Positions 1 to 64,000 of a DNA stretch of 64,000 nucleotides are shown here, piece after piece. The stretch is from an uncultured Psychroserpens sp. (GTDB lineage Bacteria > Bacteroidota > Bacteroidia > Flavobacteriales > Flavobacteriaceae). A program made the translations under genes and the position numbers. The DNA lies in the NCBI RefSeq assembly GCF_947501425.1, contig NZ_CANMVN010000001.1:310001-374000 (forward strand), in the 5' to 3' direction. The notes under the pieces are model-generated. The model was not told the origin of the DNA and made no database searches. It saw nothing but the letters and a program-made list of their open reading frames with translations. Each line of letters opens with the position of its first letter. Within the stretch, counting starts at the first letter, position 1.

Positions 1-331
1 AGCGTTTTGCTAAAAACTGAGGAATGGTAGTCAGTCCACCTTTCAAATACTTAGGCAGTAAGTATAATGCTGTAACGACCATGGCAATAGCAGCAAGGGT
101 TTCCCATGCCATAACTAATATACCTTCAGTAAACGCAGAGCCATTAAGACCTACCAATTGTTCAGTAGATAAATTGGTCAACAGTAAAGAACCTGCAATA
201 ACACCTGCAGTAAGACTTCTGCCTCCAAGAAAGTAGCCATCAGATGAGGTTTCATCAGTTTTTTTGGTAGCGAAGTAAGAGATAATAGCAACTAAAGCAG
301 TGAAGCCAACAAAAGAAAGTATACCTATCAT
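1..331 (-). CDS. Sodium:solute symporter (SSS/SLC5-like) family protein, N-terminal part, truncated by window edge
   Basis: Reverse strand reads MIGILSFVGFTALVAIISYFATKKTDETSSDGYFLGGRSLTAGVIAGSLLLTNLSTEQLVGLNG..., with the SSS-type YFLGGRSL and LSTEQLVGLNG segments; open to window edge. Confidence 0.8.
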   Translation of the reverse strand, partial: MIGILSFVGFTALVAIISYFATKKTDETSSDGYFLGGRSLTAGVIAGSLLLTNLSTEQLVGLNGSAFTEGILVMAWETLAAIAMVVTALYLLPKYLKGGLTTIPQFLAKR

Positions 332-383
332 AATGTAGTTTTAGTACTGTAAAATACTAAAAAGCAGATTAATCAATATTGTG

Positions 384-2732
384 TTATTCCGAAATAGAAA
401 TCTGCCGTTTGGTTTCATTTCCATACTCATCAACGACTGTGATAAGGTGTTCTCCTGTTTCAGGAACAATAGCAAGCTCATGTATATCTCTTGTGGTGCC
501 TACGTAAGTTTGATCGAGATACCAGAACACCTTAGCCTCTGGTTTGGAGTGGGCAATTTTTAATACCAGATCATTGGTTTCTCCGTCAAAATCCTTAGGT
601 AAAAAGACCGTGTTATTCCGCTTCGGATAAATAAAATTCATAGCCTCCTGAGGTTCTCCCAAACAATCTAACCTCAATTTTGGCAATGGTTTATAAAATG
701 GGTTTTTAGTTTTATAGTAGTATTCTTTTATAGGTGATAATACAAACCAGGGTTTGTGCTTAATATTGCTAAGGTCTTCACAAGACGAATTGACCTGATA
801 GGTTTCTGTAGCATCAACATGGGCAAGAATATGATACGGACAAGGTTGTGTTTTTAAACCACTTAACTGAATGTAACGTTGTTCTGTTTCATCACAAATA
901 GTAGAAGCTCGATGTCCACTTTTAGAACAGATATTAACGGCTTGCATCTCGTCATACGGTTTTGAAAACCATTCGCTATTTGGTAACAGATCAAATACAT
1001 CAAATAAAATAGGCGCAGCTGTCTGCACACCAACTAATCCAGGACGACCTTCACCATCTGCATTGCCAACCCAAACTCCAACCACATAATCTTTTGTAGT
1101 GCCAATTGCCCATGCATCTCTAAAACCGAAACTTGTACCTGTCTTCCATGCAATTTGTTTTGAATCATCAAAAAACTCCCAGCTTTCATCACCTTCTGGT
1201 CTGTTCACTTTTTTTAAACTTTCATAAGTGAGATAAATAGAAGCCGCATCAAATAACGTTTTGTCTGTTGAGGTGCTTCCAAAGTTTACCATTTCCGAAG
1301 CTAAAAATGTAGGTTCTAAGAATTCATGGGTATAATATTCACTTGAGGTTTCAGAAAAATGATTCAATGTAGAAGATAGCGCAGCATAACTCTTACATAA
1401 ATCCCAAAGATTACTTTCAGCGCCTCCCAGAATTAGAGACAAACCATAATGATTAGCATTATATTTGAGATCTTTTAACTGTAGTTGTTTTAAATATTGA
1501 TGGAATCTGTCCAATCCGAAATCTTGTAACATTCGCACAGCTGGAACATTTAACGAACGTGATAATGCGCGACTTGCAGGAACTACACCATCAAATTCTT
1601 TATTGAAATTCTCTGGATTGTAGCTTCCAAACTGACTTGGGATATCTGTAACCAGAGTATTGGGTAAAATGTCGCCAGCATCAAGCATAGCAGCATATAA
1701 AAAAGGTTTTAGAATACTTCCTGTGCTTCTAGGCTTATCAATAATATCCACATCTTTTTGATGCGCTCTATCAGTTGGGGTATTACCAATATAAGCCAGA
1801 ACTTCTCTAGTGTGTACATCTAAAACCAAGACTGCAGCATTATGTATTTCATTTTGCTTAAGAAGATTATACTGGTTTTTAACTATATGATTTACACGTT
1901 CCTGAAGTTTACTATCAATGGTGGTTTGAATGCGTTTCCCTCGATTCGATATTGCCACTTTTTGTAAGAGATGAGGTGCAATTTGAGGTAGTGCATAAGG
2001 TTTTTGAGGTAAGCCTTCTGCAATTGATAACTCATAAGTAAGAGAATCGATGATCTCGTTATCCAAAAGTTTTTTGAGCAAGCGATCTCGTTTTTCTAAT
2101 AAGCGCTTTTGATTTTTCCCTGGATAAATCAGACTTGGAGCATTAGGTAAAACAGCAAGAGTTGCGCTTTCAGCCCAAGATAACTGGTTGGCATCTCTAT
2201 TAAAATAACGCCATGAAGCTGCATCAAGACCAACAACATTACCTCCAAAAGGAGCATTACTAGTGTAATAGGCTAGAATCTTTTCTTTAGAATGCCGAAA
2301 TTCTAAACGTGTAGCCAGAATGATCTCTTTTATCTTTTCAAAATAGGTTCGTGCTTGTCCTTTTCGAGATAAACGAATCACCTGTTGTGTTAGTGTGCTT
2401 CCACCACGCTTGACTTCTCCAGAGCTAATATTATCGCTTAGTGCTTTAGCTATCGATATAGGATTAAAACCTGGATGATCATAGAAATATTCATCCTCAA
2501 ACTGTATGATACAGGTTTTGAATTTCTCAGGAATACTATCATTGTGTGGAAACCGCCATTGACCATCAGAAGCTATTTGAGCACCTAAAAGCTCATTTGT
2601 TTTACTGGTAATAACAGTTGCAGTTGGATCTTTAAATAATTCTCCAGGTAAACAAAACACATACATGATCAGGAGTATTGTAAAGACAATAGACCTTTTT
2701 TTATGTCGTTTTATGTAGTTAACTAGTTTCAT
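384..2732 (-). CDS. pbpC: Penicillin-binding protein 1C (transglycosylase/transpeptidase)
   Basis: 782 aa; EDEYFYDHPGFNP, RGGSTLTQQVIRL (GT51), STGSILKPFLYAAML, KTGTSFGFRDAWAIG (transpeptidase), C-terminal PBP1C-like domain. Confidence 0.93.
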   Translation of the reverse strand: MKLVNYIKRHKKRSIVFTILLIMYVFCLPGELFKDPTATVITSKTNELLGAQIASDGQWRFPHNDSIPEKFKTCIIQFEDEYFYDHPGFNPISIAKALSDNISSGEVKRGGSTLTQQVIRLSRKGQARTYFEKIKEIILATRLEFRHSKEKILAYYTSNAPFGGNVVGLDAASWRYFNRDANQLSWAESATLAVLPNAPSLIYPGKNQKRLLEKRDRLLKKLLDNEIIDSLTYELSIAEGLPQKPYALPQIAPHLLQKVAISNRGKRIQTTIDSKLQERVNHIVKNQYNLLKQNEIHNAAVLVLDVHTREVLAYIGNTPTDRAHQKDVDIIDKPRSTGSILKPFLYAAMLDAGDILPNTLVTDIPSQFGSYNPENFNKEFDGVVPASRALSRSLNVPAVRMLQDFGLDRFHQYLKQLQLKDLKYNANHYGLSLILGGAESNLWDLCKSYAALSSTLNHFSETSSEYYTHEFLEPTFLASEMVNFGSTSTDKTLFDAASIYLTYESLKKVNRPEGDESWEFFDDSKQIAWKTGTSFGFRDAWAIGTTKDYVVGVWVGNADGEGRPGLVGVQTAAPILFDVFDLLPNSEWFSKPYDEMQAVNICSKSGHRASTICDETEQRYIQLSGLKTQPCPYHILAHVDATETYQVNSSCEDLSNIKHKPWFVLSPIKEYYYKTKNPFYKPLPKLRLDCLGEPQEAMNFIYPKRNNTVFLPKDFDGETNDLVLKIAHSKPEAKVFWYLDQTYVGTTRDIHELAIVPETGEHLITVVDEYGNETKRQISISE

Positions 2733-2754
2733 TTGTGTTCCCAGAGTGAGATTA

Positions 2755-3066
2755 TTAATTACTTAAAAATTCATAGTCTCGTTCTACCTTGCAAATTCTC
2801 ACCTTATACCAACTATACCATTGCGCTCTACCTTGTTGCTGAGCGATCAAATGATCTGTATGTTGTTTCCATTGCTTAATGGACTCTAAGTTATCCCAAT
2901 AACTTATCGTAATTCCTATGTCATTTCTGGCACTTTCAATACCCAAAAACCCATGCTGCTGTTTGGCAAGTGTTTCCATGAGCTGAGCCATTTCGGAATA
3001 GCCTTCGGTATCTTCAGCCTGAGTTGAGGTAAAGATGACTGCATAATAGGGTTTGTTATTTTGCAT
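2755..3066 (-). CDS. Antibiotic biosynthesis monooxygenase (ABM)-fold small protein
   Basis: 103 aa; YYAVIFTSTQ...GFLGIESARNDIGITISYWDNLESIKQWKQHTDH typical of ABM-domain proteins. Confidence 0.75.
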   Translation of the reverse strand: MQNNKPYYAVIFTSTQAEDTEGYSEMAQLMETLAKQQHGFLGIESARNDIGITISYWDNLESIKQWKQHTDHLIAQQQGRAQWYSWYKVRICKVERDYEFLSN

Positions 3067-3340
3067 GATATGTGCCTGTTTGATCTTTTTTAATTGCTTT
3101 TATAATTAGTACCTGACTGTTATCTAATCGTCGTATTGTAGACACCTTTATACCAACGGGAGTTTCGTTTTTATAAATCGTATCGTTTTTGATTTCATAG
3201 TCATCTTCAAATGAGATCATATCTCCAACATGATGACCTCCACCGTGTTTCCAGTTTAGAGTTTCCACTTTTGAATTGTCAATGCCGCACGAATAGCATA
3301 CCATTATTAACAACAAGATGATGTATTTTTTCATGGTCAT
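3056..3340 (-). CDS. Small putative lipoprotein, unknown function
   Basis: 94 aa; N-terminal signal MKKYIILLLIMVCYSCG lipobox-like; between A2M and ABM genes on the same strand. Confidence 0.6.
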   Translation of the reverse strand: MTMKKYIILLLIMVCYSCGIDNSKVETLNWKHGGGHHVGDMISFEDDYEIKNDTIYKNETPVGIKVSTIRRLDNSQVLIIKAIKKDQTGTYHAK

Positions 3341-3343
3341 CGC

Positions 3344-6300
3344 TTATTTTTTAACTGTGATCCAACGCCCTTTATTCCTCACAAAAAAGTCATTGTCATA
3401 CATGCCTTCAACTTGTGTTCCTGGTAAATAATACGTACCTAAATAAGCTGCATTGAGCATAACTGTAAATACTTTTGTTCCGTGTTTACCCTTTCTTGGT
3501 AAATCGAAATAGAAATTCACTCGATCATCTCTTATGTCTGTATATCTTGCTGTGCTGGTAGTTGTATCACCAAAAGCAGTGAAACGTGTATTGACAATTT
3601 CCCAACCTGAAGGGAATATTTGTGTTAGTGCCACATCATTCAAGTATTGATTTTTTAAATTACTAACACTTATTCTTGCTACAATGTCTTGTCCTTGCTG
3701 TAATTCGGAAATGTTTAAGCGATTTCCTTTTAAGTCGGTATAAACCACAGACACGCTCAATCCACGTTGTTCTGCGAGTTCTTCGCCAAGTGGTAGCTTA
3801 CCTGAATTAAGGACTCTAACATACACCAAATTATCTAATGCGTTTTCTAGCTTTAATGTATTTGAACCATCTTTTACCTCTAATCGACGCTGGGCAATAG
3901 TGTTTTTTGTAGTGATGGTTTCTGTTTTTCCATTAAAACTATAGCTGAAATTCATATCCTTTCCACCATTTGCCTCTACCAGCTTTGCCATAGCCAATAG
4001 ACTGTAGGCAGTGGTTTGCGTACTCATCCAGTCGTCACTAGATAATTCTTTAGCAATAGACTCAGCAATTGCTTTAGCTTTCGGATTTTCAGTGATGATC
4101 ATAGTTTCCAGTGCCATAGCTCGATTTCTATTTACCGAACCATAGGTGTAATAATTACTTTCAGAAGGTTCAAAATTAATGTTTGCCGTTCTTGATAATT
4201 GATCACTTGCCTCTTTTTGACCTGCTAAAGCATAGGCTGCTGCTAATCGCCATTTGGCTTCATTTGAAATCTCGGTAAATTCTCTAAGTCGGTTCATAGA
4301 GGCGAGATCTGGGCTTCCAGCTAATGCTAATGTGTAAAGTCTGTAAGCTTGTGCCAGATCAGAGTTGTAACGTCTATAACTTGGTCTCCAATCCCTAGCT
4401 GCTTGTTTTTGGTATCTCAACCAGTTACTTTTAAACGTTAATGGCAATACAAATCCTTTCTTTTCAGCTTCTATCATAAAATGTCCTGCATAGCTAGTTC
4501 CCCAATCATTAGCAGTGTTTTCTCCCATCCAGTAGCTCATCCCTCCGTTAGGACGTTGGAAATTACCCAAACGCTTGATACCGTTTTCAATATTGGATTG
4601 AATTTCCTGTTTTTTCTCATACTTTAAATCGAAAATATCACTCAAATATAACTGCGGAAATACGCCAGACGTGGTTTGTTCAACACAACCATGAGGATAC
4701 TTGATTAAGTATTGTAGTCGTTTAGAGAAATCCATTGGCGGAAGTGTAGAAAACTCTACAGTTGCTGTATTAGTTCCTGGTACTCCAAATGTGTTAAACT
4801 CTAATGATTGTGAAGCGTTAGGCTCAAGTCTTGCGTTTTCGTATAATGATGTAATCGGATTAGGGTTTACCACATCTAATTCTACTTTATAAGTTGACGT
4901 TTCGCCATTTCCTGTTGCAATTACTTCAACAGTATTTACACCTTTTGCTTTGCTGACATCCAATTCGAAATACGCCATTTTTTCATCTGGCTTGGCAAAT
5001 GTGAGTTTTTGAGAACTATTTCCAACTACAGAAATACCATCACTGAGTTTCAAGCTCAGATTTACATTTTTCACCTTTGGTTCCATAGCAAAGACGGTTA
5101 CTGGGAGTGTTACTTTTTCACCAGGACTTAGTTTCCTTGGTAAGGTTGCTAAGACCATTAATGGTTTTTTAACCTCCACAGATTTGTCTGTACTTCCATA
5201 AGCTTCGGTTTGATTATTTCCTGCAACAACCATAGTCCTTACAGCACCAACGTAGTTTGGTAATTTAATTTTATGCGAAGCTCGTTTACCAGCTTCAAGT
5301 TCAAAAGGACCTAAATAAGTAACAACGGGTTTGAATCGGTTTGCCTTTTTGTTCTTTCCTTTGGCAGCGCTTCCATCACCGCCAATAGCAAATACCTGAT
5401 CAACACTACCTGAATAGGCGCCAATCACATCATCAAAAATATCCCATGTTTTCACACCCAGCGCTTCTCGAGCATAAAATGCATTCCAGGCATTTGGTGT
5501 TTTAAATCGGGTAAGATCTAACAGGCCTTCTTCAACCATAGCAATGGTATAGGTCATTGGTTTTTTATTCTTTTCTGAAATAAACACTTCAAATTCCTGT
5601 TCTGGTCTTAAAACACTTGCCATACGTAATTCTGGTTCTAAGATGGTTTTAGGGTCTTCTACCAAAATTGGAATCACACCATATAAACGTATAGGAAGAT
5701 CATTACTTGTTATAGCGTGAGGTTGTAATAATGAAATATTGACAAATACATTTGGTGCCATTTCTGAAGTGACAGGAATATCAACTGTGGTTTCTCCTTT
5801 TGTGGTTTTTACCCATTTATAATCGATCACATCTGACCCATTTTCTATACTAACAAGAGCCCTTCCCTCATTACCAGATGGGAATTTAATTTGAGCAGTT
5901 TCTCCAACAGTATACTTATCTTTATCTGAAGCAAACACCAACATTTTAGCCGCTTCTTTGTCGTTTCCTGTTGACATTCCAGACCAGTTTCTGTAAAAAT
6001 ATGCTGTGCGACCTGTTGCATGACCACTTACAGGATCATAAATTCTAATGAGGTAGCGACCTCGTTCTTTTTCTGGAATTTTAATGGTGAATGTTGTTTT
6101 GCCATTTGCGCCAGTAGAGGCTTTTTGGTCTAATATGGGTCTGTGATAACTGCTAGATACATAGTTAGAAAGATTGTCATAAGAAGAGTTCCACCACCAA
6201 CGCCATTCTACTTTGTAGACTTTAATTTCAAGATTATCACGTTTTACAGGATTTCCATCTTTATCAACAACTGCCAAATCAAATGTTTGATTGGTGTCTG

Positions 6301-8941
6301 TAAAGTAGGAGCCGTAGTAGTTGCCTTTTGGAGAACGTAAGCCAACATAAGATTCATAGGGGGAGTATGTTTTTGTAAATGCATCTAAAGAAAAATCGCC
6401 TCCATTTTCAAAAGCTCTTACTAAAAATTGTGCGTTAAGCATTCCTGGAGCATTTTTTCCAATGTCTAATTTGGTGTCGATTGTCGCTTTTCCAGATTCA
6501 TCAAGATTACCTTCGAACACATTTAGTTCTTCGGTATTAAATTGGCGAGCAGGATCAGTAAAGACATAGCCTTTATAATTTTTAAAGCTTGTATATGAGG
6601 TGCTGAATTTTGCTTTAACTTCTGTTTTTATATTTTTTGCAGGTGCACCATGTAACCATTTAACGTCCAGAGATCCATTAAGAGGTTCGGTACTTGAGAG
6701 CACATCCTGATTAAAATCGATCTTGATCTTAAGTCGGTTAGGTTTTACGGTTTCAACTTTTAATGATTTATAGAATTGTGCACCGCCTACAGACACTTTA
6801 GCATTGTAGTTTCCTGTTGTTCCTTCGGAAACTGTAGGCACTATAAATTTATAGAAGTTATTGATATTATCAGAGGTTACATTTTTATAGATGAGTTTTC
6901 CATTAGGATCAGTTACCTCAAGTTTTACTGGATGTCCTTTAGGAAGCGTATTAGCTTTATCATTCAACATAAAAGTTAAAAACAAAGAATCTCCTGGTCG
7001 CCAGACACCACGTTCACCATAAATGTAGCCTTTGAGTCCACGTTGCAATCGGTTACCAGAGACATCAAACTTGCTCAATGACAGTGAATTTCCATCGGTG
7101 AGCCTTAAATAACTACTGTTATTGCCTTTGGTTGCAATTGCAAAGGCCGCATATTTATTAGTTTCATAGACAGCTAAACCTTCACTGTTTGTAGTTACAG
7201 AGCCTATTTCCTGTTGTTGGAAATTATATAGCGTAATGGTAGCGTTAGCTTCAGGAGTAGTATTTAGAAGATTTGTAACTGCAAAATAATAGGTGTTTTT
7301 TGCACCTTGTTTTACAATAATTCCAAGATTGGAAGCCAATAGATTTTGAGTGACTATACGATTTTCGTTGTAGTAAGCATCATGACACGGGTTCTCACGT
7401 TGTCTCCAGTTATAGCTGTAATTTCTATATCTGTAAGTACGGTTATCCCAGTATTCCTCTTCTCTTAAATCATCGTCTTCGGTGTTGGTATTTGCGTAAT
7501 TGTCTTCGTAATAATAATCTTCCTCATAATAGTAATCGTCATATTCATCATCTTCATTTAGTGCGCTATCAGGATTTGCAGTACAATCATAGAGCGAATA
7601 GCTTCTGTTAAAATCTAGTTCAACACGATATATTGCTCCAGGGTCTGCTTTAAAATATTTTGATAAATCAATACTGTAAGCTTTCCATTTTCCAGAGTTT
7701 TCAGCAGCAGATTGTAGTTCAATAGTTTGTTTGGCTATTCTTCGACCAACACGTTTGATCTCATTTCGATTATTGCTATTCATTGGATTATCTTGAAGAA
7801 ACTGTAAAACATTATCTTCAAATATTTTGATAATCCTAACATCAACAGCACTTAGATTAACTGCTTCAAAATTAAACTTAAGCTCGTTAGAATTTGGTAA
7901 AATAGTTCCGTTACTAATGAGTCTAACCTGAGGTTTGATTTCTTCAAAAGAGATGGCCTCAGAAAATGGTTTTTTGAGCTTGTAACCATCAATATTGGTG
8001 ATGCCCTGAAAGACATCCACCTGAATATTACCAACTAATTTTGTGTCTGGATATACTTTTAAAACATTACCAATAACACTAAATTTTGGATTTTTTACAT
8101 TTTGAATGGTGACCAGACCGTCAAAATTTTGTTGGGTTTTGATTGGGTCTGAAAAGTTGATATATAAAAATTGTTCAGGTGTTTTGTAAGCCTGTACATT
8201 AACTATAGTGAAGTTATTAATACCAGGAATTTTAATTTTGTTTTCGCCTTTATTGTCTGCTTTGATAGGTTTTCCATTCCATTTTATAATGATTTCAGAA
8301 TCATCTACTAAACGATTAATACTATCAATTTTGAAATCGAAATATGTTGAATGATCATTTAGCTCATTAAACTGTAATTTTAGCTTTTTGCCATTTTGTG
8401 TAGCCTCTACTAATGTCTTTGCTTCATCCAGAGAAATCACATCTGCCGATTTGATAACAGCTTCTAAATATTGCCATTTTTTACTGTAAGATTGTAAATC
8501 ATTAGTGTTGATGCTGAAATTTGGAGTTATGGTTTTAAATCGAAATACATAATCTTCATAATCTTTAGGCATATCCTTGTATATTTTGTCAAGTTTGACA
8601 ACTACAGTATACTCGGTTGCGGGATCCAAATATTCGTCAGGAGTAAATATCAGAGTATGTTTATTACTGGCTTTAAGTGTCCCATCAACATCTGGAGATA
8701 CGCGAATAATGTCATCTGTGATGTCTTGTCCCATTTCCCAACCTTCAACATCGTTCGATAAGTTTATTGTAATTGGTTTAGTAACAGATTGCATGCCTGA
8801 GGAGGTATAGCTTATATAATCTCTAAACTTAAATAGACTATCAGTGTCCTGAGTGATTTCATCTTTTTTCTTACAGGAAAAGATAATGGTGATACAAAAA
8901 ATGAGTGCAGAAAGATATTTTAGTTTCATGGTTATGGACAT
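3344..8941 (-). CDS. Large alpha-2-macroglobulin (MG) family lipoprotein with thioester-type motif
   Basis: 1865 aa; lipobox-like IIFSC; GERGVWRPGDSLFLTFMLND (MG2), PLMVLATLPRKLSPGEKVTLPVTVF, YPHGCVEQTTSGVFPQLYL thioester-like CxEQ; same strand as pbpC. Confidence 0.92.
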   Translation of the reverse strand: MSITMKLKYLSALIFCITIIFSCKKKDEITQDTDSLFKFRDYISYTSSGMQSVTKPITINLSNDVEGWEMGQDITDDIIRVSPDVDGTLKASNKHTLIFTPDEYLDPATEYTVVVKLDKIYKDMPKDYEDYVFRFKTITPNFSINTNDLQSYSKKWQYLEAVIKSADVISLDEAKTLVEATQNGKKLKLQFNELNDHSTYFDFKIDSINRLVDDSEIIIKWNGKPIKADNKGENKIKIPGINNFTIVNVQAYKTPEQFLYINFSDPIKTQQNFDGLVTIQNVKNPKFSVIGNVLKVYPDTKLVGNIQVDVFQGITNIDGYKLKKPFSEAISFEEIKPQVRLISNGTILPNSNELKFNFEAVNLSAVDVRIIKIFEDNVLQFLQDNPMNSNNRNEIKRVGRRIAKQTIELQSAAENSGKWKAYSIDLSKYFKADPGAIYRVELDFNRSYSLYDCTANPDSALNEDDEYDDYYYEEDYYYEDNYANTNTEDDDLREEEYWDNRTYRYRNYSYNWRQRENPCHDAYYNENRIVTQNLLASNLGIIVKQGAKNTYYFAVTNLLNTTPEANATITLYNFQQQEIGSVTTNSEGLAVYETNKYAAFAIATKGNNSSYLRLTDGNSLSLSKFDVSGNRLQRGLKGYIYGERGVWRPGDSLFLTFMLNDKANTLPKGHPVKLEVTDPNGKLIYKNVTSDNINNFYKFIVPTVSEGTTGNYNAKVSVGGAQFYKSLKVETVKPNRLKIKIDFNQDVLSSTEPLNGSLDVKWLHGAPAKNIKTEVKAKFSTSYTSFKNYKGYVFTDPARQFNTEELNVFEGNLDESGKATIDTKLDIGKNAPGMLNAQFLVRAFENGGDFSLDAFTKTYSPYESYVGLRSPKGNYYGSYFTDTNQTFDLAVVDKDGNPVKRDNLEIKVYKVEWRWWWNSSYDNLSNYVSSSYHRPILDQKASTGANGKTTFTIKIPEKERGRYLIRIYDPVSGHATGRTAYFYRNWSGMSTGNDKEAAKMLVFASDKDKYTVGETAQIKFPSGNEGRALVSIENGSDVIDYKWVKTTKGETTVDIPVTSEMAPNVFVNISLLQPHAITSNDLPIRLYGVIPILVEDPKTILEPELRMASVLRPEQEFEVFISEKNKKPMTYTIAMVEEGLLDLTRFKTPNAWNAFYAREALGVKTWDIFDDVIGAYSGSVDQVFAIGGDGSAAKGKNKKANRFKPVVTYLGPFELEAGKRASHKIKLPNYVGAVRTMVVAGNNQTEAYGSTDKSVEVKKPLMVLATLPRKLSPGEKVTLPVTVFAMEPKVKNVNLSLKLSDGISVVGNSSQKLTFAKPDEKMAYFELDVSKAKGVNTVEVIATGNGETSTYKVELDVVNPNPITSLYENARLEPNASQSLEFNTFGVPGTNTATVEFSTLPPMDFSKRLQYLIKYPHGCVEQTTSGVFPQLYLSDIFDLKYEKKQEIQSNIENGIKRLGNFQRPNGGMSYWMGENTANDWGTSYAGHFMIEAEKKGFVLPLTFKSNWLRYQKQAARDWRPSYRRYNSDLAQAYRLYTLALAGSPDLASMNRLREFTEISNEAKWRLAAAYALAGQKEASDQLSRTANINFEPSESNYYTYGSVNRNRAMALETMIITENPKAKAIAESIAKELSSDDWMSTQTTAYSLLAMAKLVEANGGKDMNFSYSFNGKTETITTKNTIAQRRLEVKDGSNTLKLENALDNLVYVRVLNSGKLPLGEELAEQRGLSVSVVYTDLKGNRLNISELQQGQDIVARISVSNLKNQYLNDVALTQIFPSGWEIVNTRFTAFGDTTTSTARYTDIRDDRVNFYFDLPRKGKHGTKVFTVMLNAAYLGTYYLPGTQVEGMYDNDFFVRNKGRWITVKK

Positions 8942-9033
8942 ATTATATTGGTTTGTATGATAGATTCAAACCATCAAATTGATAGTTGAACATCATAAAA
9001 TTACAGGATTTAAAAGGGTTCCATGCGTAGGTT

Positions 9034-9056
9034 ATTTTATCTGTTACAGATAAAAT
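9034..9056 (-). terminator. AT-rich hairpin downstream of iaaA (weak terminator candidate)
   Basis: ATTTTATCTG-TTA-CAGATAAAAT inverted repeat. Confidence 0.4.
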
Positions 9057-9085
9057 AGAATTCGTCATGTTATGTCAAGAATTCG

Positions 9086-10165
9086 TTATTCTTTATAAAT
9101 TCCAATCTCCAGTTCTCCCTTATCATTCATTGTTGCCCTATACATACCAGCAGTATTAAATTCGGCTACCATGTTACCATTTTTATCTACGGCAACGATA
9201 CCTCCATTGCCGCCTAATTCTGGAACTTTCTTTTGAATAACCTCCTGAGCAGCTTCTTTAAGAGACAGACCTTTGTATTGCATCAATGCAGAAATATCAT
9301 GGGCAACCATAGCTCTGATAAAATATTCGCCCCAGCCTGTACTTGATACTGCACAGGAATTGTTATTAGCGTAAGTTCCGGCTCCAATTATTGGTGCATC
9401 TCCAACACGACCATAACGCTTATTGGTCATGCCACCTGTTGAGGTTCCAGCAGCCAGATTACCATTTTTATCTAGTGCAGCACAACCAACAGTTCCAAAT
9501 TTGGCATTTTTTATATCAGCATCATAGAATGCTGTTTTTGCATCATTTTCTTTTTTTGCTTCGGAAGCTTTTACACGTTCTAAAGATTTAAATCGATTTT
9601 CAGTATAAAAGTAGCTAGGCTCTACAATGGTTAAACCTTGCTCTTTAGCATAAGTTTCGGCTCCAGATCCAGCCATCATCACATGTGGTGATTTCTCCAT
9701 AATTACCCTTGCAAGGTCTATGGGGTTTCTAACAGTTGTTGTGCCTGCTGATGCTCCAGCATTAAGTGTGTTTCCATCCATTATTGAAGCATCGAGTTCA
9801 TTGGTTTCCGCATTGGTAAACACAGCACCTTTTCCTGCATTGAACAATGGAGAATCCTCCATAACATTAATTGTTTTTTGAACGGCATCAAGGCTTGAAC
9901 CACCTTTTTCTAAAATATCATATCCAACTCTTATCGCTTCTTCCAATTTGGCTTTGTAAGCCGCTTCACGCTCTGGTGTCATGTTTTTTCTGAGAATGGT
10001 TCCTGCACCTCCATGAATAATTATGGCAAATTCAGCTTTTGATTCATTAAGGTTTTCCGAAGAATTTATTGTAGAATTTTCAACTTCAGTTTCAGTGTTT
10101 TTAGCTTTTTCAGCACAACCAAAACACATGATAAAAACGAAAAAGTAAAGGATGGATTGTTTCAT
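9086..10165 (-). CDS. iaaA: Isoaspartyl peptidase/L-asparaginase (plant-type Ntn-hydrolase), putative lipoprotein
   Basis: 359 aa; IIHGGAGTI, NAGKGAVFTNAETNELDASIMDG, KFGTVGCAALDKNGNLAAGTSTGGMTNKRYGRVGDAPIIGAGTYA (autocleavage Thr). Confidence 0.9.
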   Translation of the reverse strand: MKQSILYFFVFIMCFGCAEKAKNTETEVENSTINSSENLNESKAEFAIIIHGGAGTILRKNMTPEREAAYKAKLEEAIRVGYDILEKGGSSLDAVQKTINVMEDSPLFNAGKGAVFTNAETNELDASIMDGNTLNAGASAGTTTVRNPIDLARVIMEKSPHVMMAGSGAETYAKEQGLTIVEPSYFYTENRFKSLERVKASEAKKENDAKTAFYDADIKNAKFGTVGCAALDKNGNLAAGTSTGGMTNKRYGRVGDAPIIGAGTYANNNSCAVSSTGWGEYFIRAMVAHDISALMQYKGLSLKEAAQEVIQKKVPELGGNGGIVAVDKNGNMVAEFNTAGMYRATMNDKGELEIGIYKE

Positions 10166-10286
10166 GATTATATTAAATTTATAAGTGCTTTAAAGTTACA
10201 TTATTAAACAAAATGCTTCAAGTAAAAATGACTTTTTATTAGTAACTTCGCGTCAAAATCTAATAAATCATAAAAAACATACAAAT

Positions 10287-11840
10287 ATGGAAGCTATTGC
10301 TACCGATTTCGGAATAAAAGATGCCTTGAAAGAATTAGGTGTTAACGATATTAATGAAGGAACATCTACTGGCTCTAACAATTTTTCTAATGGAGAGATT
10401 ATTGAATCTTATTCTCCTGTTGACGGACAATTGATCGCTAAGGTGAAGTCGTCTACAAAAGAAGATTATGAAAGAGCAATGTCAGCTGCAACAGAAGCGT
10501 TCAAGAGTTGGAGAACAATGCCTGCTCCACAACGCGGTGAAATTGTAAGACAGTTTGGAGACAAGTTAAGAGAGAAAAAAGAAGCACTTGGTAAATTGGT
10601 GTCTTATGAGATGGGAAAATCATATCAGGAAGGCTTAGGTGAAGTTCAGGAGATGATTGATATCTGTGATTTCGCTGTTGGATTATCACGTCAGCTTCAC
10701 GGTTTAACCATGCATTCTGAACGTCCAGGACATAGAATGTATGAACAATACCATCCATTAGGGGTTGTTGGAATTATTTCGGCATTTAACTTTCCGGTAG
10801 CTGTTTGGTCATGGAATACTGCTTTAGCGTGGATTTGTGGTGATGTGTGTATATGGAAACCATCTGAAAAAGCACCAGTTTGTGGTGTAGCTTGTCAAAA
10901 TATTGCAGCAGAAGTCTTTGCTGAAAACAATTTACCTGAAGGGATTTCATGTTTGATTAATGGTGATTATAGAGTTGGAGAATTTATGACTAAAGATAAG
11001 CGTGTGCCTTTAGTATCGGCAACAGGATCAACGAGAATGGGTAAAATTGTAGCTCAGGAAGTTGCAGCACGATTAGGAAAATCATTACTAGAGCTTGGTG
11101 GAAATAATGCTATTATTGTCACTCCTGATGCAGATGTGAAAATGACTGTGATAGGTGCTGTGTTTGGAGCTGTAGGAACATGTGGACAACGTTGTACATC
11201 TACACGTCGTTTGATCATTCATGAGAGTATTTATGACAAAGTAAAGAATGCTGTTGTTGATGCTTACAAGCAGTTACGTATTGGAAACCCATTAGACGAA
11301 AATAATCATGTTGGACCTTTAATTGATAAAGATGCAGTGAAAATGTACCAACACGCTTTAGAGAAAGTTGTTGAAGAAGGTGGAAATATCGTTGTTGAAG
11401 GCGGTGTTCTTGAAGGTGAAGGTTATGAAAGTGGTTGTTACGTAAAACCTGCAATTGCTGAAGCTCAACCACATTATGAAATCGTTCAACACGAGACCTT
11501 TGCTCCAGTATTATACTTATTGAAATACTCTGGAGATGTTGAAAATGCTATTGACATTCAAAATGAAGTAGCTCAAGGCTTATCGTCGGCTATCATGACT
11601 AACAATTTGCGTGAGGCTGAACGTTTCTTATCTGTTCAAGGATCCGACTGCGGAATTGCAAACGTAAATATAGGAACATCAGGTGCTGAAATTGGAGGCG
11701 CTTTTGGTGGTGAAAAAGACACTGGAGGAGGACGTGAGTCTGGTTCTGATGCATGGAAAATTTATATGCGTCGCCAAACAAACACCATCAACTATACTAC
11801 CGAGTTGCCATTAGCACAAGGAATTAAGTTTGATCTCTAA
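10287..11840 (+). CDS. Aldehyde dehydrogenase, ALDH7 family (piperideine-6-carboxylate/alpha-aminoadipic semialdehyde dehydrogenase-like)
   Basis: 517 aa; YHPLGVVGIISAFNFPVAVWSWNTALAW, LELGGNNAIIV, GTCGQRCTSTRRLI, FGGEKDTGGGRESGSDAWKIYMRRQTNTINY. Confidence 0.9.
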   Translation: MEAIATDFGIKDALKELGVNDINEGTSTGSNNFSNGEIIESYSPVDGQLIAKVKSSTKEDYERAMSAATEAFKSWRTMPAPQRGEIVRQFGDKLREKKEALGKLVSYEMGKSYQEGLGEVQEMIDICDFAVGLSRQLHGLTMHSERPGHRMYEQYHPLGVVGIISAFNFPVAVWSWNTALAWICGDVCIWKPSEKAPVCGVACQNIAAEVFAENNLPEGISCLINGDYRVGEFMTKDKRVPLVSATGSTRMGKIVAQEVAARLGKSLLELGGNNAIIVTPDADVKMTVIGAVFGAVGTCGQRCTSTRRLIIHESIYDKVKNAVVDAYKQLRIGNPLDENNHVGPLIDKDAVKMYQHALEKVVEEGGNIVVEGGVLEGEGYESGCYVKPAIAEAQPHYEIVQHETFAPVLYLLKYSGDVENAIDIQNEVAQGLSSAIMTNNLREAERFLSVQGSDCGIANVNIGTSGAEIGGAFGGEKDTGGGRESGSDAWKIYMRRQTNTINYTTELPLAQGIKFDL

Positions 11841-11863
11841 GACGTATTTAAATTATAAAAATG

Positions 11864-11894
11864 AAAGCCATATCAAAATCGATATGGCTTTTTT
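11864..11894 (+). terminator. Rho-independent terminator after ALDH gene
   Basis: AAAGCCATATC-AAAATC-GATATGGCTTTTTT hairpin with T-tract. Confidence 0.75.
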
Positions 11895-12104
11895 AGTTTG
11901 TCTACACTCTATTTTACATGAAGTCCTCAGATATATAATGAACAACGCAGTAAAAACTTTACAGATTCATTCTTAACTGCGAAATATTTTGATACAATGA
12001 CATAATGTATTTATATTTAAATCTGTTGATTTACTAACAATTACATTGTTTTGGAATCATTTTTGAGAAGGTATATTTAAACGAAGGTTAAGTTTTTAGG
12101 TCTT

Positions 12105-13481
12105 ATGTATATGAAACAGCGAGAAATTCAGCATTTATATTGGCGAGCAGGTTTTGGGATTACACCTACAGAACTCAATTCACTGTCTCAAAAAGATAAA
12201 AAGTATATTGTCAACTCTTTATTCAAAAAGTCAAAGCGTATGACGCCATTGTTAGCTAATACCAGTTATTTAGATGGTTTTACAAAAGAAATTTTATTAG
12301 GAGATAAAAGAAAACAAAAGGAATTTAGAAATAAAAGTCGTGAGAAAATCAAAGAGCTTAACCTATTATGGATAGATAGACTTATAAATACTGATGAGGT
12401 CTTAAGAGAGCGCATGACTTTATTTTGGGCGAACCTTTTTGTTTGTCAGGACAATCACATATATCATGTACAAAGTTATAATAATACTTTACGAAAACAT
12501 GCTTTAGGCAATTTTGGCGATTTCGTTAAAGCCATCTCAAAAGAAGCTGCGATGTTGAAGTATTTAAATAATAACCAGAATGTAAAACGAAAACCCAACG
12601 AAAACTTCGCACGTGAGCTTATGGAGCTTTTTACTTTAGGCGAAGGACATTATACCGAAAACGACATAAAAGAAAGTGCAAGAGCCTTTACAGGATATGC
12701 TAACTTTCGAGGAGAGTTTGTTCTGAGAAAACGGCAGCATGATTATGGATTTAAAACCTTTTTTGGACACACAGGCCGTTATGATGGTGACGACATTATT
12801 GATATTATTCTTGAACAAAAGCAATGCGCACGTTTTATCTGCAGAAAGATTTACAGCTACTTTGTAAATGAAACAATAGATGAAAACAAAGTAGAAGAAC
12901 TTACATCTGTTTTTTATAAAAATTATAATATCGAAAAACTAATGCGATATATTTTTATGTCTGATTGGTTTAGTGCAGAAGAGAATATTGGAGCAAAAAT
13001 CAAGTCGCCAATTGAATTTTTAGTAGGCTTGACCAGAACAGTTCCAGTGAAATTTCAGGAAGAAAAGGATCTTATTAAAATCCAGAAGCTTCTGGGACAA
13101 ATACTATTATATCCACCAAATGTTGCTGGTTGGAAAGGAGGAAAAAGCTGGATAGATGGTAATACGATTATGCTACGATTGAAATTACCATCTATAATAC
13201 TGACAAATGCTAATATTTCCACCAGAGAAAAAGGAGAATTTGAAGATAGTTTTAAAAAGTATTATGGTAAGAACCGAAAAAATAAATTTATAAAGACAAA
13301 AGTAGATTGGAACACTTTTGAAAGACAGTATAAGTCAGCATCACTTACAGGTTTTACAGCACAGTTAATCATGCCAAAATTGAGTGTTGGAACCGAAACC
13401 TATTTAAAGACATTGAGCAAGACCTCAAAACAAGATTATTGTGTTCAGTTAATGTCGTTACCAGAATATCAAATGTGTTAA
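12105..13481 (+). CDS. DUF1800 family protein
   Basis: 458 aa; HLYWRAGFGITPTELN, LRERMTLFWANLFV, NENFARELMELFTLGEGHYTENDIKESARAFTGY typical DUF1800. Confidence 0.9.
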   Translation: MYMKQREIQHLYWRAGFGITPTELNSLSQKDKKYIVNSLFKKSKRMTPLLANTSYLDGFTKEILLGDKRKQKEFRNKSREKIKELNLLWIDRLINTDEVLRERMTLFWANLFVCQDNHIYHVQSYNNTLRKHALGNFGDFVKAISKEAAMLKYLNNNQNVKRKPNENFARELMELFTLGEGHYTENDIKESARAFTGYANFRGEFVLRKRQHDYGFKTFFGHTGRYDGDDIIDIILEQKQCARFICRKIYSYFVNETIDENKVEELTSVFYKNYNIEKLMRYIFMSDWFSAEENIGAKIKSPIEFLVGLTRTVPVKFQEEKDLIKIQKLLGQILLYPPNVAGWKGGKSWIDGNTIMLRLKLPSIILTNANISTREKGEFEDSFKKYYGKNRKNKFIKTKVDWNTFERQYKSASLTGFTAQLIMPKLSVGTETYLKTLSKTSKQDYCVQLMSLPEYQMC

Positions 13482-13483
13482 TT

Positions 13484-14674
13484 ATGGATAGAAGATATTT
13501 TTTAAAGCAATCTGCCTTAGCAAGTAGTTTATTTTTTGTGCCAAATTTTGTGAAAGCTTTTGAAAGCTTACCAACAAAAGCATTAGGATATAAGCGTCTG
13601 GTGATTATTCAATTATCGGGAGGAAATGATGGTCTCAATACTATTATTCCTTTTAATAATGATACCTATTATCGCAGTCGTCCAACCATTGCTATTTCAA
13701 AAAACAATGTACTAAAGGCAACTGATGAACTTGGCTTTCATAATAGTTTGTTACCATTAAAGCGACTATATGATCAAGGACATTTGTCAATTATTAATAA
13801 TGTAGGTTATCCAAATCCAAATCGTTCACACTTCAGAGCAACAGATATCTGGCAAACGGCAAGTCATTCGAATCAGTTTTTACAAACAGGATGGATAGGA
13901 CGTTATTTAGATAGCTACGGAAAAAAACCATACAGTGCCATTGAAATAGATGATAGTTTATCACTAGCACTCAAAGGTCAAAATAAGAATGGTATAGCCG
14001 CAAGAAACCCTTATGTTCTTTTTAAGACCTCTCAAGATCCTTACTTTAAAAATGTCTTAAAGTATTATCAGGACGAGCACTTAAGCGAGCATAATTTGGG
14101 ATATTTATACAAAACTATGATTGCAGCCGAATCGTCTGCAAAATATATCTACGAAAAGCATAAAACGGCAACTACACACCAGGAATACCCAAACAATGAA
14201 TTTTCAAATCAATTAAAAACTACAGCAAAATTGATAAACTCTGGGATAGATACAAAAGTCTTTTATTCGTCTCTTGGTGGTTTTGATACACATGCAAAGC
14301 AGATAAATAGCCAAGCTCGTTTGTTAAAAATATATGCTGAAGGGATTGAGTCTTTTGTAAAAGACCTTAAAGATCAAGGTACCTTTAACGATACACTCAT
14401 TTTAACGTTTTCAGAATTTGGAAGACGTGTCAAACAAAACGCTGCTAATGGAACAGATCATGGAGCAGCAAGTAACCTTTTCATTATTGGAAACCAATTA
14501 AAAACTCCTGGATTCTATAACGATCTAGCTAGTTTGAATGATTTAGACGCGAATGGAGATTTGAAATATACAGTAGATTTCAGGTCTGTTTATGCCACAG
14601 TCTTGGATAAATGGTTAGCTGTTGAGGATCAAAAGGTTTTAAATACATCTTTTTCAAAACTAGACTTCATATAA
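13484..14674 (+). CDS. DUF1501 family protein (exported, Tat-like signal)
   Basis: Start reassigned to ATG at 13484 (MDRRYFLKQSALASSLFFVPNFVKA); RLVIIQLSGGNDGLNTIIPFNND, SHFRATDIWQTAS, FSEFGRRVKQNAANGTDHGAAS. Confidence 0.9.
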   Translation: MDRRYFLKQSALASSLFFVPNFVKAFESLPTKALGYKRLVIIQLSGGNDGLNTIIPFNNDTYYRSRPTIAISKNNVLKATDELGFHNSLLPLKRLYDQGHLSIINNVGYPNPNRSHFRATDIWQTASHSNQFLQTGWIGRYLDSYGKKPYSAIEIDDSLSLALKGQNKNGIAARNPYVLFKTSQDPYFKNVLKYYQDEHLSEHNLGYLYKTMIAAESSAKYIYEKHKTATTHQEYPNNEFSNQLKTTAKLINSGIDTKVFYSSLGGFDTHAKQINSQARLLKIYAEGIESFVKDLKDQGTFNDTLILTFSEFGRRVKQNAANGTDHGAASNLFIIGNQLKTPGFYNDLASLNDLDANGDLKYTVDFRSVYATVLDKWLAVEDQKVLNTSFSKLDFI

Positions 14675-14680
14675 TCATTT

Positions 14681-14746
14681 AAAAACAAAAACCCTGTTTC
14701 ATTTTCGATGCATCGAGATTGAAACAAGGTTATATGTAATTGATTA
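14681..14746 (-). ncRNA. Putative small RNA, copy B, ending in hairpin plus U-tract (minus strand)
   Basis: Minus strand reads ATTAATCAATTACATATAACCTTGTTTCAATCTCGATGCATCGAAAATGAAACAGGGTTTTTGTTTTT; near-duplicate of copy at 14908-14978; no supporting ORF. Confidence 0.5.
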
Positions 14747-14795
14747 ATAGCAAGGCTAAAATCGTAAAAATTAGGAAGGCTTTACAAAAAAAACT

Positions 14796-14825
14796 ATGAG
14801 TGGTAAAAAAATCTGTATGAATGGT
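14796..14825 (-). promoter_or_regulatory. Putative LytTR-type binding site (9-bp direct repeats, 21-bp period), copy B
   Basis: Minus strand ACCATTCAT-ACAGATTTTTTT-ACCACTCAT; 9+12 bp architecture fits the published LytTR consensus [TA][AC][CA]GTTN[AG][TG] x2 with mismatches. Confidence 0.45.
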
Positions 14826-14907
14826 AATTATCAAAAAATCTCATAAGATGATCCTAATTCAATGTATTGAAAATTAGATTTTTTTATCTGTTTAATCAAG
14901 AATATAT

Positions 14908-14978
14908 AAAAAGACAAAAACCTTGTTTCATCATTGACAATACGTCAAATTAGAAACAAGGTTATGTGTAATTGATTA
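14908..14978 (-). ncRNA. Putative small RNA, copy A, ending in hairpin plus U-tract (minus strand)
   Basis: Minus strand ATTAATCAATTACACATAACCTTGTTTCTAATTTGACGTATTGTCAATGATGAAACAAGGTTTTTGTCTTTTT; stem AACCTTGTTTC/GAAACAAGGTT followed by T-tract; inner stem TTGAC/GTCAA. Confidence 0.5.
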
Positions 14979-15027
14979 ATAGCAATGCTAAAGTCGTAAA
15001 AATTAGACTTGGTCTGGAAAAAAAACT

Positions 15028-15057
15028 ATGATTGGTTAAAAAAACTGTATGAATGGT
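15028..15057 (-). promoter_or_regulatory. Putative LytTR-type binding site (9-bp direct repeats, 21-bp period), copy A
   Basis: Minus strand ACCATTCAT-ACAGTTTTTTTA-ACCAATCAT upstream of putative sRNA copy A. Confidence 0.45.
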
Positions 15058-15265
15058 ATTTTTTTGATTTTTTTTAAGATTAACGGAACTCTGTAATTTT
15101 TTGAAAAATAAGTTTTTGATGATGTAAGGCTTTTCATCAAAAAATTCAATTGAGAACGAAAATCAAGTATAATTTTAATATTTTCAACGATTTAAATGCT
15201 TAAAAAAGGTTTCAAAGCAAATTTTTATTTAAATTTAAGATGCTATTAATCAAACAATTATTATT

Positions 15266-15838
15266 ATGAAATTATTACTAAAGTTAATTATGCTTTCCTT
15301 TTTTATTTCATTTACATCTTGTGAAAAAGATGATTCGATGTCTGAAGACAATATCAATAGGGAAATAAAAAACGAAAAGGAAAAAGATGAATGCGAGACT
15401 GCTTTCGCATATGGTAAACCAGAAGAAGCGATTTGTTTTTTAGATGATGACGAGTTAAACTCTAACAGATGGGGTTGGTCAATTGGACCAATTTCTGTTA
15501 ATCATAGTGAGTCATACCTTATATATCAGTCTGCTGGAGGGTGTAATCTGGATAATGGTGAGCTTATTGGAACGCTCCATGTTGTTTATGAATCAGACTA
15601 TGTATTAGTAGATTTTGTTGCTAATGAAGGATATGGTTTTTTTGAAACTCATTTATTTGTTGGTAATGAAAAATATCCAAGAAAAAGGAATGGTCAGTTT
15701 ACTGTAGCTCCAGGCCAATATACGGAAAGCAATAATTACCCAGATGGCTCATTAAATGATAATTATAAAATTGATAATGTTGAGGGTCAAATATATATCA
15801 TTGCTCATGCAGTGGTTTGTCCATTCAAAAAAAATTAG
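15266..15838 (+). CDS. Putative lipoprotein, unknown function
   Basis: 190 aa; MKLLLKLIMLSFFISFTSCEKDDS lipoprotein signal. Confidence 0.75.
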   Translation: MKLLLKLIMLSFFISFTSCEKDDSMSEDNINREIKNEKEKDECETAFAYGKPEEAICFLDDDELNSNRWGWSIGPISVNHSESYLIYQSAGGCNLDNGELIGTLHVVYESDYVLVDFVANEGYGFFETHLFVGNEKYPRKRNGQFTVAPGQYTESNNYPDGSLNDNYKIDNVEGQIYIIAHAVVCPFKKN

Positions 15839-15880
15839 GAATTAAATAATATTTGAAGTGCAGTTAATAATTTTTTAGCT

Positions 15881-17014
15881 TCAACTGTACTTCACTTTGC
15901 GCAGTATTCGGACAGCTTCTTGGTAATAGGTATAAACTTCTTTGCTATGATTTTTTAAATACGGCTTAGCTTCAGTTAATTTGTTTATGGCCTCATGGAA
16001 AAGGTTGAGATAGCACAGAAGATATGTGGTTGGGAGGTTTTTCAGATCTAATTCTTCATGTTTATTCAAAATTAATCCCTTTTTCAATTTTTCTAAAATG
16101 GCGTTATTGGAATTGTAAATGTGATGCAATACCTTTTTGTCAAATTGAGGAGGTTCAAAAAGTAAATTGGTCTCGATATTATAATGTGCATTATCTTCAA
16201 AATGGATGATGGTCTCTTCAAGTTGATAGTATTTGTTTTTATTTTGAAGACCTAAATTTACATATTCAATTATTTTAAACGTATTGCTGTCATACATTAT
16301 TGATACTTCATCCAACGTAGAAAAGAACAATCTAACTTGCTCATTTATTAATTCAATATCTACTCTAGAGAAGAAGGTTTCGTTTTTCACCTTCTTTTTT
16401 TGACCAGACCAGCACAGTACAAAATACTCTTTAAATACCTTATATTGAGGATCAAAGTCTTTACGTTTGGTCATAAAATCAAATACGCCATCTAAAGTAT
16501 ATTCAATATTGTTTTGAGCATGAGACTCTATAGCATTTACAATTTTAGAATTTACATCTTTGACCTCAATATCAAACACCTTAGGCATACTCATACTGCC
16601 ATCTCTAAAAAACACGGAGCCACCATAATATTTCCAAATATTCTTACGTAGCGATGTTATTTGATTGATAGGTCTAATAGTAACTAGTCCAACCACTTTA
16701 TCATCTGGTAAATGAGGAAACGGGATGTTTTCATACTGTACAATTGGTGGATTTGTTAGATAGGCATTGATAAGATTTTGAATCTTGCTATCGTCAAAAA
16801 AGTTAACACCAATAATCTTGTTGTCCTCATCTTCAACACCAATAACTATGTAAGAGTTATTTTTAGGATTGCTATTTGAAAGTGCACAAATATGTTTTAA
16901 AAATTTTGCTTTTCCCTCTTTATGAGTGATATCAACTTTACGCTTTTTATCATAAAAACTATTCTCATCATTATGAGCTAATAGATTTTTAATAAGCAAT
17001 CGTTTATTGATCAT
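15881..17014 (-). CDS. AlbA_2/Schlafen-like putative DNA/nucleic-acid-binding domain protein
   Basis: 377 aa; GKAKFLKHICALSNSNPKNNSYIVIGVEDEDNKIIGVNFFDDSKIQNLINAYLTNPPIVQYENIPF matches AlbA_2-type domain layout. Confidence 0.8.
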   Translation of the reverse strand: MINKRLLIKNLLAHNDENSFYDKKRKVDITHKEGKAKFLKHICALSNSNPKNNSYIVIGVEDEDNKIIGVNFFDDSKIQNLINAYLTNPPIVQYENIPFPHLPDDKVVGLVTIRPINQITSLRKNIWKYYGGSVFFRDGSMSMPKVFDIEVKDVNSKIVNAIESHAQNNIEYTLDGVFDFMTKRKDFDPQYKVFKEYFVLCWSGQKKKVKNETFFSRVDIELINEQVRLFFSTLDEVSIMYDSNTFKIIEYVNLGLQNKNKYYQLEETIIHFEDNAHYNIETNLLFEPPQFDKKVLHHIYNSNNAILEKLKKGLILNKHEELDLKNLPTTYLLCYLNLFHEAINKLTEAKPYLKNHSKEVYTYYQEAVRILRKVKYS

Positions 17015-17041
17015 AGTTGTTTTCCACAGCTGTGGACGGCT

Positions 17042-17764
17042 TTAATTCATGTGTTTAGTTTCAGCTATTATAACTCCAAAATTACCGTCTAATTGTACCC
17101 ATTTTTTCTTCGGAAGATAGGTACGTGATACAAATCCGTCAAGATATAATGCATTTTTACAACCTTGGGTTTTAAAGAAATCGGCAAAGTCGTATAAAGT
17201 AATAGTGTCTTTAGACATAGCAAAGATTAAATTTCCATTAGGTAAAACACCTACACCATTTCTAACATTAAAGTGTTTGGAGTCTTTCTTAAATATAGGA
17301 TGGATACTGTCGTTTATGACCAACATAGGACCTGATTGAGTTGCGTAGGTAATTGTTGAACTAGCTTTGTATTCTGAGGTCTGGCAAACAGCTCCTTTAT
17401 TATCGTTGGTGAGATAAAAAACACCATTTGGTTTAAGGTAGAAGTTAGTTTTAAGTTTGTTTAGAGTATCTAATGGTGTTTTTGTAATTCCGTTTTCAAT
17501 GTATAAGCCCTGAGGAGAGCCATCTCTTAAATACATCCCTCCGTTCATTGCAAATATCAAGCTTTGATTATCATGTTCCAGAGAAGTCTTTAGATTAAGG
17601 AAATTACTATAGTTATTACCTAGACTGTCTTTTAAATAGAATTTTAACGTTTGTGTTTTTAGATCTACTACATGACTAATAAATCTGTCGTCATCAATTT
17701 GTTGGGCCGATGAGGTACATGAAGTCATCAGCATTAAAATAATAGCAACTATTAAATGTTTCAT
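17042..17764 (-). CDS. Phosphodiester glycosidase (NAGPA/DUF2233-like) family protein, exported
   Basis: 240 aa; FAMNGGMYLRDGSPQGLYIENG, GPMLVINDSIHP, VRNGVGVLPNGNLIFAMSKD, LYLDGFVSRTYLP. Confidence 0.85.
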   Translation of the reverse strand: MKHLIVAIILMLMTSCTSSAQQIDDDRFISHVVDLKTQTLKFYLKDSLGNNYSNFLNLKTSLEHDNQSLIFAMNGGMYLRDGSPQGLYIENGITKTPLDTLNKLKTNFYLKPNGVFYLTNDNKGAVCQTSEYKASSTITYATQSGPMLVINDSIHPIFKKDSKHFNVRNGVGVLPNGNLIFAMSKDTITLYDFADFFKTQGCKNALYLDGFVSRTYLPKKKWVQLDGNFGVIIAETKHMN

Positions 17765-17765
17765 A

Positions 17766-18395
17766 TTACACTAACCTAATTTCCTGTTTGATATTTTCTC
17801 TGGCCTTTGCTTCAAGTGTGTTATAATATAAGTCAGTAAAATAAATACGGTTACGTTCTAAAAAATGTGACATTATTTTTTTACGGGCTTTGTGATACAT
17901 GAAATCAGGATATATGGCATATTCGCGTCTTATATTTTTGATATAGGTCTCATAAATATTCCAATGGGATCCTAGAATTGAAAGATCAATATCTAATAAG
18001 AAGGCATTGTCATTATTTTCGTCTAAAACAATATCGTGTTTTTGAGTAGATTTTATCAAAATTTCGACGTTTTTTATTCTTTTTTCTTCAAAATTGATTG
18101 ATTTTAATCGTTTTTGAGCAAATTCTGCACTTTTTAGTTCATTGTTCTTTTTTGTAGATTTATATATGATATCATGATACCAAATAGCAAATCTAAATGC
18201 ATCATAATCAACAATAGAAGCCTTAACGTCTTCAGCTTGAATTAGCATCTTGTAGATATGTGTCAAATTGTGATAATGTCTGTTTTTTGACGTGTATTGT
18301 GTTACAATTTCATTCCAATACTTGGAGATGAGTTGTTGGTCTTCAGTATATATTGAAGTTAGAGAATACCATTCTTTTTTTAACCAATCTGTCAT
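17766..18395 (-). CDS. HD-superfamily predicted metal-dependent phosphohydrolase
   Basis: Start reassigned to ATG (MTDWLKKEW) at 18395; YHNLTHIYKML, AIWYHDIIYKSTKKNNELKSAEFA, LDIDLSILG; ATGA overlap with upstream SDR stop. Confidence 0.8.
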   Translation of the reverse strand: MTDWLKKEWYSLTSIYTEDQQLISKYWNEIVTQYTSKNRHYHNLTHIYKMLIQAEDVKASIVDYDAFRFAIWYHDIIYKSTKKNNELKSAEFAQKRLKSINFEEKRIKNVEILIKSTQKHDIVLDENNDNAFLLDIDLSILGSHWNIYETYIKNIRREYAIYPDFMYHKARKKIMSHFLERNRIYFTDLYYNTLEAKARENIKQEIRLV

Positions 18396-19144
18396 ATATC
18401 TTTTTTCACAATGGTAGAGTTGGCTTGCGCTGTACAAAACATTAATACATCTGCAATGTTTACATGTGCAGGTCTAGATATAGCAAACTGAATAACTTCG
18501 GCAATATCCTCTGGCTGTAATGCTTTATACCCTTTATAGACATTATCAGCAATAGGGTCTCCTTTAAAACGTACTTGAGAAAATTCGGTTTCAACAAGTC
18601 CAGGGTTTATAGCTGTAACCTTTATACCAAAAGGGTTCAAGTCAATTCTCATGCCTTCAGTAATTGCTAACACAGCATGCTTGCTTCCGCAGTATACGTT
18701 TCCTTTTGGATACACTTCTTTTCCTGCTGATGATCCAATATTTATGATATGTCCTGACTTTCGCTCAGTCATTTGAGGGATGATAGCTTTACTGACATAC
18801 AATAAACCTTTTACATTAATGTCCATCATGGCATCCCAATCTTCAAGATTACCTGTTTGAATAGGATCAAGACCATGAGCATTTCCTGCATTATTGATTA
18901 GAACATCAATGGTTTTAAAGTTGCTAGGAAGAGAATCAATAGCATCAAAAGTGGCTTTTTTATCGCGAACATCAAAGTTAAGCGTGTATACATCCGTTTG
19001 TTTACTGAGCGCTTTGTGTATGGTGTCCAAACGCTCCTGACGTCTTCCACATAGAATTAATTTGATACCGTGTTTTGCAAATTCGTGAGCTGTTGCTCTA
19101 CCAATTCCACTTGTTGCTCCTGTTATTAATGCTGTTTTATTCAT
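18392..19144 (-). CDS. Short-chain dehydrogenase/reductase (YdfG-like SDR)
   Basis: 250 aa; TGATSGIGRATA, NNAGNAHG, YCGSKHAVLAITEGMRIDL, INPGLVETEF. Confidence 0.9.
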   Translation of the reverse strand: MNKTALITGATSGIGRATAHEFAKHGIKLILCGRRQERLDTIHKALSKQTDVYTLNFDVRDKKATFDAIDSLPSNFKTIDVLINNAGNAHGLDPIQTGNLEDWDAMMDINVKGLLYVSKAIIPQMTERKSGHIINIGSSAGKEVYPKGNVYCGSKHAVLAITEGMRIDLNPFGIKVTAINPGLVETEFSQVRFKGDPIADNVYKGYKALQPEDIAEVIQFAISRPAHVNIADVLMFCTAQANSTIVKKDI

Positions 19145-19156
19145 TTTAATAGTTTT

Positions 19157-20095
19157 TTAAGGGACTTTATGACCTTGACAAGCCACTAAAATTTTAAACC
19201 AATCTTCAAGTTCCAAATGTATATCTGTTGCGTCCATAGCATTAGAAATACGCTGTTTGTTGGTGGTGCCTATAACTGGATGGATTTGAGATGGATGTTT
19301 TAAGATCCAAGCAAGTAGTAGTTGGTCTTCTGTGGCGTTGTATTTATCTAATAATTCACCAAGCTGACTGTGGATACGACGGGTTTGTTCAGTATCTTCT
19401 CTAAATACACAGCCTAAAGGCGACCATGCCATTGGTGTAATCATGTTGGTCATCATATGATCCAATAAGCCATTATGCATCGCTGTATGTTGAGTTAATG
19501 AAAACTCTATTTGATTTACTGAAATATCTACTGATTTGGATAAAAGATTAACTTGCGAAGGGGTGAAATTAGACACACCGAAATCTCTTATTAATCCTCT
19601 GGTTTTTAATTCTGAAATAGCCTCTGCAATTTCATTTGGTTGCATTAACGGACTGGGTCTATGCAGTAGTAATAAGTCTAGATATTGAGTTTTTAAATGT
19701 TTTAATGATTCTTCAACAGACCAGATAATGTAAGATTTGCTGTAATCATAATGCTTCACAGTATTAGTTCTGGTATCACTCAAATACTGTATACCACATT
19801 TACTAATGAGTTGAATATTATCACGCTGAACATTACTTTCTACAAAAGCTTTACCAAAATCAGATTCTGTTGTATAACCTCCATAGATGTCAGCATGATC
19901 AAAGGTTGTAATGTTTTGTTCTAAACAATGATATATCAGGTCTATCATTTCATGTTTTTGGAGTTGTTTTCCCCAAAGTCCCCAAGTCATAGTACCTGCA
20001 ATTAATCGAGAATATTTCACTTTTTTTTCAGTTTGTAAGGGTTTTTTTGCAATTCGTGTATAAAAATAGTCAAATAATGAAGAAGAGTGTATCAT
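19157..20095 (-). CDS. Aldo/keto reductase
   Basis: 312 aa; FDHADIYGGYTTESDFGKAF, LDLLLLHRPSPLM, IRDFGVSNFTPSQV, AWILKHPSQIHPVIGTT. Confidence 0.9.
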   Translation of the reverse strand: MIHSSSLFDYFYTRIAKKPLQTEKKVKYSRLIAGTMTWGLWGKQLQKHEMIDLIYHCLEQNITTFDHADIYGGYTTESDFGKAFVESNVQRDNIQLISKCGIQYLSDTRTNTVKHYDYSKSYIIWSVEESLKHLKTQYLDLLLLHRPSPLMQPNEIAEAISELKTRGLIRDFGVSNFTPSQVNLLSKSVDISVNQIEFSLTQHTAMHNGLLDHMMTNMITPMAWSPLGCVFREDTEQTRRIHSQLGELLDKYNATEDQLLLAWILKHPSQIHPVIGTTNKQRISNAMDATDIHLELEDWFKILVACQGHKVP

Positions 20096-20124
20096 TGTTG
20101 TGTAATTAATTCAATGTCCCAATC

Positions 20125-20697
20125 ATGAAATTTTTTAGTCTACACAAAACCGCTTTATACAGTATTATATTTGTATTCTTTCTCAGCAGTTGCTCAAAAG
20201 AATATGAGACAGAAACCTTTGAAAACAGTAGTTTGATTAGCGTTAAGCTTCAAGGTACTCAAAGTGTCTTAAGTAGAGCCAATATTACAATTTTAGATGT
20301 TCAGTTTCAGATTTTAGAAGACGAGAACAATCCTAATGCATGGCTAAGTTTAAATACAATTAATACAGGTAATCATGACTTAGTAAATATTACAGGAAAT
20401 GATGTAGTTACTTTAGTTGATTTTGAAGAAATTCCAACAGGGTTTATATACAGTATTAAACTTGTTTTAGGCGACGAGAATTCAATAGTTAAAAACGGAG
20501 TTGAGTATACTTTAGATATGGCTCAAGATTGCGATTATCAATCTACTAATATTGTTGCAAAACAATTAGAGACTAATAAATTGTATGATTTCCTTATCGA
20601 GTTTGATATCGATGGTTCGGTAGAGTTTTTATCTCAGGGAACTGTTCTCCTCGACCCCAAAATGAATACACTTCTAAGACGTTTTGAATTGTTTTAG
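20125..20697 (+). CDS. DUF4382-like putative lipoprotein
   Basis: 190 aa; lipobox FFLSSCSKE; pattern resembles DUF4382 lipoproteins. Confidence 0.6.
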   Translation: MKFFSLHKTALYSIIFVFFLSSCSKEYETETFENSSLISVKLQGTQSVLSRANITILDVQFQILEDENNPNAWLSLNTINTGNHDLVNITGNDVVTLVDFEEIPTGFIYSIKLVLGDENSIVKNGVEYTLDMAQDCDYQSTNIVAKQLETNKLYDFLIEFDIDGSVEFLSQGTVLLDPKMNTLLRRFELF

Positions 20698-20728
20698 ACA
20701 CAACTTTTTTTTAATAATAAAATATTGA

Positions 20729-20759
20729 GCAGTACATTATGTGCTGCTCTTTTTTTGTC
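20729..20759 (+). terminator. Rho-independent terminator
   Basis: GAGCAGTAC-ATTAT-GTGCTGCTCTTTTTTT. Confidence 0.8.
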
Positions 20760-20885
20760 TAAAATCGTAACGTATTATATATATCTAACTTTTAACCAAT
20801 TCTTAACAGCAATACAGCAAAAATTTTAACAATTTGCGATACTTAATAAAACTGAGATAATCACAGCGTTTAAAACACATATATA

Positions 20886-21887
20886 ATGGAAGAAACTGGA
20901 ACAATTGACATTAAGAGCATTAATGAAAAAATAGAGAAGGAAAGTGCTTTTGTTGATTTGTTAATGATGGAAATGAATAAAGTCATCGTTGGACAAAAAC
21001 ACATGGTAGAACGATTGCTTATTGGCTTGCTAGGACAAGGTCATATACTTTTAGAAGGTGTGCCTGGTTTAGCAAAAACATTGGCAATTAATACTTTGTC
21101 ACAAGCTGTTGACGGAAGTTTTAGTAGAATCCAGTTTACACCAGATCTATTACCAGCTGATGTTGTTGGTACGTTGATATACAATATGAAAGTCAATGAC
21201 TTCTCAATCAAAAAAGGACCAATTTTTGCCAATTTCGTTTTGGCAGATGAGATTAATAGAGCTCCAGCAAAAGTTCAATCGGCATTATTAGAAGCCATGC
21301 AAGAAAAACAGGTAACCATTGGTGATGAGACCTTTATTTTAGATAAGCCATTCTTAGTAATGGCAACTCAAAACCCTGTTGAACAAGAAGGAACATATCC
21401 TTTGCCAGAAGCTCAGGTTGACCGTTTTATGCTAAAGACCGTCATTGATTATCCTAAACAAGCTGAAGAGCAACTGATCATGAGAGCAAATCTTAAAGGC
21501 CACTGGGACAAAGTAAATCCTGTAGTCTCGGTTGCTCAAATTTTAAAAGCTCAAGAAGTTGTCAGAGAGGTCTACATGGACGAGAAAATTGAAAAATACA
21601 TACTCGATATTATTTTTGCCACACGATATCCAGATCAATATAGATTGGCAGATTTAAAACCACTTATTTCGTTTGGAGCATCTCCTCGTGGTAGTATTAA
21701 TTTGGCTACTGCAGCAAAATGTTATGCGTTCATAAAGCGTCGTGGTTATGTGATTCCAGAAGATGTGCGTGCTGTAGTTCACGATGTTTTACGTCATAGA
21801 ATAGGAATTACTTATGAAGCTGAAGCCGAGAATGTCACTTCAGAAGATATTATCAATAAGATTGTAAACCAAATCGAAGTACCATAA
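20886..21887 (+). CDS. MoxR-family AAA+ ATPase (Bat operon)
   Basis: 333 aa; GQGHILLEGVPGLAKT, RIQFTPDLLPADVVGT, ANFVLADEINRAPAKVQSALLEAMQE, FLVMATQNPVEQEGTYPLPEAQVDRF. Confidence 0.95.
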   Translation: MEETGTIDIKSINEKIEKESAFVDLLMMEMNKVIVGQKHMVERLLIGLLGQGHILLEGVPGLAKTLAINTLSQAVDGSFSRIQFTPDLLPADVVGTLIYNMKVNDFSIKKGPIFANFVLADEINRAPAKVQSALLEAMQEKQVTIGDETFILDKPFLVMATQNPVEQEGTYPLPEAQVDRFMLKTVIDYPKQAEEQLIMRANLKGHWDKVNPVVSVAQILKAQEVVREVYMDEKIEKYILDIIFATRYPDQYRLADLKPLISFGASPRGSINLATAAKCYAFIKRRGYVIPEDVRAVVHDVLRHRIGITYEAEAENVTSEDIINKIVNQIEVP

Positions 21888-21942
21888 ATGAGTGGACTGT
21901 AATCGTTACAAAAATTAGAAGGCTACACTCTGCAAATAGAAA

Positions 21943-22809
21943 ATGGATACTAAGGAATTACTGAAAAAAGTACGAAAAATTGAGATCAAGACACGACGGT
22001 TGTCTGATCATATTTTTGGAGGTGAATACCACTCAACCTTCAAAGGAAGAGGTATGACATTTTCTGAAGTTCGCCAGTATCAATTTGGTGACGACGTTCG
22101 TAATATTGACTGGAATGTTACAGCTCGTTACAATGAACCCTTTGTGAAGGTATTCGAAGAAGAACGTGAATTGACCATGATGTTAATGGTTGACATTTCT
22201 GGATCTAAGCTGTTTGGTACAGTAGATCAATTTAAAATAGAGATTGTCACTGAAATAGCAGCAACATTAGCGTTTTCGGCTACTCAAAATAATGATAAAA
22301 TTGGTCTCATATTATTTTCAGACCAGATTGAATTATACATTCCTCCGAAAAAGGGAAGATCACATGTGCTTAGAATCATTCGTGAGCTTATAGAATTTGA
22401 GCCTAAAAGCAAACTAACCAATATTGCCGAAGCCTTGAAATTTTTATCTAATGTGATGAAAAAGAAGGCTATCGTTTTTGTGCTTAGTGATTTTATTGCT
22501 GATGACTATGAACAGAATTTGAAAATTGCAGCTGGTCGACATGATATAACTGGGATAAGAGTTTATGACAAACATGAAGCTACAATACCAAATTTAGGAA
22601 TGGTTGAAATGGAAGATGAAGAATCGGGAGAGCTCATGTTAGTCAATACAGCATCTAAATCGGTACGACTTAATTACAGTAAGTACTACAATGAAAAAGT
22701 AGATTATTTTAAAGATACATTTACAAAATCTGGATCAGGTACAATTGACTGCCGCACTGATGAGAGTTATGTTAAAAAATTACTTGGATATTTTAAAAGA
22801 AGAGGATAA
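21943..22809 (+). CDS. DUF58 domain protein
   Basis: 288 aa; GRGMTFSEVRQYQFGDDVRNIDWNVTARYNEPFVKVFEEERELTMMLMVDISGS. Confidence 0.93.
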   Translation: MDTKELLKKVRKIEIKTRRLSDHIFGGEYHSTFKGRGMTFSEVRQYQFGDDVRNIDWNVTARYNEPFVKVFEEERELTMMLMVDISGSKLFGTVDQFKIEIVTEIAATLAFSATQNNDKIGLILFSDQIELYIPPKKGRSHVLRIIRELIEFEPKSKLTNIAEALKFLSNVMKKKAIVFVLSDFIADDYEQNLKIAAGRHDITGIRVYDKHEATIPNLGMVEMEDEESGELMLVNTASKSVRLNYSKYYNEKVDYFKDTFTKSGSGTIDCRTDESYVKKLLGYFKRRG

Positions 22810-24459
22810 GTGAGCTATTGTAAGTTAAGATATATCATTAATAATTGTAAGCAGCAGATGCTACTTGTAATTGTTTGCGCTTTATTGTTTACAATAAATA
22901 CAAATGCTCAGGTCACCTCCTCAATCGATACTACAAGCATAAAAATAGGAGAGCAAATTACTTATAAAATTCAAGTAGAAGCAGATTCTACCAATCTGAT
23001 TGTTTTTCCTGAAGGACAAACATTCATGCCTTTGGAAATGATTGAATCTTATGATGTCGATACCACAAAAAATGATGCCAGACTCAAATTGATTAAAGCT
23101 TATGGACTAACGCAGTTCGATTCAGGTTCGTATACCATTCCGAAGCAAAAAATAGTTATTGGCGATAAAACCTTTTTTACAGATTCATTACGTGTAAAAG
23201 TAAATACTGTTGCAGTTGATACCACCAAACAAAAGTTATATGATATCAAGCCAATGATTGAGGTCGAAAAAGCATCGAGTAATTTGTGGAAATATCTACT
23301 TATTGGTTTACTATGTATTGCTTTAGTTGCCTTTGTATTGTATTGGTTTATTTGGCGAAAGAAGCCATTGACTGAGGAGGAGGAAATTGCATTACTTCCA
23401 CCTTATGATAGAGCAAAACTAGCCCTTCAAAAACTGGATGAGAGTAACTATCTGCAGAGGGAAGAACTCAAAGACTATTATTCTGAATTAACTTTTATTA
23501 TCAGAAAATACCTCGACGAAAAAGTATACGATCGTGCTCTTGAAAGCACAACCGATGAACTAATTGACCGTTTAAATCTGCTTAGTGATGCAAGACAGAT
23601 CGAGTTGAGTAAGAATGATATTATTAATATTGAAACCATCTTAAAGCGTGCCGACCTTGTGAAATTTGCCAAGTCTGCTCCAGATATCGAACTGGCAAAG
23701 TTAGATAGAGAGACTATTGATGCTGAGATAGATCAGGTTAAAGAAGCGTTGCCAGAACCAACTGAAGAAGAGAAGCTTCTAGATCAACAATATAGAGAAG
23801 AACAAGAGCGAAAGAAAAAGCGTAAAAAAATCATCATAACTGTAGCAGCAAGTGTTTTAATCTTAGTCGCAACCTTTGTTGGGTTTGGTGTGAAATACGG
23901 ATTTAAATATGTGGTAGATACCATTATAGGTAATGAAAACAAAGAACTTTTAGAAGGCGATTGGGTACGAAGTGAATACGGTGTGCCACCAATAATGATC
24001 TCAACTCCAGTAGTTTTGGAACGCATGGAAAGCAAAGCTATTGATACTATTCAACAGATTAAAACAACAATGTTTTCTTATGGAGATCTCAATAGCCCAA
24101 TGAATGTACTATTGAGTACAACTAAATTTTTAAATCAAGGCGACAATGAGATTGATTTAAATCTTGCAATAGAGGGAAGCTTAAAAACACTTGAGAACAA
24201 TGGAGTTAAGAATTTGTTTGTAAAACGCGAACAATTTATCACACCTAATGCAGCTGAAGGACTCAAAGTGTTTGGTACTGCAGATTTTCCGGGAGAAACA
24301 CAAAATGAGACACGTCCAGGAGAATATGTGATCTTAGTGTTTACTGCTGAAAATGTATTACAGCAAATAGTATTGGTATGGGACAATCAGGATGAATATA
24401 CCAATGATACAATAGATCGTATTATCGACTCCATTGAACTTAAAAAAGTAGAGGACTGA
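22810..24459 (+). CDS. BatD-like N-terminal/membrane protein of the Bat operon, GTG or internal ATG start
   Basis: 549 aa; signal-like N-terminus, TM segments WKYLLIGLLCIALVAFVLYWFIW and IIITVAASVLILVATFVGFGVKYG; position between DUF58 and BatA; listed start codon is GTG, internal ATG near 22858. Confidence 0.75.
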   Translation: MSYCKLRYIINNCKQQMLLVIVCALLFTINTNAQVTSSIDTTSIKIGEQITYKIQVEADSTNLIVFPEGQTFMPLEMIESYDVDTTKNDARLKLIKAYGLTQFDSGSYTIPKQKIVIGDKTFFTDSLRVKVNTVAVDTTKQKLYDIKPMIEVEKASSNLWKYLLIGLLCIALVAFVLYWFIWRKKPLTEEEEIALLPPYDRAKLALQKLDESNYLQREELKDYYSELTFIIRKYLDEKVYDRALESTTDELIDRLNLLSDARQIELSKNDIINIETILKRADLVKFAKSAPDIELAKLDRETIDAEIDQVKEALPEPTEEEKLLDQQYREEQERKKKRKKIIITVAASVLILVATFVGFGVKYGFKYVVDTIIGNENKELLEGDWVRSEYGVPPIMISTPVVLERMESKAIDTIQQIKTTMFSYGDLNSPMNVLLSTTKFLNQGDNEIDLNLAIEGSLKTLENNGVKNLFVKREQFITPNAAEGLKVFGTADFPGETQNETRPGEYVILVFTAENVLQQIVLVWDNQDEYTNDTIDRIIDSIELKKVED

Positions 24460-25463
24460 TGTTTGAAGGAATAGAGTTTTTAAATAAAGAGTTTTTTTGG
24501 TTGTTTCTATTACTGCCATTGGCTATCCTGTGGTATGTTTTCAAGAGAAAACGCCAAACAGCCGAGCTTAAGATTTCGAGTATTAAGGGCTTTAAAGTAG
24601 GGAGTTCTCTGCTTCCTAAACTTCGTCCGTTGTTATTTGTTTTCCGACTCTTAGCATTATCACTATTAATTGTTGCTATAGCCAGACCAAGAACTTCGGA
24701 TGAAACTACGAAAACGAAAACCACAAAAGGGATTGATATTGTTATGGCAATTGATGTGTCTGCAAGTATGTTAGCTAAAGATCTATTGCCTAACCGATTA
24801 GAAGCTCTAAAGAAAGTAGCTGCCGAATTTATCCAAGGCCGACCAAATGATAGAATAGGTCTTGTTGAGTATGCAGGAGAAAGTTATACTAAAACCCCAA
24901 TAACAAGTGATAAAAGTATTGTTCTTCGTTCTCTCAGAGACATTAAATACAATACAATAATTGAAGGCGGAACTGCTATTGGTATGGGGTTAGCCACATC
25001 TGTTAATCGATTAAAGGATAGTAAAGCTAAGAGTAAGATTATTATTTTACTAACTGATGGTGTCAATAACTCGGGATTTATAGATCCAAAGATTGCTAGT
25101 GAGTTAGCGGTTGAATACGGCATCAAAGTCTATACTATTGGTATTGGAACTAATGGTATGGCTTTATCTCCATATCAGATTTTACCCAACGGAAATTTTC
25201 AGTATCGAAGAGTTCAAGTTGAAATTGATGAAGACTTACTGAAAGAAATAGCAGATGTTACTGGTGGAAATTATTTTAGAGCTACAGATAATAAGAAATT
25301 AAAAGAAATTTATAATGAAATAAATAAACTGGAAAAAACTGAAATCGAAGAAATAAAATATACAACTTATGATGAAAAATATCGTTCGTTGGTATTGATT
25401 GCTTTAGGGTTTTTGCTTTTGGAAGCACTTTTACGATTGACAGTTTTTAGAAGTTTTGTCTAG
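24459..25463 (+). CDS. batA: BatA: VWA-domain membrane protein
   Basis: 334 aa; MAIDVSASMLAKDLLPNRLEALKKVAAEFI, IILLTDGVNNSG; Bat context. Confidence 0.9.
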   Translation: MFEGIEFLNKEFFWLFLLLPLAILWYVFKRKRQTAELKISSIKGFKVGSSLLPKLRPLLFVFRLLALSLLIVAIARPRTSDETTKTKTTKGIDIVMAIDVSASMLAKDLLPNRLEALKKVAAEFIQGRPNDRIGLVEYAGESYTKTPITSDKSIVLRSLRDIKYNTIIEGGTAIGMGLATSVNRLKDSKAKSKIIILLTDGVNNSGFIDPKIASELAVEYGIKVYTIGIGTNGMALSPYQILPNGNFQYRRVQVEIDEDLLKEIADVTGGNYFRATDNKKLKEIYNEINKLEKTEIEEIKYTTYDEKYRSLVLIALGFLLLEALLRLTVFRSFV

Positions 25464-25468
25464 ATATT

Positions 25469-26512
25469 ATGTTTGATTTTCAATTAGAAGAAAAAGTTTG
25501 GTTTTGGATGTTACTGATTATTCCGGTAATAGTCTTCCTGTACACCATACTTCAGTTTTGGAAATATAGAACACAAAAACGATTTTCCAGTAATAAATTA
25601 CTTAGTCGATTAAGCCCAAACCAGTCGCTTTTTAAATCGATTTTAAAGGTTGTAGTTCTATGTCTTGCTTTTGGGTCTTTGGCCATAGCATTAGTAAATC
25701 CAAAAATTGGAACCAAATTAGAAACTGTTAAACGACAAGGTGTAGATATTGTATTTGCAGTCGACGTCTCTAAAAGTATGCTTGCCGAAGATATCTCTCC
25801 TAACCGACTGGAAAAATCTAAGCAATTGGTAAATCAAATCATCAATAATTTAGCAAGTGATAGAGTTGGAATTATTGCTTATGCAGGAAAAGCATTTCCA
25901 CAATTACCAATCACAACAGATTACGCATCTGCTAAAATGTTTCTTAAAAGCATGAATACAGATATGCTGTCTTCTCAGGGTACAGCAATCAATGAAGCCA
26001 TAGAATTAGCAAAGACCTATTTTGATGATGAAGAGCAAACAAACCGTGTGTTAATCATTATTTCAGATGGCGAAGATCATAGTGATATAGCAAGTAACGT
26101 TGCAGAGGAAGCTGCCGATGAAGGCATAAGAATCTTTACCATAGGTGTTGGTGAGACTGAAGGTGGACCAATTCCAATAAAGCGAAATGGGATTTTATTA
26201 AACTACAAAAAAGACAGTCAAGGTGAAACCGTTATTACTAAACTTAATGAGGAGACCTTGCAGCAAATTGCAGAAGAAGCTAATGGTGCCTATATTAAAG
26301 GGAATAATACTTCCGAAGTGATTGAAGAGATAAAAAATATCTTAAACCGAATGGATAAAACCGAATTTGAAGCTAAAGAGTTTGCAGATTACAAAGATCA
26401 ATTTCAATGGTTTCTTGGTTTTGGAATTTTCTTTTTATTCATCGATATTTTCTTACTAGAACGTAAAACCGAATGGTTAAAACGTCTCAATCTTTTCAAC
26501 GAGAATATATAG
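25469..26512 (+). CDS. batB: BatB: VWA-domain membrane protein
   Basis: 347 aa; VFAVDVSKSMLAEDISPNRLEKSKQLVNQII, LIIISDGEDHS. Confidence 0.9.
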   Translation: MFDFQLEEKVWFWMLLIIPVIVFLYTILQFWKYRTQKRFSSNKLLSRLSPNQSLFKSILKVVVLCLAFGSLAIALVNPKIGTKLETVKRQGVDIVFAVDVSKSMLAEDISPNRLEKSKQLVNQIINNLASDRVGIIAYAGKAFPQLPITTDYASAKMFLKSMNTDMLSSQGTAINEAIELAKTYFDDEEQTNRVLIIISDGEDHSDIASNVAEEAADEGIRIFTIGVGETEGGPIPIKRNGILLNYKKDSQGETVITKLNEETLQQIAEEANGAYIKGNNTSEVIEEIKNILNRMDKTEFEAKEFADYKDQFQWFLGFGIFFLFIDIFLLERKTEWLKRLNLFNENI

Positions 26513-26592
26513 CGCTTCACTAGCAATCAATATTTTATAAATTCTTTAACTATATAGCGTCACACAGTTTTTTATATTGCTATTTAGATGCG

Positions 26593-27096
26593 ATGAAAAT
26601 GAACCGAATTAAACACATATTACTAATCTTTTTACTACCATTGTTTGCTATTGGTCAAACAAGAGATCTTTCGTTATTCAGAAATTTTGTTGATAAAACC
26701 TGGAGTGCACAAGGAAAATGGAATAATGGAACTGAGTTTAAGCAAGAAGTAAGCTTCCATTATGATCTAGATAAGGCTATAGTAGTATCTAAATCAAAAG
26801 GGTTTGTAAACAAAGAGCAAACTAAATTTGGGAATAGAAACCATGGTGTTAGACAATACGATACAGCAACCAATACCATAAAATTTTGGGAGTTTGATAT
26901 CTTCGGAAATGTAACAGAAGGGAACGTGTATGCTGAAGGAAAGAATGTTATATATCAATATAAATATGGAGATACTACTGTAACCGATATGTGGGAGTAT
27001 GTAGATGCATCTACCTATAATTTTAAAGTAGGTAGTTATAAGAATGGAACATGGGAAGAGATTTATCTTGAAACCGTATTTAAAGAAAAGAATTAA
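26593..27096 (+). CDS. Exported protein of unknown function within the Bat operon
   Basis: 167 aa; signal MKMNRIKHILLIFLLPLFAIGQ; no clear Bat-family motif. Confidence 0.75.
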   Translation: MKMNRIKHILLIFLLPLFAIGQTRDLSLFRNFVDKTWSAQGKWNNGTEFKQEVSFHYDLDKAIVVSKSKGFVNKEQTKFGNRNHGVRQYDTATNTIKFWEFDIFGNVTEGNVYAEGKNVIYQYKYGDTTVTDMWEYVDASTYNFKVGSYKNGTWEEIYLETVFKEKN

Positions 27097-27097
27097 A

Positions 27098-27928
27098 ATG
27101 AAAAGATTTTTAATTATTTGTGCAATTTTAATGACTACAACGTCTTTTAGTCAAGACAAAGACAAAGAAAGGGAGAAACAACTCAAAGTTGATACCGCTA
27201 AAAATTATGTTTTTGAAGCTAATGAATTGGTAGATGCAGATAATTATATTTCTGCCGAAATGGAATATAGAAAAGCCATTTCAAAAGCACCATCAGTTGT
27301 GGCTGGAAGCTACAATCTTGGCAATACATATTACGAAAAGGGAAATTACGATGAAGCACTTTATCGTCATACACAAGCTGCAGAAAATGCATCAACTAAA
27401 ACCGAAAAGCATAAAGCATATCATAATATTGGTAATATCTTAATGAAAGAAGAATTGTGTCAAGAAGCGGTAGAAGCTTATAAAAATGCATTAAGAAATG
27501 ACCCAACTGATGATGAAACAAGATATAACCTCGCCATAGCCAAAGAATGTGCAGCTCAACAACAGCAGGAAAAAGATCAGGAAGAGGAAAAAAACGACGA
27601 AGACAAAGAAGACGAAAATAAAGATCAGGATAAAAAGGAAGAAGAGAAGAAAGAAGACCCTGAGGATAAAGGTGACCAGGATAAGAAAGAAGGCGAGGAT
27701 GAGCAAGATGAAGAAGGAAAACCTAAAGATGAAAAAGATCAAGGTAAGGGAGACAAGAAAGATGATAAGGAACAAAAAGGAAAACCAAAACCTAAAGAAG
27801 GACAATTGTCGCCTCAACAAATTAGAAATTTGTTAGAAGCCATGAATAATCAGGAACAGAAAGTTCAGGAAAAAATGAATGCCGAAAAGCAAAAAGGTGT
27901 TAAAGTTAAACCAGAGAAAGATTGGTAG
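27098..27928 (+). CDS. batC: BatC: TPR protein with highly charged low-complexity C-terminal half
   Basis: Start reassigned to ATG at 27098 (MKRFLIICAILMTTTSFSQ); TPR GSYNLGNTYYEKGNYDEAL, AYHNIGNILMKEELCQEAVEAYKNALRNDPTDDETRYNLAIA; then D/E/K-rich region. Confidence 0.88.
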   Translation: MKRFLIICAILMTTTSFSQDKDKEREKQLKVDTAKNYVFEANELVDADNYISAEMEYRKAISKAPSVVAGSYNLGNTYYEKGNYDEALYRHTQAAENASTKTEKHKAYHNIGNILMKEELCQEAVEAYKNALRNDPTDDETRYNLAIAKECAAQQQQEKDQEEEKNDEDKEDENKDQDKKEEEKKEDPEDKGDQDKKEGEDEQDEEGKPKDEKDQGKGDKKDDKEQKGKPKPKEGQLSPQQIRNLLEAMNNQEQKVQEKMNAEKQKGVKVKPEKDW

Positions 27929-27943
27929 TCTAAAACGATACTA

Positions 27944-28750
27944 ATGAAAAAGTCAGCTGTTTTATTAGCCATATTTTTGTCAAGTTTCACGTTTGCTCAG
28001 GTGAAATTTGAAGCTGAGGTTGCAAAAAAAAGAATGGGGATTAATGAACGATTGCGTGTGGACTTTATCATGAACAAAGAGGAAGATCAGTTTGCTGCTC
28101 CCGATTTTGAAGATTTTATTATAGTTGACGGACCTAACCAAAATATCCATACCTCTTGGGTTAGAGGCAAAAAAACCTACACCAAAACAATTACCTATTA
28201 CTTAGCTCCTAGAAAAAAAGGAACATTGAAAATTGAAGAGGCATCTGCTGATATCGATGATGCAACTTACACAACAAAACCAATATTAATCAAGGTTGGG
28301 GAGAAGGATAGGTTTACTGGTAAAGAAAAAGATTCTATTACAAGTATTATAAATAGTAACATTTATGTTGTAACAGAAGTTTCTAAAAATGAAGTTGCCT
28401 TAGGGGATTCTTTAACAATAACCTATAAGTTGTATGTCTCTCCAGAATTTGGAGTTTCTAATTATAAAGAGATGGAAATACCACAATTTGAAGGTTTCAA
28501 CTCTGAAAGTATTAAAGAAGACAGAGCAGTTATTCAAAAGAAGATGGTTAATGATAAAGAGTTTCGGTTTATTGTTTTTAGAGAGATGAGGTTAATACCA
28601 AAACAAAAAGGACAAATTGAGATAGATTCTTTTGAAATCAGTGTTTCAGCCGAAATGCCCACTCCTAGAAGAGACATTTTTGGTAGCAAAGTGATGCAAA
28701 AAGAAGTTAGATCATTTCAAACAGATAATATTATTATTAATGTTTTATAA
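27944..28750 (+). CDS. Truncated BatD-family paralogue (N-terminal region only, no TM tail)
   Basis: 268 aa; AQVKFEAEVAKKRMGINERLRVDFIMNK aligns with start of next gene; ends before C-terminal domains. Confidence 0.85.
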   Translation: MKKSAVLLAIFLSSFTFAQVKFEAEVAKKRMGINERLRVDFIMNKEEDQFAAPDFEDFIIVDGPNQNIHTSWVRGKKTYTKTITYYLAPRKKGTLKIEEASADIDDATYTTKPILIKVGEKDRFTGKEKDSITSIINSNIYVVTEVSKNEVALGDSLTITYKLYVSPEFGVSNYKEMEIPQFEGFNSESIKEDRAVIQKKMVNDKEFRFIVFREMRLIPKQKGQIEIDSFEISVSAEMPTPRRDIFGSKVMQKEVRSFQTDNIIINVL

Positions 28751-28770
28751 TCAGGTATCGTAGAAAGAAG

Positions 28771-30546
28771 ATGAAAGCTTTAAAACACATAGTATTTTTA
28801 CTGGTTGTACTCACTACAAGCATGACATTTGCTCAAGTAAAATTTGAAGCTAAGGTTAGCAAGAAAAAATTAGGAATTAACGAGCGTTTGCGTATTGATT
28901 TCGTTATGAACAAAGATGGGGATAATTTTAATCCGCCAGACTTTGCCAATTTTACAGTTGTAGGCGGTCCTAACACCTCTGTAAGTAATTCCTGGCTTAA
29001 TGGTCAGCACTCATACACCAAAACCTATAGTTATTTTTTGTCACCTAAAAAAAGAGGAAAAATTAGAATCAACCAAGCTACTATAGAAATTGAAGGAGAG
29101 ATTTATAAAACTCAGGTTGTTAATGTTGAAGTGACCAAAGCGGTTAAACGACCAAATGATCCAGATAATGTTGAAGGTGTTGCCTCAGAAAGCATACATT
29201 TGGTGGCCGAGATCTCTAAAACTAATCCTTACATCAATGAGGCTATTACTGTAGTCTATAAGTTATATGTCTCTTCAAATACAGGTGTTAGTAATTGGAG
29301 AGAAATCGATAATCCGAGATACAATGATTTTTGGAGCCAGAAAATTGAAACCAAAGGATTGAAAATTCAAAATGGTAAATATAAAGGCGAAGATTATCGA
29401 TATGTTGTACTCCGAAAAACAGTGCTATATCCTCAGAAAACAGGAAAACTGGAAATAGAACCGCTTACGTTGGATATTACTGTAGAAGTCCCAACAAACA
29501 GACGGAATATATTTGGTGGACGTCATATGGCAGAAGTCAATAGAACGGTATCCGCAGGAAGTCGAGTTATCAATGTTAAACCTTTACCTGAAGCTGGAAA
29601 ACCAGAGGATTTTGCTGGTGCTGTAGGTGATTTTAAATTTAACGTAATCACCTCTAAAACCGAATTGAATGCTTCAGAATCTTTACAAGCTAGAGTTGAA
29701 GTGACTGGAAAAGGAAATTTAAACCTATTCCAATTACCAAAATTAACTGTGCCAAGCTCTCTTGAGGTTTATGAACCAGAGCACAACGAAAATATTAGAA
29801 CAAATCTTACAGGAATCCAAGGATCTATTTCAGATAATTATACTATTGTACCACAGTATAAAGGGAAATATCCAATACCGAGTATTTCATTTTCATATTT
29901 TGATCTCGAAACAGAAACGTATAAGCGAATTTCTTCGGGTGAAATAGTGATCGATGTCATTGAAGGACCTGTTAATACCTCCTCAGGTGATAATAATTTA
30001 GTAACAACAGAATCTAATGAAAAAGAAAAGGTTTTAAGTAGCGATCAATTTGCATTTATAAAAACTGATGCCAAATTAAAGCCCATTGCTTCAGAAAATT
30101 TCTTTAAATCCGCCAAGTTTTGGAGTTCATTATTATTGCCTTTACTGGCTATTCCATTAGCAATGGTATACCGTAAGAAGAAAGAAGAGCGTAGCGCAGA
30201 TGTCTTCGGAAATAAAATTAGGAAAGCCGATAAACTGGCAAGACGCTATCTAAGTGAAGCTAAAAAGGCATTAGGTGAAAAAGAAGCTTTTTATGTGGCT
30301 TTAGAAAAAGCATTTCATAATTATTTAAAGGCGAAGTTACATATTGAAACAACCGATTTCAGTAAAGAAAAAATAGAAAGTACCTTGTTAGAAAAGCAAG
30401 TCAATGACACCACAGTAAAAGAGTTTATAAGTATTTTGGAGCATTGTGAGCTAGCAAGGTATACACCAATTACCAACGTTGAGATGCAACAGGATTATGA
30501 TAAAGCAGCATCAGCAATAGCAATCATTGATAAAGAGATTAGATAG
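28771..30546 (+). CDS. batD: BatD: full-length oxygen tolerance protein
   Basis: 591 aa; AQVKFEAKVSKKKLGINERLRIDFVMNK, C-terminal TM WSSLLLPLLAIPLAMVYRKKKEE. Confidence 0.92.
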   Translation: MKALKHIVFLLVVLTTSMTFAQVKFEAKVSKKKLGINERLRIDFVMNKDGDNFNPPDFANFTVVGGPNTSVSNSWLNGQHSYTKTYSYFLSPKKRGKIRINQATIEIEGEIYKTQVVNVEVTKAVKRPNDPDNVEGVASESIHLVAEISKTNPYINEAITVVYKLYVSSNTGVSNWREIDNPRYNDFWSQKIETKGLKIQNGKYKGEDYRYVVLRKTVLYPQKTGKLEIEPLTLDITVEVPTNRRNIFGGRHMAEVNRTVSAGSRVINVKPLPEAGKPEDFAGAVGDFKFNVITSKTELNASESLQARVEVTGKGNLNLFQLPKLTVPSSLEVYEPEHNENIRTNLTGIQGSISDNYTIVPQYKGKYPIPSISFSYFDLETETYKRISSGEIVIDVIEGPVNTSSGDNNLVTTESNEKEKVLSSDQFAFIKTDAKLKPIASENFFKSAKFWSSLLLPLLAIPLAMVYRKKKEERSADVFGNKIRKADKLARRYLSEAKKALGEKEAFYVALEKAFHNYLKAKLHIETTDFSKEKIESTLLEKQVNDTTVKEFISILEHCELARYTPITNVEMQQDYDKAASAIAIIDKEIR

Positions 30547-31304
30547 TGATGAGATTAATGTACATACTGGTTTTTTTGTTGAGCACAATGTCTCATGCTC
30601 AAAATCAAACTATTTTTGAGCAAGCAAATGCATTATATAATCAAGCAAAATATACCGAAGCCCTAGAGAAGTATACATCCATTTTAGATTCGGGAGAACA
30701 CTCTGCCGAATTATATTTCAATATCGCAAATTCGCACTATAAGCTCAATCATATAGCACCAAGTATCTATTATTACGAAAAGGCCTTATTGTTAAAACCG
30801 AATGATAAGGATATAAAAAATAATATTGCTTATGCTAGAAACATGACTGTTGATGATATTGAAACACTACCTGAAGTAGGCTTTTCCAGATTAATCAAAA
30901 ATGTTACCAATACGATGAGTTTTGATAATTGGGCAAAATTATCTGTTGGTTTAATCATTGGGTTTGTCCTGTTATTTCTTCTATATTATTTTTCTCATAG
31001 CACTGCTAAAAAACGATTTGCTTTTGTGACAAGTTTGTCTTGTCTTTTCTTATCGTGTGTAGCTGTTGCCTTTGCTTTCCATAAATTTGAACTAGTAGAG
31101 AGGGATCAGCCTGCTATAGTTTTTGCTCAGGAGGCCCAAATTAAGAGTGAGCCAAATCTGCGAAGTCCAGAGTCATTTAAACTACATGAAGGGACTAAGG
31201 TTCAAATAATTGATACCGTTGATAATTGGAAAAAAATCAAGCTTTCAGACGGAAAAACAGGTTGGATTTTAAAAAATGACGTTAAAATGTTGAAGAATAT
31301 TTAA
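30546..31304 (+). CDS. batE: BatE: TPR plus SH3-like domain protein
   Basis: 252 aa; TPR AELYFNIANSHYKLNHIAPSIYYYEKALLLKPNDKDIKNNIAYA; SH3-like AQIKSEPNLRSPESFKLHEGTKVQIIDTVDNWKKIKLSDGKTGWI. Confidence 0.9.
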   Translation: MMRLMYILVFLLSTMSHAQNQTIFEQANALYNQAKYTEALEKYTSILDSGEHSAELYFNIANSHYKLNHIAPSIYYYEKALLLKPNDKDIKNNIAYARNMTVDDIETLPEVGFSRLIKNVTNTMSFDNWAKLSVGLIIGFVLLFLLYYFSHSTAKKRFAFVTSLSCLFLSCVAVAFAFHKFELVERDQPAIVFAQEAQIKSEPNLRSPESFKLHEGTKVQIIDTVDNWKKIKLSDGKTGWILKNDVKMLKNI

Positions 31305-31363
31305 ACATTATTTAACCAAATTATTAAAATCTAATTTTATATTTGTTTCTTTATGCTCTATTT

Positions 31364-31666
31364 ATGAGACGAAATTTAATAGTTATTTTTTTTTCAACCA
31401 TCTTTATGATGCTAATAGTAGCACCAGCAGTCATCATGGCTATTGATGAATCTATGGACATGTCCTGTCTTTATAATATTTCTGAAGAAGAGGAAGAAAA
31501 AGAAAGTGAAAAAAATAAAGAACTTGAGGTTTTTGTTGATTGTACAGGAGAAAATGAAGAAAGTTTTATCTCCACAAACAGGAACAAGTATCTAGTATAT
31601 GCTTTTAAAAATTATCCCAAGCCTCATCTTAATTTAATTTCCCCTCCTCCCGAATTCATTTCGTAA
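31364..31666 (+). CDS. Small membrane-anchored acidic protein, unknown function
   Basis: ATG at 31364 (MRRNLIVIFFSTIFMMLIVAPAVIMA); acidic EEEEEKESEKNKE; directly upstream of SulP gene. Confidence 0.65.
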   Translation: MRRNLIVIFFSTIFMMLIVAPAVIMAIDESMDMSCLYNISEEEEEKESEKNKELEVFVDCTGENEESFISTNRNKYLVYAFKNYPKPHLNLISPPPEFIS

Positions 31667-31751
31667 TTTTTACAAAAAACTGGACTCTATTGTCCTAACT
31701 AATTACCAAATTAGCTAACGAGTTTACTCTTTAGCCCAAATCAATACATAT

Positions 31752-33347
31752 ATGTTTAAAACTATTAAGAATGACTTACCAGCGAGTATAGTCGTATTTT
31801 TTGTCGCATTACCATTATGCCTTGGTATTGCACTAGCAAGTGGAGCGCCATTATTTTCAGGGCTTATTGCAGGAATTATTGGAGGAATTGTTGTTGGAAG
31901 TTTAAGTGGCTCCAAGATTGGAGTTAGTGGTCCTGCAGCAGGATTAGCCGCAATTGTATTAACTGCAATTGGAACACTTGGAGGCTTTCAAAACTTTTTA
32001 CTTGCTGTTGTTCTTGGAGGATTGATTCAGTTGATATTTGGCTTATTAAAGGCTGGTATTATTGGATATTACTTTCCGTCATCGGTTATCAAAGGAATGC
32101 TTACTGGAATTGGAATCATTATTATCTTAAAACAGATTCCTTATTTCTTCGGACTTGACAAAAATCCAGAAGGTGATTTTGCATTCTTGCAACTTGATGG
32201 AGAGAATACGTTCACCGAATTACTTAAAGCAATAAATGCATTAATAAGTGGAAACTTTGATAAAGGTGCAACACTTATTGCCCTTGTTGCACTTGGAATA
32301 CTCCTGCTTTGGAGCAATGTATTGAGTAAAAAAGGTAAGTTTTTTGAAGTTATCCAAGGACCATTAGTAGCGGTAGTTGTAGGTATTATATTCTATGTAT
32401 TGACAAAATCTAATGACGCACTAGCCCTTCAATCTTCACACTTGGTAAGTGTACCAGTGCCTGAAAACTTTGATTCGTTCATTGGACAATTTAGTTTTCC
32501 AAATTTTTCAGCCATTACTAACCCAGAGATTTGGGTTGTTGCATTTACTATTGCCTTAGTTGCTAGTCTAGAGACCTTACTTTGTGTTGAAGCCACAGAC
32601 AAATTAGATCCACATAAAAACGTGACACCAACTAACAGAGAATTGCTTGCTCAAGGTACTGGAAATATAATTTCTGGTTTGATTGGAGGTTTGCCAATTA
32701 CACAAGTAATTGTAAGAAGTTCGGCTAATATCCAGTCTGGAGGTCGTAGTAAAGCATCAGCTGTGATTCACGGATTTTTCTTATTGATCTCAGTGATTTT
32801 AATTCCAAAACTATTAAACATGATCCCATTATCTGTACTGGCAGCTGTATTATTTATAGTAGGATTTAAATTAGCTAAACCTTCATTGTTTAAAAAAATG
32901 TACGAACTAGGTTGGAAGCAATGGGTGCCTTTTACAATAACTGTGCTTGGTATAGTATTTACAGACTTACTCGTTGGAATTGGAATGGGATTAGCTGTAG
33001 GTATTGTGGTAATCTTAATAAAGAGCTACCAAAACTCTCACTTCTTACATATTGAAGATAAAAGTAACGGGAAACATAAAATAAAAATGACACTTGCTGA
33101 AGAGGTGACTTTTTTTAACAAAGGAGCCATTCTTAAGGAACTGGATAGTTTACCAAGAGATACCTATCTCGAGCTAGATGTTAGGAAAACAAGATATCTT
33201 GATAATGATATTATTGAAATACTTGATGATTTCGCAATTAAAGCTAAAGAGCGACATATTGATATTCAATTAGTCTCAGAACGCGGCACCGTTGAAAACC
33301 CAGAAAGTTTTATTGAGTTTTTCCGATTAAGACCAAAAACTGCTTGA
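31752..33347 (+). CDS. SulP-family anion (putative bicarbonate/sulfate) transporter with STAS-like tail
   Basis: 531 aa; LPASIVVFFVALPLCLGIALASGAPLFSGLIAGIIGGIVVG, GSKIGVSGPAAGLAAIV, SLETLLCVEATDKLDPHK, IIDGLIGGLPITQVIVRSSAN-like segment. Confidence 0.92.
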   Translation: MFKTIKNDLPASIVVFFVALPLCLGIALASGAPLFSGLIAGIIGGIVVGSLSGSKIGVSGPAAGLAAIVLTAIGTLGGFQNFLLAVVLGGLIQLIFGLLKAGIIGYYFPSSVIKGMLTGIGIIIILKQIPYFFGLDKNPEGDFAFLQLDGENTFTELLKAINALISGNFDKGATLIALVALGILLLWSNVLSKKGKFFEVIQGPLVAVVVGIIFYVLTKSNDALALQSSHLVSVPVPENFDSFIGQFSFPNFSAITNPEIWVVAFTIALVASLETLLCVEATDKLDPHKNVTPTNRELLAQGTGNIISGLIGGLPITQVIVRSSANIQSGGRSKASAVIHGFFLLISVILIPKLLNMIPLSVLAAVLFIVGFKLAKPSLFKKMYELGWKQWVPFTITVLGIVFTDLLVGIGMGLAVGIVVILIKSYQNSHFLHIEDKSNGKHKIKMTLAEEVTFFNKGAILKELDSLPRDTYLELDVRKTRYLDNDIIEILDDFAIKAKERHIDIQLVSERGTVENPESFIEFFRLRPKTA

Positions 33348-33360
33348 AAACAAAAACATT

Positions 33361-34185
33361 ATGAAAACTAATGCCAACACATATAAAATTCTAGTGCTTT
33401 CCGATTTAAAAAAATCGACAACCAACTTGCTTAAGAGTAGTATTAGTCTTGCTCAAATTATTAATGGAGACATCGATTTTTTCCATGTGAAAAAGCCAAC
33501 TGAAATTGTTGGGCAAGAAAGTCAACTGTCGGCTATTAGAACTATAAATAAATTGCATACTGCTACAACCAATGAAATTGAACAAATTATTACTCCAATT
33601 TCCGAAGCTTATAATATTCCTATAACGTATAAACATGCCTTCGGAAATGTGAAAAATGAGATTGGTGAATACATCAAGAAGACAAATCCTGATATCATTG
33701 TTCTCGGACAGCGAAAATCAAAACCACTTAGTTTCATAGGAGATAATATTTCAGATTTTGTAATAGCACAGCATGATGGTGTGATTATGATTGCAGCTGA
33801 TGATAAAACCCTAGAGCCTAATTCTGAACTCTCTCTTGGAGCACTCAATGGTATTGAGAAGTCTTTTAATATGGATTTTGCACATAGTTTAATTGAACAC
33901 AGCCAAAAACCATTAAAATCTTTCAAAATATATAAAGATTCAAGTGCATCGGAAACTCAAAAGGAAATCTTTGGAAAAAAAACCATCGAATATGCTTTTG
34001 ATCAAGGGAGTAACTCAATGAAAAGCTTGTCCAATTACTTATCAAAGAGTGATGTTAACTTGCTCTGTTTCAATAGAGCAACCAATGGACAAGATAGTCT
34101 GGCTAAATCTGAAGTTAAAAATGCCATAGATACACTTAATGTCTCACTGTTGATAACCAATGGGCAAAACCAAAGTTCGATTTAA
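33361..34185 (+). CDS. Universal stress protein-like protein
   Basis: 274 aa; YKILVLSDLKKSTTNLLKSSISLAQIINGDIDFFHV, GEYIKKTNPDIIVLGQRKSK; between two SulP genes. Confidence 0.7.
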   Translation: MKTNANTYKILVLSDLKKSTTNLLKSSISLAQIINGDIDFFHVKKPTEIVGQESQLSAIRTINKLHTATTNEIEQIITPISEAYNIPITYKHAFGNVKNEIGEYIKKTNPDIIVLGQRKSKPLSFIGDNISDFVIAQHDGVIMIAADDKTLEPNSELSLGALNGIEKSFNMDFAHSLIEHSQKPLKSFKIYKDSSASETQKEIFGKKTIEYAFDQGSNSMKSLSNYLSKSDVNLLCFNRATNGQDSLAKSEVKNAIDTLNVSLLITNGQNQSSI

Positions 34186-34303
34186 CAAGGTCTTTTAATT
34201 TAGATGTGATCAGAACTTCTTGTTAATTGAAGTTGAATGTCATTATTTTACTGTTTTTATAACTAAAAAGTCTTAATTTTAGATTGATCCTAACGAATCA
34301 AAT

Positions 34304-36166
34304 ATGAAGAACTTATTTTCCAATATCAAAGGTGACGCTTTTGGTGGTATTACAGCTGGTATCGTTGCATTACCATTAGCACTGGCTTTTGGTGTATCCT
34401 CTGGTCTGGGTCCAAGTGCAGGATTATATGGAGCAATCTTCATTAGTTTCTTTGCGGCACTTTTTGGTGGAACCAATACACAGATCTCAGGGCCAACGGC
34501 ACCAATGACAGCTGTAAGTATGGTTGTTATTGCAGGAATTGTTGCTGCTAATGATGGCAGTATAGATAAAGCACTTCCAGCCATCTTAACAGTATTCTTA
34601 TTAGCCGGATTGATACAAGTTGGTCTGGGAGTTTTAGGCTTTGGAAAATATATAAAGTACATTCCATATCCAGTTGTGTCTGGATTTATGACAGCCATTG
34701 GAGTGATTATATTAGTAACTCAGATACTTCCGTCTATTGGCTATTATCCAAAAGATGATCAGGAATTTGTGGAGAAGTTTAAGACCAAAGCTGAAGATGT
34801 TATCCTAAAGAACATTATCGATGCCGAGGCCAACGAAGGTATTCTAGTATTAGAAAATTTTAATGAAACCTACGCAAGAGCCAATCAAATTACCGAAGAT
34901 GATATTTTAAAAGAGGCCAGATCTATGGCTAAAAATGAAGGAAAAAAGACCTTGGGCGTCATTAAAATGCTTCCAAGAGCTCTTCAAAATATCAATTGGT
35001 TAGAGTTGGCTTTAGCATTGTCAACCATTTTTATTGTTTACGGTTTTAAGCGAATTACTACTAAAATTCCGAGTGCATTAGTTGCCTTAGCAGTAGTCTC
35101 AGGTGTTGCGTATGGATTTGGTTTAGATTATAAACCCATAGAACAAATCCCAACAGGGTTTCCAATGCCTCAACTTGAGATGTTCACTGGTTTTAATTTT
35201 GCCACTATTTCACCTTATATTTTTACAGCAATAACTTTGGCGTTGTTAGGAGCCATAGATTCTTTATTAACCAGTGTCGTTGCAGATAATATGACTAAAA
35301 CCAAGCACAAACCTAATAAGGAATTAGTAGGACAAGGGATTGGTAATAGTATTGGTGCTATTTTTGGAGGTATTCCTGGAGCAGGAGCAACTATCAGAAC
35401 TGTAGTAAATATCAATGCAGGAGGTAAGACCAAATTATCAGGTATGATTGCTGGTGTAATGCTATTGTTTATTTTATTGGCTTTAGGGCCTGTAGCCTCT
35501 AAAATTCCTGCTGCTGTGTTAGCTGGAATATTAATTACTGTTGGTATAGGCGTCATGGATTATAAAGGCTTAAAAGCAATTCCTGCATTACCAAAAGACA
35601 TTAAAATAGGGCCTGTAAAGTTTAGTTCAGAAGTATTAATCATGCTCGTAGTATTAGTCCTGTCAACGTTTTGGGACCTTGTTTATGCTGTTGGTATTGG
35701 TTTAGTCATTGCCTCACTAATGTTTATGAAAAAGATTGGAGATCTAACTGCTAAGCGGTCTGATGTAAAACCCCTCAAAGAAGAAGCGTGGCCTGATGAA
35801 TCCGGATTTCCTATGAGCTTAAAAGAAGAAGTTTTTATAAAGCATATCAAAGGACCATTATTTTTTGGATCAACATCAGAATTTCAACAATTAGCCAAAC
35901 AGATTCCTGATACAGCAAAAACGGTTGTGATTCGTTTAGGTAGAATGCAATATATGGATCAATCAGGATTGTATGCGATGGAAGATGTACTGGTAGATCT
36001 CAGAAAACAAAACATGAATGTTTTAATGGTTGATCTATTAAAACAACCAAGATATATGATGGAACGAATTGATATCATTCCGGATTTGATACCAAAAGAG
36101 CACATTTTTAAAAACTTTGATTCCTGTTTAAAATGGATCAAATCAAATGTTGAAGATGAATATTAA
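34304..36166 (+). CDS. SulP-family anion transporter with STAS domain
   Basis: 620 aa; GGITAGIVALPLALAFGVSSGLGPSAGLYGAIF, ISGPTAPMTAVSMV, SLLTSVVADNMTKTKHKPNKELVGQGIGN, STAS VIRLGRMQYMDQSGLYAMEDVL. Confidence 0.93.
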   Translation: MKNLFSNIKGDAFGGITAGIVALPLALAFGVSSGLGPSAGLYGAIFISFFAALFGGTNTQISGPTAPMTAVSMVVIAGIVAANDGSIDKALPAILTVFLLAGLIQVGLGVLGFGKYIKYIPYPVVSGFMTAIGVIILVTQILPSIGYYPKDDQEFVEKFKTKAEDVILKNIIDAEANEGILVLENFNETYARANQITEDDILKEARSMAKNEGKKTLGVIKMLPRALQNINWLELALALSTIFIVYGFKRITTKIPSALVALAVVSGVAYGFGLDYKPIEQIPTGFPMPQLEMFTGFNFATISPYIFTAITLALLGAIDSLLTSVVADNMTKTKHKPNKELVGQGIGNSIGAIFGGIPGAGATIRTVVNINAGGKTKLSGMIAGVMLLFILLALGPVASKIPAAVLAGILITVGIGVMDYKGLKAIPALPKDIKIGPVKFSSEVLIMLVVLVLSTFWDLVYAVGIGLVIASLMFMKKIGDLTAKRSDVKPLKEEAWPDESGFPMSLKEEVFIKHIKGPLFFGSTSEFQQLAKQIPDTAKTVVIRLGRMQYMDQSGLYAMEDVLVDLRKQNMNVLMVDLLKQPRYMMERIDIIPDLIPKEHIFKNFDSCLKWIKSNVEDEY

Positions 36167-36199
36167 TAACACTCATAAGAGAATAAAAAGAAACACAAT

Positions 36200-36829
36200 A
36201 TGAAAAATACAGCAATTACTAAAGAAGTACAAGGCGCATTTACACCAGATGGTGTATTGCAAGATCTTTTAGAAGGAAATAATCGTTTTGTTAACGGCAA
36301 TACAGAAGCAACTGATAACTCTGCATTAGTCAACCAAACCACTACAGGGCAATATCCAAAAGCTGTAGTGTTGTCGTGTATTGATTCACGTGTACCTGTT
36401 GAAACAGTTTTAGATCAGGCTATTGGTGACATTTTTGTAGCCAGAGTTGCTGGTAACTTCGAAAATGTAGACATTTTAGGAAGTTTAGAATACTCTTGCA
36501 ATGTTGCGGGAAGCAAACTGATACTCGTACTGGGTCATGAGAGTTGTGGCGCAGTAAAAGCAGCTTGTGATGGAGTTGAACTTGGAAATATTACAGCGAT
36601 GCTGGATAATATTATGCCTGCGGTAAAAAAATCTGCAGTTGAAGTAGAAGGCGAAGCTAACTCATCTAATAAGGCTTTTGTAGCTAAGACTGTCGAAAAT
36701 AACGTACGATTAACGATAGAACGTATTCGTGAGAAAAGTCAGATATTAACCGAAATGGAAGATAATGGTGAAATCAAAATCGTTGGAGGCGTGTATAGTC
36801 TGCATACTGGAAAAGTGAATATGTTATAA
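36200..36829 (+). CDS. Beta-class carbonic anhydrase
   Basis: 209 aa; VVLSCIDSRVPVETVLDQAIGDIFVARVAGN, LILVLGHESCGAVKAA (Zn ligands C, H, C). Confidence 0.95.
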   Translation: MKNTAITKEVQGAFTPDGVLQDLLEGNNRFVNGNTEATDNSALVNQTTTGQYPKAVVLSCIDSRVPVETVLDQAIGDIFVARVAGNFENVDILGSLEYSCNVAGSKLILVLGHESCGAVKAACDGVELGNITAMLDNIMPAVKKSAVEVEGEANSSNKAFVAKTVENNVRLTIERIREKSQILTEMEDNGEIKIVGGVYSLHTGKVNML

Positions 36830-36853
36830 TAGATTATTCATAATAGTAAAACA

Positions 36854-36884
36854 AACTGTCTACAGCTTAGTAGGCAGTTTTTTT
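36854..36884. terminator. Bidirectional-type terminator between carbonic anhydrase and cvpA
   Basis: AACTGTCTAC-AGCTTA-GTAGGCAGTTTTTTT. Confidence 0.7.
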
Positions 36885-37410
36885 ATGCCTCAGTAGTGTT
36901 GTCTTCAGTCTCATCTGGATCTTCCTTCCCTTTGTTCAAAATACTAGGGAAAATCATAGGTGCTAAACTTTTAACAGGCTCATAAAGAATTGAGTCTTCC
37001 AGGTCCTCTTCATCAGCAAAAGGAATCGTATTATTCATATTATCAAATACAATAAGCAATACACTTAAGATCAATCCTATCTTTAAAGCACCAAACACAC
37101 CACCCAACAGTTTATTTAGAATGCCCAAAGCCGCAAAGTCAGCCAATTTAGTCAAGGCTTTTCCAGCAAGAGCAATGATTAAAACAATAATGACGAAGGT
37201 GATTGCAAAAGCTACAATATTGATATATTTTTCATCCCAGTCGAGACGACTATCCAAAAATTCTGCAGCAAAATTACTAAAGTGAATTGCGCCATAAACA
37301 CCAGCAACCAATGCCACTAAAGAAGCAACTTCTACAAAAAGCCCTTTCATAAAACCTCTGATCAGGCCAAACAATAAAAGTGCGCCTAAAATAATATCAA
37401 TTAAAGCCAT
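36883..37410 (-). CDS. CvpA family membrane protein
   Basis: 175 aa; MALIDIILGALLLFGLIRGFMKGLFVEVASLVALVAGVYGAI. Confidence 0.88.
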   Translation of the reverse strand: MALIDIILGALLLFGLIRGFMKGLFVEVASLVALVAGVYGAIHFSNFAAEFLDSRLDWDEKYINIVAFAITFVIIVLIIALAGKALTKLADFAALGILNKLLGGVFGALKIGLILSVLLIVFDNMNNTIPFADEEDLEDSILYEPVKSLAPMIFPSILNKGKEDPDETEDNTTEA

Positions 37411-37522
37411 AGTTTAGTCAGTTTTAGCAAACGTACACAAATTTTCTCATTTTAAAATAATAACGCATAACATGAACTTATAGTTTATTAACTTTACAAA
37501 CTAATTTTTTTGAATAGATATA

Positions 37523-37879
37523 ATGGCAAGAGACGAATTATTAAAACAACGTTGGGAACTTATTGTAGAGCGCCTTTCAGCAAAATTTTCTGATGGCGAC
37601 CCGTTAGATCTTGACGCTATTATTTATCTCATTGGTGTACAAGAATTAGGACAATTAGACCGAAGATTCAAAAAAGATCACAAGCTGGATCTGATGCATA
37701 TTGCTATATGCAAACTATTGACACCCTATGGATTTTACGAGTTTGATTATGTTGATGAAGATGGTTGGCCGCATTATAAAGTAAAAGAAGAATTACCACA
37801 CTTAAAAGCAGGCGAACAAAGCATCCTCATGAAAGATGCTATTGTCAACTATTTCTTAGAAACCGAATTTATAGATTAG
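37523..37879 (+). CDS. Conserved hypothetical protein
   Basis: 118 aa compact ORF, good start context, appears single-domain; family not named. Confidence 0.75.
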   Translation: MARDELLKQRWELIVERLSAKFSDGDPLDLDAIIYLIGVQELGQLDRRFKKDHKLDLMHIAICKLLTPYGFYEFDYVDEDGWPHYKVKEELPHLKAGEQSILMKDAIVNYFLETEFID

Positions 37880-37883
37880 TTGT

Positions 37884-38010
37884 TTTGGCGTTTCCTCGTA
37901 CGCTCAACGAAGTGTTTCGCGAAGTAGAGGTCAGGCTCTCGGTAGTCGCTTTCTCCATAGTTCTGTAAACTAAGGAGAAGAGCTCCAACAAAACCTCGAT
38001 CCTTAACGCA
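37884..38010. repeat. Putative interspersed/structured intergenic element upstream of pheS
   Basis: Locally GC-richer block TTGGCGTTTCCTC...GAGGTCAGGCTCTCGGTAGTCGCTTTCTCC...GGAGAAGAGCTCC...CGATCCTTAACGCA; complementary ends GCGTT/AACGC and internal TTCTCC/GGAGAA. Confidence 0.5.
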
Positions 38011-38027
38011 TATCTCGATAAAATTCA

Positions 38028-38035
38028 TAAATTTG
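38028..38035 (+). promoter_or_regulatory. Bacteroidetes-type -7 element (TAnnTTTG) ahead of pheS
   Basis: TAAATTTG 20 bp upstream of pheS ATG. Confidence 0.5.
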
Positions 38036-38054
38036 CGGTTCATTTTCAGGTATT

Positions 38055-39074
38055 ATGATAGATAAGATAAAAGAACTCATAGCAGAAGCTGAAGCATTTA
38101 AAGCACAATCTAAAGAAGAGGTTGAGGCATTCCGTATAAAATATTTAGGTTCAAAAGGGCTTTTAAAACACTATTTTGCTGAGTTTAAAAATGTAGCCAA
38201 TGAGCAGAAGAAAGAGTTTGGTCAAACCATTAACCAACTTAAAAAAACTGCAGAGGATAAAGTTAATGCCTTAAAAGAAGAACTGGAAAGTAAAGAAGAA
38301 ACTGTAGGTGTTTATGGCGATTTATCTCGTCCTGGAGAACCTATAGAGATTGGTGCACGTCATCCTATTTCCATAGTAAAAAACCAAATCATCGACATCT
38401 TTTCACGAATTGGTTTTAATGTCAGTGAAGGTCCTGAGATTGAAGACGATTGGCATAATTTTACCGCATTGAACTTACCTGAATACCATCCAGCACGTGA
38501 TATGCAAGACACGTTTTTTATTCAAACCAATCCAGATGTATTGTTGCGTACACATACCAGTTCGGTACAAGTGCGTTATATGGAAAATAATACACCTCCT
38601 ATTCGTACCATTTCTCCTGGTCGTGTATTTCGTAATGAAGCCATTTCAGCACGTTCACATTGTTTCTTTCATCAGGTAGAAGGGTTGTACATTGATAAAG
38701 ATGTAAGTTTTGCAGATTTAAAACAGACCTTGCAATATTTTACTACTGAGATGTTTGGTAAGTCAAAGATTCGCCTACGTCCATCATATTTCCCGTTTAC
38801 TGAGCCAAGCGCTGAAGTTGATGTGTATTGGGGATTAGAGACCGAAACCGACTATAAAATGACCAAAGGTACAGGTTGGTTGGAAATTATGGGTTGTGGT
38901 ATGGTTGATCCTAATGTCTTGGAAAACTGTGGTATTGATTCTAAAGAATACTCTGGTTTTGCTTTCGGAATGGGAATTGATCGTATTGCCTTACTACTTC
39001 ACCAAATCAGTGATATTCGCATGTTGAGTGAAAACGATGTGCGTTTCTTGGAGCAGTTTAAGAGTGCGTTGTAG
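38055..39074 (+). CDS. pheS: Phenylalanyl-tRNA synthetase alpha subunit
   Basis: 339 aa; GARHPISIVKNQIIDIFSRIGFNVSEGPEIEDDWHNFTALNLPEYHPARDMQDTFF, FRNEAISARSHCFFHQVEGLYID, GFAFGMGIDRIALL. Confidence 0.97.
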   Translation: MIDKIKELIAEAEAFKAQSKEEVEAFRIKYLGSKGLLKHYFAEFKNVANEQKKEFGQTINQLKKTAEDKVNALKEELESKEETVGVYGDLSRPGEPIEIGARHPISIVKNQIIDIFSRIGFNVSEGPEIEDDWHNFTALNLPEYHPARDMQDTFFIQTNPDVLLRTHTSSVQVRYMENNTPPIRTISPGRVFRNEAISARSHCFFHQVEGLYIDKDVSFADLKQTLQYFTTEMFGKSKIRLRPSYFPFTEPSAEVDVYWGLETETDYKMTKGTGWLEIMGCGMVDPNVLENCGIDSKEYSGFAFGMGIDRIALLLHQISDIRMLSENDVRFLEQFKSAL

Positions 39075-39446
39075 TTAATAAGGTGCATTCTCATTAACCT
39101 GTTTTAATAACCACGTTATATCACCTTCCATAACGTCTGATGCATTTTCGAATTTGATACGTTTGGCATGCTTACCTTTACCACTAAACTTAAGCCGTTC
39201 ATGACTTATACTATCCACATGGTGTACATATAGCATGCAGGTGTCATTAGCTGCTTGTTGTATGCCACAAAGCACATTGTTTGTTCCATTTCGGGTGTAC
39301 AAAGCTAATTTCACTTTAGCACCTCCAACAATAGATTCTTTCGCTTCAGGGAAAAAGGAAATGACAATATCTCGTAATTTAAGTCCTATCTTTTGCGCTT
39401 CCGAATTATCTGTAAATGTCTTTTTAAAAGCATCAAGTGCGTCCAT
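39075..39446 (-). CDS. DUF1801 domain protein
   Basis: 123 aa; ALDAFKKTF...LRDIVISFFPEAKESIVGGAKVKLAL, FSGKGKHAKRIKFENASD. Confidence 0.75.
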   Translation of the reverse strand: MDALDAFKKTFTDNSEAQKIGLKLRDIVISFFPEAKESIVGGAKVKLALYTRNGTNNVLCGIQQAANDTCMLYVHHVDSISHERLKFSGKGKHAKRIKFENASDVMEGDITWLLKQVNENAPY

Positions 39447-39539
39447 GGTTTTGAGAATTGACTATGGCTAAGTTCGGTTTTTAAAAGGAAATATAAAAAT
39501 CTAAGGAGCGTCTAAACATATTGTATTAATTTAGCTATC

Positions 39540-39935
39540 ATGAAAAAAGACATCCAAATACCAGAAGTCAAAGACGTCTTTGTAGCTGTAGTTCAAGAGC
39601 AACATCCAGAGTACAAAACCGATGACTGGAATGCCTATATCATTAACAATAAAGATGTTGATCTTGATACGGTTCTTATTGTATCCAGAGGCTATTCCGA
39701 AGAAAAGATCACACCAGTCATGCGTCATACGATTAAGTTATTGCCTGCAAGAAGCTATGCTAAAATAGAATTCATGCAACATGATGTATTGCAATTAAAT
39801 AATGAGTTTAAAGTGACATTTTTTGAAGGGAATCAAATGTTTGATAAAACCTATCTTTTCAGAAAAAACACCATCAATATTAAAGCCTTACAGACAGTTC
39901 CCTTAATGCAATTAAAAGGTGTTTTAGTAAAATAA
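39540..39935 (+). CDS. Conserved hypothetical protein
   Basis: 131 aa; tandem with next ORF; no named motif. Confidence 0.75.
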   Translation: MKKDIQIPEVKDVFVAVVQEQHPEYKTDDWNAYIINNKDVDLDTVLIVSRGYSEEKITPVMRHTIKLLPARSYAKIEFMQHDVLQLNNEFKVTFFEGNQMFDKTYLFRKNTINIKALQTVPLMQLKGVLVK

Positions 39936-39941
39936 TATAAG

Positions 39942-40238
39942 ATGTCAGATTTTAAACAAGACCTAAGTAATGAACTAAAGAACATTCAAGAAGATACAGT
40001 TCTCTCTCCCGAATATAGACGACAACGACTCATCATGTATCTCATAAGAACAAGTATCTCAGTAGTCTTGTTTTATCTGTTTTGGGAATATCTATGGGTA
40101 AGATGGGCACTGTGGTTGTATATCCCGTTAAACCTGATGTCTCTATTTTCAATTTTTGGATGGACTTATTTTTTGCGTAAAAAAATTAGTGAAACCCAAC
40201 AACAGATCGATGATTTAGATGATTATGAAGACGAGTAA
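39942..40238 (+). CDS. Small membrane protein, conserved hypothetical
   Basis: 98 aa; two hydrophobic segments (TSISVVLFYLFWEYLWV, LWLYIPLNLMSLFSIFGWTYFL). Confidence 0.75.
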   Translation: MSDFKQDLSNELKNIQEDTVLSPEYRRQRLIMYLIRTSISVVLFYLFWEYLWVRWALWLYIPLNLMSLFSIFGWTYFLRKKISETQQQIDDLDDYEDE

Positions 40239-41240
40239 TCAATCTAATTTTTCTGTTAACTTTTTAAAAACCTTTTTAGGATTTTTATTCTCATACAAAA
40301 TCTCATAAACAGCTTCAATGATAGGTAGTCGCGTTTTCTTCTTGTTTCTAATATTGAGGTCGTGAGCACTTTTTGTAGCGTAATAGCCTTCAGCCACCAT
40401 ACTCATTTCCATTTGAGCAGATTTTACAGTGTAGCCTTTTCCAATCATGTTACCAAACATACGATTACGCGAAAATGTAGAATAACCCGTTACCAGCAAA
40501 TCACCTAAATATGCCGAGTTATTAATGTTACGCTTCATCTTATGCATTTTTTTGATAAAACGCTTCATTTCTCTAATGGCATTGCTCATTAGTACGCTTT
40601 GGAAGTTATCACCATAACCCAATCCGTGAGCAATACCAGCAGCAATGGCATAAATATTTTTCAACATCACTGCATATTCGGTACCAATAATATCATCACT
40701 AATTTTTGTTCTGATATAGTTACTGGATAAGGCGTCGGCAATGGCTTGTGCTTTTTCGGCATCTGCACAAGAAATAGTTAAGTATGATAAACGCTCCAAT
40801 GCAACCTCTTCTGCGTGACAAGGTCCTGCAATGACTGCAATATTTTCAAACGGAATATGGTAAATATCATGAAAATGCTCACCCACTAATAATCCCGATT
40901 CTGGCATGATCCCTTTAACCGCTGAGACCACAATTTTTTTGGAGATATCGACATCGAGTTTTTCTAATTCAGAATGTATGAAAGCAGATGGAATTACAAA
41001 AATCAACACATCAGCCCAATCAGCAATCTCATTGATGTCATTGCTCAACTTGAGTTGCTCCATATGAAACTCTACAGAGCTTAAATAACTTGGGTTATGT
41101 TGTTCTTTAATCAAATGCTCTTTGGTGTATACACTTCGCATATACCAACCAATTTCGTCCAGATTTTCTGAAAGCATCTTTACAATAGCTGTTGCCCAGC
41201 TTCCTGCACCAAACACAGCATATTTTAACGGTTGATTCAT
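40239..41240 (-). CDS. gpsA: NAD(P)H-dependent glycerol-3-phosphate dehydrogenase
   Basis: 333 aa; YAVFGAGSWATAIVKML, NIAVIAGPCHAEEVALERLSY, VMLKNIYAIAAGIAHGLGYGDNF, SAYLGDLLVTGYSTFSRNRMFG. Confidence 0.93.
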   Translation of the reverse strand: MNQPLKYAVFGAGSWATAIVKMLSENLDEIGWYMRSVYTKEHLIKEQHNPSYLSSVEFHMEQLKLSNDINEIADWADVLIFVIPSAFIHSELEKLDVDISKKIVVSAVKGIMPESGLLVGEHFHDIYHIPFENIAVIAGPCHAEEVALERLSYLTISCADAEKAQAIADALSSNYIRTKISDDIIGTEYAVMLKNIYAIAAGIAHGLGYGDNFQSVLMSNAIREMKRFIKKMHKMKRNINNSAYLGDLLVTGYSTFSRNRMFGNMIGKGYTVKSAQMEMSMVAEGYYATKSAHDLNIRNKKKTRLPIIEAVYEILYENKNPKKVFKKLTEKLD

Positions 41241-41320
41241 AAATGGATTATCAATTTCAGTTATTCAAAAATAAGCATTTTATGTGCGTTTTCCGAAGAG
41301 AATTCAGCAGACTTTCATAT

Positions 41321-41337
41321 TTGGCACGCGTTTTGAA
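41321..41337 (+). promoter_or_regulatory. Putative sigma-54 (-24/-12) promoter
   Basis: TTGGCACGCGTTTTGAA versus consensus TTGGCACG-N4-TTGCW (one mismatch in -12 GC); 33 bp upstream of ATG at 41371. Confidence 0.5.
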
Positions 41338-41370
41338 TCTTCATTAATAGAAATCATAAAACGGACGACT

Positions 41371-42321
41371 ATGAAAACGATGAAACTACTTTTAGGATTT
41401 GCTTTAACAGCAACATTATTGACCTCTTGCTATCAGGAGGAAGTCATCATAAATGACTTTAATAATCAGCCTGGTATCACATTAAACCAGTTGTTGAGCT
41501 CATATGAGTTATGGTATGTAGATATTAATCAGACTTTAGGTCCTGGCGAAACGCCGTTTTTACAAATTGCATTTACAGTATCGTTTAGAAATGGAGTACT
41601 CTATGCTAATAACAATTTGGTTGGTTTTGGTAGTCAGGGAAATGGGTATGGTATTGATGTTGGAACCTACGATGCGTATAATATGATTTTAGATGTCAAC
41701 CATGATATTGATGGTTTTGAAACCTTTGATGTGTACCAAATTGATAACAACACGATAGAATTATACAATCCGTTCAATGATACGTCTTATTTCTTGAATG
41801 GATACCAGAGAAATACCTTTGATTACGACTTTGTATTCTATGATAATATTCATTATTTCTTACAGGAGTATGAAGCATGGGAAAAGACCTATACCAGTGA
41901 AATGGGAGTAATCAATGAGTTTGATGATGAGAACTACCTTCAGTTTTTAGCTGGCGGAAATGACTCAGAATTTAGAAGTTCTCAGGATGTTAATATCGCT
42001 GATCCAGCAAATATATACTGGGATTATACAGGCGTTTATGGTGTTGGAGACATTAGCAATAACATGTACTTGAAAACATTAACACTAGATTATGATTTCT
42101 TTGACAATGAATACTTCGAATTGAGCGTTATAAATGATCAAAGGATAGAATTATTTCATCCATCGTCTGAAACCATTTATGAATTTACAGGTCGAGGATA
42201 CATTCAATTCCTGAGAGAATCTGGTCCTTCTGAAGATCGTTTAGATGATACAAAGAAGTTGAAAAAACGTAAGCAGAAAACTGCTAAGAAAGATAACCCA
42301 AGAGACAATACAAGGAGCTAA
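41371..42321 (+). CDS. Putative lipoprotein, unknown function
   Basis: Start reassigned to ATG at 41371: MKTMKLLLGFALTATLLTSCYQEE lipoprotein signal; basic C-terminal tail KKLKKRKQKTAKKDNPRDN. Confidence 0.8.
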   Translation: MKTMKLLLGFALTATLLTSCYQEEVIINDFNNQPGITLNQLLSSYELWYVDINQTLGPGETPFLQIAFTVSFRNGVLYANNNLVGFGSQGNGYGIDVGTYDAYNMILDVNHDIDGFETFDVYQIDNNTIELYNPFNDTSYFLNGYQRNTFDYDFVFYDNIHYFLQEYEAWEKTYTSEMGVINEFDDENYLQFLAGGNDSEFRSSQDVNIADPANIYWDYTGVYGVGDISNNMYLKTLTLDYDFFDNEYFELSVINDQRIELFHPSSETIYEFTGRGYIQFLRESGPSEDRLDDTKKLKKRKQKTAKKDNPRDNTRS

Positions 42322-42347
42322 ATTTTGGTTGGTTATTTAGTTTCCAG

Positions 42348-42384
42348 AAACGTCCAACTCATTCGTTTGAGTTGGGCGTTTTTC
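42348..42384 (+). terminator. Rho-independent terminator
   Basis: AACGTCCAACTCA-TTCG-TTTGAGTTGGGCGTTTTT. Confidence 0.85.
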
Positions 42385-42523
42385 TTTGGTCTCTTTTTTA
42401 CTTCGGAAAGTGACTTCTTGATGAGCTCTGGTGTCTTATATATGAAGTTGGTGCTTTAATTGGAATTGCCACATAATTTCACCAACTTTATAAAGACAGT
42501 AATAACATTAAAAACAAACAACT

Positions 42524-43033
42524 ATGGGACTATTTTCATTTATTAAAAACGCAGGCGCTAAAGTTTTCGGAATAGGAAAAACAACTGAAGAAGAAGCTGC
42601 TGAAGCTAGAGCAAAAGCCGCAAGAGAAGCTGATGCTGCCGAATTACGATTAGAGGAAGCTGCAGCAAGAAATTTAGAAGAAACGATAACCGACTTACAA
42701 CTACAGGTAGAGAATTTAAGTGTTTTTGTGGATGATGACATGGCGAGAGTATCTGGAATGGCTTACGATCAGGCTACAAAAGAGAAAGTCGTATTGGTTA
42801 TTGGTAATACAGCTGGAATTTCTACAGTAGACGATCAAATGACGGTTGAGCATGTAGAGCCAGAAGCACAATTTCATACGGTTGCCAGTGGTGATACTTT
42901 AGGAAAAATTGCAAAGCATTACTACGGAAACGCCATGAAATATCCTGAGATTTTTGAAGCCAATAAACCCATGTTAACTGATCCTGATAAAATTTATCCA
43001 GGGCAGGTATTACGTATTCCAAACTTAGACTAA
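42524..43033 (+). CDS. BON/LysM domain protein (YgaU/Kbp-like)
   Basis: 169 aa; MGLFSFIKNAGAKVFG, BON-like VSGMAYDQATKEKVVLVIGNTAGISTVDD, LysM HTVASGDTLGKIAKHYYGNAMKYPEIFEANKPML. Confidence 0.9.
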   Translation: MGLFSFIKNAGAKVFGIGKTTEEEAAEARAKAAREADAAELRLEEAAARNLEETITDLQLQVENLSVFVDDDMARVSGMAYDQATKEKVVLVIGNTAGISTVDDQMTVEHVEPEAQFHTVASGDTLGKIAKHYYGNAMKYPEIFEANKPMLTDPDKIYPGQVLRIPNLD

Positions 43034-43106
43034 GCCTACGCATCTACTTCGCCTAAGCGGCTTGGTAGACCAAATAGCTTTGGCTTACTAAGTTTAATTT
43101 TACGAT

Positions 43107-43141
43107 AAAAAAAAGCGCAACTATTGGTTGCGCTTTTTTTT
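43107..43141. terminator. Bidirectional rho-independent terminator
   Basis: AAAAAAAAGCGCAA-CTATTGG-TTGCGCTTTTTTTT. Confidence 0.85.
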
Positions 43142-43154
43142 GTTTGTATTGTTT

Positions 43155-44465
43155 CTATTTTAGGATAGCTTTTAAAGCTTCTACATCATAAGGTTTGGCT
43201 GTGATGGTTTTGTCTTTATCTAATACAAAATACGAAGGTGTAGATTCAATGCCATAAGCATTAGAGGTTGGGTTGTCCCATTTTCCTAAACCTAGCACAT
43301 GAATAAAATCGGGATAATCACCAATCATTTTTGACCAGTTATCGGCTTCATCCTCGAGTCCGAAAGCAATCACCTTAAGATCTGTATTATCAGCTAAAAG
43401 CGCCTTTACTTTTGGAAGTTCATCAATGCAATGTCCGCAAGTACTGCTCCAAAAGATAACCAGGTATTGATCTGCAATATCCAGATCGTGAAGTGTTGTG
43501 GTTTTTGTTTTACCATCCTTTGTAATGGCAAGATCAAAGTTAGCAGCTTTATTTCCAACGGTATTGTTTTTATAAACGAGGAGTTTCTCCGTCAAGGCCT
43601 CATAACCCGTTTGTTTGGTAAGTTCCAGTAAGTGGTTATCAGTGACATAATTTGCTAATTCTGGATTATCCATACTTTTGAAACGACTCCAGATCATTTC
43701 GTATAAAATTGTTTTTAGTTGAATATTTCCTTCGCCAATACTCGTCATTAAATGGTCCACATCTTTTTTGTAAGTGGCGTTACTAGTATTGGCACTCATT
43801 CCGAAGATATAGGCCAAGACACGATCTACCATAAAGTCTGAACTTTGTAGTAGTGTATTACCAAAATCAACATGGTCTAGATAGGTGCGCTTTAAGTTTT
43901 TAGAATAGGTTGAGAGGTCTTCAAAACCTTCAGGAATATAAGGTGTGTTGGCTTTTACAAATGCCGAAGACATTAGATCTTTTGAAGCATCTTCGTAGGC
44001 ATTTTGCGTATCGTTAAGTGTTTTAACAATATCAGCATAGGCTTTTTTATCTGTGCTTTCCTGAGTATAAAAATTACTTAAAGTCATATTGATCATCTCC
44101 ATACTTTTAATGTAAGATGCCCAAAGTTGATTCTCTCGACTATCGGTAAAATCGAGACCATTCTCTAAATTGAAATTAAACGCAATAGATTCTCTTCCAT
44201 TATAAATGAAATCAAAGTTGTTTTCCTCTGGAGGAAGCGCATATACGATTTTATAAATACCAGCATTCATAGTAGAATCCAGTGCCATGCTGAAACTGCC
44301 ATCTTCGGCAAGTTCGGCTCTGTTGACATATTCTGCTCCAGTAGGTGTAGCGTGATATAAAAAAGCATAGGTGTATTGTTCAGCAGGTGTAAACGTGCCG
44401 CTAATGCTATGTTGTGCAAAAATGAATGTAGGAATCAATGTTAATAATAAAGCAAATCGTTTCAT
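43155..44465 (-). CDS. TlpA-like thioredoxin-family protein, exported
   Basis: 436 aa; signal peptide; YLVIFWSSTCGHCIDELPKVKALL, YGIESTPSYFVLDKDKTI. Confidence 0.88.
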   Translation of the reverse strand: MKRFALLLTLIPTFIFAQHSISGTFTPAEQYTYAFLYHATPTGAEYVNRAELAEDGSFSMALDSTMNAGIYKIVYALPPEENNFDFIYNGRESIAFNFNLENGLDFTDSRENQLWASYIKSMEMINMTLSNFYTQESTDKKAYADIVKTLNDTQNAYEDASKDLMSSAFVKANTPYIPEGFEDLSTYSKNLKRTYLDHVDFGNTLLQSSDFMVDRVLAYIFGMSANTSNATYKKDVDHLMTSIGEGNIQLKTILYEMIWSRFKSMDNPELANYVTDNHLLELTKQTGYEALTEKLLVYKNNTVGNKAANFDLAITKDGKTKTTTLHDLDIADQYLVIFWSSTCGHCIDELPKVKALLADNTDLKVIAFGLEDEADNWSKMIGDYPDFIHVLGLGKWDNPTSNAYGIESTPSYFVLDKDKTITAKPYDVEALKAILK

Positions 44466-44598
44466 TAGTATGTAATTTTTATAAACACAGGTTCAATTTC
44501 AAATATCAAGCCAAATATCAGGATTTTTTTCTTTTCCGTCTAAAACTTTGCAGAATGTAATTACTGAAGAGGATTTGATCATAGTTGTCCTATGGTTT

Positions 44599-47500
44599 TT
44601 AAATCTCTTGAAGTCTGCTCAAAGCTTGTTTAACAGAGTTGATATGTTCAAAAGTAATCAACAGTCGTAAACCGTTTCTGGTTTGTTTTTCTTTCATTTT
44701 ACAATCTTTTGGGCGGCTTTGGATGTACTGCAGCACTTTAGTGAAATTATCACTTTGATAAAACGGACTTTGCTGGTCGTTGATAAAATACCCAACAAAT
44801 CGTCCTTTCTTCATGATGATCTTTTCCAGGCCAATTTTTGTAGCAATCCATTTAATACGGACACTGTTGAGTAAATCTATAACTTGTACTGGGAGTTCAC
44901 CAAAACGGTCGAGAATCTCGGTTTCAAAAGTTTGTAATTCGTCTTCAGTTTTGAGCGTGTTGAGTTTGGTGTATAGGTTAAGGCGTTCGGTAATGTTATT
45001 GACATAGTCATCAGGGAACAACAATTCAAAATCGGTATCAATAGTGATATCTTTGACATAATCTTTTTCTTTTCCGTCGTCTTTATATAAATCTTTGAAT
45101 TCATTTTCCTTGAGTTCTTCAATGGCTTCATTCAAGATCTTTTGGTAAGTATCAAAGCCTATATCGTTGATAAATCCACTTTGTTCACCACCTAAAAGAT
45201 CACCAGCACCACGGATTTCTAAATCTTTCATGGCAATATTAAAACCACTTCCCAGTTCGGTAAACTGCTCTAAAGCTGTAATACGTTTTCTAGCGTCGTT
45301 GGTCATTGCAGAGTATTCTGGAGTGATAAAATAACAGAAGGCTTTTTTATTACTACGTCCAACTCGTCCGCGCATTTGATGAAGGTCACTTAATCCAAAA
45401 TTATTGGCGTTATTGATAAAAATAGTATTTGCGTTTGGCACATCTAATCCACTTTCAACAATGGTTGTACTTACCAATACATCAAATTCCCCATTCATAA
45501 ATGCAAGCATCAATTGCTCTAGTTTCTTACCGTCGAGTTGACCATGTCCAATACCTATTTTTGCGTCAGGCACAAGACGTTGAATCATACCAGCGACTTC
45601 TTTAATGTTTTCTATTCGGTTGTGAATAAAGAAAATTTGTCCGCCACGTTGAATTTCATAAGTAACCGCATCTCTAATGGTCTCTTCATTAAATCGTATC
45701 ACATGACTCTCAATAGGATAACGGTTAGGTGGAGGCGTAGTAATAACCGATAGATCTCTGGCTGCCATTAGGCTAAATTGTAACGTTCTGGGAATTGGAG
45801 TTGCAGTAAGTGTGAGCACATCCACATTCTCTTTGAGTGTTTTTAATTTCTCTTTAACCGCTACACCAAATTTTTGTTCTTCATCAACAATGAGCAAGCC
45901 TAAGTCTTTAAATTTTACATTTTTATTGACCAATTGATGCGTCCCAATAATGATATCTACATGACCCTTTTCTAATTTCTCTAAGGTGATGCGTTTCTCT
46001 TTTGCTGTTCTAAAACGGTTGAGGTAATCTACAGTAACCGGAAAGTCTTTAAGACGTTCTGAAAATGTTTTGTGATGCTGATAAGCCAGAATCGTTGTTG
46101 GGACCAATACAGCCACCTGTTTACCATTATCAACAGCCTTGAAAGCAGCGCGAATAGCCACCTCTGTTTTACCAAAACCAACATCTCCACAAACGAGGCG
46201 ATCCATAGGACGCTCACTTTCCATATCTGCTTTAATGTCAGCTGTAGAAGTGGTTTGGTCTGGTGTGTCTTCGTATATAAACGAGGCTTCCAATTCATGT
46301 TGAAGGTAACTATCGGGTTTATATTGATAGCCTTTTTCCAGCTTGCGTTTGGCATACACCTGAATCAAATTAAAGGCAATCTCCTTAACACGCGACTTCG
46401 TTTTTTGCTTGAGATTTTTCCAGGCTTTACTACCAAGTTTATAGACTTTAGGCGGTTTTCCATCTTTCCCATTAAATTTTGTGATCTTGTGTAGCGAGTG
46501 GATGCTCAAATACAAGACATCACGTTCGCCATAGACCAGTTTGATGGCTTCTTGTTTTTTGCCTTCGACATCAATTTTCTGGAGTCCGCCAAACTTTCCA
46601 ATCCCATGATCAATATGTGTAACATAATCACCAATATCCAGATTGGTTAATTCTTTGAGTGTAATGGCTTGCTTTTTTGCATAGCCATTTTTGAGATGAA
46701 ACTTATGATAGCGTTCAAAGATCTGATGGTCTGTATAACAGGTGATCTTTTGGTCATGATCAATAAAACCTTGGTAAAGCGAAAGGACTATAGTTTGGTA
46801 ATGTACCTCCTGATCCACATCCTCAAAAATATCATGGAAACGTTTGGCCTGTTGCTCACTCACACAAGCAATATAATTGGTGTATCCTTTATTATGGTTG
46901 GTATTGAGATCATCAATTAATAAGTTAAATTGCTTATTAAATGAAGGTTGAGGTGTCGTATTGAAGACAATATGTTCTTCGGAAAATAAGCTTGATGTCC
47001 CAAATTCTATGAGTCTGAAATCCAGTAATTGTTGTTTCAGTAATTGAGAATTGCAAAAGAGTTCCTCAGGTTCTGAATGTTTTAATTCTGAAGACAAGGC
47101 TTTAAATGCCTCTTCAGCTTTTCTGAAGTTGTCATCAATTCGTGAAAATAGCAAATCGGTATTTTTTGAAAAAATGACTGTTTTTTGAGCAATATATTTT
47201 AAGAAACTCTGTCTGCTTTCCTCAAGAAATTTATTAGCAACATTTGGTATGATCCCAATTTTTTTGATTTGTTCTGTGGAGAGTTGTGTCTCTACATCAA
47301 AGGTTCTGATGCTATCTACTTCATCACCAAAAAACTCAATCCTGTAAGGTTCATCATGAGAAAAAGAAAATACATCAACAATGCCACCACGAACTGAGAA
47401 TTCGCCAGGTTCAGTAACAAAATCTACACGTTTAAATTGGTATTCAAATAATACTTCATTTACAAAATCTATCGATAATTCGTCATTTACTGCAATTTTT

Positions 47501-47928
47501 AACGTATTCTTCTCAAGTTCACGACGCGTCACCACTTTTTCAAATAAGGCATCAGGATACGTAACAATAATAGCAGGTTTTTTTCGCGAATTGATACGGT
47601 TAAGTACTTCGGCACGAAGTAAGACATTAGCATTGTCGGTTTCTTCTATTTGGTATGGTCGTCTGTAACTTCCAGGATAGAAGAGAACATCTTTATCGTT
47701 GAGCAATACTTCGAGGTCATTAAGGTAGAATGCCGCTTCTTCCTTATCATTAAATACGAGTAGGTAAGGTGATTCTGTGACTTTAAAAGCTTCACTGATA
47801 ACTAGTGATAATGAAGAGCCAACAAGACCTTTTAGATGTATTTTTGCTTCAGAATGGGTAATAGCTGTCTGCAGATTTTGCATTTGCAAAGCCTGTGCAT
47901 ACGTTTGCGAGAGAATGGTTTTACTCAA
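44599..47928 (-). CDS. mfd: Transcription-repair coupling factor
   Basis: 1109 aa; CGDVGFGKTEVAIRAAFKAV, IIGTHQLV, LTATPIPRTLQFSLM, RVGRSNKKAFCYFIT. Confidence 0.97.
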   Translation of the reverse strand: MSKTILSQTYAQALQMQNLQTAITHSEAKIHLKGLVGSSLSLVISEAFKVTESPYLLVFNDKEEAAFYLNDLEVLLNDKDVLFYPGSYRRPYQIEETDNANVLLRAEVLNRINSRKKPAIIVTYPDALFEKVVTRRELEKNTLKIAVNDELSIDFVNEVLFEYQFKRVDFVTEPGEFSVRGGIVDVFSFSHDEPYRIEFFGDEVDSIRTFDVETQLSTEQIKKIGIIPNVANKFLEESRQSFLKYIAQKTVIFSKNTDLLFSRIDDNFRKAEEAFKALSSELKHSEPEELFCNSQLLKQQLLDFRLIEFGTSSLFSEEHIVFNTTPQPSFNKQFNLLIDDLNTNHNKGYTNYIACVSEQQAKRFHDIFEDVDQEVHYQTIVLSLYQGFIDHDQKITCYTDHQIFERYHKFHLKNGYAKKQAITLKELTNLDIGDYVTHIDHGIGKFGGLQKIDVEGKKQEAIKLVYGERDVLYLSIHSLHKITKFNGKDGKPPKVYKLGSKAWKNLKQKTKSRVKEIAFNLIQVYAKRKLEKGYQYKPDSYLQHELEASFIYEDTPDQTTSTADIKADMESERPMDRLVCGDVGFGKTEVAIRAAFKAVDNGKQVAVLVPTTILAYQHHKTFSERLKDFPVTVDYLNRFRTAKEKRITLEKLEKGHVDIIIGTHQLVNKNVKFKDLGLLIVDEEQKFGVAVKEKLKTLKENVDVLTLTATPIPRTLQFSLMAARDLSVITTPPPNRYPIESHVIRFNEETIRDAVTYEIQRGGQIFFIHNRIENIKEVAGMIQRLVPDAKIGIGHGQLDGKKLEQLMLAFMNGEFDVLVSTTIVESGLDVPNANTIFINNANNFGLSDLHQMRGRVGRSNKKAFCYFITPEYSAMTNDARKRITALEQFTELGSGFNIAMKDLEIRGAGDLLGGEQSGFINDIGFDTYQKILNEAIEELKENEFKDLYKDDGKEKDYVKDITIDTDFELLFPDDYVNNITERLNLYTKLNTLKTEDELQTFETEILDRFGELPVQVIDLLNSVRIKWIATKIGLEKIIMKKGRFVGYFINDQQSPFYQSDNFTKVLQYIQSRPKDCKMKEKQTRNGLRLLITFEHINSVKQALSRLQEI

Positions 47929-47944
47929 GGCATTTTATTTTGTG

Positions 47945-47952
47945 CAAATATA
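47945..47952 (-). promoter_or_regulatory. -7-like element ahead of mfd
   Basis: Minus strand TATATTTG 17 bp upstream of mfd start; no clear -33 TTG. Confidence 0.4.
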
Positions 47953-47973
47953 AAATTTTTGTGACACAGGTTA

Positions 47974-48004
47974 TTGTTAAAATGTATTAATAAAACTATC
48001 TTTG
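47974..48004 (+). promoter_or_regulatory. Bacteroidetes-type promoter (TTG ... TAnnTTTG) ahead of TerB-like gene
   Basis: TTG at 47974-47976 and TATCTTTG at 47997-48004, 20-bp spacing, gene start at 48027. Confidence 0.55.
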
Positions 48005-48026
48005 TGGCACTAAAAAAACAAAATAT

Positions 48027-48458
48027 ATGTCATTTTCAGAATTATTCGAAAGCGGATTTAAAAAGCGTAACGAAGATCATTTTGCTGCAATTGTTAGAGT
48101 TGCTATGAGTGATGGAATTATCAATGATGCAGAAAAAGCATTTTTAGACCGTTTAGCGACACGTTTAGATATCACCGAAGCCGATTATAAAACAATACTT
48201 AAAGACTATCAAAGTCACCCAATCAATCCACCATTATCATATGATATGCGATTAGAGCGTCTTTATGATTTGGCGCGTATGGTTTGGGCAGATCACATTG
48301 AAGGTGAAGATCAGGTTAGATTGTTAGAAAAATTATGTATTGGTTTAGGGTTCAATCAGGATAATGTAAAATACATTACAGATAAGGCACTAACTTTAGT
48401 ACATTACGAAGTAGATTTAGATGATTTTATTGAAAAAATGAAGAATATGAATCAATAA
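48027..48458 (+). CDS. TerB-like tellurite resistance domain protein
   Basis: 143 aa; HFAAIVRVAMSDGIINDAEKAFLDRLATRLDITEADYK acidic motif. Confidence 0.85.
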   Translation: MSFSELFESGFKKRNEDHFAAIVRVAMSDGIINDAEKAFLDRLATRLDITEADYKTILKDYQSHPINPPLSYDMRLERLYDLARMVWADHIEGEDQVRLLEKLCIGLGFNQDNVKYITDKALTLVHYEVDLDDFIEKMKNMNQ

Positions 48459-48479
48459 GAGATTTATATATTGAAATAT

Positions 48480-48507
48480 AAGCAACCTTTTCAGGTTGCT
48501 TTTTTTA
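48480..48507 (+). terminator. Rho-independent terminator
   Basis: AAGCAACC-TTTTCA-GGTTGCTTTTTTT; overlaps 3' end of convergent fbp. Confidence 0.8.
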
Positions 48508-49509
48508 TGCGTTGCGCATAAATTCTTCAGCTTTATCTACCATATTTTTGCTTCCGCAGATAAACGGCACACGTTGGTGTAATTCAGTAGGTTCGATATC
48601 CAAAATTCTTGTAAATCCGTCACTGGCTTTACCGTTAGCTTGTTCTGCTAAAAATGCCATTGGGTTACATTCGTAAAGTAAGCGTAGTTTACCTTCAGAA
48701 TTTACTGAACTTTTAGGATATAAATAGATACCACCTTTAATCATATTTCTGTGGAAATCAGAAACTAAAGACCCAATATATCTACTTGTATATGGTCTGT
48801 CGCCTTCTTCCATTTGGCAGTATTTAATGTAGTTTTTTATGCCTTGTGGGAAATGTGTGTAATTTCCTTCATTTACAGAATAAATTTTTCCATTTTCAGG
48901 AAATTGCATATCAGGATGTGAGAGGTAGAAACTACCTATTGCTGGATTTAAGGTAAATCCATTAACACCGTCGCCAGTAGTGTAGACAAGCATGGTCGAT
49001 GTTCCATAAACAATATAACCAGCAGCAACTTGCTGATTTCCCTTTTGAAGAAAGTCGTCGATGGTTACTGGAGTTCCAACTGGAGTTACACGTCTGTAAA
49101 TAGAAAAAATTGTTCCAACCGATACATTGACATCGATATTGGAGGAGCCATCCAGAGGATCAATTAATACCACATATTTATTTTGGTGATTTTCATCCTG
49201 ACTATTGATAGAAATAAAATCGTCTTCTTCTTCGCTTGCAATACCACAAACAATATTACGTTTTGTCATGGTTTGAATAAACTTATCATTGGCATAAACA
49301 TCCAGTTTTTGTTGATCTTCACCTTGAATGTTCGTGTCTCCGGCAGTACCAATAATGTCAACTAAACCAGCTTTATTAACTTCATGGTTGACGACTTTGG
49401 CAGCCAATCGGATTGAATTTATTAAACGTGATAACTCACCTGAGGTGTATTTAAAAGAGGATTGATTTTCAATGATAAATTCACCTAGTGTTTGATTTTT
49501 TCGAGACAT
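48505..49509 (-). CDS. fbp: Fructose-1,6-bisphosphatase class I
   Basis: 334 aa; [66 protein letters not shown]. Confidence 0.96.
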
Positions 49510-49625
49510 GCAGTTGGGTTGTTTTTACAAATATCTTATTTTTTTATTCAACTACAACGTTATCGTTAGATTATTATATGATAAAATTATTAAGTTTTAG
49601 ACTATATTTGAGCTAAAGAAAAGCC

Positions 49626-50105
49626 ATGACATTTTCCATCAGAAAAGCAATTAAACAGGATATGCCTAGAGTTCTGGAGCTTATCAAGGAACTAGCTGAT
49701 TTTGAAAAAGAACCAGAGGCAGTTGAGGTGACTATTGAAGAATTAATCAAGGGTGGTTTTGAAGAGCCCGTTCAGTTTGTGTGTTTTGTTGCCGAGTGTA
49801 ACAATCGTATTGAAGGAATTGCATTGGTCTATAACCGTTTTTCTACATGGAAAGGAGTTGTGCTTCATTTGGAAGATTTGATAGTAAGCCATAACATGAG
49901 AGGTTCTGGTTTGGGAACGGCACTTTTAGACGAAGTGGTTAGGTATGGTCAAAGTTTAGGGGTGAAACGTATCGGCTGGGAAGTATTAGATTGGAATCAA
50001 TCTGCTATTGACTTTTATGAGAAAAAAGGTGCAGATATCAAACGTGATTGGCATATTGTACATCTTACAAAAGATGGAATGAAAAATTATATAGCAAATA
50101 TTTAG
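49626..50105 (+). CDS. GNAT family N-acetyltransferase
   Basis: 159 aa; LHLEDLIVSHNMRGSGLGTALLDEVVRYGQSLGVKRIGWEVLDWNQSAIDFYEKKGA. Confidence 0.92.
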   Translation: MTFSIRKAIKQDMPRVLELIKELADFEKEPEAVEVTIEELIKGGFEEPVQFVCFVAECNNRIEGIALVYNRFSTWKGVVLHLEDLIVSHNMRGSGLGTALLDEVVRYGQSLGVKRIGWEVLDWNQSAIDFYEKKGADIKRDWHIVHLTKDGMKNYIANI

Positions 50106-50106
50106 A

Positions 50107-51357
50107 ATGCAAGTATTTAAATTTGGAGGAGCCTCAGTTAAAAATGCTGAAGGTGTTAAAAATTTAGCTTCGGTGTTGCAACAAGTTGGTTATGAAAATA
50201 CACTTGTAGTAGTTTCGGCAATGGGTAAAACTACTAATGCACTTGAAATTGTAATAAAAAACTATTTTGATAATAAGTCAGAATTACAAAGTTCTATCCA
50301 AGATGTCAAAAAGTATCACAATGAGATTCTTTTAGAACTTTTTGAAAATACACAACACGCTGTATTTAAAAAAGTGTCTTCGATTTTTGAAGATCTTGAT
50401 TATTTTTTAAGTCGCAACAAATCTCCAGATTACAATTTTGTTTACGACCAGGTTATTGGTTTTGGAGAATTGACATCAACAACTATTATCAGTACATACC
50501 TTAATGAGATTGGATTAAAAAACAACTGGTTGGATGTTAGAGAATTTATCAAGACTGATGATTACTATAGAAGAGCCAATGTTGATTGGGAACACACTCA
50601 ATACAAAATTAAAACCAATTTTGACTCCAGTGTGCTCAATATCACACAAGGGTTTTTAGGAAGTGACGCCAATAATTTCACTACTACTTTAGGAAGAGAA
50701 GGAAGTGACTATACAGCAGCAATTTTTGCCTATTGTTTAAATGCCGAAAGTGTTACGATCTGGAAAGATGTTCCAGGTGTTTTAAATGCTGATCCACGAT
50801 ATTTTGAAAACGCCCAATTGCTCAACAGTATTTCATACAGAGAGGCGATAGAGTTAGCATTTTATGGTGCCTCTGTTATTCACCCTAAAACACTTCAACC
50901 TTTACAGCAAAAGGAAATTCCGTTGTTTGTAAAATCATTTTTAAATCCGAAGAATTCAGGAACCATGGTTGGCAAAGGTATAGGTTTAGAGCCTGATATT
51001 CCTTGTTATATTGTTAAGAAAAATCAAGTATTGATATCCTTGTCTTCCTTAGATTTTAGTTATATCGTTGAAGAGAATATTAGTGAGATCTTTAAATTAC
51101 TACATCTCTATAAAATGAAGGTAGATGTGATACAGAATTCGGCAATTAGTTTTTCGGTGTGTTTTGAAAACACCTACAATAATCTTGACCGACTGCTTCA
51201 ACACTTAAAAGCAAAATTTAAAGTAACATTTCACGAAAACGTAAGTCTTTATACTGTTAGGCATTATAACGAACAAGCAATTACCTCTATAGAAAGCGGT
51301 AAAGAATTGCTGTTAAAACAGTTAACTCAAGAAACCATTCAAATCGTAACTAAATAG
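50107..51357 (+). CDS. Aspartate kinase
   Basis: 416 aa; MQVFKFGGASVKNAEGVKNLA, TTLGREGSDYTAAIFAYCLNAESVTIWKDVPGVLNADPR, ASVIHPKTLQP. Confidence 0.92.
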   Translation: MQVFKFGGASVKNAEGVKNLASVLQQVGYENTLVVVSAMGKTTNALEIVIKNYFDNKSELQSSIQDVKKYHNEILLELFENTQHAVFKKVSSIFEDLDYFLSRNKSPDYNFVYDQVIGFGELTSTTIISTYLNEIGLKNNWLDVREFIKTDDYYRRANVDWEHTQYKIKTNFDSSVLNITQGFLGSDANNFTTTLGREGSDYTAAIFAYCLNAESVTIWKDVPGVLNADPRYFENAQLLNSISYREAIELAFYGASVIHPKTLQPLQQKEIPLFVKSFLNPKNSGTMVGKGIGLEPDIPCYIVKKNQVLISLSSLDFSYIVEENISEIFKLLHLYKMKVDVIQNSAISFSVCFENTYNNLDRLLQHLKAKFKVTFHENVSLYTVRHYNEQAITSIESGKELLLKQLTQETIQIVTK

Positions 51358-51379
51358 TTTATTTAGTACATTTACACTC

Positions 51380-53212
51380 ATGACCAAACAACAAGATACA
51401 GGATTAGTTACCGCAAAAGAAGTTGCAAAAGCAATTAAGGCTGACAAGTATGGTTTTATAGGGACTTTCTTTGGCTGGTTACTAATGAAGGTATTAAAAA
51501 TATCAACGCTTAATAGAATTTATAAACGAAATAAGCATCTAAGCGATGTTGAGTTTTTAGATGCTATTCTGGACGATTTTCAAATTAAATTTGAGATTCC
51601 TGAAGAAGATCTTAAGCGTTTACCAAAAGATGGCGCCTATATCACAGTGTCTAATCATCCTCTAGGAGGTATTGATGGTATCTTGCTACTCAAGCTTATG
51701 ATTGAGCAGCGTCAGGATTTTAAAATTATTGCGAATTTCTTATTACATCGTATTGAACCTTTGAAACCTTACATTATGCCTGTTAACCCTTTTGAAGACA
51801 GAAAAGATGTAAAATCGAGTGTTGCAGGTTTCAAGAATGCAATTTTGCATTTACGTGAAGGACATCCATTAGGTGTATTCCCAGCAGGTGAAGTGTCAAC
51901 TTATAAAGATGGAAAATTAGTGGTTGATAAACCATGGGAAGAAGCTGCAATGAAATTAATAAAAAAGGCTGAAGTACCTGTGGTTCCAATATATTTCCAC
52001 GCAAAAAATAGTAAGTTATTTTATAAGCTTTCCAAGATTAGCGATACGTTTAGAACGGCAAAGTTACCATCGGAATTACTCACTCAAAAAAACCGAATTA
52101 TCAAGGTTAGAATAGGAAAGCCTATTTCAGTAAATGACCAAAAAGAGCAAACAACAATTGCTGATTTTTCTGAGTTTATAAGACGAAAAACATACATGTT
52201 ATCTAATGCGTTTGAAGACAAACCTAAAATATTAGATAATTTGTCAAACACCTTAAAGCCACCAGCAAAACCTCCAAAACGGATTGTAGGCTCTGTAAGT
52301 GCTGAAAAAATGGCTACTGAAGTTGATGCTCTTCGTGAGGCAGATCTCAGACTTTTAGTTAGTAAAAATTATGAGGTGTATCTTACACCTGCAGACCGAA
52401 TTCCTAATATTCTTCATGAAATAGGCCGATTGCGTGAGATCACATTTAGAGAAATTGGTGAGGGTACTAATGAAGCCATCGATTTAGATAGTTTTGATAC
52501 TTACTATCATCATATGTTTTTATGGGATGCTGACTTCAAAAAGCTTGCAGGTGCTTATAGAATGGGATTAGGTTCAAAAATTTATGCACGCTATGGCATT
52601 GACGGTTTTTACTTGCAAGATCTCTTTAGATTTGAGCCAGAGTTGTACAAAATGATGAGTGAATCTATTGAAATGGGTAGAGCTTTCATCATCAAAGAGT
52701 ATCAGCAAAAACCAATGCCTTTATTTTTACTTTGGAAAGGTATTGTTCATACTACTTTGCGCTATCCAGAACACAAATATCTAATTGGAGGTGTGAGTAT
52801 TAGTAATCAATTTTCAAATTTTTCAAAATCTTTGATGATTGAGTTTATGAAGTCTCATTACTACGATCCTTATGTTGCACAGTATGTACACCCTAAAAAA
52901 GAATTCAAGGTAAAACTTAAGGATGCAGATAAAGACTTTGTGTTTGATGCTACGGAGGCTGATCTCAATAAGTTTGATAAAATTATTGATGAGATAGAGC
53001 CAGGAGCATTACGATTACCAGTACTACTAAAAAAATATATTAAGCAAAATGCTAAGTTAGTGGCATTCAATGTCGATCCGTTGTTTAATAACTCTGTCGA
53101 TGGCTTGATGTATATCAAAATTGCCGACTTACCCGAAAGTACTGTAAAACCTGTTATGGAAGAATTTCAAGCTGAATTGGAACGTAAATTTTCAAGTAAC
53201 AATGAAGGTTAG
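51380..53212 (+). CDS. olsF: OlsF-like bifunctional acyltransferase (N-terminal PlsC-type O-acyltransferase, C-terminal GNAT/hemolysin-type N-acyltransferase)
   Basis: 610 aa; ITVSNHPLGGIDGILLLKLM, GVFPAGEVSTYKDGK, then LREITFREIGEGTNEAIDLDSFDTYYHHMFLWDADFKKLAGAYRMG and EMGRAFIIKEYQQKPMPLFLLWKGI. Confidence 0.75.
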   Translation: MTKQQDTGLVTAKEVAKAIKADKYGFIGTFFGWLLMKVLKISTLNRIYKRNKHLSDVEFLDAILDDFQIKFEIPEEDLKRLPKDGAYITVSNHPLGGIDGILLLKLMIEQRQDFKIIANFLLHRIEPLKPYIMPVNPFEDRKDVKSSVAGFKNAILHLREGHPLGVFPAGEVSTYKDGKLVVDKPWEEAAMKLIKKAEVPVVPIYFHAKNSKLFYKLSKISDTFRTAKLPSELLTQKNRIIKVRIGKPISVNDQKEQTTIADFSEFIRRKTYMLSNAFEDKPKILDNLSNTLKPPAKPPKRIVGSVSAEKMATEVDALREADLRLLVSKNYEVYLTPADRIPNILHEIGRLREITFREIGEGTNEAIDLDSFDTYYHHMFLWDADFKKLAGAYRMGLGSKIYARYGIDGFYLQDLFRFEPELYKMMSESIEMGRAFIIKEYQQKPMPLFLLWKGIVHTTLRYPEHKYLIGGVSISNQFSNFSKSLMIEFMKSHYYDPYVAQYVHPKKEFKVKLKDADKDFVFDATEADLNKFDKIIDEIEPGALRLPVLLKKYIKQNAKLVAFNVDPLFNNSVDGLMYIKIADLPESTVKPVMEEFQAELERKFSSNNEG

Positions 53213-54251
53213 TTTTTCAGTTTTAACACTCCTACTTTCAACTTTTCTTTCTTTTTCCCAGAGTATAACAGGTGTTGTACTTGATGCTCAAACCAGAATG
53301 CCAATTGAAAGTGCATCAGTCTATTTTGACAATACAACTATTGGAACATCAACAAATGATAAAGGTGAGTTTGAAATTGAAAAAGGAGATCATATTAATG
53401 CTACACTGGTCATTTCATTTCTGGGATATGAAAAAGTCCTGATTACTGATTACAATGATAAAATCAATTTAGAAATTCTTTTAAAAGAAGCTCCTGATGC
53501 TTTAGATGAGGTTGTGATATCTAGTTTTGATGGGATGTCTAAAGCCTTAAAATTACAGTTTTTTAGAGAACAATTTTTAGGAAAATCGAAACTGGCAGAA
53601 TCCTGTATAATCCTTAATGAAGATGATTTGATCCTGAAGTATGATAAAGAGAAAAAACAACTTTCGGCTTCAGCATTAAACCCTATTCAGGTTAAAAATG
53701 AAGACTTACAATACCTTATAACTTTTGAACTTGAAGCTTTTGAACTTTATTTTAGTTACGCCAACTTATTGAAAGAACAATTTAGAATTCGGTCTATGTT
53801 CTACTTAGGCACGTCGTTTTATAAACCCATGGAGAGCTCAAAGAACAGACGAACAGAAAAGAAAAGAGAGAGAGTCTACAAAGGATCAGTATTGCATTTT
53901 ATGCGAGCACTGACTGCAGAACAACTAAAAAAAGAAAAGTTTTCAATTTTCAGAGATGGTTTAGGTGTAAAACCCGATAAATATATTTCAGTATCAACAG
54001 TGGATATCACTGGACTTTTTCTTGTTAAAATGAAAGGTCCATTAACCGTTTTATACAAAGGAGATAAACAAACAGAGATTAAATTATCGCAATCAAATAT
54101 TTTACAAGATCCATTTTTTAATATTGAATTCTATGTCGATCGATTTGGAAACTATAGTCCTATAAGCGCCTTTTATCTCGTTGGATATATGGGAAACCTT
54201 AGAGTAGGAGACAGCTTGCCCCTAGATTATAATGTAGAAGGCGATAAGTAG
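53202..54251 (+). CDS. Carboxypeptidase-like regulatory-domain protein, exported
   Basis: 349 aa; signal peptide, ITGVVLDAQTRMPIESASVYFDNTTIGTSTNDKGEFEIE. Confidence 0.85.
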   Translation: MKVSFSVLTLLLSTFLSFSQSITGVVLDAQTRMPIESASVYFDNTTIGTSTNDKGEFEIEKGDHINATLVISFLGYEKVLITDYNDKINLEILLKEAPDALDEVVISSFDGMSKALKLQFFREQFLGKSKLAESCIILNEDDLILKYDKEKKQLSASALNPIQVKNEDLQYLITFELEAFELYFSYANLLKEQFRIRSMFYLGTSFYKPMESSKNRRTEKKRERVYKGSVLHFMRALTAEQLKKEKFSIFRDGLGVKPDKYISVSTVDITGLFLVKMKGPLTVLYKGDKQTEIKLSQSNILQDPFFNIEFYVDRFGNYSPISAFYLVGYMGNLRVGDSLPLDYNVEGDK

Positions 54252-54382
54252 TTTGCCACAAATTTTTTCTTAATTATTTAATTCCTTCTCTTGCTTTTTG
54301 AAAAGGTATTTTACTATAAAAGCATCAAAAATTATGATGTAGTAGCATAGCGTTTTTACTGTGTATGAAAAGACACTTTTAT

Positions 54383-54955
54383 TTAACAACAGGTTATTTT
54401 TAAGCGGTGAGCATTCCACAATGATTTTCCTTGTGGAAGGATCAAGATCAAATGAATTAAAGCTAATACAATACTACCTGGAATAATATTAATAGCAATA
54501 AACTGCATCACGTCTTTTCCAAAACCAGGATCTAAACCATAAGTTAAAGTTAATGCGCCATCGCTTATAGAAATTCGTGTAGCTATGATCAGGATAATAG
54601 CTGCAAAATGAAAACTGTTAGAAAAAAGATGAATGATATATTCCCATTTAGGCAAACCATTCATAAATGCTCTGCTATCATTTTCTACATAAGCATCAAT
54701 TCCAAGCGTAATAAGATCAAGTATGACCAAACTTAATCCAATATAAAAACTCCATGGATATACAGTATTAATAAATAAAAAGCAAATGATCAAAGGAAAT
54801 AGAATGGCTCTAATAGTATGTGTTTTATGCTCAAACAGGCTCTCTTTTTTATTAAAAAGTTCATATTTCCATATATGAAGATAGAAACCGTCATAGGTTG
54901 CTAAAACCATAAAAAAGATAAGACATAAAGATGATAAATAATACAGAGTTTCCAT
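54383..54955 (-). CDS. Polytopic membrane protein, unknown function, C-terminal -CC
   Basis: 190 aa, several hydrophobic helices, ends ...RLKITCC; same orientation as the ArsR/DUF6428-like genes. Confidence 0.8.
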   Translation of the reverse strand: METLYYLSSLCLIFFMVLATYDGFYLHIWKYELFNKKESLFEHKTHTIRAILFPLIICFLFINTVYPWSFYIGLSLVILDLITLGIDAYVENDSRAFMNGLPKWEYIIHLFSNSFHFAAIILIIATRISISDGALTLTYGLDPGFGKDVMQFIAINIIPGSIVLALIHLILILPQGKSLWNAHRLKITCC

Positions 54956-54973
54956 AGTTAGAATGTTTATAAA

Positions 54974-55465
54974 TTAACAGCAGTTTCCTTCTGGAGAACA
55001 ACAAGGAGCTTCACTTTCTGTAGTAATAGTCTCAGGAACACCACATAGTTCTTTGGCTTTGCAATCTGTTTTTTCAATGGCTAATTTAAGGATAAGCTTA
55101 TTGTCTTGTATCTGGTAATCGTTTACAAAAAGTTGTGCTGTATGAAATGTAGGATTACTGTATTCAAATTTTACTTCAGCATCAAGTGTGTAAGGTTTCA
55201 TATTACCTACTTTCTTGAGAATACCCATTGCTTTGAACACAGACATGCATTCTGTTTTATTCTCATCATTTGGACTTTCCCATAGTTGGATAATGGTTTC
55301 TTTCCAAGAATCGGTTTGCGCGCCACAATCAACAGAATCAACAGTAATATGTTTTACTTCTGTGATATGATAATTTGCAGCTACAAAAACGTTAGGAGCA
55401 TATTCAAACCATAATTCTTTATTATTATGTTGATCCAGTATTGAAAATAATTCTTGTGTTTTCAT
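54974..55465 (-). CDS. DUF6428-like protein with Cys-rich C-terminus
   Basis: 163 aa; LWFEYAPNVFVAANYHITEVKHITVDSVDCGAQTDSWKETIIQLW; C-terminus CCSPEGNCC; next to ArsR. Confidence 0.75.
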   Translation of the reverse strand: MKTQELFSILDQHNNKELWFEYAPNVFVAANYHITEVKHITVDSVDCGAQTDSWKETIIQLWESPNDENKTECMSVFKAMGILKKVGNMKPYTLDAEVKFEYSNPTFHTAQLFVNDYQIQDNKLILKLAIEKTDCKAKELCGVPETITTESEAPCCSPEGNCC

Positions 55466-55520
55466 CTTAATTTAAATTTTAGTTCATGTCATGAGTGAGT
55501 TAAGTAAAATGGAATGTCTT

Positions 55521-55874
55521 CTAACAACAGTTGGATGTCGTTTTATTAAAAAATGAATTCAGTAAGAGTTGAACTTCCTGAAATCGTTCAATATTCAAAC
55601 AATAATATTTCTTTTTGCCTTCAAATGTTCCTTTCAGGAGTCCGGTATCTCCAATAACAGCAAGATGTTGAGATATGGTAGCTTGTGATAAACCTATTTC
55701 ATCCACAAGGTCATTACAAATACAACCTTCCTGTTCGCTAATGTATTTTAAAATAGCTACACGCGCTGGATGAGCAAAAACTTTTGCAAAACTGGCAATT
55801 TGATTAATGCTTTCAGGAAAAATAAAACGTTTCGTAACTCCCATAATATAACTTTGTGAGGTAAAGGTAATCAT
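55521..55874 (-). CDS. ArsR-family HTH transcriptional regulator
   Basis: 117 aa; AKVFAHPARVAILKYISEQEGCICNDLVDEIGLSQATISQHLAVIGDTGLLKGTFEGKKKYY; possible internal start at 55844. Confidence 0.93.
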   Translation of the reverse strand: MITFTSQSYIMGVTKRFIFPESINQIASFAKVFAHPARVAILKYISEQEGCICNDLVDEIGLSQATISQHLAVIGDTGLLKGTFEGKKKYYCLNIERFQEVQLLLNSFFNKTTSNCC

Positions 55875-55875
55875 A

Positions 55876-55905
55876 ATTATCGTAATATTGCAATATTACG
55901 ATAAT
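55876..55905. promoter_or_regulatory. Perfect 30-bp palindrome, candidate ArsR operator
   Basis: ATTATCGTAATATTGCAATATTACGATAAT equals its own reverse complement; immediately upstream of the arsR-family gene. Confidence 0.8.
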
Positions 55906-55911
55906 ATATTA

Positions 55912-55942
55912 ATAAAAAAAGCCAGAAGGTGAATTCTGGCCT
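55912..55942 (-). terminator. Rho-independent terminator after DUF4870 gene
   Basis: Minus strand GCCAGAATTC-ACC-TTCTGGCTTTTTTT. Confidence 0.75.
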
Positions 55943-55947
55943 TGTAT

Positions 55948-56457
55948 TTATAATGATTTAAACCAGTCTTGAAACTGATTGCCAAGTAAGAAAACAGGTT
56001 TTTTCTCTCCGCTAAATGCTCCAACTAAACTCATAATCCACATGGCAAATGGTAAAATCCATGCTACAAGATTAACAATAGGAATAATTGCACATACAAA
56101 AGCTAAAAGCATAATTCCTAATACTTGTCTAATGTAAAATGAGCCTAATTCAGATTTTGGATTATTCATAACTAAGGCTATAATCCATCCTATCAGTGTA
56201 AGGTGACTTATAATTGCTACATTTTTACCGTCACTTAGTACTTCCTTGGCGTCATTTGCAAATTCTTTTGCAGAGGCCTTGGCGTCTTCAGCGAATTCAG
56301 AGGCTTTTTCTTTAGCCTCACCAGCAAACTCTTTCGCATCATCTGCAAATTCACTTGCTTTTTCACTTACTTTATCGGCTGCTTTTTTTGCACCTTCTTT
56401 GGCATCTCCTAACATATCGTTAAGGTCATCGCCTAGGCTTTTACTATCGTCAGACAT
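55948..56457 (-). CDS. DUF4870 membrane protein with LEA-like N-terminal repeats
   Basis: 169 aa; N-term KASEFADDAKEFAGEAKEKASEFAEDAKASAKEFANDAKE repeats; C-term NVAIISHLTLIGWIIALVMNNPKSELGSFYIRQVLGIMLLAFVCAIIPIVNLVAWILPFAMWIMSLVGA. Confidence 0.85.
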   Translation of the reverse strand: MSDDSKSLGDDLNDMLGDAKEGAKKAADKVSEKASEFADDAKEFAGEAKEKASEFAEDAKASAKEFANDAKEVLSDGKNVAIISHLTLIGWIIALVMNNPKSELGSFYIRQVLGIMLLAFVCAIIPIVNLVAWILPFAMWIMSLVGAFSGEKKPVFLLGNQFQDWFKSL

Positions 56458-56514
56458 TTGATTTAATGTTTTTTGGTTATGCGTATAAAGTTAATAAAAA
56501 TCAGCTAATTAGAC

Positions 56515-57111
56515 TTATTTTTTTCCAAACAGTCTTTGAAAGAAACCTTTGGTTTTTTCTTTTGTTTCTGTGTAGGTTTCCTTGACATCTTCTGCCAGAT
56601 CTTCTAGCTTATCTTCGGCTACATCAGCTAATTCTGAAGCTTTATCTACGGCACTACCCAAAGCTTCTTTTGCTTCTCCGGCAAATTTTGTTGCTTTCTC
56701 TTTCGCTGTATCTGCAAATTCCTCTAATTTTTCTCCAGCTTCATCGACAAACACAGAAGCTTTTTCTTTGGCTTCTGTATAGGTTTCTTTGGCATCCTCG
56801 GCAAAATCAGTAGCCTTATCCTTGGCAACATCAGTAAATTCACCAAGTTTTTCACCAGCCTCATTTGCCAGTTCATTTGCTTTGTCTTTGGCGTTATTCA
56901 GCATCTCTTTTCCGTCTCCTTGTATGAATTCATTGGCCTTGTCTTTGACATTACTTAAAACCTCCTTAGCGTCGGCAGCTAATTCATTAGCTTTCTCTTT
57001 AATATCATTAGCTTTATTGTCAATTGCGTCAGTTGTATCATTGGCAGTATCTTCTGCAGATCCAACAGTATGGTTTATATTATCTTCTAAGCTTTTATTT
57101 TCTTCAGTCAT
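56515..57111 (-). CDS. LEA-like/apolipoprotein-like repeat protein
   Basis: 198 aa almost entirely A/K/E/D repeats, e.g. AGEKLEEFADTAKEKATKFAGEAKEALGSAVDKASELADVAEDKLEDLAEDVKETYTETKEK. Confidence 0.8.
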   Translation of the reverse strand: MTEENKSLEDNINHTVGSAEDTANDTTDAIDNKANDIKEKANELAADAKEVLSNVKDKANEFIQGDGKEMLNNAKDKANELANEAGEKLGEFTDVAKDKATDFAEDAKETYTEAKEKASVFVDEAGEKLEEFADTAKEKATKFAGEAKEALGSAVDKASELADVAEDKLEDLAEDVKETYTETKEKTKGFFQRLFGKK

Positions 57112-57159
57112 TGTTGTTGTTTATTTATGAGTAGTTTTGATAAGATATTTGTTACACTA

Positions 57160-57546
57160 CTACTTAAATGCCTGATCAATGGGTTCCCAGAGTTCAATTT
57201 TGTTTCCCTCGTTATCCAATATCCAACCAAACTTTCCGTAGTCATATTCTTCCATATCTCCTACTATTGTGACACCTTCTTCTTTTAAAGTCACTAATAA
57301 TTCTTTTAAGTTTTCAACACGATAGTTGAACATGAACTCTTTTTTTGAAGGCTCAAAGTATTTGGTGTCGTCTTTAAATGGACTCCATTGGGTTGAACAG
57401 TCGTTACCATCTTTATCTTTCCACCAAAATGTACAACCATAATCATCAGTATTGAAACCTAAATGCTTCTTATACCAATCTTTTGAGGCTTTTGGATTTT
57501 TAGATTTAAAAAATAATCCGCCTATTCCTGTGACACGTTTTTTCAT
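57160..57546 (-). CDS. VOC (glyoxalase/bleomycin resistance) family protein
   Basis: 128 aa; GIGGLFFKSKNPKASKDWYKKHLGFNTDDYGCTFWW, GWILDNEGNKIELWEP. Confidence 0.9.
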   Translation of the reverse strand: MKKRVTGIGGLFFKSKNPKASKDWYKKHLGFNTDDYGCTFWWKDKDGNDCSTQWSPFKDDTKYFEPSKKEFMFNYRVENLKELLVTLKEEGVTIVGDMEEYDYGKFGWILDNEGNKIELWEPIDQAFK

Positions 57547-58001
57547 TTTTTCTTTATTGCGTTTTCATAAATTCCTATATACTCTTCTGAAGTCATTTTT
57601 CTTGTAAGTTCGCCAATAAGTTCAAATGGAAATTCATCTAAGTTTTTAAAGCGAATACAGCTTTTTCCCATATCGAGTTTTCGTTTGCAGTGTTTTGGGT
57701 ATTCTCCTACAAACCAATCATGAAGTTCTTTTTTTGCATAAATTCCGCTGTGATATAAGTTTACTGAGTTCTTTTGAGAAGCAAAACTCATAAATGGTAA
57801 CGGGGTCTTAGGATCACAATGATAGCCATCGGGATAAACAGAATGTGGTACATAATAGCCTATCATTTTATAAATCATTCCTTCTTCAAAACCTTTGGGC
57901 AGATTATCATTAATAACTTTTCGTAATTTTTTTAATGTGCCCTGACGTTCCTCTGGAACTTGACTAATATAATCCTCAGGAGATTTAGCTTCGTATTGCA
58001 T
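57543..58001 (-). CDS. DUF1801 domain protein
   Basis: 152 aa; SPEDYISQVPEERQGTLKKLRKVINDNLPKGFEEGMIYKMIGYYVPHSVYP. Confidence 0.88.
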   Translation of the reverse strand: MQYEAKSPEDYISQVPEERQGTLKKLRKVINDNLPKGFEEGMIYKMIGYYVPHSVYPDGYHCDPKTPLPFMSFASQKNSVNLYHSGIYAKKELHDWFVGEYPKHCKRKLDMGKSCIRFKNLDEFPFELIGELTRKMTSEEYIGIYENAIKKK

Positions 58002-58006
58002 GATAT

Positions 58007-58582
58007 TTAGTTTTTACGTTGTAGAATTAATGCAGAAATTAAAGATATAATAAATCCGATAATTAACACAGTGACAAACATGATAAATGCCATAATTGTA
58101 GGACTTGACATCATTTCCATAGACGCTTCTAATTGGTCAGTTTGAGCTTTCAATTCTTCTGCGGAAAGATTAGCTTCCTGAAGTTGGTTGATGGTGTATT
58201 CTTTGTATTGCACAGCAAAATCCGGATTAATTGAAGTGGTGTAAATATAATCTACAATCCCGAAACCTATTGCTGCAAATAATGAAATCAGGAGTCCGAT
58301 AATAATGGCTTTCCCTAAACTAACTTTACCATCATTAACATGGTCTCTAAAATGCTTTATTCCGAAGAAAACAAACAATAAGGATAACACCATAGAGGCA
58401 TATCCAAAAACAGCCATGGTATTAAAATCCAAATCTATTTGTTTGCCTATCAGGAATCCAGCTAAGAATAATACAGATGCTGTAATAAATGCATAGATTC
58501 CGTATTTAATAATTGTGTTTTTCATAATACAGAGTTTTAAGTTTTCGTGTACCAAAACTAAAATAATGTTCAGAATTCGCAC
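58007..58582 (-). CDS. DUF4199 membrane protein
   Basis: 191 aa; four hydrophobic segments, HFRDHVNDGKVSLGKAIIIGLLISLFAAIGFGIVDYIYTTSINPDF typical DUF4199. Confidence 0.85.
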   Translation of the reverse strand: MRILNIILVLVHENLKLCIMKNTIIKYGIYAFITASVLFLAGFLIGKQIDLDFNTMAVFGYASMVLSLLFVFFGIKHFRDHVNDGKVSLGKAIIIGLLISLFAAIGFGIVDYIYTTSINPDFAVQYKEYTINQLQEANLSAEELKAQTDQLEASMEMMSSPTIMAFIMFVTVLIIGFIISLISALILQRKN

Positions 58583-58632
58583 TCATACTAAAGTACCAAA
58601 AACACTCATTCTTTAGTTCTGAATGCTCTTTT

Positions 58633-59043
58633 TTAAATAATACGAAGGTCTTTTGCGATTTGAAGTGCTTGCGTGCGACGTTTGGCGTTTAGTTTTGACA
58701 ATAGATTTGAAACATGAGTTTTTACAGTACTTTCTGAAACAAAAAGTTTGGTTCCAATTTCTTTGTTCGATAAACCTTCTGAAATACTTAATAGTACTTC
58801 ATATTCTCTCTTGCTAATGTCCAAGTCCTTTATTTTTTGATGATCAATCTCTTTGGAAGTTTGAGCTTGTTTCTGTAAACTTTTCTTATTGATAAAAATG
58901 CCAATAAAAAAGAAAACAATGGCAATAATACCAATAATGATCTCAATGTTTAAGTTGCTTGAAATCAAAGCATATTTACTAAACTGAAATAGTAATAACA
59001 ATGCTAAAATGAGCAATCCAAAAACTAGAATGGTTTTTTTCAT
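58633..59043 (-). CDS. Membrane-anchored LuxR-type HTH regulator
   Basis: 136 aa; two N-terminal TM segments then SKREYEVLLSISEGLSNKEIGTKLFVSESTVKTHVSNLLSKLNAKRRTQALQIAK. Confidence 0.9.
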   Translation of the reverse strand: MKKTILVFGLLILALLLLFQFSKYALISSNLNIEIIIGIIAIVFFFIGIFINKKSLQKQAQTSKEIDHQKIKDLDISKREYEVLLSISEGLSNKEIGTKLFVSESTVKTHVSNLLSKLNAKRRTQALQIAKDLRII

Positions 59044-59052
59044 GCTTTAAAT

Positions 59053-59988
59053 TTAGCAAAAATCTGCTTTTATTTTGTCAACAATAGTTTGTGCCAGTTT
59101 TTCTTTGCTTTCTTTGGTCCAACCTGCTACATGAGGTGTTAGAATTACATTGTCTGCGGAAATAAGATACTTGAAAGCCTCAGGCATTTTATTGGTGAAT
59201 AAGTTCTCAAAAGATGATTTTTCGTATTCTAATACATCTAATCCAGCACCAAGAATTAGACCTTTGTCTAATGCCGAAACTAAATCTTTGGTGACCACAC
59301 TTTTGCCACGAGCCGTGTTAATTAACCAGAATGGTTTTTTGAAACCCTTGATGAATTCTGAATTGACCATATTAATAGTTAGTGGTGTTTCGGGTGTGTG
59401 TAAACTTAGAATATCAGTTCTATCTTTCAGTTCCTGAAGCGAAGCTTGTTTTGCGTTCTCATCACCAACATTAGCTTTAATGTCGTAGAAGATTACATCA
59501 ACATCAAAACCGCGGAGTTTTTTAGCAAAAGCTTTTCCCATATTACCATATCCAATGAGACCAACAGTTTTTCCATCAAGTTCTAAACCACGATTGTCTT
59601 CACGTTGCCATTTCCCCTGTCTTACTTCACGATCTGCTTTATTTAGTTTATTAAATAAAGACAATAACATAGCTAAACTATGTTCGCCAACAGCATTGCG
59701 GTTACCTTCAGGAGCAGCAATAAGTTTTATGCCTTTTTGAGTAGCATAATCGCAATCAATATTTTCAAGTCCAGCACCAACACGACCTATGAATTTTAAA
59801 TGCTTTGCAGCATCTAAAAACTGACGATCGATTTTAAATCGGCTACGAATTACAAATCCGTCGTATTCATGAATGATCTTTTCTATAGTGTCTTTTGAGG
59901 ATGTATAATCTTCATCATTAGTAAATCCAAGTGTATTGAGCTGATTAATGAGTAATGGATGATTTGTATCGAGGTGAAGGATTTTCAT
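59053..59988 (-). CDS. D-2-hydroxyacid dehydrogenase (SerA/phosphoglycerate dehydrogenase-like)
   Basis: 311 aa; VGRVGAGLENIDCDYATQKGIKLIAAPEGNRNAVGEHSLAMLL, VGLIGYGNMGKAFAKKL, NTARGKSVVTKDLVSALDKG. Confidence 0.92.
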   Translation of the reverse strand: MKILHLDTNHPLLINQLNTLGFTNDEDYTSSKDTIEKIIHEYDGFVIRSRFKIDRQFLDAAKHLKFIGRVGAGLENIDCDYATQKGIKLIAAPEGNRNAVGEHSLAMLLSLFNKLNKADREVRQGKWQREDNRGLELDGKTVGLIGYGNMGKAFAKKLRGFDVDVIFYDIKANVGDENAKQASLQELKDRTDILSLHTPETPLTINMVNSEFIKGFKKPFWLINTARGKSVVTKDLVSALDKGLILGAGLDVLEYEKSSFENLFTNKMPEAFKYLISADNVILTPHVAGWTKESKEKLAQTIVDKIKADFC

Positions 59989-60046
59989 TGTTTTCGATAT
60001 TTGTTTTTAAGGTGTTTAGACAGAGCACAATATGATTAGCTGGTGT

Positions 60047-60412
60047 TTAAATTTCTGGATATTCAGTTTGTGTCATGTCGTGTTCAACTGTTCCAGTGTG
60101 TGCAGTACTGAGTTTTTCAAAAAGTAATAAGTGTACTTCTTCGCCGTCTTTTGTAGACGGATTATGTTCTACACCTTTAGGAACAACAATTAGCTCTCCT
60201 TCTTTAATTACTTCAGTTCTGTCTCTAAATTGCATGTACAATGTGCCTTTTATGACTTGAAATAACTCATCTTCATCATCATGGCTATGCCATACAAATT
60301 CACCTTTTATTTTGGCTAGTATTACCTGCATGTTATCCACTGTAGCTATTCGATGCGGATGCCATTGCTTGGTAAATTGCGTATGTTTTTCTTTGATATT
60401 TATAGGTTTCAT
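60047..60412 (-). CDS. Cupin domain protein
   Basis: 121 aa; EFVWHSHDDEDELFQVIKGTLYMQFRD, GELIVVPKGVEHNPSTKDGEEVHLLLFE. Confidence 0.92.
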   Translation of the reverse strand: MKPINIKEKHTQFTKQWHPHRIATVDNMQVILAKIKGEFVWHSHDDEDELFQVIKGTLYMQFRDRTEVIKEGELIVVPKGVEHNPSTKDGEEVHLLLFEKLSTAHTGTVEHDMTQTEYPEI

Positions 60413-60550
60413 AATCTTTGGCTATGATTTGAGTTTAAAGTTACAAAGTTTTGCGTTAGTGATTGCAGTGAAAATCCTTTTGTATTACAAAAGATTGTAG
60501 CGTAAAGCACGGTGCTGCGGAGCTTTTTTGCTAAAATATTTTGAAGGTGT

Positions 60551-60580
60551 AAAATAAGCGAAGCAGTAAACGCGCTTATT
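60551..60580 (-). terminator. Candidate terminator hairpin overlapping the mgtE stop codon
   Basis: Minus strand AATAAGCG-CGTTTACTGCTT-CGCTTATTTT. Confidence 0.5.
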
Positions 60581-61949
60581 AGAACCCAATGATGAGTCCG
60601 GAGAGTACAAAAAACAAATAGATACCTAATATATCATTACTTGTTGTGATAAATGGTCCTGTGGCAATCGCTGGATCGATACCTCGTTTGTCTAAAATAA
60701 TTGGAACAAAGGTCCCAACCAATGCAGCAACTATAATAACACTCATCATGGAAACAGCAATAGCGAGACTTTCGGTGGCATTTTGATTGATAGCAAAACC
60801 AAATAAAATAACGAGTATTGCCAAGGCAAAACCATTGATAAGACTTAATCCTACCTCTTTTACCAAACGGTTGAAGATGCTTCCCTTTACGTTGTCGTTA
60901 GCAAGTCCCTGAACAATAATAGCACTGGATTGTACACCTACATTTCCAGCCATTGCGGCAATAAGTGGTGTGTAGAAAAATAATGAAGGTACAGTAGCCA
61001 TAATGTCTTCATAACCTTTCATAATAAAGACAGAACCTAAACCGCCAAAAAGCCCCAATACCAACCAAGGTAAACGTGCTTTGGTAAGTTCCCAAACAGT
61101 ATCATCAGCTTCTACATCTTGTGTGATACCTGCAGCTAACTGATAATCTTTTTCGGCTTCTTCTTTTAAAACATCAACAATATCATCAATTGTGATTCTC
61201 CCTAATAAGGTTTGCTCGTCATCAACTACAGGAATAGCTTCTAGATCGTATTTTGACATGACCTTTGCCACATCTTCCACATCATCATTGACATGAACAT
61301 AATCCACATTATCTTTAGCAATATCAGCTATCTTTTGTTCACTTTTTGCTACAATTAGATCTTTAAGTGATAATCTGCCTATTAGTTTTTCTTCTTTGTT
61401 AACAACGTATATAGAATGTACTCTGGTGACCTCTTTTGCCTGACCTCTGATACGACGTAAGCAACCTGCTACAGTCCAAGTTTCATATACCTTAACCAAC
61501 TCTTTTGCCATCAAACCACCTGCAGAATCGTCTTCATAGGTAAGTAATTCGGTAATTTCCTCTCGGTGTTCTTCATCTTCAATTTGGGAAATAACTTCAG
61601 CTTGTCGTTTTTCGGGTAATTCGGCAATAATATCAGCAGCATCATCGGTGTCTAACTCTTCAACTTCTTCGGCAATTTCTTTAGCAGATAGTTTTTCAAG
61701 AACTTTCTCTCTGGTATCTTCATCAAGTTCTGTTAAGATATCTGAAGTGGTTTCAGAATCTAATAATTTGATAAGATATACCGAATCCTCAAGACTTAAC
61801 TCGTCCAGGATTTCGGCAACATCGGCATAGTGAAACTCATTTAAAAGTAGTTTTAGTTCTTTGTCGTTCTTAAGTTCAACAAGACGTTCTACTTTATCAA
61901 TAAGTTCATCGGTAAGCTCAAATTGGATGTTTTCTTTTTCTTCAATCAA
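60579..61949 (-). CDS. mgtE: Magnesium transporter MgtE
   Basis: 456 aa; N-domain repeats, CBS YVHVNDDVEDVAKVMSKYDLEAIPVVDDEQTLLGRITIDDIVDVL, PLIAAMAGNVGVQSSAIIVQGLA. Confidence 0.95.
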   Translation of the reverse strand: MIEEKENIQFELTDELIDKVERLVELKNDKELKLLLNEFHYADVAEILDELSLEDSVYLIKLLDSETTSDILTELDEDTREKVLEKLSAKEIAEEVEELDTDDAADIIAELPEKRQAEVISQIEDEEHREEITELLTYEDDSAGGLMAKELVKVYETWTVAGCLRRIRGQAKEVTRVHSIYVVNKEEKLIGRLSLKDLIVAKSEQKIADIAKDNVDYVHVNDDVEDVAKVMSKYDLEAIPVVDDEQTLLGRITIDDIVDVLKEEAEKDYQLAAGITQDVEADDTVWELTKARLPWLVLGLFGGLGSVFIMKGYEDIMATVPSLFFYTPLIAAMAGNVGVQSSAIIVQGLANDNVKGSIFNRLVKEVGLSLINGFALAILVILFGFAINQNATESLAIAVSMMSVIIVAALVGTFVPIILDKRGIDPAIATGPFITTSNDILGIYLFFVLSGLIIGF

Positions 61950-61963
61950 ACTTGATGGTTTTA

Positions 61964-62755
61964 CTAATCTACATGGTCGTTCTCAATGAGTTGTGTAAGT
62001 TCTAAAAATGAATCTACACTCAGTTGTTCCGGACGTTTGCCAAATATAACATTTGCTTTTAAATTATCTGAAAGATTAAAGGTTTTTAAACTGTTTCGCA
62101 ATGTTTTTCTACGTTGTTGGAAAGCGGTTTTTACAACTCTGAAAAATAGTTTTTCATCACATGGTAAAGTGAAGTTGTCTTTTCTTTTCAATACTAATAC
62201 ACCAGAATCTACTTTTGGAGGTGGATTAAATACTGTTGGAGGTACAGTAAATACATATTCAGCATCATAAAAAGCCTGAGTTAATACTGAAAGTATGCCA
62301 TAGACTTTAGAACCTTCTTTTGAGCAAATACGTTGTGCTACTTCCTTTTGAAACATACCTGAAAATTCAGGAATCTGCTTGCGCATTTCCAATGTCTTAA
62401 AAACAATCTGAGTTGAAATATTGTAAGGGAAATTTCCTATGATTGCAAAAGGTTCATCATTGAAAATGGATGTGAGATCATATTTTAAGAAATCTTGTTC
62501 ATATACTCGATCTGCCAAATTAAGGAAGTTGGCTTTTAGATACGCTACAGATTCTGTATCAATCTCAATAACATGCGTTTTAATTGGCTTTTGAAGTAAA
62601 TACTTAGTTAAAACACCCATTCCAGGTCCAATTTCCAGTACGTGCTTATAGCCTTCCAGACTTAATGTGTTGGCAATCTTTTGAGATACCGACTCATCTG
62701 TTAGGAAATGTTGACCTAAGTGTTTTTTTGCTTTTACTTGATAGTTATTTGCCAC
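61964..62755 (-). CDS. rsmA: 16S rRNA (adenine1518-N6/adenine1519-N6)-dimethyltransferase
   Basis: 263 aa; [68 protein letters not shown]. Confidence 0.96.
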
Positions 62756-62756
62756 G

Positions 62757-63083
62757 TTACTTAAATTTTACAGTATACTCATCTACAATTTGAAGTTCAG
62801 TTCTAAAGGCTAACATTTTATCTGCAAACTTTTTAAGACCTTCCTGACGTAGTTTATCAGCATCTTCTCTGTAATAAGCGTCTAAAGCTTCTCTGGAGTA
62901 AGAACGGTATTGAATAGAATAGGTTTGTCCGCCCATGTCTTCTTCAACCAATACTTGGGATAAGGTTGCTCTGTCAAATTTTCCTGTTCCCAATACTTGA
63001 GGAATATGTTCGGTTTTCATCCATTCTAGCCACTCGGCATGAACAGTATCGTCAATATTGACTGTAACGTTATAAATAATCAT
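62757..63083 (-). CDS. DUF4286 family protein
   Basis: 108 aa; [36 protein letters not shown]. Confidence 0.88.
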
Positions 63084-63128
63084 TGTATTAATTTAACAGA
63101 TTCTGCTATTAGCACAGAATATAAATTT

Positions 63129-63641
63129 CTATAGATCTTTTGCAAATAACAGAAGTTCTTCGTCCTCTTCAAAGGGTTTTACTCTTTTTTGGTAAGATAA
63201 GCCTAATTTTTCCAACAAATTAATGGATGGTTTATTTATTGGAAGTGTAATAGCACAAAGTGTTTTGATATTAAATGTGGTTTTGGCAAGTTTTATAATT
63301 TCACTGGCAGCTTCATAACCATAACCTTTTCCATGATAGTCGGGAAGTATAGAAAACCCAATATCTACATGTTCAAGTTGTTCGCGTTTCAATAATCCAG
63401 TAGTACCAATAGCTTTTAAGTTTTCAGATTTCACCTGAATTTTATAGTAGCCGTAGTCATATAATTCGTAGCATTTTAACTGATTGTTCTGAATATAATT
63501 AGCAGCGTCTTCAACTGTTTTGATATTTCGGTCTCCAATGTACTTTAACCAATCAGGTGAATTCATTAACTCCAAGATCATTGGTGCATCATCGACTGTG
63601 ATTTTGGAAAGTATAAGTCGGTTGGTTTCGGCAATTATCAT
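63129..63641 (-). CDS. GNAT family N-acetyltransferase (RimJ/RimL-like)
   Basis: 170 aa; TNRLILSKITVDDAPMILELMNSPDWLKYIGDR, VDIGFSILPDYHGKGYGYEAASEIIKLA. Confidence 0.92.
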   Translation of the reverse strand: MIIAETNRLILSKITVDDAPMILELMNSPDWLKYIGDRNIKTVEDAANYIQNNQLKCYELYDYGYYKIQVKSENLKAIGTTGLLKREQLEHVDIGFSILPDYHGKGYGYEAASEIIKLAKTTFNIKTLCAITLPINKPSINLLEKLGLSYQKRVKPFEEDEELLLFAKDL

Positions 63642-63646
63642 TTGAA

Positions 63647-64000
63647 TTAATTTATAGCATCACCACGTAGCATTCTGAAACGTTTTCTGGCTTCAATAAA
63701 ATAGATGCTGTCTTCATGGTTGAATATGATATGTTCGTAGAGAGCTTTAGCTTTCTCTGGCTGATTCAACTGATATTGGTAAAGTTCAGCTAAATAAAAA
63801 TGAGCATCATCTGCTAAAATTTCATCTCTGTAATTCGCAATAATATATTCGTAGCTTGTTACAGCTTTTTCGATCTGATTGGTCTTTTCATACAGTTTTG
63901 CTTGCATAAACAGGGCTTGGTCTTCTATGGTTTCACCTTTGTGTTCCGTTAGAATTTTATCTAAAAGAAAAATGGCTTCTTCGTTTTTGTTTTGAAAAGA
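63647..64000 (-). CDS. TPR repeat protein, C-terminal fragment (start beyond window)
   Basis: Frame stays open past listed ATG: SFQNKNEEAIFLLDKILTEHKGETIEDQALFMQAKLYEKTNQIEKAVTSYEYIIANYRDEILADDAHFYLAELYQ... Confidence 0.8.
   Translation of the reverse strand, partial: SFQNKNEEAIFLLDKILTEHKGETIEDQALFMQAKLYEKTNQIEKAVTSYEYIIANYRDEILADDAHFYLAELYQYQLNQPEKAKALYEHIIFNHEDSIYFIEARKRFRMLRGDAIN

Follow-up and report, generated by a model that had tools for sequence, protein, structure and literature searches.

Two tandem small RNA (sRNA) genes very probably lie on the minus strand of a 64,000-nt stretch of DNA (the window) from an uncultured Psychroserpens species, as the original prediction proposed: the genes are present in every genus genome examined, their hairpins covary, the spacing of their -7 boxes is fixed, and their synteny is strict. 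The fuller reading that we favor, with a probability of roughly 0.6, is that the products are trans-acting sRNAs with a 5′-terminal seed, operating in a genome in which no Hfq was detected. Each gene would be separately promoted, probably in a sigma-A dependent manner, and each RNA (74-77 nt) would begin with GCUAUUAAUC, expose a 5′ seed of ∼13-17 nt, and end in an intrinsic-terminator hairpin. A LytTR-type regulator at -74 to -45 would activate transcription, a role suggested by the anatomy alone. The seed would then act in trans, forming 12-15 bp with AUUGAUUAAUAGC where it occurs in the UTRs of mRNAs, in many cases right before intrinsic terminators, and this pairing would alter mRNA stability or translation, presumably free of Hfq. 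The two RNAs would be part of a Flavobacteriaceae-wide sRNA set with a common 5′ decamer.

Locus and Predicted Transcripts

The gap that houses the units (14675-15265) is flanked by a DUF1501 gene (PF07394), itself preceded by DUF1800, and by a lipoprotein-like ORF (15266-15838) for which there is no Pfam match; both flanking genes are on the plus strand, as had been stated. The two repeat copies, noted earlier as lying ∼230 bp apart, are direct copies at 14681-14829 and 14910-15061, aligning over 131 nt with 82% identity at an offset of 232, along with an extra 22-nt 3′ piece at 91%. The ∼80 nt 5′ of each RNA, comprising the promoter and a putative regulator site, are likewise repeated and conserved.

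The predicted transcript of sRNA A is 77 nt long (14907-14983, minus strand) and starts at the G of GCTATTAATC (14983), based on the spacing of the -7 box, the fold, and conservation; that of sRNA B is 74 nt long (14678-14751, minus strand) and starts with GCTATTAATC at 14751, on the same grounds. Both have a 17-nt 5′ segment that is mostly unpaired. The mean unpaired probability is 0.87 for the putative 5′-terminal seed of sRNA A, GCTATTAATCAATTACA (14967-14983, minus strand), and 0.76 for that of sRNA B (14735-14751, minus strand, delineated from the genus alignment), and positions +1 to +14, GCTATTAATCAATT, are invariant across the 47 aligned copies from the genus. An exposed and conserved 5′ segment had been anticipated from the letters of the window, and this part of the claim holds, while its limits have to be redrawn: the block begins with GCTATTAATCAATTACA, the ACC... 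that had been counted with it belongs to the stem, and the position of the seed shifts to the 5′ terminus, GCUAUUAAUCAAUUACA.

A terminator-like hairpin followed by an interrupted U-tract is found in sRNA A at 14919-14963 and in sRNA B at 14690-14731 (both on the minus strand, from fold and covariation), and each copy thus has the minus-strand hairpin and U-rich tail that had been described for it. The fold energies of the two units are -20.9 and -19.3 kcal/mol (z of -4.7 and -4.8), and none of 200 dinucleotide shuffles folded as well. In the genus alignment, 9 of the 14 hairpin pairs have changes on both sides and 96.2% of cells are paired, a result reached by 0 of 500 shuffles; pairing in the two-part hairpin drops to 35-48% when the alignment is slid. 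A simple terminator scan reported none at the units, because it admits loops of 3-8 nt only, and here an internal loop is present and the U-tract, UUUUUGUCUUUUU, is interrupted.

Predicted Promoters and Upstream Repeats

The sigma-A promoter of Flavobacterium psychrophilum has the sequence TAnnTTTG at -12 to -5 (PMC9723704). From this consensus and a position profile of 98 family copies, the -7 box of sRNA A, GACTTTAG, is predicted at 14988-14995, and that of sRNA B, GATTTTAG, at 14756-14763 (both minus strand); placing the box at -12 to -5 sets +1 at the G of GCTATTAATC. Among the 98 copies, position -11 is A in 95; positions -8, -7, and -6 are T in 98, 97, and 79, respectively; and position -5 is G in 71. 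GCTATTAATC follows the box with three deviations altogether, although this profile is partly ascertained, because the covariance model was built on this seed. The TAnnTTTG-like box at -12 to -5 in these copies points to the independent promoter that a trans-acting sRNA should have.

Upstream of each box, at -74 to -45, are direct repeats that may constitute a LytTR-type site: ACCATTCAT-N12-ACCAATCAT for sRNA A (15028-15057, minus strand) and ACCATTCAT-N12-ACCACTCAT for sRNA B (14796-14825, minus strand), with the consensus ACCATTCAT-N12-ACCAMTCAT for both copies. The repeats are conserved in the genus and in part of the family; the upstream sequences of other genera differ. Known LytTR sites consist of repeats of 9-11 nt with spacers of 11-13 nt (PMC4847170), and the AgrA site is centered near -60 (PMC4227749). 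Because the 9-nt repeats, the 12-nt spacer, and the -74 to -45 position agree with these descriptions, a LytTR activator is a reasonable inference, and a putative regulator of this type probably activates both genes.

The Shared 5′ Decamer

The 5′ segment recurs outside the two units. Within the window there are four copies of TGCTATTAATCAA-type sequence at ≤1 mismatch, compared with 0.41 expected and 0 of 100 shuffles. The third copy (15241-15253, plus strand), with its decamer-led part GCTATTAATCAA at 15242-15253, is located in the predicted 5′ leader of the lipoprotein-like ORF, and a decamer-led leader of this ORF is also found in a relative (G005). Genome-wide, TTNGNNNNGCTATTAAT occurs 10 times, vs. 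0 for the reversed control.

Three further intergenic loci of the window genome are sRNA-like, with the same 5′ decamer and unrelated hairpins. The unit at C1:439020 (minus strand) is beside a LuxR-type response regulator and is conserved in relatives, that at C7:106666 is found 3′ of a coaD-like gene in relatives, and that at C9:79608 (minus strand), conserved across genera, combines the decamer with a terminator-like hairpin in the leader of an ORF starting MRKILFGV, and could be an attenuator as well as an sRNA. Other species also have each of the three, and comparable units occur across the family. Some mRNAs, including that of the neighboring lipoprotein, also appear to begin with the decamer, which may therefore be a promoter feature.

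Two additional decamer sites, each with orthologs, are positioned right after the terminator of the preceding gene: one 3′ of a murB-like gene, with a -7-like box, and one 3′ of a purE-like gene, without such a box. The latter fits neither the role of a decamer-led RNA nor that of a complementary site cleanly.

Complementary Sites in Untranslated Regions

The candidate targets come from searches by pattern, with ORFs called by a simple finder, and comprise exact or near-exact complements only. The 12-mer TTGATTAATAGC occurs 12-24 times per genus genome (5 in genome G009; 0-3 for the reversed control), a count that is not purely one of targets, because decamer-led RNAs are included in it. In sRNA-bearing genomes it is ∼20-fold above the reversed control, with a median of 9 per genome vs. 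1 in genomes without the sRNA. In the 400 family genomes, counts average 9.6 where the sRNA was found and 1.4 where it was not, with control means of 0.50 and 0.32; with kinship ignored, the Mann-Whitney p for this difference is ∼1e-47, or ∼1e-42 once the sRNA copies are subtracted.

We examined 105 intergenic sites of the genus, with sRNAs A and B excluded. Twenty-two are ≤100 nt 3′ of a co-oriented stop codon (16 of the 22 are then followed by a terminator), 20 precede a co-oriented start, and 25 are sense decamers before a start. Target-like sites are found repeatedly at the same genes, namely those for an SCP-type lipoprotein (5 genomes), RND/aspS (5), YceI (4), and fasciclin (3), as well as pirin, where such a site is present in three genera; STAS is also among the conserved candidate targets. 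The seed/site duplexes extend over 12-15 bp, with energies of -15.4 to -18.6 kcal/mol, and at most 4 of 500 shuffles were as good. This recurrence of complementary letters near the ends of other genes is as expected if the RNAs pair there, and we consider pairing between the seed and UTR sites to be somewhat favored by these observations. Pairing of 5′ and 3′ ends inside one transcript was also considered and was rejected, as no decamer was found before the genes with 3′-UTR sites. At five loci the complementary 12-mer is ∼70-80 nt before a conserved gene of ∼309 aa (MNAVAINS.../MKFFAINL...), a possible 5′-UTR target.

The foremost alternative accepts the RNAs as real and takes the invariant decamer to be a DNA element of the promoter or of the initially transcribed region (an operator or a preferred start) instead of an antisense seed. 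The decamer is indeed locked to +1 behind a -7 box in the sRNAs and in several mRNAs, as such an element should be, but this account leaves unexplained the 3′-UTR sites in complementary orientation, which have no -7 box, are located ahead of terminators, and occur at conserved genes; we regard it as unlikely. More doubtful still is a reversal of roles, in which regulation would be exerted by RNAs released from 3′ UTRs, each comprising a site and its terminator, and the tandem pair would serve as sponges imitating the 5′ leaders that these regulators target. In its favor, 3′-UTR-derived sRNAs have this layout, with a terminator behind the site, and the decamer is present in some mRNA leaders; pairing by itself fits both this arrangement and the seed reading. 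A decoy, however, needs no fixation at +1, and the tandem RNAs have conserved promoters and putative regulator sites of their own.

Extending the seed reading beyond the tandem pair, we tentatively suggest an Hfq-free, family-wide regulon. Its members, sRNAs that are not homologous to one another along with certain mRNA leaders, would share the 5′ decamer GCUAUUAAUC and would pair with a fixed element in 3′ UTRs directly before terminators, as a 3′-end-directed code conserved at orthologous genes. This broader proposal is appreciably less probable than seed pairing as such.

Conservation and Synteny

Conservation in relatives, on which the original prediction had staked itself, is seen throughout the genus: all 25 Psychroserpens genomes examined carry the gene, in 1-3 tandem copies. 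A DNA match is present in 24 of them, and in the remaining genome, G009, the syntenic site holds the gene with a single change in its seed, GCTATTAATCAG; there was no clear matching change in the G009 sites. Seed variants (GCTATTAATCTTTT or CAG) occur in some lineages. Using a covariance model, homologs were identified in 113 of 400 Flavobacteriaceae-level genomes and 77 of 237 genera; some of the weak ones may be chance matches. Homologs with the same neighbors were found in, among others, Winogradskyella, Mangrovimonas, Lacinutrix, Bizionia, Gelidibacter, Subsaxibacter, Yeosuana, and Snuella. Beyond the Flavobacteriaceae, the promoter-plus-decamer pattern TTTGNNNNGCTATTAATC was near chance in 395 class-level genomes, and the exact seed was not found in IMG/VR viral contigs. 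A lone pattern match comes from an “Acidobacteria” MAG, where it overlaps with a long ORF, and is likely due to chance or contamination.

Across the family, a gene with SLFN_AlbA_2 and DUF5929 domains by Pfam (377 aa; 15881-17014, minus strand) lies upstream of the sRNA locus and serves as its syntenic anchor. The RNA shares the strand of this gene and is usually just 3′ of it; among 87 family loci retrieved, 68 have the conserved C-terminus of the anchor, RILRKVKYS*, upstream of the RNA, for the most part 57-150 nt from its start. This proximity in most relatives would suit hairpins that merely terminate the DUF5929 transcript or arise by processing of its 3′ end. We consider this very unlikely, given that in the window species the plus-strand lipoprotein gene intervenes between the DUF5929 gene and the sRNA locus, that a -7 box, an invariant +1 region, and upstream repeats accompany each copy separately, and that an invariant 5′ decamer would be superfluous for a terminator. 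The first and last tandem copies group by position across species (7 label changes vs. 14.8 when shuffled), and their duplication is therefore old and vertical. Together with the restriction to only two full copies in the window genome and to one orthologous locus across genera, this rules out a mobile or REP-like intergenic repeat of no regulatory role, which two imperfect copies with palindromes might otherwise have suggested.

Relation to Known Regulatory RNAs

Flavo-1 (RF01705), a widespread RNA motif of the Flavobacteriaceae, has one copy in the window, at 60448-60518 on the plus strand (52 bits), and this is the only Rfam match in the window. A one-mismatch copy of the decamer, TGCTATCAATCAA, is found near it, at 60783-60795 on the minus strand. 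That the tandem units might themselves belong to Flavo-1 or another Rfam motif had been raised as a possibility; they do not match the Flavo-1 model, scoring below its gathering threshold, and match none of the 4227 Rfam families, with nothing related even at E ≤ 5.

The OmrA/OmrB sRNAs of enterobacteria are encoded as a tandem pair, and RybB has a 5′-terminal seed and a terminator; all of these depend on Hfq. The present units are similar to OmrA/OmrB in their tandem arrangement and to RybB in their 5′ seed and terminator, but unlike both they occur in a genome without detected Hfq (the sequences were compared via Rfam only).

The nearest parallel is the FopS family (GibS of Bacteroides thetaiotaomicron), which has been deposited in Rfam (PMC11697453). 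The FopS RNAs of Bacteroides have a single-stranded 5′ seed and a terminator, many paralogs, targets at start codons, with pairing close to those of susC-like genes, and RbpB as a partner (PMC11697453). A promoter of the TAnnTTTG type is common to both families. In the tandem units, however, the seed starts at +1 and recurs on units with unrelated hairpins; the candidate sites, among the exact or near-exact complements examined, are often in 3′ UTRs, where most belong to other genes; and no match to RRM_1, the domain of an RbpB-type partner, was found in the window genome. The present family resembles FopS in outline, while the features compared do not support membership.

Rfp18 of Flavobacterium psychrophilum, likewise a conserved flavobacterial sRNA, pairs via its third stem-loop (PMC9723704), whereas the tandem RNAs have one hairpin and a 5′ seed, and are set apart from it by description. 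A literature search returned no paper with GCUAUUAAUC and nothing on the RNA; one of the Rfp RNAs of the F. psychrophilum paper may overlap. This RNA family across the Flavobacteriaceae is apparently undescribed.

The Flavobacteriaceae are major polymer degraders of the sea, and their post-transcriptional regulation is little known, with few sRNAs studied. The fixed locus, the fixed seed, and the short list of conserved candidates (pirin, YceI, the SCP-type lipoprotein, fasciclin, STAS, and RND/aspS) make the use of seed-pairing sRNAs in this family directly testable. The same set of genes also allows the question to be put of whether 3′ UTRs are among the main landing sites of sRNAs.
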